Source of the DNA: Eunapius fragilis
Taxonomy: Eukaryota > Porifera > Demospongiae > Spongillida > Spongillidae
Direction of reading: 5' to 3'
Length of the DNA: 64,000 nt
NCBI GenBank assembly: GCA_963681505.1
Contig: OY811976.1
Span: forward strand, 3,113,139 to 3,177,138
Below, piece by piece: positions 1-64,000 of the stretch; position 1 is the first letter of the stretch, and each line of letters opens with the position of its first letter. The position numbers and the translations under genes are program-made. The notes below the pieces were generated by a model, which was not told the DNA's origin, made no database searches, and saw only the letters and a list, made by a program, of their open reading frames with translations.

Positions 1-198
1 CGCTACATCAAGTGGGATTTTGTTAATAGCATTCGTTAATAGCATTGATACTTAATTCTCAGGTCTGAGACACCCCCCCCCCCCCCCCCCCCCCCCCCCG
101 TTAATGTGGTGAAGATATGGTTGAATTGCTACTATAATTCACGTTAATTTATTCACGATCGGCTGGAAGGCCCCCCCCCCCCCCCGTATCCGCCTCTG
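1..198. mobile_element. Right end of a hAT-like MITE plus poly-C tracts
   Basis: Two long C runs (about 71-99 and 171-185) are followed by the terminal motif ATCCGCCTCTG ending at 198. The same motif closes the more complete element at 48325-48629, whose other end is CAGGGGCGGATCC. The motif abuts glycine-zipper coding sequence directly at 199, so the element appears to have inserted into, or truncated, that gene copy. The matching left end is not visible and may lie outside the window. Confidence 0.45.
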
Positions 199-256
199 TA
201 GGTCCTCCTCCTGCAGCCACTCCTGCCATTGTAGCCTGGCCTTCGTTGTTGCTCAT
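199..256 (-). pseudogene. Truncated copy 1 of the glycine-zipper gene
   Basis: On the minus strand this begins with an ATG (complement of 254-256) and reads MSNNEGQATMAGVAAGGGP, nearly identical to residues 1-19 of the intact gene at 3135-3350. It stops where the hAT-like end begins at 198. The upstream flank (257-544) also matches the intact copy's flank, so gene start and flank were duplicated together. Confidence 0.75.
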
Positions 257-310
257 GGCTTGTTTCCTAAAAATAAAATAAAAATAAAAAAACTAAATAA
301 AATAAATATA

Positions 311-544
311 TAAATGGCAGTTTTGGTGGTGTAAAAGCAAGAAACAAGGTCATGACTGGGCAAAAGAAATAGGCCTATATTTAGCACATTCCTCAGTATT
401 TTAGAACAGGACTGTACTGAATATAGCCTATTTCATTTTCCTGGTCCCACTCTAGTCAATAACCGTGCTTTTAACACCATCAATGTATTTCAATCCTACA
501 TGCCACAAATTTTCTTATAAGAGAATGTTTTTATTTACTTGTTT
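311..544. mobile_element. Partial hairpin MITE (ACAAGTAA family), copy 1
   Basis: The right arm ends in GAGAATGTTTTTATTTACTTGT. The left arm survives only from the GGTGGTGTAAAAGCAAG region inward. The same arrangement occurs at 3384-3622 next to the intact glycine-zipper gene. Family membership rests on the arm sequence shared with complete copies at 876-1152, 25836-26123, 46350-46602, 46814-47068 and 58044-58333. Confidence 0.7.
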
Positions 545-554
545 AAGATGGCAG

Positions 555-865
555 CAATGACAGGGTGGTCAAAGATTGATTTTAACGCAAAAATTGCTAG
601 ACTAGAGTTGAGAACTAGTTTGGCAGTAATGCAGTAATGATTAAGAGGTACGCCGACAGGACAGTGCTGATTAACAGGTGGTAAAAGTATTTTAAACACC
701 CGAAAATCTATCACGGCTGTTTCATACATTTTGAAATGAGATCATAACAACCGAATTACAATATATCATACGTATCTCATTAATAAAAGACACCTAACCT
801 TGGAGTTTGTGTACACTCTTTGTACCAACGGAAAAACCGATACCAATATAATCTTCAGCAAACAT
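555..865. repeat. Dispersed repeat, copy A (also 4722-4850 and 5160-5570)
   Basis: The stretch with AAAATTGCTAGACTAGAGTTG, the segment TTAAGAGGTACGCCGA and the later ATATATCATACGTATCTCATT recurs at 4722-4850 and, most fully, at 5160-5570 in the same orientation. No coding frame is conserved among the copies. The function and ends of the repeat are unknown. Confidence 0.7.
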
Positions 866-875
866 TCTAAACATT

Positions 876-1152
876 ACAAGTAATAAGAACATTCTCTATA
901 CGAGAAGAGTGGTGGTATATAGGAATCAATGGTGATGGTGATGTAAAAAGCATAGGAACTGATTGAAAAGGAAAAATGAAATAGACCTATAGTAGTAACA
1001 TGTTGTAATAGTTAAATGTGCATGCTAATATAGGTCTATTTCACTTTTCCTTTTCAATCAGAAGCCTTGTTCCCTTGCTTTTTACACCACCATCACAATT
1101 GATTTCTATATACCACCAGCCTTCTAGTATAGAGAATGTTTTTATTACTTGT
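876..1152. mobile_element. Complete hairpin MITE, ACAAGTAA family
   Basis: A 277-bp element begins ACAAGTAATAAGAACATTCT and ends with its complement, AGAATGTTTTTATTACTTGT. Its arms pair over most of their length (for example AATATAGGTCTATTTCA against TGAAATAGACCTATAGT), so the whole unit can fold into one hairpin. It encodes nothing. Arm pairing and multiple copies in this window define it as a foldback-type MITE. Confidence 0.8.
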
Positions 1153-2270
1153 TTTTATGACTTGTTTCCTAAATCTCGATGTTTGGTACACTGGACTCCT
1201 TCATTTTAGGAGGAAAAGCACTGAGATCACTCTGGCTAAATATAGTTCAAACTTTGTTGTGTTAAAGAACATACCCAAAGGTGGCCCTTGGTTACTTAAG
1301 ATGATAATTATTGTATTAATGGAGCATAACTGATGGCCTGCCCAAAAGCCTCTGATGGTAGCCCAAGGCCCTCTGGTTGACGACCACTTATGATGTTCTC
1401 AGCCATTGAAATTGGTAGATATCACATGTGACCACCACAAGTCTCTCTCATTCCTTCTTCAGAGAGTGCCATCCGTGTTGGTCTCCTGTATCATTACGTG
1501 ATTTTCCCCTATCTTTTTTAAACATGCAAACAATAGCAAGTAAAAATAAAAACAAATAACTGACTATTTAGTGCATGACCCACTTGGTCACAAACGAACA
1601 CTCGACTCAAGCAAACGCAAGCCAAGCTCTCTGACATATATAACTGTAACCTCATTTTCTGACATAACCATTTTCTACCATAATGACGCTATGCATCTTT
1701 TGGTGCAAGTTGTGCCTAATTAAATCTCACTATTTAAGGGGTAAGACAAGTTTATTAATAATGAATAGTGGAACATGTGACACCCTATTGCCAATGAACA
1801 AGCATCACGAAAATTAATGAATTTGCACCAAGCTCGGATGAACCTGTCTAATGCTTGTGGTTGAAACCGTCAGGGTCTGGGGCAATCTGGCCTTAAATAC
1901 CTTCTGCCTCTTGTCTCGGCATGTCAGTTGAACCAAATTTACCATTCTTGGCAACATATGGTCTTGTCCTCACAAACTGAACCAGTGCCAACATTTCATA
2001 TTTAATGTTTTTGGTCATTTTACTCATAGCTTGTGCATTCATTTGCAGTGCACGCACACATATACATATATTAAACACTACACAAGGACTTCACAATTTC
2101 CAACCTCAGTCCTCTGTGCTCATGTTCTCTAATGCCATAAAATTTGTCATATGAAAGACAATAAAAGGTATTTTGGCCCATATGCTACTATATAAGGAAT
2201 ATAATACATAATATAATAGTACAGTACATACAACACATGCAAGCTTAAAATTCCTGAGGGAACATATCAG
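1153..2270. other. Stretch without recognised feature
   Basis: AT-rich sequence with only short open frames. I found no domain, splice-consistent exon pair, inverted repeat or tandem array here. Confidence 0.5.
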
Positions 2271-2612
2271 CTGAATGGTCCTAGCATCAACTGAATGGTC
2301 CTAGCATCAACTGAATGGTCCTAGCATCAACTGAATGGTCCTAGCATCAGCTGAATGGTCCTAGCATCAACTGAATGGTCCTAGCATCAGCTGAATGGTC
2401 CTAGCATCAGCTGAATGGTCCTAGCATCAGCTGAATGGTCCTAGCATCAGCTGAATGGTCCTAGCATCAGCTAAATGGTCCTAGCATCAGCTGAATAGTC
2501 CTAGCATCAGCTGAATGTTCCTAGCATCAGCTGAATGGTCCTAGCATCAGCTGAATGGTCCTAGCATCAGCGGAATGGTCCTAATGGTCCTAGCATCAGC
2601 TGAATGTTCCTA
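2271..2612. repeat. 20-bp minisatellite, about 17 copies
   Basis: The unit CTGAATGGTCCTAGCATCAG is repeated head to tail with point variants (last base A or G; TGGTC or TGTTC). One partial unit is inserted near 2580-2590. The period is not a multiple of three, so it gives no long open frame. Confidence 0.95.
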
Positions 2613-3134
2613 GAATTCACACTTACCACAATACTTGCTTCGTAAACCAAACTAAAAATACAAAGGGGATGAAGGTTGCACGTCTTATTTGAGCAGCTAA
2701 GGTTTAGGGCTAACTCACAGCTTTGTAATGAAGGTCCAGCAGAAGTTATGCACAAACAAAAGAAACCAATTAGAAGTAAGTCTTAGCCTGCAATGAGTTC
2801 ATCACGAAGGCTCTAGCATTAGCTCAAATGAGGATGATGCCAAGTTTGCAATACAAGTTAGATAATACCAATTGTTGGTCAGTATGGCCACCAGGCAGGG
2901 GATGAATGATAACGTTTAGCTCCCCATAAGCCGTACGTGTGACGCAATATCATCCTCCTATCATACTTAAAGGTATTAATAAATAAACTTGACCGCACCC
3001 CTCTGCTTTAAAACTTTTACTATACTTTAATAACTATGTTAGTTTCAGCAGATGTGGCAGCTGAAGTATTGGTGGTAATGATTGTTAAGCGCTAGAATGA
3101 ATAAAGGCAACATTAGCACAACACGCACAACAAT
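2613..3134. other. Stretch without recognised feature
   Basis: Lies 3' of the minus-strand glycine-zipper gene. It probably includes that gene's 3' untranslated region, but no clear AATAAA signal or further coding frame was recognised. Confidence 0.4.
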
Positions 3135-3350
3135 TCAGTTTCGCTTCTGAGCTTGCTGACTGCCAAAGATTGCTCCAACAATGCCCCCTGTTGCCAGGCC
3201 AACGCCAGCTCCGATCATTGCACCAGCAATTGTACCCACCCCAGGTACAATGCTCCCTATTCCCGCTCCAATTAGAGCCCCTGCACCTATGCCAGGTCCT
3301 CCACCTGCAGCCACTCCTGCCATTGTAGCCTGGCCTTGGTTGTTGCTCAT
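3135..3350 (-). CDS. Small glycine-zipper protein, 71 aa
   Basis: An intact short frame starts MSNNQGQATMAGVAAGGGP and continues with GxxxG-type repeats through residues 18-62 (for example GAGALIGAGIGSIVPGVG), ending in a polar tail SQQAQKRN. Such glycine-zipper runs are known to pack closely as membrane helices, and two hydrophobic halves around a central PGVG turn fit a helical hairpin. There is no cleavable signal peptide. Just upstream of the ATG on the minus strand a pyrimidine-rich stretch ends in CTTTAG, so a 5' UTR intron is possible. Two damaged relatives lie at 199-256 and 13003-13208, so this is a locally duplicated family. I do not recognise a named family; a membrane-active peptide or a mitochondrial or ER hairpin protein are both possible. 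The fact that one of three copies is still open argues for coding, but expression is unproven. Confidence 0.6.
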   Translation of the reverse strand: MSNNQGQATMAGVAAGGGPGIGAGALIGAGIGSIVPGVGTIAGAMIGAGVGLATGGIVGAIFGSQQAQKRN

Positions 3351-3383
3351 GGCTTGTTTCCTAAAGAAAAAGAAGAACTAAAT

Positions 3384-3622
3384 GGCAGTTTTGGTGGTGT
3401 AAAAGCAAGAAACAAGGTCATGACTGGGCAAAAGAAATAGGCCTATATTCCTCAGTATGCAATATTTTAGAATGTTCAGGACAGTGCTAAATATAGCCTA
3501 TTTCATTTTCCTGGTCCCACTCCAGTCAATAACCTTGTTTCCGTGCTTTTAACACCATCAATGTATTTCAATCCTACATGCCACCAACTTTCTCATAGAG
3601 AATGTTTTTATTTACTTGTTTA
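3384..3622. mobile_element. Partial hairpin MITE (ACAAGTAA family), copy 2
   Basis: Same truncated structure as 311-544 and in the same position relative to the glycine-zipper start codon. This shows that the gene start and MITE were duplicated as one block. It lies in what would be the promoter region of the minus-strand gene. Confidence 0.7.
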
Positions 3623-4589
3623 ACATGGCAGCAACAACAGGGGATAAAGATTGCTTTTATTGTACAGATGCTTTAGTGATTAATTTCAAAACTTTTCCAA
3701 AACTATTCACAAATAATGGCAACAGGTTTCCAAGACCATACCCATAATATCTCAGCACAAAGATCGTCATTCCCTGACAGGAAACTTGAAATCAACTTGG
3801 GTACAGAAACTGAAGTAACAATACTGCCTGATACAGTGGGTTCCTCAGCACTAGTACAAAGGGGTCAACTATACCTGGTTATGCTCCCTTTAAGGCTAAA
3901 GCAAGGAGGTCCTTGCGTTTTACTCCCTCAGCATGACTAAGAAGAGCTGTCTTGCCCATCGATTTGATTGAAAACGTATTATGGCAAACTTTTCATAATG
4001 CTACATGCTGATCTTTACCATCCCTGCAAACCCAATCCTTTAGACTTCTGTTAGCCACGCATCATTAATAGAACACACTGCAGGCATTCTGGCCGCACGC
4101 TTGCAAATTTACACGACCTAGCTATGGAAAAGATGGTACAAACTTGTTACATGAAGCAGCTAACCATTTCACGGGACAGGTAATAACGCTTGTACAGTAC
4201 TGCTCTAGAGTATGGTGGTGGGGGGGGGGGGGGGGGGGGGGGAGAGGGGGGGGGGGGAACAAGTTGCGAGTGAGCATACGCAACGTCGTTGTGCGCACGA
4301 GTAAGTAATCTAACTCTGCGTGTGAGAATTTGTGTGTGTGTGTGCTTTGTGTGCAAGTCGGTGCTGACGAGTGTACGCGTGATCGAGGAACCACTCCAAT
4401 TAGCACCCCCCACTGACTCCCAAGTACTTCGTAGTCGGTACTGTATATTCAAACGTGCACTGGTTTTCATGTCCTTACACATACGTACGTACTTACTACT
4501 ACTAGTCGTACCTGTATACTTTCTTTTCACAAAAAAAAAAAAATTTGACTCTTAACAAAGCCAAGGAACGGACAAATGCGCATGCGCAG
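3623..4589. other. Non-coding stretch with a poly-G tract
   Basis: It contains an interrupted G run at about 4216-4257. Open frames here (for example 3716-3940) have no recognisable domain or splice support. Confidence 0.4.
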
Positions 4590-5570
4590 TTTTTTATCGA
4601 TGGGAAGTGGCTTTGTCAAAACATTCCAAAACTTTAAACATATTCCGGGCCCTTGAAAACATCACAATGATTAGTACAAACTTTTCCAGGATTCCAAACC
4701 TGTACGAACCCTGATCAATGTAAAAATTGCGAGACTAGAGTTGAGACTTGAATTAGTTTGGCAGTAATGATTAAGAGGTACGCCGATAGGACAGTGCTGT
4801 TTAAAACAGGTGGTAAAAGTATTTAAAACTGGTATAACATCCTAAAACATTAAAACATCTCTTAATCTGTTGTGACGTGTAACCACATCACCATCACGTT
4901 TGCATGTCAGGGAGTGATGGCTGTACGAACAGCGCTTGCCGCGGATATCACGAAAGGGGCGAACACTCGAGCCAGCCACGATCTTGATCTCAATTAATCC
5001 ATAGATCTACTATAATATCTATGATTAATCACGTACAATACAGCAATTACATCACACAATTACATTATAATACGTAACTAAACAATAACACAACACTTTT
5101 TCACTTTTTCCAACGCAGTTCTTTTTCATCAATCGGAAGTGGCTTTTGTCAAAACTATTTAACTTGTTTACAGATAAACATGTTCCCAAACTTTGCCAGG
5201 CCCTTGAAAACATCAAAATGATTAGTACAAACTTTTCCAGGATTCCAAAACCTGTACGAACCCTGAATTCAATGTGATTAACGCAAAAATTGCTAGACTA
5301 GAGTTGAGACTTGAACTAGTTTGGCAGTAATGATTAAGAGGTACGCCGATAGGACAGTGCTGTTTAACAGGTGGTAAAATCATTTTTAACTGGTGTAACA
5401 TCCGAAAATCTATCACGACTGTTCCATACGTTTTGAAATGAGATCATAAAAACTGAATTACAATATATCATACGTATCTCATTTAAAAAAAACACCTAAC
5501 TTTGGAGTTGGTGTACACTCTTTGTACCAACTGAAAAACAGATACCAATATAATCTCCAACAAATATCTC
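4590..5570. repeat. Two further copies (B and C) of the dispersed repeat
   Basis: Copies at about 4590-4860 and 5120-5570 share CCCTTGAAAACATCA, AGGATTCCAAA and TTAAGAGGTACGCCGATAGG. Copy C extends further, to TACCAATATAATCT, as copy A does. All three are in the same orientation. Confidence 0.75.
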
Positions 5571-5727
5571 AATATCATAAGACTGCTTAAGCAAACAAAT
5601 GCAGCTAGCGACTAATCGCATGTACTATTTGCCAAGGAAAGAGGAGGCACTTTTGCCGACGATATTAAAAAGGCATGTGTTGCTTATTTACATATTGTGC
5701 TCTTATAAAATCGGCTAAAACAAACAT

Positions 5728-5833
5728 AGAGGAGGAGAGCTATGATTGGTGCGTAGAGGAGGAGAGCAATGATTGGTGCGTAGAGGAGGAGAGCTATGAT
5801 TGGTGCGTAGAGGAGGAGAGCAATGATTGGTGC
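5728..5833. repeat. 27-bp tandem repeat, 4 copies, alternating variants
   Basis: Four 27-bp units alternate between AGCTATGATTGG and AGCAATGATTGG. The plus strand keeps one frame (5675-5977) in which the units read EEESYDWCV and EEESNDWCV in turn. No domain lies around it, so I treat it as a minisatellite rather than a gene. Confidence 0.8.
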
Positions 5834-6895
5834 ACCATTTGCAGGATAACAAGGTATACTAAAGCTGAACTATTACTAAATATGTGTGCTATAATGTGCA
5901 TGCATCAGATATTCACAAAGTCTGGGATAGTTGGCATTTCTGGTATCAACCACCCATGCATGCTTATTTTGTCCTGATACATATTGATGCCAGGAGCGAT
6001 CCATGTGTTCAATATAAATGCTTCGGGAGACATGCATCAATCAATGCACATTGAAATCAAACACGCACAGTGCACCAAGTGGAGCCACATTACACAAGTA
6101 AGCTAGCAGCATACAGCACATTGGTGTTGGTAGCTGAAGGACAATCATGTAGAACTTCTCCATAAGGGTCATGACAGGAACATTTTTAAAAGGTATACAA
6201 TATATACACTTGACATTTGGCAGAATTCCGAGTTCAATACCCAATACATGTTCACATTGCTATGAGAAGCCATACCATCAAAAGAAGCACTTGATGATGT
6301 CCTTGTACCAGGAGCATGTGTAGAATGCATGTTTATCAGGGTATACTTTCAAAATCATTATCATGTTCACACAATGCGTAAGATATATTTATACCACACA
6401 GAATAGCGACAAGACGTTGTTGAATGCATAGCTATTTATTGCTTGTAGGTCATGCCATTCAATAGTGTATTGACAAGGCTATATAAATTCCATTCTTGCT
6501 CAAGCAGCTCAGCTGTATGTTACAGGACCACCCCCATATCATTTCACCAGCATGTCAGCTTCGGTACAAACTCCTGAAGAACGTCGGATGAACGGCTCTA
6601 CTTAAACCGCCTATAACATTATTGTTCAGTGGGCACAAAATGGCACCTTAATTATTCTGACACATAAGAATGGACCGTACAAAAAAAGTTGTGTAGTAAT
6701 ATATGAACTATGCAAAACGCATGATCAAGTATTTTGCTATCTTTTAAAGTGTGTCTTGCCAATAAAATCAGAGCAAATTGTAAAAAACCTTACCGCCATT
6801 TACTCCACCCTATTAAACCTTTTGGCATGTTCGCCAGGTATGCAGGTATGATTTCAATTAAGAAGTGAGTATTGCATGCTATGATTAAATGAGGT
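5834..6895. other. Stretch without recognised feature
   Basis: AT-rich sequence. No domain, tandem array or inverted repeat was recognised. Confidence 0.4.
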
Positions 6896-7140
6896 TGTGG
6901 TAGCAAAAAGGGACCTAGCGTATATTTAAAAATTTCCAGGAAGGAAAGGAACTTCAAAGTTGACGCTTGAAATTAAAATGTACGCGTAATAACAAATTCA
7001 GGCCACTGTAACTCCAGGATGGACAGACTAATTTCCAGTACGTAAGAAAGAAGTTGTAGAGGACATAGGTGTCTCTTAGAAAATAAAATGATTTGAAAAC
7101 TTGAAAAATATGCGCTAGGTCCCCTTTTCGCTGCCACGAT
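6896..7140. mobile_element. Short foldback element
   Basis: The left end GTGGTAGCAAAAAGGGACCT (6896 on) is matched in inverted form by AGGTCCCCTTTTCGCTGCCAC (to about 7138), with pairing continuing through the AGCGTATATTT segment. The unit is about 245 bp with no coding capacity, consistent with a MITE. Confidence 0.65.
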
Positions 7141-7920
7141 CCCAAATAAATATACATTGCAAAATAAAAATAAAAAACAATAAGGATCATATCCACAAGA
7201 AAAAGTTAAAAATATATGCTCAACATGGGTTTTTTGTTCGACAAAACCAGGGACAAGGTCACACGGTTTTTACGCTTATTCCCAACCCGGACGCTTAATC
7301 CCAGCTAGGATCGATGTTTTTTTTTTTCTTTTGTGTGTATTTTAAAAACCACCCTGAAAAACCATGCATGTCTGAACGTACGCGTTTTAAAAAAAAAATA
7401 TTCCTGTGATCCATGGCGTGACGAATAGTCACCGAGGACACATTACAGTGCTGCTGATGGTCTCCCCGAACCACCGCACTATCGACGGTCAGGCCCGGAG
7501 GGACAGATACAATGACCGGGGGACCTAGTGTAGCATGCAGCAGAAAGGGACCCCGCTCTGGAGGTGTTAGATCTATCTATACACTCCCGGGCTTAGGAAA
7601 AACCAATGAGCTGATGGGAACCAGGGGAGCAGGGATTTAGATTACTAGCCCAGTACTGTAACAGTATATAGCACAGTCATAGCCACACCGAGATAGCACA
7701 GTAAAACGTGCAAAGGACCAAATCAATGCCTACCTCTGGGTTGCTCGGGCAATGTCACGTGACAAATTTGGAGTTGTTAATTGATGGAGTGGAAGTTTAT
7801 AAGCGGTGGCATCTAATTTAAGAATTAAAAGCGTTGAAGTGACCACTACTCTCGGTTGTAGCATAGTTCAGCCCCCCTCCCCCCTCCTACTTTCGCGGGA
7901 TGGTATGCAATCACAATCAA
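7141..7920. other. Stretch without recognised feature
   Basis: No coding domain was recognised. The words GGGACCTAG (around 7529) and AGAAAGGGACCCC echo the foldback end at 6896, possibly a decayed relative. Confidence 0.35.
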
Positions 7921-8353
7921 TCAACAACTTATTAACACTGTAGCTCGCGGGACATTAAAATATGGCATCATCTCTCAGTCATACATTCACCCTGGAAGCA
8001 TTGTTTACAGCGATGAGTGGAGTTCATACAATCAGCTGTCTGCGACCACAGGACAGGGTTACCCACCAAACAGTTACTCATTCTCTGCACTTTATTGATC
8101 CCCTTTCAGGAGCACACACGCAAAGGGGTCGAAGCAATTTGGAGCTCATGCAAGAGAATGCGAGAGGAACGAACTATCCATTCGAAGCTTTTCGTTACAT
8201 ATCTCCTCGAATTTATGTGGAGAAGAAGGTTCGGAGGCCCTAGCGCTTTTTCAAATATAGTTAAGCACATTGCTGAGCAGTATGACCAGAACTGAGAGAC
8301 GATGCCAATTTTTAATGTCCCGCGAGCTACAGTGTTAATAAAAGTTTGTTGAT
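7921..8353. mobile_element. Foldback element with about 58-bp terminal inverted repeats
   Basis: The left arm 7921-7978 (TCAACAACTTATTAACACTG, then TAGCTCGCGGGACATTAAAA) is matched in inverted form at 8292-8353. Two overlapping open frames of about 92 codons inside show no recognisable domain. The structure is that of a non-autonomous DNA transposon. Confidence 0.8.
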
Positions 8354-10370
8354 ACTAAAGTTTAAATGGGGGGGGGGGGGGACTTAACTAAAATCCCCGC
8401 ATCCCCACCCCCAATATTTTTTCTTCCTGATTCCTGCACCAGCGCATATATACCAGCACAAATCAGACACTACCACTCCCAAAACACCCTTCTGTTTAGC
8501 TTGTTGACTTAGTTAATTATGAGATTATAATTATAGTCCAACTCAAATCCTATATGGAAATTTCTAGCGAAACTTCCGATATCTTATGTATTATGTATGT
8601 GCTAATGTATGTTATTTGTATTGCGCAAATATTTTTTTACATTGTTTTGGAATCGAAGTCAAGCCTATTTCAATGTAAACGTAACGTCACCTCCTGCCTC
8701 CATGCTCATGCATGATGACCACAATGACAACATTTATCATTGGTCTTCGCCGACTGGGCACGTACATACATCACAACTAACTGGATGGATTAACCTAAAT
8801 GTGGCATGTGCATATACATCTTTCTGTGACAGGGGCCAAATTGGTTACCTTCCTCAGGGGATAAAACTCAAACGTTAGAAAAACCTCATTAAGAAAAAAT
8901 CAAAAAATCACACAGCGGGCAAAAGATCCAATACATTTTGCCTTTGAGTCCAACGACTACACTTCAGCTATCTGCATAACAACGGGTTAAGGTTAATTGC
9001 TCTGTGGCAACGGAATACACAACCAGACACGGAAAGAACAACATGCACAGTCTCTTAGACTGTCTTTTAACTATCTCATCAAGTCCTGCCTTTATACTCT
9101 TCACCACGGGAACCTACCAACTGATATTTTCGGATGGGGGAGGAAAAGTTTACATATACATTGTTCTTACCTCAAACACCTGACCTGTCTGTTGTCCAAT
9201 ATCGGGCCCCTTCTCGATTTGTCACGCATGCGCTATTATGACAACACCAAATACAAATTATTGTATTATGTAAATCTAACACATTTTTATTACATGCAAA
9301 GCCTTAATTGTTGTTACACAACTGAAGCCTGCAATATCCCTTCCATTAGAGAACTTTTGTCATGCTGGCGATATCACAATCGATGCAGCACCAAGGCTGA
9401 GAGCATTTCGTGTATGGTTATAAGATTGGAAGTACATGTAAAGGAAACTGTTAAGGCGGGTTCACAATATGAAGATGTAACATCAACGCGTAACAGTTTA
9501 CGCTGACATTGGGTTAGAAGTATTTTTGTTCAGTTTTGAAAAGTTCGATCCATTCACGCTGCTTAATTTTAATGACATTTATACGATATATGGAACCTGC
9601 TTCCGCAGGCTTCGATAAACCATGCCAGCTAGTGTTCTACACGGACATATTGCTTTCTGAGCAGGATAGATCACAAACCTGTTTATGGTCTACGATATGA
9701 AGACATCAAGCCTCTTAAAAGTATAATTGTAGCTCAATGTACATACCATTTTTGTCGGTTGAATAAATATATATCTTATATGTCTGTCTGTTGAATGGAA
9801 TGAATTAGGCAGAAAATGCAGGAGCTCTTGCCAGGTGTGCAGGATGTCTGGTGATTTGTGGCGTTGTGGCGTTGTAGAGAATGCTTTTATGACTTGTTGA
9901 AAACAGACTCCTCATCATTCGTCCAATGACCAGCAGCATGCACCGGATGCTTTTGAAAAATGACCAATGGCTGAACAGTTATTTACATGCACTGGCATTT
10001 ACATTACAAATTGCTACATATGTAGTAGGTACTTAACTACTACCCTGTTCCATACAGTTCTATTTATCAACAAGGCCAGGATTATGAAAGCATTTAAAGG
10101 ATGAACACACGGACGGCAATCTTAAAACAAATGTTTGTTCCCTATAAATGACAGCAGATACAAAGCTGCATGGAAACGTTGGTAACCGCGTATCTTATCT
10201 GAACAGCCTAATTCTTCTTCAGTCAGATTCAAACAAACACTTGCAGCTACACCTAAATCACACTGATGGTCATGACCCTGTACAAAACTGGTCAGTGAGG
10301 GTGAAGAGCAGTCCTCGGAACAAACCTACCAAATTCTACTTAGGGATATCAGGCAAGTAATGGTGTGCTT
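8354..10370. other. Stretch without recognised gene
   Basis: Contains a G run (about 8369-8381) and an open frame of 169 codons (8997-9506) with no recognised domain and no splice or composition support. The end (10148-10360) directly precedes the LINE and could be part of its 5' region. Confidence 0.35.
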
Positions 10371-12560
10371 CATTGTAAGCTATTTATTGCGCATTCCTTA
10401 TGCAATTAATTACCCAGTCTTCACTTGCTGCTTCTCTCCTATGAGTTTGACATAATTTTCATCACTGAATCATGGTTAAATTGTGACTTGCCTGATTCTC
10501 TTCTACTGTCTAGTGCTTTGTATTATAAAAGATAGGCCTGATGGATATGGTGGGGTTGTAGTAATTGTCCAGAGTTCTCTAAAAGCCGTAAAGTATTGAG
10601 CTAACCACTGACTTCCTACAACTGGAGTGCATATACTTGATGTAATGTTATCACGCAGATCCATGTAACGCTTTGTGTGTGTGTATAACTGGCCTGCCCT
10701 GGCACAAGATATATCTCATACTTCTGTGCTCACTTTGCTATATAAATAATCCTGTCTTTCTTGTTGGTGACTTTAACTATCCCAATATAGCTGGAGTATT
10801 CCAATGAGTCTTGGTTCTGTTTCAAATGATTTTTTTCTTGACCTGCACTATGCAGAATGGTCTTACCCAGATTGTAAACTCTCCTACTAGAGGTCAAAAT
10901 TGTATTGATCTTATATTGGTCTCAAATCCTGGTCTGGTTTATGAAATTTCAGTACTTGAACCCTTCTCCAGTTCTTGTGATCATGCATCTATTGACTTTT
11001 AAATCATATGTCCAAGATCATTACCATCATCAGATTCTTGCTCTTATTTTCATGATTTCCGTCATGCAGATTATAGTGCTATTATTCAGTGTATTAGTGA
11101 TATTGACTGGCTACTGCTTTTTAATATGTGCTCAACTGTTGATGATGTTTGGAGTACAATTAAAGGTGTTCTAAGAGAATCTATTGTTCGTTTTGTGAAG
11201 TTTCATTGAAAACGTTTTCTACACCTCATCGTATTCAAGCATTACTCCTTAAAAAGAAAAAATGGCATCATGTTAATGAAAGTCTGTATCATAAATTTGC
11301 AAATGTATACGTAGCTGTTCAGGCATTTTTTGCTTCTAAAGAACTAGAAGTTGCTAGCAGTAGAAATCTGTCACGTTTTTATTCTTATGCCAACTCTACG
11401 TTCTAAAATACTTCTGTTATTCCTTCTTTATTTTTTTTTCTGTATTTACAACAGATAATGGTATTCTACCTTCTTTAGCTCACCGTAGTCCAGTTACTGC
11501 TTCTCTTGGTTCTGTCACCTTCACTTGTGATAGAGTGGTTAGAGCTTTAAAGAAATTTGCCATTGAAATACTCTAAAACTCCAGATCGTTTTCCTGCTAT
11601 TTTTTAAAAGTGTAATAGAGTTCCCCTTGTCATATCTCTTCAATATGTCAATGCAGTGTGGTCAGTAAATTACCATCTGATTGGAAAATTGCTTATGTCT
11701 GTCCTATTCTTAAGAAAGGCGATCGCAAGCTCCCATCTAATTAACAGTCTGTCTCCCTTACCAGTATATGTGGCAAGGTTATGGAAAGCATCGTATCTGC
11801 TCCAATGATTGCCTATCTGAGGACAAATCAACTCATCTCTAAAGAACAGTATGGCTTTTTAGCTAAGCGCTATACTGGCACCCAATTATTAACAACCATT
11901 AATGATTATACTTTGCAATTGCTGGCTGATAACAAAATGAGAATTGATGCAGTATACATTGACTTTGCAAAGGCTTTTGATTCAGTTTCTCATGATAAAC
12001 CTGTTAAAGTGACAATCTTTGCTGATGATACTAAATTATATTCTGCCGGTTGCATTGCAGAGAACAAACTCTTTATCTGAATTTTGTAACTGGTCTTCCT
12101 AGTGGCAGCTAAATATTGCTTTCCAATAATGCAGTGTTATCTCTTTTGGTCACCTAACAATTCCACCTATTAAATATTTTCTATCAGGTGTAGTCCTAGA
12201 ACAAGTATCTTCAATTTGCAATCTTGGTGTCTTTCTCTCATATGATTTAAAGTTTCATATTCACTGCTTGGTTATTGCTGCTATTGCTCTTCTTCTTAAG
12301 GGTTTTCACACTAGTGAGGTTTCAATACTGGTACGGCTATACATTACTTGTGTTCGGCCACTTCTAGAGCCAAATACATGTACTCAGGTATGGAATCCTT
12401 GGCTTCATTAGGACATCAATTCTATTGAGAAAGTCCAACGTTCCTTTAACAGAGCTGTCTGCAATAGAGCTAAGCTTTCATACATGGATTATGGCACTCG
12501 GCTAAGAAACTTAAATCTTCAATCCCTTGAATATCTCAGGGTATACTTTGAGCTATAAAT
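10371..12560 (+). mobile_element. Degenerate CR1/Jockey-like LINE (endonuclease and reverse transcriptase remnants)
   Basis: In order, with stops and frameshifts: an APE-type endonuclease segment near 10440 (FDIIFITESWL), another near 10765 (LVGDFNYPNI), then VNSPTRGQNCIDLIL near 10880. Reverse-transcriptase blocks follow near 11700 (ICPILKKGD-like), 11960 (YIDFAKAFDSVSH) and 12020 (IFADDTKLYS, the FADD catalytic box). The distance between AFDSVSH and FADD is far too short, so a large internal RT deletion is present. The 3' part near 12220-12535 holds the usual RLYITCVRPLLE and IEKVQRSF motifs. This order is typical of CR1/Jockey-clade non-LTR elements. The element is dead: many stops, the RT deletion and no intact ORF1. 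Confidence 0.85.
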
Positions 12561-13002
12561 ATTTGTATTGCGCGGGCATGTTATAGAGGTTGCGTAGTAA
12601 CCGTATGTTAGAACAGGTGGTAGATTTTATATGCAACATTGGGTAAAACAGTAAAAAAAAAGAGGAGCTAGGAGATAGACCAACTGTTCATCTGGCAAAT
12701 GAATAGCGAGACGAATAACAGCGAGACGAATAATCAGCCCGTGAATTTTCACGGGGACACGCCTAGTGCTTTAATAATAATAATTACACGTAACAAATGG
12801 CATGTACATACATGAAAATGGTCCTATTTGCAAAGATAACAGTATGTAGATAAACACACAAACACACATTTATACACACACACCTACTAACTATGATAAA
12901 AATATTATTCACATTTGAATAACGAAGCGCAATTATGCCACATAGCTGTATGTGAATCTTTCAAAGGTTAAACATATAATAAGCACACAATTGTTATATA
13001 TT
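12561..13002. other. Non-coding stretch
   Basis: Short palindrome CCCGTGAATTTTCACGGG at about 12738 and a short CA-rich stretch near 12860-12885. No gene seen. Confidence 0.4.
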
Positions 13003-13208
13003 TTCACTTCTGGGCTTTATGACTGCCAAAGAGATTGCTCCAAAAATGCCCCCTGTTGCCAGGCCAACACCAGCTCCGATCATTGCACCAGCAATTGTAC
13101 CCACATTGCTCCTTATTCCAGCTCCGCCCCTGCACCTATGCCAGGTCCTCCACCTGCAGCCAATCCTGCCATTAATATTGTAGGCCTTACCTTGGTTGTT
13201 GGTAGTGG
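13003..13208 (-). pseudogene. Degenerate copy 3 of the glycine-zipper gene
   Basis: Nucleotide similarity to 3135-3350 runs along the whole frame (for example TGCCCCCTGTTGCCAGGCCA and CACCAGCTCCGATCATTGCA). Small deletions and insertions around 13110-13190 break the minus-strand frame. It is more diverged than copy 1, so it probably arose from an older duplication. Confidence 0.8.
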
Positions 13209-14368
13209 ATGAAAAAAAAAAAGACTGAATGACAGTTTTCTTTTGTAGGTAGAGCAGTGGAGGCTAGGGGTAATGATGTATACATGTAGATAATATAATT
13301 ACATATTTGGTTATCTAAATTGCATGAACGTGCTCGCATGCACCATCATAATATGTATTTACAATGTATTTACTATTCAGTAGTCAAACTGAGTGGTGCA
13401 AATGTAAATATGTTGTTTGTGACATCAACACGATAGTAAATATAAAGCTTTCGTTTACTATAGTGGAAATGTCACATTTAAGTACACATTTACACCGCAT
13501 TTGATTAATTGTAAATACAATGTAATTCCAATTATTATGCAGTGTGCATGCGCAAAGTAATATGGTAAGCGTTGCATGGGATATATAGATTTGCATGCAT
13601 TGTATATGTCGTGCGATAACACTGCATGAAGGAGCAGAAATCAGAGGAAAATCGAAAACAAGACCGTGCTGGAATGCAGTGCATGAATGATATAAAACAG
13701 GACACAACTAAGGCAAGGCGTGTACCTATCCACAATGCATGGGTCCAAAGAATGCGCGCGGGAGCATCACATTGAATGAAAAATTAATATATTCCGCCGA
13801 AGTCTATACCTCTCAGGGGTTTGAGATGACGACACACCTCTTGAAAAAGGTAATCGGGAGAGTTGAGTAATCTATACATAAGATTTTTTTTTAACCACGT
13901 TTTCATATAAAGGATTTGACACCAGATTTGTAAGCGCTGCTTCACTTTACAACATCATGCAGTGCTACAACTCTACTAGTACTTTACTGCTAACAAAATA
14001 CATTTCTCAGTCATTCTATTGAATGTTAACGTACACAAGTACAAACACAAACTATACTACTTGTGAAAGGCACCATATACGTGTTTAGACCAGTGAATCA
14101 TTTAATATTAACGTTAATGTTGAATGTCATAATGAAGAGCCTTTGTACTCTATTAATGCGCAACGGCCAAAAAAAAAAATCGTCTATAGGGCTATATAAT
14201 AATTCGGTCCCACTGATAAAAAGTTTTGTTCACCATGTATAATCCTTACAGTTTATCATGTTCTGTGACTTAAAGTTCATCCATGTGACATATGCCAGGT
14301 AGCTGAATTCGATTGATATTCTCTACTTCATGTTTTTCAGTATATTGCTTAATGTTTAAATGATCACG
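13209..14368. other. Stretch without recognised feature
   Basis: Two overlapping minus-strand frames (13384-13735) show no recognisable domain. No repeats of note. Confidence 0.35.
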
Positions 14369-14480
14369 CGTTACCCCTATAGCTGGGGAACGAACGTTAA
14401 TTCCCCAGGGGTAACGCAAATTTGATGGTTTATAATTTTCATTGTACTATTAACGTTCGTTCCCCAGCTATAGGGGTAAT
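14369..14480. repeat. Nested hairpin with perfect 30-bp inverted repeat
   Basis: 14371-14400 and 14450-14479 are perfect 30-base inverted repeats (TTACCCCTATAGCTGGGGAA and continuing). The 49-base spacer starts with CCCCAGGGGTAACGC, which can pair instead with GCGTTACCCC at 14369, giving an alternative inner hairpin. A minimal MITE or a recent palindrome is likely. Confidence 0.85.
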
Positions 14481-15770
14481 GATAAACTGGCAACGTAATA
14501 AACACAACTCTTTTCTTTCTCCGCCTGTGCTCTTTCTTGATTTTCGACGTTGCGTTCGTCGCCGCTTGTCGCGATTATTTAAGCTATCCTCTGTTGAAAT
14601 CGATGGTGCGATGATCTGCCAGTACGATTCAAAGCATGCAGTGCTGAGCAGGAGGTGCTAGGAGGAAGTATGTGTTCGTATTTTCAAGGAAAAGAACAAT
14701 GCACACTACTACTGTGTGACATGCAGTCGGCCAACAGTTGTGGCTGTAGTTTGCGGTCTGAAAGAGGATTCAGGTATGTGGTCACAAAGAGGATCCAAAT
14801 GTATGGACTGGTATCAGGAACATGGAATTCCACATTCTGACTAAGACACCCCCAGTTTTAATCATTAAAATGTGTATTCCAACCATTTTTCAAAACTTGA
14901 TTATTGGGACCATGGTGCTTGCGCAGATACCTCTAATCTATTATAATATTGTCCTATATTTATAGGACAGACGCATAGAACAGACGTTTTTTTTTTAATG
15001 TACAGAACACACAACGGATGGCTCATTGTTAAATTATATATATTTGAATGATTTACACATGTACGTTTGAGTATTGACTCCAAATATAACATGTACATTA
15101 ATGAAATTCTAGTTTCTATAGTATCAGCACTTGTTTCTGTGAAGATAGAAAAACTGGAATGTTGTTGATTTCACTGCAACGATATCGTTAATTTTTCATG
15201 TAGTGCACGTTGAATGGTTCACACAGTTACGAAATAATAATTACTTCTCTATTTTAATTAAACGCTTAGTAAGTAAAATGCAGTAAGTACACAAGCTACT
15301 CTATTGTATCTGGATCATCATGTGCCATTAAGTTAGAATGTTGCATCGATACACATGCAGGTAGTAAGATTTTTACAACATTGAAATATAACTAACTAAT
15401 CACTGATGCAAGATTTATTTTCCTGAAGAACGTCCTATATATAAGATGAGGGTACAATCTTTAGTTCATTCTGTAGAAATCATATGTAAAATCCGTTCGT
15501 TATTTAACGTATGATTTTATGTATGGATTACAGGCAGATCATGGGCTAAATCAAATTCTGATTCTCTGGAAATAAAAATCAAATTATGATTCGCGTGTTT
15601 TTTTATGTGACTGATATGCAGCTATTACGTGTGCCAAGTTAGGTCGTATCCCCACACCAGTCCGTGTGTCCTTCCGTAAATAATCTTTTAAGTGATGCTA
15701 CGTCATCTACAATAACACTGTTTCATCTTTGGAATTAAACATCCTTGCCCCCCAAACTACAGAGTTTCTC
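14481..15770. other. Stretch without firm gene
   Basis: A splice-like exon may lie at about 14663-14771 (plus; preceded by CTAG, followed by GTATGTGG), reading EEVCVRIFKEKNNAHYYCVT onward with cysteine pairs. No partner exon was found, so this is a weak suggestion only. The remainder is AT-rich with no recognised feature. Confidence 0.25.
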
Positions 15771-15782
15771 CTTCCTCGCTAT

Positions 15783-15840
15783 AGGGGCGGATGGCGGACA
15801 AGGATTTCGGAGGCGAGGGGGGGGGGGGGGGGGGGGAACC
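15783..15840 (+). mobile_element. Fragment of hAT-like MITE left end with poly-G
   Basis: AGGGGCGGATGGCGGACAAG resembles the CAGGGGCGGATCCAGGATTT end of the element at 48325, and it is followed by a run of about 20 G. No right end is found nearby. It lies about 160 bp upstream of the CSN5 start codon. Confidence 0.4.
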
Positions 15841-16001
15841 AAGCTAGAGTGTATAGGGAACGCTGCAAGCTCCCCACGCCCACGCATGCATTAGTGATTT
15901 TTGTAAGGATGATTACACAATCTTTGGCGAAGGGTGGGGGGTATACCGTACCTATTAATGGTTCTTAATAACCGTAAATTTAGAGATAAATCATTGCAGC
16001 A

Positions 16002-19000
16002 ATGGAGGCAGCCAGAGTTACCTTCGAAGAAAGTAACAACGTCCGGAGCGTTCAGAGTGTGGACTCCATATTCCGGTACAATCACGCCCAACAGCAAGAG
16101 CTACTGGCCTCAAAGCCGTGGGAGAAAGAGTAAGTCACGGACCCCCATTCTGATTCCAAGCCTGTTGAATCCGTTTGCGCGTCCGTTTGTGTTATAGCCC
16201 GCACTACTTCAAGGATGTTAAGATATCTTCCCTGGCGCTGCTCAAGATGGTGATGCACGCGCGCTCTGGCGGGAAACTGGAGGTGATGGGTTTGATGTTG
16301 GGCAAGACAGACGGTCCTAGCATGGTCGTCATGGATACCTTCGCCCTTCCCGTGGAGGGCACGGAAACCAGAGTGAACGCTCAAGCGGCGGCCTACGAGT
16401 ATATGTCTACGTACATCGACACGGCCAAGAAGGTTCGGTGTCATTCCATGTATTTGTGTACACGGGTCCGTAATTTGCTGCCGACTTGCTGCTAGATAAG
16501 GCTCACGTTGTGCATAATTGGGTAGGATAAAGTCTATATGTCAAATGGAATTTTTATCATGCACCATCATGATGGAAGAATAAAATCTTTCCCAGCAGTT
16601 CAGAGGATATATAACCAAAACATGAAACCAGGTGTCATCATCTGAGATATTCTGGAGCAGGATTGGTTGTAGCCATCAATGACCTGATGGTGGCCATCAG
16701 TGATCTGATGGTGGCCATCAGTGACCTGGTGGTGGCCATCAGTGACCTGGTTGTGGCCATCAGTGACCTGATGGTGGCCATCAGTGACCTGGTGGTGGCC
16801 ATCAGTGACCTGACGGTGGCCATCAGTGACCTGACGGTGGCCATCAGTGACCTGATGGTGGCCATCAGTGACCTGGTGGTGGCCATCAGTGACTCGCTGG
16901 TGGCCATCAGTGACCCGCTGGTGGCCATCAGTGACCCGCTGGTGGCCATCAGTGACCTGGTGGTGGCCATCAGTGACCTGGTGGTGGCCATCAGTGACCT
17001 GGTGGTGGCCATCAGTGACCTGGTGGTGGCCATCAGTGACCTGGTGGTGGCCATCAGTGACCTGGTGGTGGCCATCAGTGACCTGGTGGTGGCCATCAGT
17101 GACCTGGTGGTGGCCATCAGTGACCTGGTGGTGGCCATCAGTGACCTGGTGGTGGCCATCAGTGACCTGATGGTGGCCATCAGTGACCTGACGGTGGCCA
17201 TCAGTGACCTGGTGGTGGCCATCAGTGACCTGACGGTGGCCATCAGTGACCTGACTGTGGCCATCAGTGACCTGATGTACAATATGCAGATGTCTACAAC
17301 TACTTGACCAACGCTCCATGTCCCTATACCAGTGCAGACCTTGTATAAACCTACATGGCTTAGAGGGTACTGTACAAGGGCTTAGAGAGTACTGGGGCTT
17401 AGCTTAGAGGGTACAAGGGCTTAGAAGGTACAGGGTTCACATATTGTGTTAGCACTTATTTGACTTATTTGACTGTTAATTGTATGGGGGTGGGCGGGGG
17501 GGGGGGGGGGACCTTGTTCCCATTTCACTATTGAAATGCATCCAAGTCATTGTCATGCACATCCGAGTGAAGTCATCACCTTGCCTTGCTCATAGCCCAC
17601 CCCCTCCCTCCTCTCCTCCCTCCCCTTTCCTCCTCCCCTTCCCCACATTTTAAAAGTATGTTATCAAATGCATGAGTGCATAGGGTGGGGATGTAAGGAT
17701 CATCACTTTGACACCCTCCAGCCTGCATGCCCAAGCACGTCTCAGAGGTTTCCACTCCTCTCTCTGTTAGGCATCTTTATAGGAGAAAGGTCACACCCTT
17801 TTATAGCACCCTAAGCACAGCAGTCCATTCAATGAATTTAAAGGTTGACACAGTGGTGGCTTGATTAATGATGCAATGGTGATGTTTTTAAGTCCCCACT
17901 ATCATAGTGATGTCATTATTTTGTTAACCTGTTTCCTTGCTCACTGCACCATGCCATAAATCCTAATTGAGCATCTTCTAAACGCATTTTCACGATGTGA
18001 CAAAATCAGGTTTGTGATATTTTTTTCAGGTTTCAAAGCTTTAATGTTTAATTACACACTGTTACCTTTTCGCACTTAATGTAGGACCTTTCATAGCTGA
18101 GTTATAAAATGCTGAATTTTTAATCAGATGTACATTTCAATGGCAATGGCTTCTTTTACTTACCTTGAAAATTTTATCAAACTACCACAAGCCCGGGTTT
18201 TGCTATAAAACGTTACATTTATAAATTTATTTTTAAAAAATCCCATTCAACTGCATAGATACTTGTCCAGCCACTGACTGGAATATAAGGTCAGGTACAT
18301 GTAGCTAAGGCACTGGGGTATAAGGTTATGACCCAACCCCAGGTAGCTAAGGCACTGGGGTATAAGGTTATGACCCAACCCCAGGTAGCTAAGGCACTGG
18401 GGTATAAGGTTATGACTCAACCCCAGGTAGCTAAGGCACTGGGGTATAAGGTTATGACCCAACCCCAGGTAGCTAAGGCACTGGGGTATAAGGTTATGAC
18501 TCAACCCCAGGTAGCTAAGGCACTGGGGTATAAGGTTATGACTCAACCCCAGGTAGCTAAGGCACTGTGGTATAAGGTTATGACCCAACCCCAGGTAGCT
18601 AAGGCACTGGGGTATAAGGTTATGACCCAACCCCAGGTAGCTAAGGCACTGGGGTATAAGGTTATGACTCAACCCCAGGTAGCTAAGGCACTGGGGTATA
18701 AGGTTATGACTCAACCCCAGGTAGCTAAGGCACTGGGGTATAAGGTTATGACCCAACCCCAGGTAGCTAAGGCACTGGGGTATAAGGTTATGACCCAACC
18801 CCAGGTAGCTAAGGCACTGGGGTATAAGGTTATGACTCAACCCCAGGTAGCTAAGGCACTGGGGTATAAGGTTATGACCCAACCCCAGGTAGCTAAGGCA
18901 CTGGGGTATAAGGTTATGACTCAACCCCAGGTAGCTAAGGCACTGGGGTATAAGGTTATGACCCAACCCCAGGTAGCTAAGGCACTGGGGTATAAGGTTA

Positions 19001-22000
19001 TGACCCAACCCCAGGTAGCTAAGGCACTGGGGTATAAGGTTATGACCCAACCCCAGGTAGCTAAGGCACTGGGGTATAAGGTTATGACTCAACCCCAGGT
19101 AGCTAAGGCACTGGGGTATAAGGTTATGACTCAACCCCAGGTAGCTAAGGCACTGGGGTATAAGGTTATGACCCAACCCCAGGTAGCTAAGGCACTGGGG
19201 TATAAGGTTATGACTCAACCCCAGGTAGCTAAGGCACTGGGGTATAAGGTTATGACCCAACCCCAGGTAGCTAAGGCACTGTGGTATAAGGTTATGACCC
19301 AACCCCAGGTAGCTAAGGCACTGGGGTATAAGGTTATGACCCAACCCCAGGTAGCTAAGGCACTGGGGTATAAGGTTATGACCCAATCCCAGGTAGCTAA
19401 GGCACTGGGGTATAAGGTTATGACCCAACCCCAGGTAGCTAAGGCACTGGGGTATAAGGTTATGACTCAACCCCAGGTAGCTAAGGCACTGGGGTATAAG
19501 GTTATGACCCAACCCCAGGTAGCTAAGGCACTGGGGTATAAGGTTATGACTCAACCCCAGGTAGCTAAGGCACTGGGGTATAAGGTTATGACCCAACCCC
19601 AGGTAGCTAAGGCACTGTGGTATAAGGTTATGACCCAACCCCAGGTAGCTAAGGCACTGGGGTATAAGGTTATGACCCAACCCCAGGTAGCTAAGGCACT
19701 GGGGTATAAGGTTATGACCCAACCCCAGGTAGCTAAGGCACTGGGGTATAAGGTTATGACCCAACCCCAGGTAGCTAAGGCACTGTGGTATAAGGTTATG
19801 ACCCAACCCCAGGTAGCTAAGGCACTGGGGTATAAGGTTATGACTCAACCCCAGGTAGCTAAGGCACTGGGGTATAAGGTTATGACCCAACCCCAGGTAG
19901 CTAAGGCACTGGGGTATAAGGTTATGACTCAACCCCAGGTAGCTAAGGCACTGGGGTATAAGGTTATGACCCAACCCCAGGTAGCTAAGGCACTGGGGTA
20001 TAAGGTTATGACCCAACCCCAGGTAGCTAAGGCACTGGGGTATAAGGTTATGACCCAATCCCAGGTAGCTAAGGCACTGGGGTATAAGGTTATGACCCAA
20101 CCCCAGGTAGCTAAGGCACTGGGGTATAAGGTTATGACCCAACCCCAGGTAGCTAAGGCACTGTGGTATAAGGTTATGACCCAACCCCAGGTAGCTAAGG
20201 CACTGGGGTATAAGGTTATGACCCAACCCCAGGTAGCTAAGGCACTGGGGTATAAGGTTATGACCCAACCCCAGGTAGCTAAGGCACTGTGGTATAAGGT
20301 TATGACCCAACCCCAGGTAGCTAAGGCACTGGGGTATAAGGTTATGACTCAACCCCAGGTAGCTAAGGCACTGTGGTACAAGGTTATGACCCAACCCCAG
20401 GTAGCTAAGGCACTGGGGTATAAGGTTATGACTCAACCCCAGGTAGCTAAGGCACTGGGGTATAAGGTTATGACCCAACCCCAGGTAGCTAAGGCACTGT
20501 GGTACAAGGTTATGACCCAACCCCAGGTAGCTAAGGCACTGTGGTACAAGGTTATGACCCAACCCCAGGTAGCTAAGGCACTGGGGTATAAGGTTATGAC
20601 TCAACCCCAGGTAGCTAAGGCACTGGGGTATAAGGTTATGACTCAACCCCAGGTAGCTAAGGCACTGTGGTACAAGGTTATGACCCAACCCCAGGTAGCT
20701 AAGGCACTGTGGTACAAGGTTATGACCCAACCCCAGGTAGCTAAGGCACTGGGGTATAAGGTTATGACTCAACCCCAGGTAGCTAAGGCACTGGGGTATA
20801 AGGTTATGACCCAACCCCAGGTAGCTAAGGCACTGGGGTATAAGGTTATGACTCAACCCCAGGTAGCTAAGGCACTGGGGTATAAGGTTATGACTCAACC
20901 CCAGGTAGCTAAGGCACTGTGGTATAAGGTTATGACCCAACCCCAGGTAGCTAAGGCACTGTGGTATAAGGTTATGACCCAACCCCAGGTAGCTGAGGCA
21001 CTGGGGTATAAGGTTATGACCCAATCCCAGGTAGCTGAGGCACTGGGGTATAAGGTTATGACCCAACCCCAGGTAGCTGAGGCACTGGGGTATAAGGTTA
21101 TGACCCAACCCCAGGTAGCTAAGGCACTGGGGTATAAGGTTATGACCCAATCCCAGGTAGCTAAGGCACTGGGGTATAAGGTTATGACCCAACCCCAGGT
21201 AGCTAAGGCACTGGGGTATAAGGTTATGACCCAACCCCAGGTAGCTAAGGCACTGGGGTATAAGGTTATGACCCAACCCCAGGTAGCTAAGGCACTGGGG
21301 TATAAGGTTATGACCCAACCCCAGGTAGCTAAGGCACTGGGGTATAAGGTTACGGCCCAACCCCAGGTAGCTAAGGCACTGGGGTATAAGGTTACGACCC
21401 AACCCCAGGTAGCTAAGGCACTGTGGTATAAGGTTATGACCCAATCCCAGGTAGCTAAGGCACTGGGGTATAAGGTTATGACCCAACCCCAGGTAGCTAA
21501 GGCACTGGGGTATAAGGTTATGACCCAACCCCAGGTAGCTAAGGCACTGGGGTATAAGGTTATGGCCCAACCCCAGGTAGCTAAGGCACTGGGGTATAAG
21601 GTTACGGCCCAACCCCAGGTAGCTAAGGCACTGTGGTATAAGGTTATGACCCAACCCCAGGTAGCTAAGGCACTGGGGTATAAGGTTATGACCCAACCCC
21701 AGGTAGCTAAGGCACTGGGGTATAAGGTTATGACCCAATCCCAGGTAGCTAAGGCACTGTGGTATAAGGTTATGACCCAACCCCAGGTAGCTAAGGCACG
21801 GCGTGGTCATTTCATGGTAAATTGTATCACCTTACCTTCTCACATTGAGATGCCATTTCCGTATATATTCTCCCAACTCTAATACACAAAATTGCTTGTG
21901 TACCTTATGTTGTTCCGTTTATGAAATATGGCCACTTGCATAATTAATTATTTTGATCACCTTGGAAGAGCATTGCTTGTATGTGGTTAAGCATGGGTCC

Positions 22001-25000
22001 GTCTTTTTTGTACCAGGAAATGGGTATTAGATGGATGTACCCATTGGATGTGATATTTATTGAAGTGTGCTTAAGGGGTTAAAGTATATCATGAATTTTA
22101 ATGAGATTTTAAGGTAGCATAAATAATATAGTCCAAATCACACTAAACTTTATTTGAGGGACAGTTCTAATAACCTTATGCTTTTTTCTGTTTTAAATTG
22201 TTTGGGAAAGTAATTCGTTGGACTGCTAATGGTAAAATGTAGTTCTTGTAAGGTTTTAATGAACAGGGAACGGCAATGTTTACAAATGCAGTGCAGCTAT
22301 CATATAGGTGAATTGCATTTGCAAATCATGTGGGTTTCCTGATCACTAAAACCTTACAAGAACTATGTAAACTACTTGGCTGAACAATATCAATATTTTG
22401 GGGAGGCAACCAAAATGGCTGCTAGCCTTCATAATGGTATCCCAGTCCAATAGGTTTTGATTGTTGTCCTTCATAAAAAATTTGATGTGATTTGGACTAT
22501 ATTATTTGTGCTACCTTACAATTCATGATACACATGTATACTTTAACCCCTTAAGCATACTAAATATCACATCCAAAGGGTAAATCCATGTAATACCCAT
22601 TGTCTGGTGCAAAAAAGACGGACCCATGCTTAACAAGTACTGCTCTTCCAAACTCACAAAGGTGATCAAAATAATTGCATATAATTATGCGAGTGGCCAT
22701 ATTTCAGAAAACGGAACAACATAAGGTATACAAATATATTGCAATTTTGTATATTAGAGTTGGGAGAATATATATGGGACCTGCCTTGGGCTGGGTGGCT
22801 AATTATCTGCACAAAATACTGACCGAAGGGAAATATACTTGCTACATGGCAACACCCCTCCATCATTCTTTCCCTACTTGTTGCTAAGCCAATCCCTCAC
22901 TATTTTTAGCCCCTCTCTCATTGGTTATTATTAAGCCCCTCCCTCACTGGTTGTTGCTAAGCCCTTCGCCCATTGTTTGCTAAGGACATGGTGATTTAAC
23001 AGCAAGCCTACAAGGCAGTATATTGATAGCACTTGTAGCGTTTGCATATGTGTGCATGCATATGATTTGACCGCTTAATGTCCATTGACCTGAGTGGGTA
23101 CAATTGTACACCCGGGTGTATAGCAAAAAAAAAGTTTTTGCCGGGGCCTAGTTACACTGAATGCTATGGACACGTAGTGCAAGTCCTTTTATGATCGGGC
23201 TGAGATAACTAAGCCTTAAGTCCTTTTGGTACTCGGTAAAACAAGCCATGCTAGTTGACCTATCCATTAAGTTCTGCGAGGTACATCGAACGTGCTAAGG
23301 AAGGTTAAAAAGTACACGTTTTTAGCTACACTTGAACGGCAAATAGGTGCTTTAATGACTAGTACTTCTCACCAAAGCTAAGGCGATCGATAGCTACAAG
23401 CCAAGTCCTTGTTTTGTTTATTCTCTCTCTCTTATCAAAATTAAAGGGTGTGCAGCCACGTGGCATCAATACACAATACGGAGTGGTAACTAAGGTAGCT
23501 TTACCAGGCGGTACAGTTGTGTTGTTCAAAGTGACATAAGGAGAGACCGCGCTGAACGGAATGGAAAGGTCCACTAGCATGGCTTGTTTTACGAGTACCA
23601 AAAGGCTTAGTTATCTCAGCCCGATCATAAAAGGACTTGTACTACGTGTCTGTAGCATTCAGTGTAACTAGGCCCCTTGAAAGACCAGACGGCAAAAAAA
23701 ATACGCTCAGGTGGACATTCTGGACAACAGGCATTAACGCCTATGCACCTGAATGGACTGTATTACATATTCATTAAGCTATCTGCTTTATTATAACAAA
23801 GCAGGAAGCCCTCATTGCTGCTTACATGAGGTTATCTTGTAATGACAGAAACAGGTTCATTTTTCACATGTAAGCAGACACGACAAGGAGAGATAGTGGG
23901 TGTACGCGTCTGTACCACCGTGTAATGAGTCGCTGCAGTCACACTCCTCTTTGACCAAAGCTATTAGTGACATTACTTGTTTTGTCTTTCGATCACAGTA
24001 AGGTTTGTGTGAGCAGTGTAGATTAGTCCAATATCTTTTGTCATTTATACCGATAATGTGTAAATGATTGTGTAGTACTACTGCCTGTTTTTGGTTTGCA
24101 AAGTAAGGCCACTGCTGTAGCTATTGAATGCTAGGAGGACCCCTGCATCCCAGGGCTAGTAGGACCCCTGCCATCCCCGGGCTTGGAGGACCCCTACCAT
24201 CCCAGGGCTAGGAGGACCCCTGCCATCCCAGGGCTAGGAGGACCCCTGCCATCCCAGGGCTAGGAGGACCCCTGTCATCCCCGGGCCAGGAGGACTCCTG
24301 CCATCCCAGGGCTAGGAGGACCCCTGCCACCCCCGGGTTAGGAGGACCCCTGCCATCCCAGGACTAGGATGACCCCTGCCATCCCAGGGCTAGGAGGACC
24401 CCTGCCATCCCAGGGCTAGGAGGACCCCTGCCATCCCAGGACTAGGAGGACCCCTGCCATCCCACTATGGACTTACCATGTGCCTAACCAGTGGGCCAAA
24501 TGTAATCAGACAAGTTCATAACAGCGCAATTAATAAATTAACACCATCTGTTCAACTTGGCTATTCAATCCTAACCTGGCCCCCTTGGAGCGGATGGGTG
24601 TAACCAGAGAGGCCCAGTTCTAACAGGATGTTGTGCCCCTGTCCACAGGGGGACTGCAGGTTACACTGTACACATGTCATCCCACCTCCTACATGCTTCA
24701 ATTGGCACCAGCCCCCCCCCCCCCTCCCCCTCCCTCTCTCTCCAAACTGACATTAATGTTACCCCGTCATTTAATGTTCAGTAAGAGCAGTCCTACATGT
24801 ACATGTGATCTACTTATGGTCTGACTGCTGTGGAGTTGTATTGTACCCATGTCCCCCACTAGCCCTGCCCATGTCCCCCACTAGCCCTGCCCATGTCCCC
24901 CACTAGTCCTGCCCATGTCCCCCACTAGTCCTGCCCATGTCCCCCACTAGTCCTGCCCATGTCCCCCACTAGTCCTGCCCATGTCCCCCACTAGTCCTGC

Positions 25001-28000
25001 TCATGTCCCCCACTAGTCCTGCCCATGTCCCCCACTAGCCCTGCCCATGTCCCCCACTAGTCCTGCCCATGTCCCCCACTAGTCCTGCCCATGTCCCCCA
25101 CTAGTCCTGCCCATGTCCCCCACTAGTCCTGCCCATGTCCCCCACTAGTCCTGCTCATGTCCCCCACTAGTCCTGCCCATGTCCCCCACTAGCCCTGCCC
25201 ATGTCCCCCACTAGTCCTGCCCATGTCCCCCACTAGCCCTGCCCATGTCCCCCACTAGTCCTGCCCATGTCCCCCACTAGTCCTGCCCATGTCCCCCACT
25301 AGTCCTGCCCATGTCCCCCACTAGTCCTGCCCATGTCCCCCACTAGCCCTGCCCATGTCCCCCACTAGCCCTGCCCATGTCCCCCACTAGCCCTGCCCAT
25401 GTCCCCCACTAGTCCTTCTCATGTCCCCCACTAGTCCTGCCCATGTCCTCCACTAGTCCTTCTCATGTCCCCCACTAGTCCTGCCCATGTCCCCCACTAG
25501 TCCTGCCCATGTCCCCCACTAGCCCTGCCCATGTCCCCCACTATGACAAACTTAATAACCATTGACGTCAAGCAAATTCAACAAGACGTAATGTTTACTG
25601 AGCCAAGGCTTGTCCTCCTGGCATAACCATCTCCTCACTTAGAGGCTGTGATGGTCCAAGCCACCTCCTCTTGCTTCCCCACCAGAGCTTTTGTAAGGAC
25701 AAGACATATCAATAGTGACAGGACTCTTAGACACATGTACCTACATGTGGTTTGAAGCGAATTCGCCTCCTGCAGACAGGTACATGTATAAACTTTGAAC
25801 CCATAAGGGTAACCGCTACGGGTAAACCCATTTATACAAGTAAAGAAAAACATTCTCTAACGAGAGAGTTGGTGGGATATAGGAATTGGAGGCAATGGTG
25901 GTGCAAAAAGGAAGAGAACAAGGGTTTGGGAAAAGAAAAATGATACAAAAATCCTATATTTAGCACTTCTTTTGGTTCTGTTGCATTTACACGTGCTAAA
26001 TATAGGATTTTTGTATCATTTTTCTTTTCCCAAACCCTTGTTCTCTTCCTTTTTACACCACCATTGCCTCCAATTCCTATATCCCACCAACTTTCTTGTT
26101 AGAGAATGTTTTTCTTTACTTGTTTCCTCTATTTTTTTTTTTAATTATCATTTTTTAAAATCGATTATTAATACTGGCAAGTGGCCCCCCCCCCCCCCCC
26201 CCGCTTCAATTACCGTCACGAGCAGACGCTCGCTTTTGTTTGGGATCACGTTAAGGAACGCGGGAGAATTCTAACTCGTCGTCTCGTTGTTTAGCTCTCC
26301 TCTTTTGTCAATTCTAAATATACGTAAATGTCGCCATGGGAACGCTTCTATTTAACACTACGCATTACATAATGATTACGTATGTCAGTTTTATGCTTTA
26401 TTCATACATCTGATACTTGAAGATGGCCTTCCAGGAGATTCTAAAGCGATTGGTAAAATTGGCGCTCTTTAAAACCATTCCTATCCCGAGTTATGCTCAC
26501 CCGAGAATTAGAAGAAGAAGACGACGACGACGGAGAAGATTTGCCTGGGGACGAGGAAAAACACGAACTTTTTTGTTCTCTTAAAGCAAACAGTTTGAAG
26601 ACTGGAACAAAACATTAAAATGACCGTCTTTGCGTTCTGGTTCGATAGCAACAAAGAGCAACACTATCCGTTTCTCGGTACGCGAGTTATACGCGGGTCG
26701 AGTTTTTTTAATGATTTCACGACCCAGGTCAATTCCTATAGGAACTACTATCGTAGTTCCTGGTATCCTGTTCTCGAGCAGATGTCCATGGAGTTGGTAT
26801 GGTACTTATATACAAAGCTGTAATCATTCGGACATTATAGTAGTGAATTAGAGCATTTTTATAACAATGTAATTTAACATGAACTGTCCCATATACCCTA
26901 AGTTACAGCACGGGGCTGGCACTGCCTTGTTATCAGCACAAACCATGGTGATGAACAGTCATCCATGGTTGGCTGAAGGCCCCGGGTTGAGCTTCAAAGC
27001 TAGTAGGACCATAACATTTATGGTATGTACATGTATGTACATGGACTGTACATGTATATGCTAATAGATCTACCAGTACTGATAATCTGGGCTGAGACAC
27101 CTATAGATCCAGCAGATATGAAGTAATCATTCCATCAGTCTTAATCACTAGCTGATCACCTACCTCTGATTAGATACCTGCTCTGATTAGATTCATCATG
27201 CTTACGTAGTATGCCATGGTACAGGGTTTACCTTTTGTTTAAGCCATGCACCTGCACATATGCACCTTCCAGCACCTGCTGGTCTGTAGTGTAGTGGACA
27301 TGTGTAGTGTAGTGGACATGTGCAGTGTAGTGGACATGTGCAGTGTAGTGGACATGTACAGTGTAGTGGACATGTCCAGTGTAGTGGACATGTACAGTGT
27401 AGTGGACATGTGCAGTGTAGTGGACATGTACAGTGTAGTGGACATGTGCAGTGTAGTGGACATGTACAGTGTAGTGGACATGTACAGTGTAGTGGACATG
27501 TGCAGTGTAGTGGACATGTACAGTGTAGTGGACATGTACAGTGTAGTGGACATGTACAGTGTAGTGGACATGTGCAGTGTAGTGGACATGTGTAGTGTAG
27601 TGGACATGTACAGTGTAGTGGACATGTGCAGTGTAGTGGACATGTGCAGTGTAGTGGACATGTGCAGTGTAGTGGACATGTACAGTGTAGTGGACATGTG
27701 CAGTGTAGTGGACATGTACAGTGTAGTGGACATGTACAGTGTAGTGGACATGTGCAGTGTAGTGGACATGTGCAGTGTAGTGGACATGTGCAGTGTAGTG
27801 GACATGTACAGTGTAGTGGACATGTACAGTGTAGTGGACATGTACAGTGTAGTGGACATGTGCAGTGTAGTGGACATGTGCAGTGTAGTGGACATGTGTA
27901 GTGTAGTGGACATGTACAGTGTAGTGGACATGTGCAGTGTAGTGGACATGTGCAGTGTAGTGGACATGTGCAGTGTAGTGGACATGTACAGTGTAGTGGA

Positions 28001-30703
28001 CATGTACAGTGTAGTGGACATGTGCAGTGTAGTGGACATGTGCAGTGTAGTGGACATGTACAGTGTAGTGGACATGTGCAGTGTAGTGGACATGTACAGT
28101 GTAGTGGACATGTACAGTGTAGTGGACATGTGCAGTGTAGTGGACATGTGTAGTGTAGTGGACATGTACAGTGTAGTGGACATGTGCAGTGTAGTGGACA
28201 TGTGCAGTGTAGTGGACATGTGCAGTGTAGTGGACATGTACAGTGTAGTGGACATGTGCAGTGTAGTGGACATGTACAGTGTAGTGGACATGTACAGTGT
28301 AGTGGACATGTGCAGTGTAGTGGACATGTACAGTGTAGTGGACATGTACAGTGTAGTGGACATGTACAGTGTAGTGGACATGTGCAGTGTAGTGGACATG
28401 TGCAGTGTAGTGGACATGTACAGTGTAGTGGACATGTGCAGTGTAGTGGACATGTACAGTGTAGTGGACATGTACAGTGTAGTGGACATGTACAGTGTAG
28501 TGGACATGTGCAGTGTAGTGGACATGTGCAGTGTAGTGGACATGTACAGTGTAGTGGACATGTGCAGTGTAGTGGACATGTACAGTGTAGTGGACATGTA
28601 CAGTGTAGTGGACATGTGCAGTGTAGTGGACATGTGCAGTGTAGTGGACATGTACAGTGTAGTGGACATGTACAGTGTAGTGGACATGTACAGTGTAGTG
28701 GACATGTGCAGTGTAGTGGACATGTGCAGTGTAGTGGACATGTACAGTGTAGTGGACATGTGCAGTGTAGTGGACATGTACAGTGTAGTGGACATGTACA
28801 GTGTAGTGGACATGTGCAGTGTAGTGGACATGTACAGTGTAGTGGACATGTACAGTGTAGTGGACATGTACAGTGTAGTGGACATGTGCAGTGTAGTGGA
28901 CATGTGCAGTGTAGTGGACATGTACAGTGTAGTGGACATGTACAGTGTAGTGGACATGTACAGTGTAGTGGACATGTGCAGTGTAGTGGACATGTGCAGT
29001 GTAGTGGACATGTACAGTGTAGTGGACATGTGCAGTGTAGTGGACATGTACAGTGTAGTGGACATGTACAGTGTAGTGGACATGTGCAGTGTAGTGGACA
29101 TGTGCAGTGTAGTGGACATGTACAGTGTAGTGGACATGTACAGTGTAGTGGACATGTACAGTGTAGTGGACATGTGCAGTGTAGTGGACATGTGCAGTGT
29201 AGTGGACATGTACAGTGTAGTGGACATGTGCAGTGTAGTGGACATGTACAGTGTAGTGGACATGTACAGTGTAGTGGACATGTGCAGTGTAGTGGACATG
29301 TACAGTGTAGTGGACATGTACAGTGTAGTGGACATGTACAGTGTAGTGGACATGTGCAGTGTAGTGGACATGTGCAGTGTAGTGGACATGTACAGTGTAG
29401 TGGACATGTACAGTGTAGTGGACATGTACAGTGTAGTGGACATGTGCAGTGTAGTGGACATGTGCAGTGTAGTGGACATGTACAGTGTAGTGGACATGTG
29501 CAGTGTAGTGGACATGTACAGTGTAGTGGACATGTACAGTGTAGTGGACATGTGCAGTGTAGTGGACATGTACAGTGTAGTGGACATGTACAGTGTAGTG
29601 GACATGTACAGTGTAGTGGACATGTGCAGTGTAGTGGACATGTGCAGTGTAGTGGACATGTACAGTGTAGTGGACATGTGCAGTGTAGTGGACATGTGCA
29701 GTGTAGTGGACATGTGCAGTGTAGTGGACATGTGCAGTGTAGTGGACATGTGTAGTGTAGTGGACATGTACAGTGTAGTGGACATGTGCAGTGTAGTGGA
29801 CATGTACAGTGTAGTGGACATGTGCAGTGTAGTGGACATGTACAGTGTAGTGGACATGTGCAGTGTAGTGGACATGTACAGTGTAGTGGACATGTGCAGT
29901 GTAGTGGACATGTGTAGTGTAGTGGACATGTACAGTGTAGTGGACATGTACAGTGTAGTGGACATGTGCAGTGTAGTGGACATGTACAGTGTAGTGGACA
30001 TGTACAGTGTAGTGGACATGTGCAGTGTAGTGGACATGTGCAGTGTAGTGGACATGTGCAGTGTAGTGGACATGTACAGTGTAGTGGACATGTACAGTGT
30101 AGTGGACATGTACAGTGTAGTGGACATGTGCAGTGTAGTGGACATGTGCAGTGTAGTGGACATGTGCAGTGTAGTGGACATGTACAGTGTAGTGGACATG
30201 TACAGTGTAGTGGACATGTGCAGTGTAGTGGACATGTGCAGTGTAGTGGACATGTACAGTGTAGTGGACATGTACAGTGTAGTGGACATGTACAGTGTAG
30301 TGGACATGTGTAGTGTAGTGGACATGTGCAGTGTAGTGGACATGTACAGTGTAGTGGACATGTGCAGTGTAGTGGACAATTGGGAACTACCCCCAAGTAC
30401 ATGTGCACCAGTGTATGAACAAACGTCCACGTGACATTTACATACATGTTCCAGTACCTTCCATCAGAACATGTGCCTGTTGATCACATTCACAACAATG
30501 TCTGACAAATAAGGCTCCCCAGAATAATACTTGTATACAAATTTGGGGTGTGGCTGAGGGCGTGTTCTCCTGAATTATGCAGCCAGTACGTCTAATAATA
30601 ATTCAGTAAACTTTCGAACCTCTTGTGCTCAGACGTTGTGTGGTATGTGTTGTATGCATAGGTTGCATGCCTTTGGATGTATGTGGTCCTTCAAACTTGT
30701 TTG

Positions 30704-30734
<31 letters not shown>

Positions 30735-33321
30735 TGTACATGTGTGTGTGGTGTGTAATGCATTATGTATCAGTATTGTTGTTGATCTGGCTTCATCTTA
30801 AAAACCACAGTGTGTACACATACATGTATACACACACAATCACACACACATGCGAACATACGCATACGCACACACACACACACATACACACACGCACACA
30901 CACACACATACACACATGCACTGTAACTCACAAAACACCTGCATTTTTATACATATCATAGTTAACACATGCATGCAACATCCCACCATGTACCCAGGTA
31001 GGGGTGTCAATAATGCCTTGTATAACATGTACACATACATAACCTCCAGGTGGCCTTCTTTAATCATTACTGAGTGCTTTTTTGGGGGTAGGGAGGGTGG
31101 GAGATGTAACCCATTGCATTTGAGGCTGTATATTCCAACATTTATGAGGTCCTGGTCCTACCATCACCTCACGACATGCACGTGGTTCTACCATCACCTC
31201 ATGACATGCATGTGGTCCTACCATCACCTCATGACAATGCATGTGGTCCTACCATCACCTCACAACATGCATGTGGTCCTACCATCACCTCACGACATGC
31301 ATGTGGTCCTACCATCACCTCATGACATGCATGAGGTCCTACCATCACCTCATGACATGCATGTGGTCCTACCATCACCTCACTATATTATGGTACGATG
31401 TCTTATGCATATGTATGTTCAGATCAGCTTTGGCTTTCCCTGAATCAGAAATGGAGCACTTGTAGCCTTTATCGTTTAGTGCCTCGTCCATAAGTTGAAA
31501 CAAATGTAATTGTTTTTAGTGTGCCCACCACACGCACGTATTGATAAGGCTTTGACTTGCAACTGTGTGAAGTCTTTACTACAAGTGACATCCTATATAT
31601 TTTTTCTCTTCGTTGGACCTGACATGTGATTGTACATGTACTTTGCTGAACATTAATTGCTGTAGTAGCGCGCACTCTTGTTGGACATATTCCTTCAACC
31701 ACTGACTATCGTGATAATCATTGCGATCAATCCCAGCTAAAAGGGGGGGGGGGGGGGGGGGGGCTGTGGTTTGGTGTCATTACTATTGACCTTGGCGGGA
31801 CCGCCATCTTTGTTGTGTGGAACGTTCCTTTTTCATTCATAGCACTCCCATTGTATGCCTCCTTGTGTCCATTGGTCCAGGTGGGTCATTGATTGGGTAT
31901 CTTTGTCCTGCCTGAAAGTTGTGGGAAGTTTTGTTGTGGTCATTAATTAGTGTTTAGTTTAGTTGTTGCTTCAAAGAATATGCCATCAATAAGATACCCC
32001 CCCCCCCCCCCCCCTACCCTCCCCCTCCAACCCCATGCCTCCTTTGTAGTCCTCCCACTGCTATGTGTATGTGCTCATCAGAAGTCATGTGTGCACATGT
32101 CATGAATAGCACTCCTTTTAAGGTTACTGCCAACCTAATAAGTGATCAGGTGGCTACTATATACATGTAGGGTTATAGTTACAACCTAATAAGTGATCAG
32201 GTGGCTAGTGAGTACCCTTCCACAAACCACACCCCCATATTAGTGGTCTGCCTCTGTGTTATATGATAGCATAACATTTGATGTCTTCTCTAACTGTACA
32301 TGATCCTTCTCTCATACTCTCTCCCCACTCCCTTCTCTCACCCTCCCTCCCTCCCTCTCCCACCCTCACTATCTCCCCTCCGTCACACTCTTTACCTCCA
32401 CATGTTTGTGGGATTTTGGTCTGGGGAGGGGAGGTATAGATCACTCGGACTAAGGCTACATAGTGTGTAGGCTACAGAAAGTAATGTGGATTAGTAGAAG
32501 GGGAGGTGGATGGAGATGATGAGGGGAGGTGGATGGAGATGATGAGGGGAGGTGAATGGAGAGGATGAGGGGAGGTGGATGGAGATGATGAGGGGAGGTG
32601 GATGGAGAGGATGAGGGGAGGTGGATGGAGATGATGAGGGGAGGTGGATGGAGATGACGAGGGGAGGTGGATGGAATGTGGTAGGTGTGGTGTGTTTGGC
32701 AAGATGTATTGAATACTCCCCTGAATGCTCTCCCACTCCTCCACCCACAGCTGAAGTAGTGTGTTGTATCATTGGAGATGAGCCACACTCTCCACCCAAG
32801 GATGCATTCTTTTGATGTCAGAGTAGTTTACACTGGTTGTCTAAACTAAAATTAAGTCATGGTCATCTTCAAAGCTAGTGCCTGGCTTTTATGTGTGGTG
32901 TGAGTTTTGTGTGTATGGGGGTGTGTGTGTTCATGTGTGTGTGTGCACATGTGTGTGTGTGTGTGTGTGTGGTGTGCACATGTGTGTGTGTGTGGGTGTG
33001 CACATGTGTGTGTGTATGTGGGTGTGCACATGTGTGTGTGGGTGTGCACATGTGTGTGTGTGTGGAGGGGGGTGAGGCTGGTATTATGTGTGTATGTATG
33101 TGTGCACGTGTTTCACATACCTGTGCAGTGCATAATGCAGTTCAAACATGATAGGACCTTCCTGTGTGTGTGTGTGTACACATTTGGTGGGAAGCATTGT
33201 CCTGTGTACATGGGCAGGTCCCACTGGTCCTAGTGTTGATGAGGAGTTGAATGCCATTGTGGTGTTACCTAGCACCTGTGTGGCCAGAGGATGGTTTTGT
33301 TTTTGTTTGTTTGTATGTGCA

Positions 33322-33399
<78 letters not shown>

Positions 33400-33541
33400 C
33401 GCATGTGTCAGTGTGGCCACCTGTCACATATCACATGCACACACACAGATAGAGGGACTACATACACCTCTGTTACTTGTATCTGTAGGGGTGGTACCTT
33501 TAGTTTTATCAGGTGGGTGACACACACACACACACACATGC

Positions 33542-33572
<31 letters not shown>

Positions 33573-33990
33573 ACAGTACATCCCTGTTGTCAGAGCAGGA
33601 GGTGGTCATTCTGTGGATATCAGTAGGGTCCATCCGTCTGAGTACAGGGGGTCTGGTCAGTGTGTGTGTGTGTGTGTACCTGTACATGGCACTGGCTCTT
33701 CTCAGAGAGGGAGTCAGCTGTTGGAGACAATGGAGGCAGCTGGAAGTGTTGCCATCCTGTACCAAGTGTGGCTGCTAGGAGTCGTCACATGTCTGTTGCC
33801 TTAGAAACCCTCCAACACACTCCACCACAGTCCACCATCATCCTCACACCCTTAACCACTTTGCACTCCTCAGGGCCCTCTGCATCACCACTATCTGTGT
33901 TGAGTAGTACTCTGTAGTATAAGTCCATACAGCTCATGGGATGCAATGGTTGCGTGTGTGTGTGTGTGTGTGTGTGTGCGTGTGTGTGTG

Positions 33991-34046
<56 letters not shown>

Positions 34047-34171
34047 CTATGCTTGTTTGTGTGGAGTTGTCGTGGTTTTAAAGACCTCCTGAAGGTGTGT
34101 GTGTTTATCCGACTGGTGTGTGAGTCTAGACATGATGTGCACACTGGCACGCACACACACACACACACACG

Positions 34172-34222
<51 letters not shown>

Positions 34223-36250
34223 AGGCACCAACACAGTGGGTTAAGTAAATGCTTGTGCAGTGATGCTCATAGGATGAACAAGGATGAAAATTATTGTCTC
34301 AATGGCCCTATTTGTAGCACTTGTACAGCCTCTCTCCCCTTTGGTATGCGCATTCTAATTGCCACCTCTGATGTGGTGATGTGACCACCTATGTGTCCAA
34401 GTATTCATGAAATAATGAGAATTGAAATATCCAGCTGGTGATCTCACTGTGTGTGATGTTGTGGATGTGATGGTGAGAATGTGATGGTGCTGATTATCTT
34501 TGCAGGTGGGGAGACTGGAGAATGCCATCGGCTGGTACCACAGTCACCCAGGGTATGGGTGCTGGCTTTCTGGCATAGATGTCAGCACACAGATGATGAA
34601 TCAGACTTACCAAGAGCCATGGGTGGCCATTGTGGTATGTGGGCTGGGAGGGGGGGGGGGGGGGGGTCTTAACAGGAGTCATGGGTCCATGTGGAGGCCC
34701 GGGGGGGGGGGGGGGGGGGGGGTGTAAGGGAGGGGGGGGGGACTTAACAGGAGTCATGGTCATGGGTCCATGTGGAGGGGGAGTGGGGGGAAGGGGGGGG
34801 GGGGGGGGGGGGGCAACAAAAGACTTGTCATGTGTGTATCTACTGTATGTGTACATTTCACAATGCATTCTGTTTCCATTGTCAGGTTGATCCAATCAGA
34901 ACAATGTCTTCTGGCAAAGTCAACCTTGGTGCATTCAGGACGTACCCAAAGGTATGTGGCGAGGGAGGAGGATAAATGGGATGACCTTTGCTCATTGGAT
35001 GGTGGTGTGGTAATATCTTGGTGATGAGATCAAAATGTGAAGATGACATATGACCCATATATGGTGTGGTTCTTTTCACCTCGGGGCATGCACCAGGGCT
35101 ACACACCTACGTCTGATGGTCCCTCAGAGTACCAGACCATCCCCTTGGAGAAGATTGAAGACTTTGGGGTCCACTGCAAGAGGTCAGTTGGTGGGGGGGG
35201 GGGGGGGGGGGGGTGACTTGGACTGTGTTTTGAGGACGGATTGTATTTATTTTTCAAAGTGAAATTATTTTGTGTTGGAAGGCTTGCGATCAAAAGCTGG
35301 TTTACTGATTGTATATGATATAGATGGTCTTGCATGGCCCTACAGGTACTACAATCTGGAGGTGTCGTACTTCAAGTCCTCCCTTGATTCTCATTTGCTT
35401 GACCTCCTGTGGAACAAGTACTGGGTCAGCACTCTGTCCACCTGCTCCATACTGACAGTCAGTGCTGTGTGTGGTGTGTGTGCATGTGGTTTGTGCGATG
35501 TGTACATGTGTGGTCTGGAATGCATGTGGTGTGTTTGTGGTGTGTGTGTGTGGTGGGTGGTGGGTTTTATTTATAGATGACACAGCCTGACTTATGCTGT
35601 GCATCTATTAGAATGCAGACTACACCACACAGCAAATGTCAGATCTGACGCAGAAGCTAGAGCGAGTGGACTATCAGGTCAGACAGAATATTTGTTTTTG
35701 GGTGTGTGTGTTACACAACAACCAGTATCCAACTTACACATGGACGTTACCACTGCTTTGAAATTATGAGTTTGTGGGGGTGGCAATGAACAACAAAAGA
35801 TACCACCATCTACGTATCTAGAATGAAATCAAAAACCTGTCATGTTACATATATGCGTATGCACTGCCAGAAATTCAGTCACACACACACACACACACAC
35901 ACGCACACACACACATGTCATATTAGGGTATGGATACATCCTGTGTGATATAAAGTACGTTCTCTCTCCCTCCCTCCCTCTTTATCCAGTCACCTAGTGT
36001 GTATCGCTTCAGTAAAGCATCTGACACTGGAGCAGCAGGAGGAGGAGGAGGAGGGGCCAAAGGAGAGGGTCGGCTAACCAAAGCTGTCCAGGATTGGTAA
36101 TCACTTTTTAATTCTAAACAGCACCTCCATTTAAATAACCTTCTCTCATCTATATCTGTGTTTGGTAGCTCCAAGACGACAATTGAAGTGCTCCATGGTC
36201 TTATGGGGCAGGTGCTGAAGGACCGGCTGTTCAATTCCCAGGCGCCATGA
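16002..36250 (+). CDS. CSN5: COP9 signalosome subunit 5 (CSN5/JAB1), 9 exons, 336 aa
   Basis: Exons: 16002-16129, 16198-16432, 34506-34634, 34886-34951, 35097-35182, 35346-35457, 35612-35677, 35990-36096, 36169-36250. All junctions are GT-AG and phases agree throughout. The 336-residue product is close to the usual length (human about 334). CSN5 is the catalytic JAMM/MPN+ subunit that removes NEDD8 from cullins. All metal and catalytic residues are present: E71 in [10 protein letters not shown], and H133, H135, S143 and D146 in [14 protein letters not shown]. The Ins-1-like segment and C-terminal helices ([13 protein letters not shown]) are also conserved. A glycine run in exon 8 ([11 protein letters not shown]) is a local insertion in the C-terminal linker. 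Intron 1 is 68 bp, but intron 2 (16433-34505) is 18,073 bp and filled with tandem arrays and foldback elements. The intron 2 donor GTTCGG is weak. The first ATG gives the expected N-terminus ahead of SVDSIFRY. Frizzled follows 203 bp downstream on the same strand. Confidence 0.97.
16661..17276. repeat. 21-bp minisatellite, about 29 copies (CSN5 intron 2)
   Basis: The unit GTGGCCATCAGTGACCTGGT plus one base repeats with variants at the DNNGGTG position (CTGGTG, CTGATG, CTGACG, CCGCTG). The CCGCTG and TCGCTG variants sit together at about 16890-16950. Because the period is 21, several frames stay open on both strands. Confidence 0.97.
17277..18300. other. Intronic stretch, no gene
   Basis: Part of CSN5 intron 2. 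Contains a short repeat of GCTTAGAGGGTAC (17350-17430), a G run (about 17496-17510) and a pyrimidine-rich stretch (17597-17646). Confidence 0.5.
18301..21799. repeat. 42-bp minisatellite, about 83 copies (CSN5 intron 2)
   Basis: The 42-bp unit is GTAGCTAAGGCACTGGGGTA followed by TAAGGTTATGACCCAACCCC and AG. About 83 units run without interruption. Variants are local: ACTGTGGTACAAGG only at about 20370-20720, GCTGAGGCA only in three consecutive units near 20990-21090, and TTACGGCCC only near 21350-21610. The array is open on both strands across nearly 3.5 kb because 42 is divisible by three. Confidence 0.98.
21862..22774. mobile_element. Foldback element with about 280-bp inverted arms
   Basis: The left arm (about 21862-22141) and right arm (about 22487-22774) are imperfect inverted repeats: TATATTCTCCCAACTCTAAT against ATTAGAGTTGGGAGAATATA at the tips, and ATAGTCCAAATCAC against GTGATTTGGACTAT at the inner ends. 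A second inverted pair lies inside (AGTTCTTGTAAGGTTTTAAT near 22241 and ACCTTACAAGAACT near 22350). There is no coding content. It starts only about 60 bp after the 42-bp array. Confidence 0.85.
23126..23700. mobile_element. Foldback element with about 120-bp arms
   Basis: The arm 23144-23265 (GGGGCCTAGTTACACTGAAT and onward, including GATCGGGCTGAGATAACTAA) is inverted at 23563-23676. The inner 300 bp holds one short minus-strand frame (23359-23601) without a recognisable domain. Probably a non-autonomous DNA transposon within CSN5 intron 2. Confidence 0.8.
23701..24129. other. Intronic stretch, nothing recognised
   Basis: Part of CSN5 intron 2 with no repeat or coding feature identified. 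Confidence 0.4.
24130..24464. repeat. 26-bp minisatellite, about 13 copies
   Basis: The unit GCTAGGAGGACCCCTGCCAT plus CCCAGG repeats with variants (CCCGGG, GACTAGG). It lies inside CSN5 intron 2. Confidence 0.93.
24846..25543. repeat. 22-bp minisatellite, about 32 copies
   Basis: The unit CCATGTCCCCCACTAGTCCT plus GC repeats. Variants are CCCTGC against TCCTGC, and TCCTTCT twice near the 3' end. It lies inside CSN5 intron 2. Confidence 0.96.
25836..26755 (+). mobile_element. Composite repeat block: hairpin MITE plus about 630-bp tail (inverted copy at 57420-58333)
   Basis: The first 288 bp (25836-26123) is a complete ACAAGTAA-family hairpin MITE with nearly perfect arms. It is followed by a poly-C tract (26186-26202) and a tail that matches 57420-58043 in reverse complement. 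Within the tail, 26422-26586 is an open frame starting [20 protein letters not shown] and containing ten consecutive arginines. In the other copy this frame is stopped after KRLV, so it is not clearly a gene. The element class is not recognised. Confidence 0.7.
26756..27285. other. Intronic stretch, nothing recognised
   Basis: Part of CSN5 intron 2 ahead of the 18-bp array. Short ATGTACATG-rich palindromes lie near 27027-27060. Confidence 0.4.
27286..30377. repeat. 18-bp minisatellite, about 172 copies, with higher-order pattern
   Basis: The unit TGTAGTGGACATGTACAG alternates with TGTAGTGGACATGTGCAG. TGTGTAG occurs in place of TGTACAG or TGTGCAG in a few units, and there is a single CCAG unit near 27370. 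The A-type and G-type units recur in a larger ordered pattern, clearest from about 28300 to 29640. The period divisible by three leaves frames open on both strands for about 3 kb. Confidence 0.98.
30378..31147. repeat. Intronic TG/CA microsatellites
   Basis: (TG)n at about 30700-30760 and (CA)n at about 30833-30917 lie in opposite sense about 100 bp apart, so they can pair. The rest is unremarkable intron sequence. Confidence 0.85.
31148..31382. repeat. 30-bp minisatellite, about 8 copies
   Basis: The unit GTCCTACCATCACCTCATGA plus CATGCATGTG repeats with few variants. It lies inside CSN5 intron 2. Confidence 0.94.
31383..32497. other. Intronic stretch with poly-G, poly-C and a short duplication
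   Basis: A G run at about 31743-31763 and a C run at about 31998-32014 lie about 235 bp apart and could pair. CTAATAAGTGATCAGGTGGC occurs twice (near 32137 and 32185). No gene seen. Confidence 0.6.
32498..32674. repeat. 23-bp minisatellite, about 7.5 copies
   Basis: The unit GAGGGGAGGTGGATGGAGAT plus GAT repeats with GAGGAT variants. It lies inside CSN5 intron 2. Confidence 0.92.
32900..34220. repeat. Cluster of long TG and CA microsatellites
   Basis: Blocks at about 32925-33065 (TG with GTGTGCACATG spacers), 33325-33396 (nearly pure TG), 33522-33572 (CA), 33955-34042 (TG) and 34151-34218 (CA). Opposite-sense blocks lie close together. All sit in the last 1.6 kb of CSN5 intron 2. Confidence 0.95.
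34635..34885. repeat. G-tract cluster in CSN5 intron 3
   Basis: Three G-rich runs (about 34649-34666, 34699-34740, 34784-34813) fill much of this 251-bp intron. Two flank near-duplicate copies of TTAACAGGAGTCATGG. They could form G-quadruplexes in DNA or pre-mRNA. Homopolymer length may be inexact in the assembly. Confidence 0.85.
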
Positions 36251-36453
36251 GACCTGCCTTATCCATGTGCTGTGGGGATTAACTTTTTTGTTGTTTTTAA
36301 TAATCCGCTGTAAACCCGTTGTGTGGTATTTGTTGAAACCTTAGAAGTGTTCCGCTAGCAGTTTTGTGCGCCAACACCTGTTCCGTAACCGCTAATTTGC
36401 TGGTGTATTGTGGCAAAAAAAAATTTGCGCGGCCTGCATTCTTTCTGATAGCC

Positions 36454-38169
36454 ATGTTATCCGTCCTTCTGCTGGCTCTGTGGACGTGTACGCTGGCACA
36501 GATCCTTCCAGTCGATCCGAACATTTCCCCCGGCGTGACGTGCGAGCGGATGGTCAACGTTTCATTCTGCGACGGGGTCGGGTACAGCAACGCGTCGTTC
36601 CCAAACTTCAGATCTCAGGCGAGCCAGGCGGAGGCCAACAGCGAACTCACGCAGTTCAAAATCCTGGTCAACACGTGGTGTTCCAACGCCATCGTTCACT
36701 ACCTGTGCGCGGTCTACGCTCCTTACTGCCAGGAGAACTATCGCAAGATTCCCCCGTGCGCAAACCTCTGCGTGTATGTGAGGGACGCGTGCGCGCCAAA
36801 GCTGTCGGAGCTCGGGTTCTCGTGGCCGCCACACCTGGCCTGTGAGAAGTGGCCCCAGTACGGATCGGGTCCCGGACAGTTGTGTTTCGGACCCCCAACG
36901 AACCAGTTGTCCGAACTCGTCATCCCCAAGAACCCGCTGTTTGTCGCACCCAATGGTACGTCGACAACAGGAGGGACCTCGTCCACCGCCCCTACCACCG
37001 CTACCGCCACGGCGAACGGCAGCTTTTATGGGAAAGTGTGTCCCGCTTCCATGGCCATTCCGAAGTACCCGGATTACGTTTTCGGTGGGGTCCAAGGGTG
37101 TGCCGTGCCGTGCAGCGGGGTCTCCTCGTACTTCACCCCGGCGGAGACCAAAAGCTCGGCTCCCGCGTTCATCCTCGTCTTCGCCATCACGTGCCTCCTC
37201 TTCACCCTGTTCACGGTCGCCACCTTCCTCATCGACCGGCGCCGCTTCCACTACCCGGAGCGACCCATCATATTCCTTTCCGGCTGCTACCTCTTCATTT
37301 CCGTCGCTTACATCGTCGGCGCCATCTCCAAGCTAAGCGCGAGCTCGTCGTTCGCCTGCGACAGTCCCACGGCTGGCGCCACCGTCGGCACGGGCAACAA
37401 CGAAGCGGCCGTCTTCCAGCGTCAGCCCAGCTCCTCGGCGGACGTGTACAAGCAGGCGAGCTGCATCATCCTCTTCCTCCTAGTCTACTACCCGCACATG
37501 GCCGCCGCGGTGTGGTGGGTGATGCTGACGCTCACGTGGTTCCTGGCGGCCTTCCTCAAGTGGGGGGAGGAGGCGGTGGAGCGCCTGTGGGTGCTCTACC
37601 ACATCATCGCCTGGAGCGTTCCGGCCATACAGGTCATCATCGTCCTCGCTCTGAGGCTGGTGGATGGGGACCAGCTTTCGGGCCTGTGCTACGTCGGAAA
37701 CCAGCACGTGGTCGCCCTGGCAACGCTCGTCTTTCTACCTCTCTTTGTGTACCTGCTCATCGGGGTGGTGTTTTGGGTCATCGGGTTCGTCTCGCTCGTC
37801 AACATCCGGGATCAACTGAGCCGGGACCCACCCAAGGCCCGCAAGCTGTCCCGCCTCCTGGCCAGGGTGGGGGTGTACGCGTGCTGCTACACGCTGCCCA
37901 ACGCCGTGCTTCTTATGCTCCTCGTGTACGAGATTGTGCAGAGGAACAAGTGGGAGGCGGCCGTCGTTCAGAACAGGACCACCCCGCGGCCGAACATCGC
38001 TGCCTTCTACCTCAAGTACCTGATGATATGCTTGGTGGGCATCGGGTCCACCAGTTGGGTGCTGACGCAGAAGACGTTTGCCGCCTGGCACAAGTTCTTC
38101 ACAAGCTGCTGTTGCCGTAGTAGCGCAAAGAAGGAGTACGAACCCTCTAAAAGCCAGACTGCACTCTAG
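36454..38169 (+). CDS. Frizzled-family Wnt receptor, 571 aa, single exon
   Basis: I chose the ATG at 36454 because it opens a signal peptide (MLSVLLLALWTCTLAQ); the frame extends upstream to 36364 without such a signal. Residues 30-144 form the cysteine-rich Wnt-binding domain with all ten expected cysteines and the YSNASFPN element. A Ser/Thr/Gly-rich linker (about 167-192) with possible N-glycosylation sites leads to seven membrane segments (about 236-260, 271-294, 337-367, 386-403, 419-449, 471-495, 517-537). KTFAAW (540-545) matches the KTxxxW motif that recruits Dishevelled, and the C-terminus SQTAL fits a class I PDZ ligand. These two features favour Frizzled over Smoothened. The coding region is uninterrupted and markedly GC-rich compared with its AT-rich flanks. 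It starts 203 bp after the CSN5 stop on the same strand, with no clear AATAAA between them. The Frizzled subtype cannot be assigned by eye. Confidence 0.95.
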   Translation: MLSVLLLALWTCTLAQILPVDPNISPGVTCERMVNVSFCDGVGYSNASFPNFRSQASQAEANSELTQFKILVNTWCSNAIVHYLCAVYAPYCQENYRKIPPCANLCVYVRDACAPKLSELGFSWPPHLACEKWPQYGSGPGQLCFGPPTNQLSELVIPKNPLFVAPNGTSTTGGTSSTAPTTATATANGSFYGKVCPASMAIPKYPDYVFGGVQGCAVPCSGVSSYFTPAETKSSAPAFILVFAITCLLFTLFTVATFLIDRRRFHYPERPIIFLSGCYLFISVAYIVGAISKLSASSSFACDSPTAGATVGTGNNEAAVFQRQPSSSADVYKQASCIILFLLVYYPHMAAAVWWVMLTLTWFLAAFLKWGEEAVERLWVLYHIIAWSVPAIQVIIVLALRLVDGDQLSGLCYVGNQHVVALATLVFLPLFVYLLIGVVFWVIGFVSLVNIRDQLSRDPPKARKLSRLLARVGVYACCYTLPNAVLLMLLVYEIVQRNKWEAAVVQNRTTPRPNIAAFYLKYLMICLVGIGSTSWVLTQKTFAAWHKFFTSCCCRSSAKKEYEPSKSQTAL

Positions 38170-39074
38170 TAGTCTACTTCTTCAAAAGGACTCATCTCTC
38201 ATTCCCCCATGCAAGTGTTTTTTTTCCCTCTACTCTCACTATATATTTATGTTCTGTATGATGTATTTTGTGCATATGCATATGTAGCCACTTGCCCACC
38301 TGATAAAAGAGTGTGTGACATAGAGTTACTTGGAATGTGACTTGTATGGCATGCATGCGATTAGGAACTAATGCAAATGAACAACAGCCTCTAGTGCTAA
38401 CTCCACTTGTGATGGTTGGTTTTATTTTAGGTCTGGGCCAGCCGAAATTCACGTGACTCTGCAAAGATAACATTCAGAATATTAGCATAAATTATGTATG
38501 TAGTGATTATATCAAAACACGAACGAACGGAATGTAACATTACTTACCTCTAGCTGTTATGGTTTTTATGCAATATAATCTTTTCTATCGTCATGTATAG
38601 GTGGCAGTCTAGTGGTCTTACATCCAACAGCTATATTCAAAACACATGCATAAATAGCATGCTGCTTCTTTTTAATGCGATATACAATTGAATCAATTAA
38701 CTCACACAACACCACCTGTTCAACCTGCTTTACCAGTTATGTTAATTTACTCAATTTCCATGGCCAGCTGGCCAATGAGGGTTCTCCTGAGTAGCACGAA
38801 CATGGACTATGTATGTTTACATGGGAATGCGCCGTGGAATTGCTGAAGGTTTGAGTCGGGAACCAATGTGTGCCCTTGGCTTGGACTGATAGATGCGCTG
38901 TGCAGAGATGTATTCCCTGTGGAGAAATCCATAAGTCACGTAACCTTTGGTTTCCTAACTGGATGAAGTTGCTTGAAGGCCTAGGTATACAGATAACTAT
39001 TAAGATGGATGCATTTGTTTTTATGTTGCATATCAATTTGATAGATTGCTTTTTTATTTATATTTAAACGTTAT
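38170..39074. other. Intergenic stretch, nothing recognised
   Basis: Begins with the Frizzled 3' flank. No further coding domain, tandem array or inverted repeat was recognised. Confidence 0.4.
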
Positions 39075-39342
39075 ATGGGACAGTGTCCAGAAAAATCACC
39101 CGTCTGGGTAGTTTTTCAAGTTTTCAAATTTTTTTGATTTTCCGTTGAACTCCAAAGAGCTTCTATCAACTTGAATGGTTCTTACGCATGTTAAATTGGA
39201 CTATCCATCATAAAGTTATTGGGCACTGAATTTATAATTAGCCATACATGTCAATGCGAGAGTAACTTTTCTTTTGCTTGTCCCTGGGAAATTTGAAAAA
39301 GTACTAGTATCACAAGGGTGATTTTGCTGGACACTGTTCCAT
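39075..39342. mobile_element. MITE with about 28-bp terminal inverted repeats
   Basis: ATGGGACAGTGTCCAGAAAA at the left is matched by TGCTGGACACTGTTCCAT at the right, ending at 39342, followed inward by AATCACCC and GGGTGATT. The ends are flanked by TAT and GTA, compatible with TA-target insertion as in Tc1/mariner elements, but one-base target sites are weak evidence. No coding content. Confidence 0.7.
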
Positions 39343-40974
39343 GTATTGTCCTATGCATCCGAAGATTTTGTTCTAGTGCCACAGGATTTTGTGGCACCAA
39401 TCACAATGCAGGGCCTACATAAATAAGCTACGTTGCCTCAAGGAAGTTACAAAGCTGTTTATTGAAGGAAGGCGCGAGCAATGTGTTCAGTGTCATGTAT
39501 GTTTGTGTGTGTGTGCGTCCGTGCACATCACGCGCGCGCGCTCGGAGAAAGACAACGGTTGATGGAATAGGACAATATATACGAATCCAATACCATCTAA
39601 TATAAAACTGGCGTTTGGTGATGGTGCGCTATAATTAGAAATAGGCGCTAACTCCTCAGTTCTTTCCAATATCCACGGTTCTTTCGTGGACGCTTACTTT
39701 CTATAGTGGGGTTTTATTTGTGAATAATTACCGCCCGCCCCGGCCCCGTACTTTTTTGAAAAGGGGTGGACGAGAAACTATTTGCAAGGCCTCATTCCTT
39801 TCTCGTGAGATGCAGTCGTTTGTCCGCGAGATCAGAGATCATATATAGAGATGATGCCAAATCCTTTCAAATCACGATGAATCCGTAAGTGTTGACGGGT
39901 CTGCCACTCTGCTGAAATGGAGAACTATTAGTATGCAATACAGAACCAGAGATAATATATAGAGGGATTGGAAACTCATCACGTGCGCCATTCAATGCAA
40001 TAGTATACCCGCGGGCTATGCGCGGAAGTGCGAATCACACTTCTGAACCTGTCAAAAGGGGTGGATTCGGGTCGACCAAGGCAGAAAGAAGCGCTTTTCC
40101 CCCATAGTAGGCATATGCTTTTACGCATTCTCTGTGTTGTTATACTAGTTGGATAAACCATTTTGAGCAATTGTCCTATCTGCTTTGCTTCAATGTTTGC
40201 ATTTTAATAGGATTTTTGGCAATAATTATTTTTCTGTACTTCTATCATCTTTCCACCGCTACTATGCCTTTCATTATTGTGTTAGTACATTACATACTCT
40301 TTTCTAGGTGGCGTAGTGATTGTTTGAGCGTCACCGGTTGAACTGAAGGGTAGTTATACGCTATACCATTTTGAGGGTCCTCATTTGCTGTACCTTTTGC
40401 GTTGTTTCTGGTGAACCTAAACACTTGAAAGTGGGTAATAAGAAAGAGCGAGGTGGTAGTGTGGCGTAGGGGTATTTTGACCACTCAATCGCTATATTTG
40501 CGCTGTACACGCTCTTCCAAAGGTGCGCTAAGGGAAGAAAATTTCGCCTTGGTCGCCGTCGTAAATGCGCGGAACGCAACAAGGGTGGTGCTCTAAGTCT
40601 GGTGGTGTCTCTTCCACGGCAAGCGCCGGTGATTCATGTGTCTTCAGGGGTTTCAGCAGTTTCTTATGGGCAATAATTGGTGCTGGCTGGGAAGAAGAGT
40701 ACTGTACTTACCTCTTGGGCATGGTTGTTGACATGTGGGTTTGCATCCGAGGTTTCTCACAAGCCACACCATGGATAGAAAGATAAAAATCAACGCAAAA
40801 GAAGAACCTGCAGAAGGCCAAGGCACTGAGAAAAAAAAAAGAATACTTAGATCCAGAAGTGTTAATGTATGTATGTCTTAATATGTATGGATTCTATACC
40901 CTATAGGATTGCCCGTGTTAATTAGGGTTAATTATCTAGCTTCCAATCCCTATCTCTGACAGAACCAGGGCATA
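39343..40974. other. Intergenic stretch without firm gene
   Basis: Contains the hairpin CCACGGTTCTTTCGTGG (about 39673). The words AGAGGGATTGGAA (39960) and TTCCAATCCCTATCTCT (40940) are inverted and could be the tips of a roughly 1-kb element, but the ends are too short to be sure. Open frames here show no domain. Confidence 0.3.
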
Positions 40975-41249
40975 TGCTATAAAAATGAACCGCGACTTGA
41001 GCTATCGACCCAACCATCCCTAAAGGCTGGACCTAACTAGGCCGAGCTTGAACCAGGCATACAACCTATAACCAGGCGTACTACTGGTACTTTTATATTT
41101 GTTTTGAAAGACTCCGCACAGAGGACGCACTCTTTAGTACGCCTGGTTCGAATATATATATGCATGGTTCGAGCCGGGCCTAGTTAGGTTCAGCCTCTGG
41201 AATGATAGGGTCGATAGCTCTATAGTCGCGGCTCAAAAATTCTATAGCA
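40975..41249. mobile_element. Hairpin element, 275 bp
   Basis: The tips TGCTATAAAAATGAACCGCG and GCGGCTCAAAAATTCTATAGCA are inverted, and pairing continues through GCTATCGACC against GGTCGATAGC, CTAACTAGGCC against GGCCTAGTTAG, and the inner CCAGGCGTACTA against TAGTACGCCTGG. The entire unit is close to one palindrome. Confidence 0.85.
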
Positions 41250-41394
41250 CTAGTAGCCTGTATGCCTTGGTCAAAGGGTTCGTTGAAATGATGCAGCTGG
41301 GGACCGCACGTAATTCTATCACGTGATCATGTAAAAAAAAGTTTAGTAACTGCAAAAAGTTATTCAACAAAACGATGACTTAATGTGGTTATGG

Positions 41395-41580
41395 GCAGAA
41401 TTTTATAATGTATAGTAATTAGATTTTTGCCTTGATTTTCGCATAACATTGCTTTGTCCAATTGCAATGAAAATAACAGCGTACATTGAGGTCAATTTTT
41501 AGCATTTTTTAACGTCATTTATAATTCAATTTGAAATAGAAAGCAATATGACCGCCGATGTATAGCGATTTCTGGATATG
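41395..41580 (+). repeat. Diverged dispersed repeat (also 61005-61185)
   Basis: TTTTTAGCATTTTTTAACGT and ATTCAATTTGAAATAGAA here correspond to TTTTTAGCATTCAAAACGTA and ATTCAATTTGAAATAAAA at 61005-61185, with the same order and spacing. No coding capacity. Confidence 0.55.
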
Positions 41581-41967
41581 TAACGCTAATCATCCCGTTG
41601 AAGTTAGCCGCGCATTCCTCAGCCGCTCATTTTACAATGAATAAGTTAACATTCTACTAGCGGCGGGCGGGTTTGATGACTGTACGAGGTTGGTCCACGG
41701 TTGCCGATATGACCATTCTAACGGCGATGCTTAGGACATGGTAGGTACGCGTGGTTACCAACGCATCTAAGCTTCAGCTCTCAACGAACTCAGAGAATAT
41801 AAAACGTCCATGACTATACACGAATAAAATCAAAAATGACACAATATGCAACTCATACGCTATGCCGACTCACTGTTCCTAGATGCTTAAAAAATGCAGC
41901 AAACATCCTCAGTGTTGGACCGGTTATTCACCCCCAACCAGGGGCAGTTTGCTTTAATAAAGTTCAA

Positions 41968-42020
41968 ATCCCCCCCAATGCCCCCCCCCCCCCCCCCCCC
42001 GGGGGGGATGGGGGGGGGAG
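41968..42020. repeat. Poly-C followed directly by poly-G
   Basis: About 22 C is followed without spacer by G8, ATG and a further interrupted G run. As written it is a C/G palindrome. It may be genuine or an assembly artefact at a homopolymer. Confidence 0.7.
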
Positions 42021-43960
42021 GGGTCTCACGTAACAATGATAGGCGCGTCAAGATGTTCTTTGTCATGCTGCACATAAACGGGGGAATTGCTGGGAAAATT
42101 AATTTTGTACACCACTTATGACGTCACGCGTGCTCTGCATTCTGATTGTGCGCCTAAAATTAGGCGTGCTCAGAACAACTTTGGTGAAGCATTTTCTAGA
42201 CCCTCGCGTAGCGGTGATGTAATCCATCCGCTGCTGCGTAACATGGGTCTGGGGACGAGACTAGCATTAAATTGCAACAGGTTATGAAACGCCACTGGCA
42301 AGCAATGCTGAGATTTTACCAAAACTGGTAGGAAAACTAGATCCATCGCTACTTCCAGTTGTTCAGGCTTCATAGAACGATAGAAGATTAGCCTTGCTCC
42401 ATAGCCACCGCTGTTATACACTACAGAACACATTCCCAGCTGCCAATTAAACACGTGTGAACATAAAATTTTACCCGCCCGACTTTACGCAGACGCTAAA
42501 GTCGGGCTACGCCCAACTAGTTCGTAAATATTGATTAATGAAAAACGAGATATTTTAATTATTTTTTATATTTCAAAATAATATTTTTTTAAGCGTGGGG
42601 GCGCCTGTATATACACCTGCCCCCCCCCCCCCCCCCTCCCCCCCCCCCCCCGCTTAAGGGTGTGTCGCAGCTCTGTTTTCTACTGGATTAACTATCAGGT
42701 TAGTTTATCTGTGATAGCTTTGGAAACTATGATGACTGCATACATTAGTATATTTCTGCCCGCGTGTACGGCATCCTCCCTCTCAAACCTCCGCCTCTTT
42801 TTCCTCTTCCCTTTGGCCCCCACCCCTCACCCTTCTCCAACAGCTTGGTGGTGCCGACATGCACAGCAAAAATTTTTATTACAATTTCACGAGTGATCTG
42901 TTTTTTCATATCGTACAAAATGATGACAGTTATGGTACATAAATGAAAAACAGATCACTTGGGGAATCAAAATATGATTTGAGTCTTTTTTTTTTTTTTT
43001 TTTTTTGCTGTAATGCGTCAAACAGGTCGGATATGAAATTCGTTCAAGGATTAGCAGAAATGACTCGTCAGCAGTAAGACGCAAAGGTCATTGAGCAAGT
43101 CATCGTACAGCGTGGGCATTGTTATTTCGTTTGAGATACAGTTGGGCGCATATAGTCCGCCAAAACGAATGCCGGGCTATGCCCAACAACTCACCCTTCC
43201 CTTTCTGTAATGCAATGCAAAATTAGGTTATTATTAGCATTGGCTTTTTTTTTTTTTGCCAAAGTCTTCGACTCCGGCTATCAAACATAAATTTATGGCC
43301 TGGAGATGAGAATCTTTACACCACAATACGAATAACATAGACGTATAACTGTTACAGTTTTTATGTCATTTGGGGTTAACGTAAGTTGCTGCAGTTAGGC
43401 CTTACATCATTGTCCTAAGGACTCTCTTACCGGTAGGCATATTGTGTTGGCCATCCATTGTGATGAGGGAGCTCTCACGCAAAATATTGTAAAAAGATAG
43501 CAAAACGAAAAGAGTGCATTCTAATAAGGTTCTAGCTAGGCTCTGGACGCTCGCTGCATGATGGGTGGTTGATAAAAAGTCTGCGAGGGATGTAAGCAAA
43601 GACGCAAGCAGCAAGTGAATTAAGTGAACTTTAATAAGAATCTGGTTAGGAATGTTGGAGTGTGTAGGAGTCTAGCTGTCTCTATGTTGTAGTTGTTGTA
43701 GAGCGTAATAGACCAACCGGTAAAATTTCTGAATGCAGTAGCTACGCCTAGAAGTACCCACGCAGCCCCTATACCAACCTCCCCCATGCATGTATACAAC
43801 TAACTGTGCCTATGTATAAGTGTATGAGTGGGGTGATAATGGTGATGGAGAAAGCCGTTGTATAGAAGATCAGGGGTCCCTGCCTTCAAAAGTAATATAA
43901 CTGGGTGTATTTTTTTCACTCCAGCGTGTTGCCCTTGTCCGCGTAGCTACGTATAGAGAG
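42021..43960. other. Intergenic stretch with small hairpins
   Basis: Holds two short hairpins, CCGACTTTACGCAGACGCTA (from 42478, pairing with TAAAGTCGG) and GTTGGGC...GCCCAAC at 43142-43188, both containing GGGCTANGCCCAAC. There is an interrupted poly-C at 42621-42651. A minus-strand frame at 43402-43614 has no recognised domain. Confidence 0.45.
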
Positions 43961-46900
43961 ATGCAGACTGTAACATTTCTGTTATTGCAAATCATTGCAG
44001 TTGCCTTTGGTAAGCGGCTTTGTATACAATATTTAAATGACCATTATATTTTGTTGTTTTAAAACAGCTCTGCCACAGAATTGTTCCGTGGAAGGGGATG
44101 TTCAGCTAGCATTATTTAATGCCAATGATCCATATGCGGGCGTTGTGGAAATATGCCACAATGGTGTATGGGGTACCATTTGTACAGCCAACAGTCTTAA
44201 TAGCTCCTGGCGTTTGAAAAATGCACATATAGCATGTTGGCAAGCAATGCCCACCTCCTCAGGTGCCCTGAATTCCATCGTTTTTGGCACGTAAGTTTCA
44301 TTGTGTACTATGTATATTATATTAATAATGTCTCCCCTCATTACAGACTACCACAGAGATACCAAGTTCCTCAAAGTGTGCCAATCCACTATCGGGACAT
44401 ATCATGTGATGGAACAGAGAACGAACTTTTAGATTGCTCTGCCTCCAATGATACTACTGGTTGCACACACGACTATGATGCTGCTGTTGTTTGCAGACAA
44501 GGTAAATCAAAATGACATGTAGTTGTAGTAATAAAAACATTCTCGATGAGAAAGTTGGTGGCAAGGCAATAATAATGGTGGTGTAAAAAGGAATGAACAA
44601 GAACATAAGACTTCTACAGAAGCAATGCTTCATAATGTCCGACAAATATGCCAAATTTAGAACAATGCAATGTGTACCATAGTAGGCCATGATAATGAAT
44701 GGCTTGGGCATGCGTGAAAGGACTGTCCTAAATGGGTACACGCCTCTGCTTGCTTGCGCTTGCAGCCAACAAGATAGCTTTACAACTTTAATAATAGACA
44801 TATCGCATCACGAACCATTGAAGAACCAAGAACCACACTGCACTCTCCAGCTTAACCACATGCACACACACAGTCTTGTATATCCTGCAGCAGCATCAGC
44901 ATGACATGCAGGATCGATAAGGAGTCAAGGGCATCCGGCATTTACAAAATGCTAGAAAGGGATTAACCTCACCTATACAAAACACAACAATGTACTTCAA
45001 TTCCTATGTTCTCGTGCATAATCACGGCACATGCATGCGCGTACATGTAGTACACATGACGACAGTGGGAGCCACGATCCTTCACAGAATGACCAATCTT
45101 TGTATGAAGTAATTATAATTCAATTTTTTACGAAATGCACATTGCAAAAATGAACGTATTTCCGGTGGTGGTACTCATGCACTGTAGAACATGGGTGTCA
45201 TGATTTCTCAACAAGTAATCAATTATTGTACATTTCCAACTGTAGCGCCTAAGAGCGGTGATGTGCGGTTGGTTGGCTCCAAAACTGATGGACAAGGAGC
45301 AGTGGAGATGTACACTACAAGCTATGGATGGATGCGTCTGTGTCCTTATGCTTTTGACCTCAGCGGTGTATGCAGTAAACTTGGCTACACGAGCACTGCA
45401 TATCAAACATTTTCGTAAGTTTATTCGGACACCTCCACTAATTTTTATGATTATATGCAAATTTGTGCACGCAACATATAATTGTAGCAATTATCTCAAT
45501 TCAAGAATAGATTATTAAACAGTTAATATTCCTTGGTCATTGGTATTATTCCTTGGTCATTTTGTAATTGCATGGTATAATTGTCTGGTTGACAGACCTC
45601 AGAAATTTGACAGACCTCATAATTTGACAGACCTCATTTGGTAGTACCCAGTGTGGCAATCATATGTCGAGCAGAGAATTTCTGAAAAAAAAAAAAAGAT
45701 TAGCTAGTAGTCCATCCTCCTCCAATCCATGCGCAAAACATGTATCACAGTTTGGAATGCGTTAAATAAAAGATTGTGCATGATATCCGACGAATATGGA
45801 TGGCTATACACATAATTATGCTCGCGAGCACGCTATAAAGCGAATCCCATAAATCCGCTTTATAGCGACTATTAAATCATTAAAAACACGCGACACGTTT
45901 ATACCGAGACTCCTGACCATCGGATCGTTTAACTAGTTGTTGTAATCGAACGAGTAGACGAAAGTGAGAAATTTCGTCGTTAGTTATATGCCATTAAACC
46001 GCTCGGTTGTAGAGAACAAAAGGGTACGTACTGCCGGTCCTCTTACCCAGTCCCGAAATTATTCTCCTCCTCCTTGACCACGCATAACTCGGGATAGGAA
46101 CATTTTAAAGAATGAAATAGCTTCAGGATTGGCAGGAAGAGTGCCTTCTGTGATCGAATAGTCGATGATATTGTAATTGTATTGTTTGATCAAAACGCTA
46201 CTCGTATCATTTACTAAAGGCAGTATCTTGACAAGTTTAGAGATGTCGATACCAAACCAGACAACTACAGGAGCAGTAGCAAATGATTTGCAATCAACTA
46301 CACGGTCAGTGTAAGACGTATAATTAGATATGAGAAAAAAATGTATGAAACAAGTAACTAAAAACATTCTCTATGAGAAAGTTTGTGAGATATAGGATTT
46401 GAAGGCAATAGTGGTGTAAAAAGCAAGGAAACAAGGGTCTTTAATAGTAAGGGAAAATATATTTATCACACAAACATAAGATATGCTAGAAACTGGACTG
46501 TGACATTTTCCCTTCTATTACAAACCCTTTTTTTACACCACCATTGCCTTCAAATCCAATATGTCACCAACTTTCTCATAGAAAATGTTTTTAGTTACTT
46601 GTTGGTAACAATTATTTAAATTTATAATTTTACTTTAAAGACCTAAAGTCTACCTAGGCAGTTGCTGGTGGGCTCCGCCAGCCATTTACGTGTAAAAGGT
46701 AATGGTATTAAAACTGTCAGATTTGCTAATACGAGACCCGGACGTCCAAGATGACTCACTGCCATAGGGGTCTTATTTCAAATTGTCTCATGAAGAAATT
46801 AAAAACATATGAAACAAGTAATAAAAACATTCTCAGTGAGGAAGTTATATAGGATTAGAAGGCAATAGTGGTATAAAAAGGGAGGAAACAAATAAGGGAA

Positions 46901-49900
46901 AATGTAATGGTCTTATATTTCACCCATTTGTAGGACATTACGTTGTTCGTGTGCGAAATATAGGACTGTTACTTATTTGAACCTTGTTTTCCTCTCTTTT
47001 TACACCACTATTGGCTTCCAATCCTTTATGCCACCAACTTTCTCACAGAGAATGTTTTTATTACTTGTCTAGATGTGTGTATTTGTGTAGGAAAGACATA
47101 GTATGGCAAATACCCTCACGTTTAAGCGCAGTTTGCATGGAGTTTATATAACGATATGGTATTCTGTCCATATACTTTTATTAACGTTTTTTCTCGCAGA
47201 ATTTCCAACAATCGCGATTCCCTTGTGAAGCTATCACTCATTACTGTGTGCACAGTGCAGTACCGGTACTACTCATACTACTACGATAGCCCCGATGGTA
47301 AATACAGTTCCTATTATGAAGGCATTGAGTCTTACGACTACTGTGTCACGGAATATACGAGAAATTGTAGTTACGCCACAAATGTATATGCTGGTGTGGT
47401 TTGCAGCAATAGTAAGTGAATTTTTTGAATAAATACAGCATCCTTGCAATGTTATGTATCTATATATGCATACCAATATCAGCTGCTACTGAAGGGTCGG
47501 TCCGCCTGACGGGTGGTTCTGATCCTGCCATTGGAAACGTTGAGATTTTATACAATGGAGTCTGGGGAGCTGTGTGTTCGACGGGATGGAACGACAATGC
47601 AGGACGTGTGGTGTGTGCTCAGCTGGGATATGATCCATATGATGATTATTTGTCCACACGGCCTGGAGGAAGGTTAGTTTGATTCTGAGCTCATATGCTA
47701 ATGCATGGGCATACTGCTCCAATGAATTGACATTGATGTACAGCAAAATTACAATGAAAAAAAAAAAAACTGAAAAGCGTACCATGATTTTTGCAATTTT
47801 AGACGTTCTACATGCAATGACATCTTGCGGCGTAGTTAAACATTGTGTGCGTTACTTTACACCATAATGGTGGGAACGTAATGGAAAGCGGCTTAGGCGG
47901 GTATGTATAACATTGCACAATCATTCACTTCTACCACGTGAATGATCTAAATAGCTATACATGCGCATAAATAAGATGTGAGTTTCAGATTTTTACCTGT
48001 TATTCCATCCGCCTTCAAAGCAGTATGACTTGTTGGATCACATAATTCTTTTTACTTTCATACTTCCAATATTTTACGAGCTTATCCATCATTTTATATT
48101 AATTGATACGTACCACTCGTCGGATTGGGTGGGGCTGGTATTGCTTGATCGAAAAATAAAGTGTTTAACCCTTTGTATGCCAGGTGTGTGTCTATTGTAT
48201 CCGTCGCACTAGCTTGCGCTACGTTAAGTGTCCAGTGAGGATACTCAACATCTAATATGGTACGAACTGCAAGTATGCACTCGGATACAAAAGACAAAGA
48301 CAGCACGAGTGTACACACATATAGCAGGGGCGGATCCAGGATTTCAGAAAAGGGGGGGTTGCTAATTAATATTCATGAAGAGGGGGAGGGGTCTGGGGCG
48401 GAGCCCCAGCCGCCAACGCTTTTTTATTATATCATGCGCACAACACTACATAACGTCATGATACTGCCTTGCCGTTTGTTTGCTCGCAGAGCTGCAGTTG
48501 CATGTATTACGAATTTCAGCCATCTTTACTTCGCAATAATTCTTAATGATAATTATTCATTACGGGTTTGAAAGGGGGGGTTGCAACCCCCCCGACCCCC
48601 CCCCCCCCCCCCCCCTCGATCCGCCTCTGTATACGATGAGGACACACAAAGGGGGCAGCACCATTGTGGCGTAAGCCGGTACGCCCGAGTAGCGGGGCCC
48701 ACATTGCATAATACATACATCACAGTGTCCTTATTGCTCTGAGATGCATGATATTTAACCACATCATGAAGTTATTATCCTGGTGATGTGGAACTCCCAA
48801 TATGCAATTCGCACTATTTAGAACTAATAATCGCGCAGATGGTAACTGATGACATATATACATCTATGCAGTAAATCCACATGTCACCTCTCCTCCATTA
48901 TAAATGTGCAAAACTATTGTGCATGGTCCTTGGTGTGCAGTATTAACAGTTTATGTAGCGCAGTAAGGATTTATAAAGTGATGCAAGTTATTACTAGTTG
49001 TAAGCGCAGTGCCCACACTTCTAACTCCCTAAATCCTCCCTCGTAAAGATGGAGTCCTGATTGATGTACATGGTTACCTCATTAAACAGTTAGTCAAAAC
49101 TCTTTCATACCATATCGTGCAGAAGAATAGTCACACTGCCACAGAATAAATAGCATGCAGAGTTGTGCTAATACTACCCATATTCTGATGCAGTGTCCAT
49201 ATCAAAATGACTTCATTTATATACATTTGAGGGTATTTAAAGCTAATGAACAGGTTGAATGGAGGTGATTCTTTGCCAGGCAGGGTTAAATTGTGGCATC
49301 ACTTAGCAAGTACATGTTTATGTATTAATGATCAGTGTTTTAACTTGCACATGTAATTGACCTTGCAGCTACAGTGGCCAGAACTACGTGATGCCTATTT
49401 GGTTTAACAATGTGAGCAACTGTTCATACCCCACTACCAAGAAGATAACAGAGTGTATGTACACACCTCCTATTGGATATGGGCCTGGATGTAGCAGTGA
49501 TACTGTTGCAACACTGCAATGTAGTAAGTCAGTGGTTATGTTTACCTCAAGGTTATCTTAATTATGTTTAACTATAATGTCAGCTGATAGAAATGCATTG
49601 TTTGGTGAAGTTATCATTTAAAAATAGATGCAGAAATATGCATCTCTGAAAGCAAGAGGCAGGAATTATCTTCACAGTGTTGAATCTGTATTCATGATTA
49701 TTGTGTAATATTTTTGCAGCATATGCATGTATCATTGTGACTATGCTAGTTCAAACCATCTTCTTTATTCATTACAGCTTATGTATTCACCAGTGGAGCC
49801 ATTGCAGGGATTGTTATTGGAGTACTGGTCTTTGTGATTATATTTGCTGTCCTATTCTGTTTAATTTTCTGCTTCTTTTTAAACGGTGGCTGTGTGAGTT

Positions 49901-51298
49901 TAATAATAGTACATATATATATCTTGGCTTGGGGATAATGCTTAAATTTTACATGTTTGGAGTACATTAAATTAGTAGCTTTAAACCAATGCATTGTGTT
50001 AAGCAATGATTTGTGCATTACGTCTTAAACGAACAAACCTCATGTTTATCCAGAGCTGTACATATTCTCACCCTAAAATATAGCGGAATACACATTGCTC
50101 ATGCACACATACATGCACAACACACACCAGGCACACATGTACCAAAGTAGATGTTTAGAGTACGAACTGAAAAATCTGAAGCTTCTGTGGCCTTGTTACA
50201 TAGAATGCCCTCATTATTACTTAGCTGCACTCCTAACCACACCCTTAATGTTTTCAACACCCCTTTAAAATCTACCTTGCTTCACTGCAGTATTAACTTT
50301 GCTGTCATCATCTTTTATCTGCTCAGCTCTCAATGTATTGTCTCCCACTTAGTTAACAATAGTATTATGCAAAGGTGACAGGTGCCATCTTTTCTAGCAC
50401 CAGGTTAGGTACTGATATGTTAGATGGTCTTATAAGTCTAACACCATACTCACACCTACTTGACTCATCCTATGCAGTCACTTAGTAAGCGTGTTGTAGC
50501 CATAAATTCTTTGTCATAGCAATAAATTGGTGACCCAACGAACAAGCAGTTAATAATACCAAGGCCGCATAAAAGATCACTTAAGTACATTTTTCATGAT
50601 GAATTATCATTCATTTGATAATTAAGGAAAGTATCTATTTAAACCCACTACATCAGTGTGGTGTGAATCGACTGAAAGGATGTTCTCATGACTAGAAGAT
50701 AACATGATCGAAGAACTCTGAAGGGGTTTTGGCTCTTACTGTTTCGCAAAAACTACTCCATTTTACAAGGAGGGTTGCAAGGGGTTCGATATACACAGCA
50801 AAATCTTCCATATTCTTTATTATGGTACGGAGGGTACTTGTTCCAAGTAGTGGATAATGGGAAGATTTTAAATATATGACTGATACGCTACACATTTCAA
50901 GTTACATGTACCGAGTTCATAAATGCCTAAAAGAAAATTTTAATTGTTACGTCTGCAATCAAATGTATTATGTTCACTCAATGCTCCTTTCCCTTCACTC
51001 CCTTTAGATATATATGAATTGCAGTCTCTGTAGATGCTTCAAAAGGTCATCATCACCTACTCCGGTCCATAACGTTGTATCCCATATTCCTGAGAGAATG
51101 CCAGATCCAATTTCTGCCATCGTTATTTCTCCACCAACCTCCAAGCCAGTACCTGAAATTCCGATGGCAAATCCCTTCCATGAAAAAGGGAGATTTGAAA
51201 AATGCCCCGCAGTAGCTGAGAAGCAAGAATTTGTGATGAATGATGCACCACCAACATATGATGATGGCACCACGTCATACCGACTGCTATGTGACTAG
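43961..51298 (+). CDS. Type I membrane receptor with three SRCR domains, 9 exons, 519 aa
   Basis: Exons: 43961-44009, 44068-44290, 44347-44501, 45246-45414, 47200-47411, 47483-47672, 49369-49523, 49778-49893, 51008-51298. All are GT-AG and the frame is continuous. Exon 1 encodes a signal peptide (MQTVTFLLLQIIAVAFG). Exons 2-3, 4-5 and 6-7 each encode one SRCR domain, recognisable from blocks such as NGVWGTICTA, NGVWGAVCSTGWNDNAGRVV and AGVVC endings. SRCR domains bind protein or microbial surface ligands. Exon 8 is one membrane span (GIVIGVLVFVIIFAVLFCLI) and exon 9 a tail of about 96 residues that starts cysteine-rich (NCSLCRCFKRS), suited to palmitoylation, and ends with PPTYDD, a PPxY motif of the kind bound by WW-domain proteins. 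The second half of SRCR2 is unusually tyrosine-rich. Introns 3, 4, 6 and 8 carry MITEs or repeats. The gene is complete in the window. The named ortholog is unknown. Confidence 0.9.
44526..44601 (+). mobile_element. Single arm of the ACAAGTAA hairpin MITE (SRCR intron 3)
   Basis: GTAATAAAAACATTCTCGAT and GAGAAAGTTGGTGG, then GGTGGTGTAAAAAGGAA, match the left arm of the complete copies. No inverted partner follows, so only one arm remains. Confidence 0.65.
46059..46345 (-). other. Possible transposon-borne coding fragment (SRCR intron 4)
   Basis: A minus-strand frame reads protein-like (RVVDCKSFATAPVVVWFGID onward) and ends near FFKMFLSRVMRG. About 30 bp at its 3' end, CATTCCTATCCCGAGTTATGC-like, is shared with the composite repeats at 26470 and 57690. 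It lies inside an intron on the opposite strand to the SRCR gene. Function unknown. Confidence 0.3.
46350..46602. mobile_element. Hairpin MITE, ACAAGTAA family (SRCR intron 4)
   Basis: Starts ACAAGTAACTAAAAACATTC and ends with the complement GAAAATGTTTTTAGTTACTTGT. Length 253 bp. Arms pair across most of the element. Confidence 0.8.
46814..47068. mobile_element. Hairpin MITE, ACAAGTAA family (SRCR intron 4, second copy)
   Basis: Starts ACAAGTAATAAAAACATTCT and ends GAATGTTTTTATTACTTGT. Length 255 bp. It ends about 130 bp before SRCR exon 5. Confidence 0.8.
48325..48629. mobile_element. hAT-like MITE (SRCR intron 6)
   Basis: The left tip CAGGGGCGGATCCAGGATTT and right tip TCGATCCGCCTCTG are inverted repeats with CAG/CTG termini, as in many hAT-derived MITEs. 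A G run follows the left tip and a long C run precedes the right tip. I could not see a clean 8-bp target duplication. Confidence 0.7.
50102..50690 (+). repeat. SRCR intron 8 segment duplicated at 54226-54737
   Basis: TGTACCAAAGTAGATG, CCTCATTATTACTTAGCTGC, ACTCCTAACCACACC and GGAATTATCATTCATTTGAT (or close variants) occur in the same order and orientation at 54226-54737. See the separate finding on the deleted last exon. Confidence 0.85.
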
Positions 51299-51344
51299 TA
51301 AAAAGGTTGATGTACAACATATACAATTAAGCTACCTAGAGATA

Positions 51345-51990
51345 GATCTATGTGTGTGCATATATTGGGACAGTTTCCGAGAAAATGATATATCGCTATA
51401 ATTACATATACAAAAGTTATAAAAGTGATTCACATTTGAATTGCAATAACTTTTTATCCGCACATTCCTCAGCTGTACAAATCACATACATTTGCACTGA
51501 TAATGCGCAGGTCACATAAGCATGAATATGATTACAAGTACATTTACTGAGGTACATGTAAACGTCACTAGGCATATTGGACCTCACCCAGAGGCTGCCG
51601 GACTTTGTCATGTGTAGCCCATGTCATTGACCCCTTCCACGAGTCCCACCTGAGGAATGTACAGCCTCACCAGTACCATGCTTCCCTGCTTACAATGCAG
51701 TATCTCGCTTACTCAATACATGCGTGTGCAATGATGACATAGCCATGGTCCTCAGGTGGGAGGGGCCAATGACATGGGCTACGCATCACAAAGTCAGGCA
51801 GCCTTTGGGTGAGGTCCAGAATGTACATGCTTCCCTGGTGAGAATGCAGTATCTCACTTACTCAATGCATGGTGTGTGCAATGATGGCATAGCCATGGTC
51901 CTCAGGTGGGAGGGGCCAATGACATGGGCTACACATGACAAAGACAGACAGCCTTTGGGTGAGGTCCAGAATGTACAGCCTCACCAGTAT
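51345..51990. repeat. SRCR 3' flank repeat with an internal tandem duplication and inverted part
   Basis: 51345-51660 matches 54750-55010 (GGGACAGTTTCCGAGAAA and onward). From about 51690 a unit of roughly 150 bp containing ATGGTCCTCAGGTGGGAGGG is repeated in tandem (51700-51830 and 51835-51985), and parts of it are inverted relative to 51570-51660 (GGACCTCACCCAGAGGCTGC against GCAGCCTTTGGGTGAGGTCC). Confidence 0.8.
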
Positions 51991-51994
51991 ATGC

Positions 51995-53460
51995 CAGTCG
52001 CTCTCTAAGTCGACCAGAACAGCGATACTGCGTAACCCGTAAGGAACTGTTGGAAGTTGTGGAATTTCTGCAGCATTTCCGGCCGTATCTGTTGGGCAGA
52101 GAGTTCACCCTGAGGACCGATCATGGCTCGCTGTCAAGATATGCGAGTAAGAACATGGAGTCGCGAAAGCCGTCTCCTGTTTCAACAATGGAAATCGCTC
52201 TTAATTAGGGAAGGTGTACTGTGGAGAAGAAAACTAGGTGGTAGCGAGAATGAATTGCAGCTGGTACTCCATACTAAATTTCATTCAGCTAGATGTCCTG
52301 CGATGCCTACACGAAGGAGCACTTTCTGCTCATCTCGGTGAAGAGAAAATGCTGGGCAAGTTGAAGGAGCGGTTTTAATTTATTGGCCCAGTTGTGCTGA
52401 TGCAGTGAAGGACTGGTGTGCAACATGCGTTACTTGTTGCACAAGAAAATCAGCTGCCCCAAAGAGGAGAGCAGGTTTGCAGACCATTAGCGCTGGATAT
52501 CCCTTACAGGTTGTGAGTGTGGATATAATGGGTCCGCTACCCGAAACAGATGAGCTAGGGAAGCAAGTATGTACTTATAACAGTCGACTGTTTTACCAGG
52601 TGGGTTGAAGTATGCGGCATCCCCAACCAAGAAGCGACAACGGTGGCTAGGAAGTTGGTAGATGAAATGTTTTGCAGATTTTCGCCTCCTGAACAGCTGC
52701 ATAGTGACCAGGGTAGGCAGTTCGAATTTGAACTTGTGAAGGAAGTGTGCACCCTGCTAGGTGTAAGGAAGACTCGCACGTCACCCTACCATCCGCAAGG
52801 CAACGGGATGGTGGAAAGGTACAATAGAACTCTGCTAGTTATGCTGTCGACCACAGTCGGAAGCCACCCTTCAAGTTGAGAGCATAATATACGCAAGATC
52901 TGTCTGGCCAGACTGGCCTATAATTCCAGCGTCCACTCTTCAACCTGCTACAGTCTCTTCTTCCTCATGTTTGGGCGACAAGCGCAGCTGCCAGTCGACT
53001 TGATGTACGGCACTGGCGAGGTGGCGGAATTTCCAGTCCCCATGTACGTGCAAAGACTGAAGGATGCGCTCCGAGAGGCGTATGCACTTGTGAGAAACAA
53101 GTGCGCCACAGAACACAGACGGCAAAAGGGAATATACGACGAGAAAATTAATGGAAATCCCTTCAATAGTGGAGACCTTGTATGGTTATACATTCCCCAG
53201 CAGTCCCCAGGGTCAGTCCCGCGGAAACTTCACCGACCGTGGAAAGGGCCGTTCAAAGTGGAGGAGCGAATAGGTCCAGACAGCACCTATAAAATCAAAG
53301 GATTACGAAGTAAAAAATACCAGAGTAGTGCACTTTGACAGATTGAAACCATGCCCGCCCGATTTTAGGAATGAGGAGAGAGAAGACACACGACGAGATA
53401 TTGCTGTTCGACCAGCGGATGCACCTTTGGAGAAACGTAGGGAGGACATACAGCTGCTAG
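51995..53460 (+). mobile_element. Ty3/Gypsy pol remnant (RNase H end and integrase)
   Basis: In order: RNase H end near 52000-52137 (SRPEQRYCVTRKELL, REFTLRTDHGSLS); H2C2 zinc segment near 52326-52445 (LGEEKMLGKLKERF, DWCATCVTCC); integrase core with the first Asp in VDIMGPLPE near 52517, the second Asp in HSDQGRQFEFEL near 52700 and the Glu in GNGMVERYNRTLL near 52800; C-terminal integrase region 52967-53337 (MFGRQAQLPVDLMYG, GDLVWLYIPQ, RPWKGPFKVEERIG). Reverse transcriptase, gag and LTRs were not found. Stops and frameshifts occur between the blocks (for example after the RNase H part, near 52370, 52570-52610 and 52878), so the element is dead. It lies between the SRCR 3' end and the duplicated SRCR segment. 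Confidence 0.9.
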
Positions 53461-53467
53461 AGGAAAA

Positions 53468-53501
<34 letters not shown>

Positions 53502-54120
53502 ACCTTGTCTAGAGGAAGTCCAACCAATGCATGAACCCGGTGTGGTAGCTCCGGAGTGCGCACCTATCCCTTTGGGGATGCCAGCGCAACCGATGTTAGG
53601 GGGTGGTTCCTGATCATGAGCCCGCGCCAGTACGGTTGGGAATGCCGGGACCAGAAGCACCAAACATCGGTATCCATCTCGGGAACGAAGACCGACTGAA
53701 TTCTACCAAGGACACTTAATTATTACATGGACTGGAAACCACCGCGTAACGAAATACAATTGTCGCAATCCTCGTTGCGCCTCGTTCCCAACCTTTTCAG
53801 ACAAAAAAAGGCTTTTGTGAAGTTGTCTTAGCTTTGGAGTGGCTTACAGTTACAGAAAGCTGTTCTTTTGTTGAGGTAAACCCGTTTTAAGTCTTAAAGA
53901 TTACGTTAACATACGGGTCTTAGCTTCTACGTGCATATTTGCCTCGCTACGCTACTTTGGTTAGGCTCCTGGACACACCGATGAGTAGACATTTGTTATG
54001 AAAGGTGTTTCCAGTGCTTAATGGTATGATACAAGTCCTATATGTTAGTTTGTATTGAAAAGGATGTTTCTTAAAGTAAGGGCAAACGATTTTAATCGAA
54101 CGATGCGCATGTTTTGTTGT
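53461..54120. other. Non-coding stretch with a 32-base poly-C
   Basis: Poly-C at about 53469-53500 lies just past the Gypsy integrase frame and looks like an expansion in its 3' region. No gene in the remainder. Confidence 0.5.
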
Positions 54121-54222
54121 CACCACACCACCACCACCACCACCACCACCACCACACCACCACCACCACCACCACCACCACCACCACCACCACCACCACC
54201 ACCACCACCACCACCACCACCA
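54121..54222. repeat. (CAC)n trinucleotide repeat
   Basis: About 100 bp of nearly pure CAC with two small interruptions (ACACCACC). It ends where the duplicated SRCR-intron segment begins. Confidence 0.95.
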
Positions 54223-54225
54223 TAC

Positions 54226-55228
54226 ACACATACATGAATAACACACACAAGAGACACTTGTACCAAAGTAGATGCTTAGAATACGAAGTGTAAAAATCTG
54301 AAAAGCTTCTTTGGCTTTGTTACATACAATGTCCTCATTATTACTTAGCTGCACTCCTAACCACACCATTAAAATTTGCCACATGCACCCCTTTAAATTC
54401 ACTGCAGTATTAACTTTGCTGTCATCACCTTTTATCTGCGCAGCTCTCAATGAAGTGATTATCGCCTACTTAGTTAACAATAGCTATGATGCAAAGGCAA
54501 CAGCTGCCATCTTTTCTAGTACCAGGTTAGGTACTGATATATTAGATGGTCTTATACGACTACACCATTCTCACACCTACTTGACTAATCCTATGTTGTC
54601 CGTCACATATGTGTTTTGTAGCCATAAATTCTGCAGTACATTTTTCATGAGGAATTATCATTCATTTGATAATTAAGGAAAATATCTAAATATCTATTTA
54701 ACTCCACTATATCAGTGTGATGGGAATCCACTGAAAGGATTTTCTATATATAGATGCATGTGTGCACATATACATGTATATATGGGACAGTTTCCGAGAA
54801 AGTGATATATCGCTATAATTACATATATAAAAGGTATAAAAATGATTCACGTTTGAATTGCTATAATTTTAGCCACACATTCCTCAGCCGTACATATCAC
54901 ACAAATTTGCACTGATTAAAAATGATGCGCAGGCCGCAAAAGCATGAATATGACAAGTACATTTACTGAGGTACATCTAAATGTCACTTGGCATTTTGGA
55001 CCTCTCCCAGAGGCTGCCTGACTTTGTCACGTTGAGCCCATATCATTGGCCCCTCAAAACCTGAGGACCATGGCTATGTCATCATATTGCACACACATAT
55101 ATTGAGTAAGTGAGATACTACATTAAGCATGGTACTGGTGAGGCTGTACATTATGGACCTCACCCAGAGGCTGCCTGACTTTGTCATGTGAGCCTATGTC
55201 ATTGGCCCCTCCCACCTGAGGAATGTAC
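54226..55228 (+). repeat. Partial duplicate of the SRCR gene 3' part, last exon missing
   Basis: 54226-54737 corresponds to 50102-50690 (intron 8) and 54750-55010 to 51345-51660 (3' flank). The roughly 650 bp between these in the original, including coding exon 51008-51298, has no counterpart here. The join lies at about 54740-54750. Then 55010-55228 repeats the GGACCTCACCCAGAGGCTGC module. Confidence 0.8.
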
Positions 55229-55738
55229 TGCCACGGAGGAAAGTGTCCGTCGGAGTAAATTATCCTACTGGACATTTTATTCCGGAGTAAATTGTCCCCG
55301 ACGGAGTAAGTGGTCCGTCATATATACCGTTTAAATTGCAATTCAAACTAGTGCGCAGGCACGTGGTTCACTACCAAATAGGAGCGTAGCTGCCAGCTGG
55401 CTTCCAGAGGTTGTATGTGACTTCTACTAAATTTAGAGCTGATGTAAATGGATGACACTCATGAGAGGACAGATGAAATGGAGGAAAGAGAGTTTGCTGA
55501 TGTCCACAGGTACCTAACTGAAGGTATTTATCGCGATGACTGCACCGCTAATGAGAAGAGAATCCTACGAAGAAAAGCAAACAGGTATAGATAGTTCACC
55601 AGTGGATGGGGACAGCTTACTTCGAAGTAACTTGTCCTAGAGGGACAGGTTGCTCCGGAGTAAAGTGTCCTAAGACAACTTACTCCAGATAAATGGTCCG
55701 GGCTGACACTTTACTTTGTGGACAGTTTCCTCCGTGAC
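55229..55738. mobile_element. MITE of about 510 bp with GCCACGGAGGAAA ends
   Basis: The left end CTGCCACGGAGGAAAGTGTC is matched by GACAGTTTCCTCCGTGACAG at the right. Subterminal CGGAGTAAANTGTCC words occur repeatedly in both orientations, the pattern expected for transposase-binding repeats. The interior lacks coding potential. Confidence 0.8.
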
Positions 55739-55911
55739 AGTTCACCAGTAGTTTCATTTATAGTAGCGCATAGTCTTCGCTTACGTGTGAGCACCAGTAA
55801 CAAGATGTATTTAAATGTATGTTCTAACGTTCGTGAAGTATACTACTGCGGAAAAATTGTATATGCATCTAATGTTCAACTTTATTCACTTAAATACTAT
55901 TCAGGTTCAGA

Positions 55912-56740
55912 GTGGAAGATAAACAAATGCAGTGCAAGACAAGGAAAGGCCAGATACTAATACCCGAAGGTTTGACAAACACGTCCGGAGCAACATTGTT
56001 TCATATTGGCATAGATTTAATAGGGCCACTTCCTGAAACCTCTGCTGGACATAAGTATGTGCTGACTATCTCTGATTATTGCACGAAATGGGTGGCAGCA
56101 ATTGCACTTGAATCTAAACATGCCAGCGGTGTTGCAATAGCATTGTTTAAGGTAAAAAGTAATAATAATAAATGCCTGACTATGTTTGAATCACTTTTAC
56201 CCAATGCAAAAAATTTGATGCATTGCAGGTGTTCATGCAAATGGGTATACCTAGAGTTCTGACCTTGACCAGGGTACAGGATTCCACAACCAGATTAATG
56301 AAGAACTAACGACATTGCTTAAAGTGGACCATCGTTTGAGCACAGCCTATCATTCATGCACAGGTACATAAATATGGAGGAATTTGTATAGAACTGTGCT
56401 ATTGAGGTATTAAACGTTACATCCTTATTGTAGATCAACTGTTTGGATGAGCGGTTCAATCAAACTATTCAGTTAAAACTTGTGAAATTCTGCAGTGGCA
56501 GACACAGTACCTGGGATACGCATTGGATGCTTGTACCTTTGCATACAACACGTCAAGACAGGAGTCAACCAAACACAGTCCTTTGAGCTAATGTTTGGAA
56601 GGAAACCTGTACTACCTGTAGAATTAGATGTTGCTGATGAGTCACCTGAAACCCTGCTTAGTGATTTCAACACAAGGCCTGAATGTAGTCAACCTGTAAT
56701 GGACAAAATGATTGAAGCAAGGTATGAAACATAATAATGA
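55912..56740 (+). pseudogene. Integrase gene remnant interrupted by intron-like segments
   Basis: Reads integrase of Ty3/Gypsy type: FHIGIDLIGPLPETSAGHKY with the first Asp, SDYCTKWVAAIALESKHASG, then LDQGTGFHNQINEELTTLL with the second Asp, LDERFNQTIQ with the Glu, and FELMFGRKPVLPVELD. Between IALFK and VFMQMGIPRVL lies a 77-bp insert (56152-56228) with GT and AG ends and TTGCAG at its 3' end. Between AYHSCTG and CLDERFNQ is another GT-AG segment of 70 bp (56364-56433). Both interrupt the conserved protein precisely where nothing is expected, so they look like spliceosomal introns. One-base frameshifts (near 56270 and 56580) show the copy is broken. An old host integrase gene, GIN1-like, or a Gypsy that acquired introns are both possible. 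Confidence 0.7.
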
Positions 56741-57419
56741 AATAAGCATTTAATATAAATGTGCTGGATGAAAATCTAAGTTCCCAGCTATATTACTGCA
56801 TTTATGATTTTTGCTTACATGTATAGAAGTTAATCAAAGTTCTGTATAATTAGACAGCCTACTATACAAGAGCAAAAATGAGTTGTAGGTTACTGTACAC
56901 AATCAAGCTAGTAGGCAAGAACCATACCATTTATAAACTCTAATACTAATTAACTAAACATCTATAGATTTATGCTTTTTCTACAAAGTATATTATGGTA
57001 TTTGGACAGCGCAAATTAATCAATTAATAAATTTCTTGGTTGAGTGTATTTTTACTACTGGGGAGGGAACGGATCAAGGTGTACACATGGAATATGATGA
57101 AGATACTGCTATAGCCCAACAACCTTCAACTCACATGGCATCTGGTCATAGCATTTAAACAGTGGCATTTAAACTGAGTCCTCATTAGATTTGTAGTAAT
57201 AACTAAACTTTCTATTGCATTGAACTGCAGTAATCTTATACTTGATTACATTGGTTTGATTCTAGTTAAATAATTTGTATTAATAAAAATTATTTTATTC
57301 CACCACTTGTTAACGGTGAATAAAGAAATAGTTATGTGTAGTTAACTACTGCCGGGTATTTTGTTATTCAGTTTTAAAAGCAGTACTTTTAATCTTGATT
57401 ATGTTGGTTTGATATTATC
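56741..57419. other. AT-rich stretch, nothing recognised
   Basis: No coding domain, tandem array or inverted repeat identified. Confidence 0.4.
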
Positions 57420-58333
57420 ACAATAGTTCCTATATAGGAATTGACCCGGGTCGTGAATATCATAAAAAAACGCAACCCGCGTATAACTCGCGTACCGAGA
57501 AACGGATAGTGTTGCTCTTTGTTGCTATCGATCCAAAAGGCAAAGGCGGTCATTTTAGTGTTTTACTCCAGTCTTCAAACTGTTTGCTTTAAGAGAACAA
57601 AAAAAGTTCGTGTTTTACCTCGTCCCCAGGCCAAATCTTCTCCCCGTCAACGTCGTCGTCGTCGTCTTCTAATTCTCGGGTGAGTATAACTCTGGATAGG
57701 AACGGTTTTATAGAGCGCCGATTATACCAATCGCTTTAGAATCTCCTGAAAGGACATCTTCAAGTATCAGATGTATGAATAAAGCATAAAACTGATACAC
57801 GTAATCATTACGTAATACCTAGTGGCGTTCCCATGGCGAAATTTACGTATATTTAGAATTGTACAAACGAAAAGGAGAGCAGACGACGAGTTAGAATTCT
57901 CTCGCGTTCCTTACAGTGATCCCAAACAAAAGCGGACGTCTGCTAGTGACGGTAATTGAAGCGGGGGAGGGGGGGGGGGGGGGGGGGGGGCAACTTGCCA
58001 GTAGTAATAATCGATAAAAAATGATAATGAAAAAATTGAGGAAACAAGTAAAGAAAAACATTCTCTAACGAGAAAGTTGGTGGGATATAGGAATTGGAGG
58101 CAAAGGTGGTGTAAAAAGGAAGGAAACAAGGTTTTGGGAAAAGATAAATGATACTAAAAATCCTATATTTAACACGTGTAAATGTAACAGAACCAAATGA
58201 AGTGCTAAATATAGGATTTTTAGTATCATTTATCTTTTCCCAAAACCTTGTTTCCTTCCTTTTTACACCACCTTTGCCTCCAATTCCTATAACCCACCAA
58301 CTTTCTCGTTAGAGAATGTTTTTCTTTACTTGT
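57420..58333 (-). mobile_element. Composite repeat block, inverted copy of 25836-26755
   Basis: 58044-58333 is a complete hairpin MITE of the ACAAGTAA family (290 bp, nearly perfect arms). 57420-58043 is the reverse complement of the tail at 26124-26755, including the homopolymer (here poly-G, about 57965-57990) and the CGTCGTCGTCGTC segment. The two blocks lie about 31 kb apart in opposite orientation. Confidence 0.75.
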
Positions 58334-58749
58334 GTAACATAAAATACAAAACAGATATTAATCAATGTACACTAATTCATAACAGCTGTGGTAGTAATAC
58401 GTAGATGTGGTTGGATTCTAATAAATTTAAAATGTCCTCATAGACTACACTTCTAAACCACTCCGGGGGGGAGGGGGGGGGGGGGGTTGTGAGGTGTTAA
58501 AAATTCATTGAAATATATTTTCACATTCAGTGTGACCCAGTACATAATTTCAGAGGGGTAGAAACAAGAAATTAAAAAAAAAGCAGAATCCCCCCCCTAC
58601 ACTGACGGTACATTCATAGATATTATACGGTGGTAGATTATTACGAATGAGGGGCAGAGACAACGGGATCCATGCAGATCTTGATACTTCTTGTCAAGAC
58701 TTATCAAGGGATTTATACTCACATACAGATAAAATAATACAGTAAAACA
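58334..58749. other. Short non-coding stretch with G and C runs
   Basis: G-rich run at about 58466-58486 and a short C run near 58589-58595. It lies 3' of the minus-strand gene and may include its 3' untranslated region. Confidence 0.4.
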
Positions 58750-58976
58750 CTAAGGCTTGGAGTCCCTGCACTTTTCGTTGGCTTTTGTGACGAATGTTTT
58801 CATGTCCCAATCGCCAGGTTGGTACCGCTTATTTATAATCTCTGAAATACAATCTTAATTTGATACATTTCAAGAAGCAATTCAATCTCACCAATGATTC
58901 TAGAAACTTTGGCTTGATCAAGGGAGGGTCTGTCACTCTTGTTGCTGGAGAACAGTAGTGACATAGAGAGTTCCTC
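58750..58976 (-). CDS. Last two coding exons of a probable BEN-domain protein (partial)
   Basis: On the minus strand, exon 58976-58892 is preceded by a T-rich stretch ending in CAAAG and followed by the donor GTGAGA. A 50-bp intron ends in TATTTCAG, and exon 58841-58750 ends in a TAG stop. The frame crosses the junction in phase (G plus AG). The 58 residues read EELSMSLLFSSNKSDRPSLD, then QAKVSRIIEIINKRYQPGDW and onward to NEKCRDSKP. The order EEL, small and polar residues, LDxxKV, hydrophobic helix, and a final NxKCRD resembles the C-terminal half of BEN domains, a DNA-binding fold of chromatin regulators. The first half of the domain should lie in an upstream exon at higher coordinates, which I could not identify. 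A different frame through the first exon is also open, so the assignment is moderate. Confidence 0.5.
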
Positions 58977-59674
58977 CTTTGAAAAAAAACATGTCCAGTA
59001 AAGTCAGTCCAAATGTGTAAGGATTCTTGGAAGGCATTATAAGCACATTTACAGTTCCGTTGACCTGTGGTGGCAGGCCGCATATATGCATGGGTTAATT
59101 TATACTTCACTATAATCTCATTGCTTCCTGTTTGTGGAAGTAAGTTAGTTGCCGAACTTTAACATTATGTGCAATGTGTATAGTGCAAAGCCTTATGTTT
59201 TGGCCAAGGCCTGCAGCTCACAATATAATGCAGACCTATGAAGCAATGAATGTACAATTTCTGTTTCTTATTTTTAATTCATTTGTGCTTTGTGTACATA
59301 TGGTATACTCAGTTGTGACTGCGTAGCACAGACATCTACATGTATAATTTAGCAGTACTGTAAGTCTTTCTCACCAGCATGCTGCCTAGGGATGAAAGTC
59401 CCTGCATTACTGATCCATTATCACGAACGGGATCGGAGCACACTAACACATGCACACACACATATACCATAATCATGGTAAGCAATACCCATGCCAAAAT
59501 ATCAATGGCCAAAGGTATAGGCGGCATGGCACTCTGGAGTGTAATTTTTGTTGTGCATGCATGCATAATGTTAACAGACCTTACAGTCGTGGATTGCATT
59601 GATAATGTTGTACAAGTCAACAGTAGGCTCGTTTCTGAGAAAGCTAGACGTACCTTCCTCGTTCCCAGCCAAGG
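58977..59674. other. Possible intron or upstream region of the minus-strand gene
   Basis: No convincing upstream exon was found. A minus-strand frame (59336-59620) has a possible donor GTGAGA after SLGSML, but no BEN-like sequence. Confidence 0.3.
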
Positions 59675-60283
59675 TGAAGTCCGATGTACGTTAGCCTCGT
59701 CCCCAGGCCGTCAATTAAAGAAAAAAGACGGCCTGGTCTCTGTTGCAACTATGTTAGTGTGCATGCACTGACCATTACCTGAAACGCGTAATCGTATACT
59801 TAGCTTGTAAACCTTTCCGTAAACTAACTCATATCCGGTCTGCCTTGTAAAGGTTTTTGTTTATGAATAAAATTAAAAACATCGCTCACGTGACGAAATT
59901 CATACACGCTACGCGTATACGTATACGATGTCAAAGTCTTGTAGGATTTGTGACAGTGCTTTGTCTCGTACACATTTGTCGCACTTTTTTCAAGGGAATC
60001 TTTGGCATCAGATCTTGCAAACAGGCTCAACAAGGTTGCCGATGTCCAAGTGGCTTCTGAGGATGGTTTGTCCAGATTCATTTGCATACCTAAACTTATG
60101 TCAGGATTGCTTCGCCATTGCTTCGCGCGGAACGGTTTACGGAAAGGTTTACAAGCTAACTATACGATTACGCGTTTTTCAGGAATGGCCAGCGCATGCG
60201 CACTAACATAGAGACCAGGCCGTCTTTTTTTTCCTAAACTTTAATTGACGGCCTGGAGACGAGGCTAGATGTACGTCTGACTA
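59675..60283. mobile_element. Foldback element with about 150-bp arms and a coding-like interior
   Basis: The arms 59675-59826 and 60134-60283 are inverted (GCCTCGTCCCCAGGCCGTCA against GACGGCCTGGAGACGAGGCT; GTAAACCTTTCCGTAAAC against GTTTACGGAAAGGTTTAC). Each arm contains its own small palindrome AGGCCGTC...GACGGCCT. The interior (59827-60133) holds ATG at 59928 followed by MSKSCRICDSALSRTHLSHF and, after a one-frame shift, DLANRLNKVADVQVASEDGL and SRFIC. The spacing of CxxC and a second cysteine cluster is like a ZAD-type zinc module, which is only a suggestion. Confidence 0.75.
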
Positions 60284-61004
60284 GTAGCGTGACTACTTCA
60301 GAATGTGGAAACTTTACATCCTTCACAGAGTTCGAAGAACGCAGGGGTTGTTGAAGGTGTTAACTTAAGTTATACTACACTGACGGCCCGCAAGCCAGCC
60401 TAGCCTATTGCAACACGTGATCCGTTTCCAATCGGTACCGGTAGTCAGACTCGTATGTGCAAGCCTGTATGCCGGACCTTTACATTTACACATCGCGTAA
60501 ATTATAGTTTGGACAATCTAACCGCCACGCAACCCCGGCAGTCCACGCGCGGTACGTGTAGACCTACGAAATTAAGTTCACCGCTCTCAGACTCACTGCC
60601 TCCTATGTGTTGAATCCCTCAAAAAGCTTCATGCATCGCAGCAATTGTGCCATGCAGATGGGGCAAGCGTTCCTCTGTGGTTATGATGGGCCATGGGAAG
60701 GGGCATGTGTCTTGATGTGCGTACTGAGTTATCACCTTGTATACTAGAATATCGCCAACTGGTACTCAGGCTTTTAAAAGTGATTATATTTCATGTAAGT
60801 GGAGAACTTCAGAGAGCTTGGCTATTCTGTCATTTCAAAGCCACGTTTTCTTACTGCTCTATTTCCCGTCTAGACTGAGTTTTTAATGGAAAAGGCACGT
60901 GCGTAGTGCTGTAGCATATTCTACCTTCCTGGAACGCTTGGCTTGTTCAGTTATATTTGTACATATAACCGTTTCATATCACGAGCTCCAAAAGCACAAA
61001 AAAT
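60284..61004. other. Stretch without recognised feature
   Basis: Short open frames only; no domain or repeat identified. Confidence 0.35.
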
Positions 61005-61185
61005 TATTCACGCAAATTGTAATTAGTTTTTTGTCTTGATTTTAGTAACGCAATACCTAATTGTGGTACAGTGGGAAAAAAAGAGCCAAATTTAGACTAA
61101 TTTTTAGCATTCAAAACGTACGTCTACTATTCAATTTGAAATAAAATTTCGGATGAGCGCGTATGTATGGGCAATTTCTTGATGT
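61005..61185 (+). repeat. Diverged dispersed repeat (pair of 41395-41580)
   Basis: Shares the TTTTTAGCATT, ATTCAATTTGAAATA and TGTCTTGATTTT blocks in the same order as 41395-41580, at low similarity between the blocks. Confidence 0.5.
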
Positions 61186-61439
61186 GTAGCATGTGACAAG
61201 AGGATACATTAAAACACACAAATATCCAACCAAACCCTATAGAGCTAAGGGTTGTGTAGAAGCTACATCTAGGTTTACCACTGCTGATATTATTTTAATA
61301 CTCAGTAAAGCGTGAAGGTGCAAATTAATGCACACTAAAAATATAAAATGAACTTGAGTTTGTACTAGTAGAAGGGGTTGGATTAATAAGGCATGACTGT
61401 GTGTTATGCCTGTTATGTGATTTTTAAAAGTGTGAGGTG

Positions 61440-61659
61440 TGTGTATGTGTGTGTGTGTGTGTGGCTATATATGAATCTCCATTGTCCAGCACTCCCTCTC
61501 TCTCACACTCTCTCCCTATTCCTCTATCTATCTATCTCTCTCCCAAAGGGAACTACTTGCAGATGAGAGATTGAGTGAGCCTGAAGGCATTATATGACAG
61601 TGAAAAACGATCCTTTGCGAGATGCCAGAACATATAAGGCTGTTCTTAGTGCATGTGTA

Positions 61660-61705
<46 letters not shown>
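61440..61705. repeat. TG microsatellites
   Basis: (TG)n at about 61438-61462 and 61664-61702, with a CT-rich stretch (61494-61543) between them. Confidence 0.9.
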
Positions 61706-61706
<1 letters not shown>

Positions 61707-63190
61707 CTATGTTGGTGCGTATGTCTTTCTCTGTATTTGTGTGCATGTGTTGGTGAGTGTGTTTCTTTCTTTGTGCATTTCACGTATGTCAAAACTATTT
61801 ATGGAAAGATAAGATCAACTTTACACTGCATGAGTTAGAGAGGGCCCTTATTTAGAATTGCTAATATGATCAAAGGCTGCCAAACTCTTTTTTAATGGTG
61901 ATGTCAGGATTTTGGTGGGAGAGAGGTTCATGATTTAATTACATGTTTTGCACAAATTCTTTGGACACTATCCCTTAGAACTAGGACTTGCCCACCGCCC
62001 ATAATAGATATCCTTTGCTTCCAAAATTGCATCAGTGCTGCACACGTGCATGCCAGTATGACTCCACTGTACACATTCAATTGGTAGCTAACTCCCACAT
62101 TTTCTGATTGCAGCTTTACTTATATACCTGTGCACACCCATACAATTGAGTACAGGGTGGTGTGGCTAAGTGGGAGCAATCCTAATTGACCAATATGTGA
62201 TAATAATGTTAACTATTCCATATGAACTCCCATGGAGCTAGCTTGGGAGCATTCCAAACTGGCTCAGCCACAAGTGTATAATGTAGTACTCACCATAATT
62301 CATTTTGGCAGGCTGAGTGACTCAAGTCCCTTCATACCTCTCATATTACGTCTTATACACCTTCCCTTAATTGAAACTAACAAATTGATAAAAGTAGTCC
62401 ATCTAATTGTAGTAGGGACCAGATCCATCGATCAGGTTATTGGTGACAGTTAAAGCCGGAATTAGTAGTTATAATTAAAAGATAAAAAAGGGCCCTCCCT
62501 AATTCATGCGTGAAGTTGATATTGTCGTTCCATAAATACTTTGAAGATTGAAGTTATGGAAGATGGATGCAAGAAATAAATAATATCTTTATATCACACC
62601 TGCATTAATATAACGTTTTGTATCGAAGGCACTTCTTGCGTTTGTTTAGCCGCTGAAATTGTACAATGAGAGAAGGGCGTATATTTAAAATTAACTTCGA
62701 ATGCAATGTCATTTCAGAAAACATGTTATTCTTGTTAGCTCCGCATCAAGTAGCTTTGATCGATGATATCGGTCAATAAATTTTTGATAGTTGCCATTCA
62801 TCGCTCCATTGATCATAACGCATGCCGCTTCCTCGTAGATATATATATATATATAGGGATATACCCACTGCATACGCCGATACGCGGTAGCTGGTACACA
62901 CCAATAAAATAATGTGCAGAGCTATTATGGACCTGGGCCAGTTCGATCGTACAACAAAGCCATAATAATTATTGCTCTATTGAAACATTAGTCGTAAGCG
63001 AAATCAAAATTCTATGCTTACCATGAAACGCGTAGTAAAACATTTCCTATTGATGACAATAAGTATTCCGTGTAGCACACTGGCTTGTAGATATGTAGTC
63101 TCATCCCCAGACCCACAAAACAACGTTAATAGCGTAATTTGGGAATGGGGACGAGATGATACCGCTGCGCAGGACTGGTGCCTAGCCAGG
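61706..63190. other. Stretch without recognised gene
   Basis: Includes a short inverted pair, GTCTCATCCCCAGACCC at 63100 and GGGGACGAGATGAT at 63147, that resembles the tips of the element at 59675. It also holds a TA run near 62838-62853. No domain recognised. Confidence 0.4.
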
Positions 63191-63839
63191 TAGGACGCCA
63201 GCCTGGAGAAGGTATCATGGGCCTGTGTGCCCTAATTGCCATACGTCTCCACTGCCAAATTAATGCAGGACCAGCCTCATGGCATTTGGGTACATCGGAG
63301 TGGAGCTTATACTTCACACCAAGGCACACATGCACTTCCCAGCCAGTCTCTTAATTGTCTCGGACCTGATGTCAGGTGGGCAGCCCTCCTTGGTTTTGTT
63401 CAGGGCAATCAAACAGCCTCTTGCCAAGAACCTTGACACAGATGTAGGCTCCATTCCAGTTGCTAGAGTGGATGTTAACCACCTGTCTGGGTACTGTAAC
63501 TGTATCTTTTAATAAACTATAATATTGTGAATAGTTTTGTTCTCTCATACATTCATGAGGCTATATTAAAAGATAATAATAGTAACCAGACCTGCTGACA
63601 TCCTTATTGCTGGCTGGGACAGAAGCAAACCTGCGGTGCGTGACCTGACTGATGATCACTTCACCACTCTGCTTATGCAAGTCATGTCACCAGGATGGTG
63701 CAGCCCTTGCACCAGAGATCCGCAAGCTCCACTCCAATGGACCCAAATGCCATGAGTTGGGCTGGTCCTGCATTCCATTGGCAGTCGAGACGTATGGTAA
63801 TTGGGACGCACAATATCTTCTCGAGGCTGGCGTCCTGCC
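63191..63839. mobile_element. Foldback element with about 130-bp arms
   Basis: 63191-63330 (TAGGACGCCAGCCTGGAGAA, then CATACGTCTCCACTGCCAAA and CATGGCATTTGGGTACAT) is inverted at 63702-63839 with about one mismatch in seven. The 370-bp interior has no recognised coding domain. Confidence 0.75.
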
Positions 63840-64000
63840 ATTCACCAGCTCCCCAAAGTCATCAGTAGTGGCAGAGATCCGCCAGAGCCATCCTAGCCAG
63901 GGAGCTCCCACCCTCCTGACTGTTATAAGCTTGCGCTTTGTGTATAATATATTCATGTATACGTCGACATGTTCATGTTTTCATGCAATAATAATACCTA
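63840..64000. other. Window end, nothing recognised
   Basis: Short remainder after the foldback element. No feature identified. Confidence 0.4.

Follow-up and report, generated by a model that had tools for sequence, protein, structure and literature searches.

Seven unrelated minisatellites in one CSN5 intron of the sponge Eunapius fragilis, probably a strong instance of genome-wide array growth

Introduction

What fills an intron of 18 kb in a gene whose other introns do not exceed a few hundred base pairs, and does the answer lie at that site or in the genome as a whole? The CSN5 gene of the freshwater sponge Eunapius fragilis raises this question. An initial annotation described its second intron as being about half made of tandem arrays, from which a local property breeding repeats at this site was proposed. 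We analysed the window, namely the whole 64-kb stretch of DNA that holds the gene (C6:3,113,139–3,177,138 of an assembly of 218.94 Mb in 24 contigs), and compared the intron with DNA sampled elsewhere in the same genome. Positions without a contig name are those of the window.

Results

A single 18-kb intron in CSN5

CSN5 lies at 16002–36250 on the plus strand and has nine exons, whose joined product of 336 amino acids aligns over 330 residues to the CSN5 in PDB entry 4d10 (E-value 3.2e-154). According to the gene model and protein alignment, exon 2 (16198–16432, plus strand) and exon 3 (34506–34634, plus strand) are separated by intron 2 (16433–34505, plus strand), which is 18,073 bp long with GT-AG ends and lies in phase 0. 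The eight introns of the gene, all GT-AG, measure 68, 18073, 251, 145, 163, 154, 312 and 72 bp in gene order, and intron 2 opens with the non-consensus donor GTTCGG. The alignment of the sponge protein with human CSN5 crosses the junction of intron 2 without a gap. The initial annotation was thus right about the coordinates and length of a single intron with cleanly joining exons, as well as about the shortness of the remaining seven (68–312 bp). Neither an overlooked exon nor a nested gene came to light: no CSN5 residue is missing, and nothing in the intron matched an Rfam family, a tRNA or, credibly, a Pfam domain. The window contains not a single N, and the intron sits 3.1 Mb from the start of its contig. 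Long runs of G were observed in intron 3 (34646–34813) and intron 5 (35193–35213), and further runs of G or C recur across the window. A Frizzled-like frame can be read from the sequence from about 36453, roughly 200 bp past the CSN5 stop codon.

Arrays and dispersed elements within the intron

A minisatellite is a tandem repeat whose units, about 10–60 bp long, follow one another head to tail. Tandem Repeats Finder (TRF) located seven arrays of this kind in intron 2, all non-coding and made of head-to-tail units, with periods of 21 bp (29.1 copies, 16664–17274), 42 bp (83.3 copies, 18301–21799), 26 bp (12.9 copies, 24130–24464), 22 bp (31.7 copies, 24846–25543), 18 bp (171.7 copies, 27288–30378, including the duplication of a 26-unit block), 30 bp (7.7 copies, 31153–31383) and 23 bp (7.7 copies, 32499–32675). 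Together they occupy 8,642 bp, or 48% of the intron, and all TRF rows combined cover 9,610 bp (53%), which agrees with the annotated periods and with the estimate of about one half. Comparison of the arrays with each other also bore out that they are mutually unrelated. Unit G+C exceeds 0.60 in three of the seven. The non-array part of the intron amounts to 9,431 bp with 43% G+C.

The TG/CA blocks and foldback elements that had been noted in the intron were both found. The TG/CA tracts detected by TRF lie in the 3' part, in a zone from 30698 to 34219 (30698–30756, 30830–30921, 32892–33065, 33324–33399, 33520–33572, 33954–34042 and 34139–34219). A foldback element at 25836–26123, with arms of 131 nt that are 98% complementary, is dispersed in high copy number: there were 2,289 first-look candidates genome-wide, and the 40 candidates scored, itself included, are 91–100% identical and spread over 19 contigs. 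A second copy of this element lies in the window at 58034–58337. An inverted-repeat element at 23134–23685 (arms of 84 nt, 92% complementary) belongs to a dispersed and diverged family with 336 first-look candidates, 40 of which were scored, on many contigs. Some copies of this family appear as paired ends about 1–2 kb apart.

Older, decayed arrays do not seem to fill the rest of the intron. The weak tandem signal of the non-array part (9.5%) is not above that of the flanks (12.4% and 8.0%), and we rejected this possibility. Seeding of the arrays by CSN5 exons was likewise rejected. The seven units scored 14–22 against the nine exons, whose ends in this test were within 2 bases of the final gene model, and none exceeded the maximum of 200 shuffles; the lowest P was 0.01 (18-bp unit) among seven tests, for CSN5 only.

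Uniform, mostly private and CpG-poor units

The copies of the larger arrays are very uniform. The 42-bp array (83 copies, 3.5 kb) has seven variant types and zero singletons, and the 18-bp array has three variant types in 171 copies, practically a single two-state site. This uniformity points to recent growth or steady homogenisation. TRF gives 0% indels in all seven arrays, the variants being substitutions, and the end copies are more diverged in the 21-, 26-, 22- and 18-bp arrays but not in the 42- and 23-bp arrays. Block duplication was examined in the 18-, 42-, 22- and 21-bp arrays. In the 18-bp array, a block of 26 units (468 bp) is repeated adjacent to itself, where 200 shuffles reach at most 15, so that blocks account for at least part of the growth of this array; the longest repeats of this kind in the 42-, 22- and 21-bp arrays stay within the shuffle range.

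Most arrays are private to their site. Among 114 sampled arrays, five resemble an array at another sampled site, and all five are TG- or CCA-rich. Genome-wide searches covered the 42-, 22-, 21- and 18-bp units. Copies one to six of the 42-bp array matched no second place in 218.9 Mb in a search that skips very common words, and the 22-bp and 21-bp units have relatives elsewhere that reach no more than 80% and 72% identity, respectively. The 18-bp unit is not strictly private because many arrays elsewhere are related to it at 64–78% identity. The pooled unit G+C is 52%. Of 112 arrays, 41 have a period divisible by 3, close to the one-third that chance alone would give. Units capable of forming a G-quadruplex show no excess (15 of 108 compared with 13.5 in shuffled units), and the G-quadruplex was discarded as a shared cause.

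The units are also poor in CpG. In 67 units from the near-end samples described below (L009–L028), we counted 10 CpG compared with 41 (SD 7) in unique DNA matched for length and composition. The control dinucleotide GpC is reduced as well (54 compared with 87 in matched DNA), so that the deficit is not wholly specific to CpG. The units of the seven CSN5 arrays contain 1 CpG against 6.3 (SD 2.7) in matched DNA, and 14 CpG were counted in six of the seven arrays, compared with about 490 predicted from their base composition. In the related sponge Ephydatia muelleri, 37% CpG methylation has been described (PMC7385117). Copies so uniform and so poor in CpG suggest either a preference for CpG-free seeds or a loss of methylated CpG that spread through the copies. 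One sampled site (L041, C1:6324929–6326928) carries two related 52-bp arrays with a CpG-rich unit, an exception to the CpG-poor rule.

Array density in the intron and elsewhere

Outside the intron, arrays account for 894 bp of the 45,927 bp of the window (1.9%), and the intron forms a 25-fold peak of array coverage within its own 64 kb. The window outside the intron also holds 35 tandem copies of the triplet CAC (54121–54222) and a 150-bp doublet (51677–51977).

The peak is matched elsewhere in the genome. Twenty 10-kb stretches starting at position 500,001 of contigs C1–C20 have a mean array coverage of 27%, an array is present in 19 of them, and their mean of 4.4 arrays per 10 kb equals that of the CSN5 intron (4.4, from eight arrays by the same rule). 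Five of the twenty are denser in arrays than the intron with its 48%, one of the five (L019) being a satellite of 175–370 bp period rather than a minisatellite. L019 (C11:500001–510000) is tandem over its full 10 kb, with periods of 115–370 bp; it was kept in the density figures and excluded from the CpG test.

Because these twenty stretches all lie near contig ends, sampling was extended to the opposite ends and to the interior. Twelve sites 500 kb from the other contig end carry an array in six cases, with a coverage of 31%, and 26 readable interior sites do so in six cases, with a coverage of 6%. The interior sites were 27 chosen as interior from 140 random draws, trimmed to 1–2 kb and at least 1.28 Mb from the ends; one of them (L035) reads only N and was dropped. 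Coverage is thus 28% at 32 near-end sites (500 kb) compared with 6% at the 26 interior sites (permutation p 0.001), a difference that is borderline when one 1-kb tile is taken per site (median p 0.051). The DNA sampled outside the window comes to 286 kb, about 0.13% of the genome.

Arrays in the long introns of other genes

We measured 102 introns in other genes from the gaps between adjacent domain matches, which gives only approximate lengths. Pairs lacking more than 12 profile positions or overlapping by more than 40 were excluded, and some long introns may have been missed; the counts leave out 2 of 34 TCP-1 rows and 4 of 72 kinesin rows. The introns of myosin heads (n = 52) have a median of 223 bp and a maximum of 3,702 bp, those of TCP-1 (n = 19) a median of 194 bp and a maximum of 1,520 bp, and those of kinesins (n = 31) a median of 277 bp and a maximum of 3,490 bp. 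CSN5 intron 2 is about five times as long as the longest of them.

Among introns of 500 bp or more, the sequence was read in the 11 longest of 14 from myosin, in all five from TCP-1 and in none of the eight from kinesin. An array is present in ten of these 16 introns (myosin 545–3741 bp, TCP-1 524–1520 bp), compared with 8 of 40 interior 1-kb tiles (Fisher p 0.004), and arrays make up 36% of their total of 19,378 bp. Each of the three longest introns read holds one array (25 bp in 90 copies, 37 bp in 44 and 21 bp in 21), and longer introns tend to carry longer arrays (Spearman 0.66, n = 16). No array is present in six of the 16 introns, and one of the ten array-bearing introns (L062) is TG-rich. 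Four of the 16 belong to a single gene on C11. Among the long introns more than 1.5 Mb from an end, an array was found in four of six, four of the six coming from one C11 gene. Arrays have grown in the majority of the long introns of this sample.

These comparisons divide the proposal of a local array-breeding property. Its descriptive part stands: the arrays are concentrated locally (48% compared with 1.9%) and unrelated. A cause specific to the site is unnecessary, as comparable density occurs elsewhere. The comparison of array density with other introns that the initial annotation had called for, carried out here on samples of introns and of other stretches, places the intron below five of twenty stretches and beside ten array-bearing long introns out of 16.

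Discussion

Alternative explanations

Could a hotspot on chromosome 6, where meiotic recombination, replication stalling or a fragile site repeatedly breeds minisatellites, account for the intron? Seven unrelated units imply seven separate seedings, and an array coverage 25-fold above the rest of the 64-kb window, the long TG/CA tracts alongside the arrays and a length five times that of the longest of 102 introns would all fit such a site. However, a quarter of the twenty stretches sampled elsewhere are equally dense or denser, their mean array number is identical, and arrays recur in ten of 16 other long introns. G-quadruplex-capable units, at 15 of 108 compared with 13.5 after shuffling, are not enriched, and the G+C of the non-array intron (0.43) is close to that of the interior samples (0.44), giving no sign of strong GC-biased conversion. 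We regard such a hotspot as unlikely. Far less likely is that the long intron, arrays included, has been kept for a role in CSN5 such as transcription delay, an enhancer or splicing control. It is the sole long intron of the gene and its donor GTTCGG departs from the consensus, which might hint at such a role, but the near-identical copies and a largest unit that occurs nowhere else indicate youth rather than conserved elements. Similar arrays are found in unrelated genes and elsewhere, and searches of the window with Rfam (gathering scores) and ARAGORN (tRNA) came back empty.

The arrays could also be coding, as parts of a repeat-protein gene nested in the intron. The 42-bp array indeed contains stop-to-stop frames of 1197 and 1194 amino acids on the plus and minus strands, and the 18-bp array contains frames of 1052–1093 amino acids on both strands. 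Yet with a period divisible by 3, a consensus frame that lacks stops usually remains open through all copies. With substitutions relocated at random, the first plus frame of the 42-bp array remained stop-free in 63% of simulations, and the first plus frame and the three minus frames of the 18-bp array did so in all of them; this simulation leaves out the 30-bp array, which is out of register. Moreover, three of the seven periods (22, 23 and 26) are not multiples of 3, and the Pfam matches of the two 42-bp frames arise by summing over repeats, no individual stretch passing by itself. Of the nine intron frames searched with Pfam, neither the six non-array frames nor the 18-bp frame gave a match. 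A nested gene or RNA was rejected by the Rfam, ARAGORN and Pfam results together, and a coding origin is the least probable of all the explanations considered. An assembly artefact, by which repeats were collapsed, expanded or misjoined, is very improbable too, given that the window is free of N and that the flanking exons form one gene. The assembly odEunFrag1.1 rests on 184.53 Gb of HiFi data in 18.74 million reads and has a QV of 60 (PMC12616128). The mean read computed from these figures, about 9.8 kb, exceeds the largest array (3.5 kb) but falls short of the 18-kb intron, which makes an artefact slightly less improbable.

A probable genome-wide process of array growth

CSN5 intron 2 is probably a strong instance of a genome-wide process that makes private tandem arrays from short non-coding DNA. 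A short stretch would be duplicated by replication slippage or break repair, and the resulting array would then grow, with unequal exchange or conversion keeping its copies alike, in part at least through multi-unit blocks. Introns that tolerate length and chromosome ends prone to recombination might retain such arrays, and with retention in length-tolerant introns, array growth would largely determine the size of this genome's long introns. By these steps, the CSN5 intron would have accumulated its seven arrays together with copies of dispersed elements and TG/CA tracts. The tendency is genome-wide, with long introns and chromosome ends as its favoured places, and no function of the CSN5 intron is necessary to explain the arrays. 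Nevertheless, the outlying length of the intron, its 9.4-kb non-array part and surroundings with an array coverage of 1.9% could mean that the site contributes something of its own on top of the general tendency. Confidence in the genome-wide reading is also slightly lowered by the make-up of the set of long introns read, which were 16 of the 19 from myosin and TCP-1 genes, four of them belonging to one gene.

If the process acts throughout the genome, array growth would be a main cause of long introns in Eunapius fragilis, housekeeping genes included. A search among open-licence papers found no title on intronic minisatellites in sponges, and the available text of the Eunapius fragilis genome paper (PMC12616128) does not describe tandem repeats. 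In an array-rich sponge with HiFi data, one could measure directly how the arrays mutate, how this depends on chromosome position and how CpG is excluded.

Comparison with known systems

Classical minisatellites resemble the sponge arrays in unit size, in their substitution variants and, for four of the CSN5 arrays, in having more diverged end copies. The sponge arrays differ from them in taking up a large share of the sampled genome (about 28% near contig ends and 6% inside) and in the near-absence of CpG from their units. Human VNTRs of more than 60% G+C are enriched within 5 Mb of chromosome ends (PMC7608644). With these subtelomeric VNTRs, the sponge shares the concentration towards chromosome ends of arrays with units longer than 15 bp, as seen in a coverage of 28% compared with 6%, borderline by presence in 1-kb tiles. 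The pooled unit G+C of 0.52 lies below the human figure, though three of seven CSN5 units exceed 0.60, and, unlike the human VNTRs, the sponge arrays mark interior introns too.

The closest described phenomenon is the "sequence stuttering" of introns on avian dot chromosomes, in which stretches of tens to hundreds of bases expand locally in tandem and which is reported from birds and (data not shown) from GC-rich genes of gerbils and as absent from the other vertebrates examined there (PMC12954441). In both systems, one or several tandem clusters lie within introns whose exons are intact, the clusters drive intron length, and intergenic DNA is also affected. CSN5 and ten of 16 other sponge introns of at least 500 bp are repetitive introns in the avian sense. 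However, avian stuttering concerns GC-rich dot chromosomes, and its affected parts are without interspersed repeats, whereas the sponge intron lies on an ordinary chromosome (chromosome 6 of 23, 43.5% G+C; PMC12616128) and has dispersed elements among its arrays. Copies of exon edges occur occasionally in birds and not in CSN5, the sponge arrays are more regular than the avian clusters, and strong length polymorphism within the species is a feature of birds. Considering the lack of exon-edge copies in CSN5, the ordinary chromosome and a polymorphism shown for birds alone, we do not claim the sponge as a case of avian-type stuttering. It is plausible, though we put it forward tentatively, that freshwater sponges have an invertebrate, whole-genome counterpart of avian stuttering, in which private minisatellites grown from CpG-free seeds would mainly determine the length of long introns and intron lengths would be highly polymorphic between individuals.
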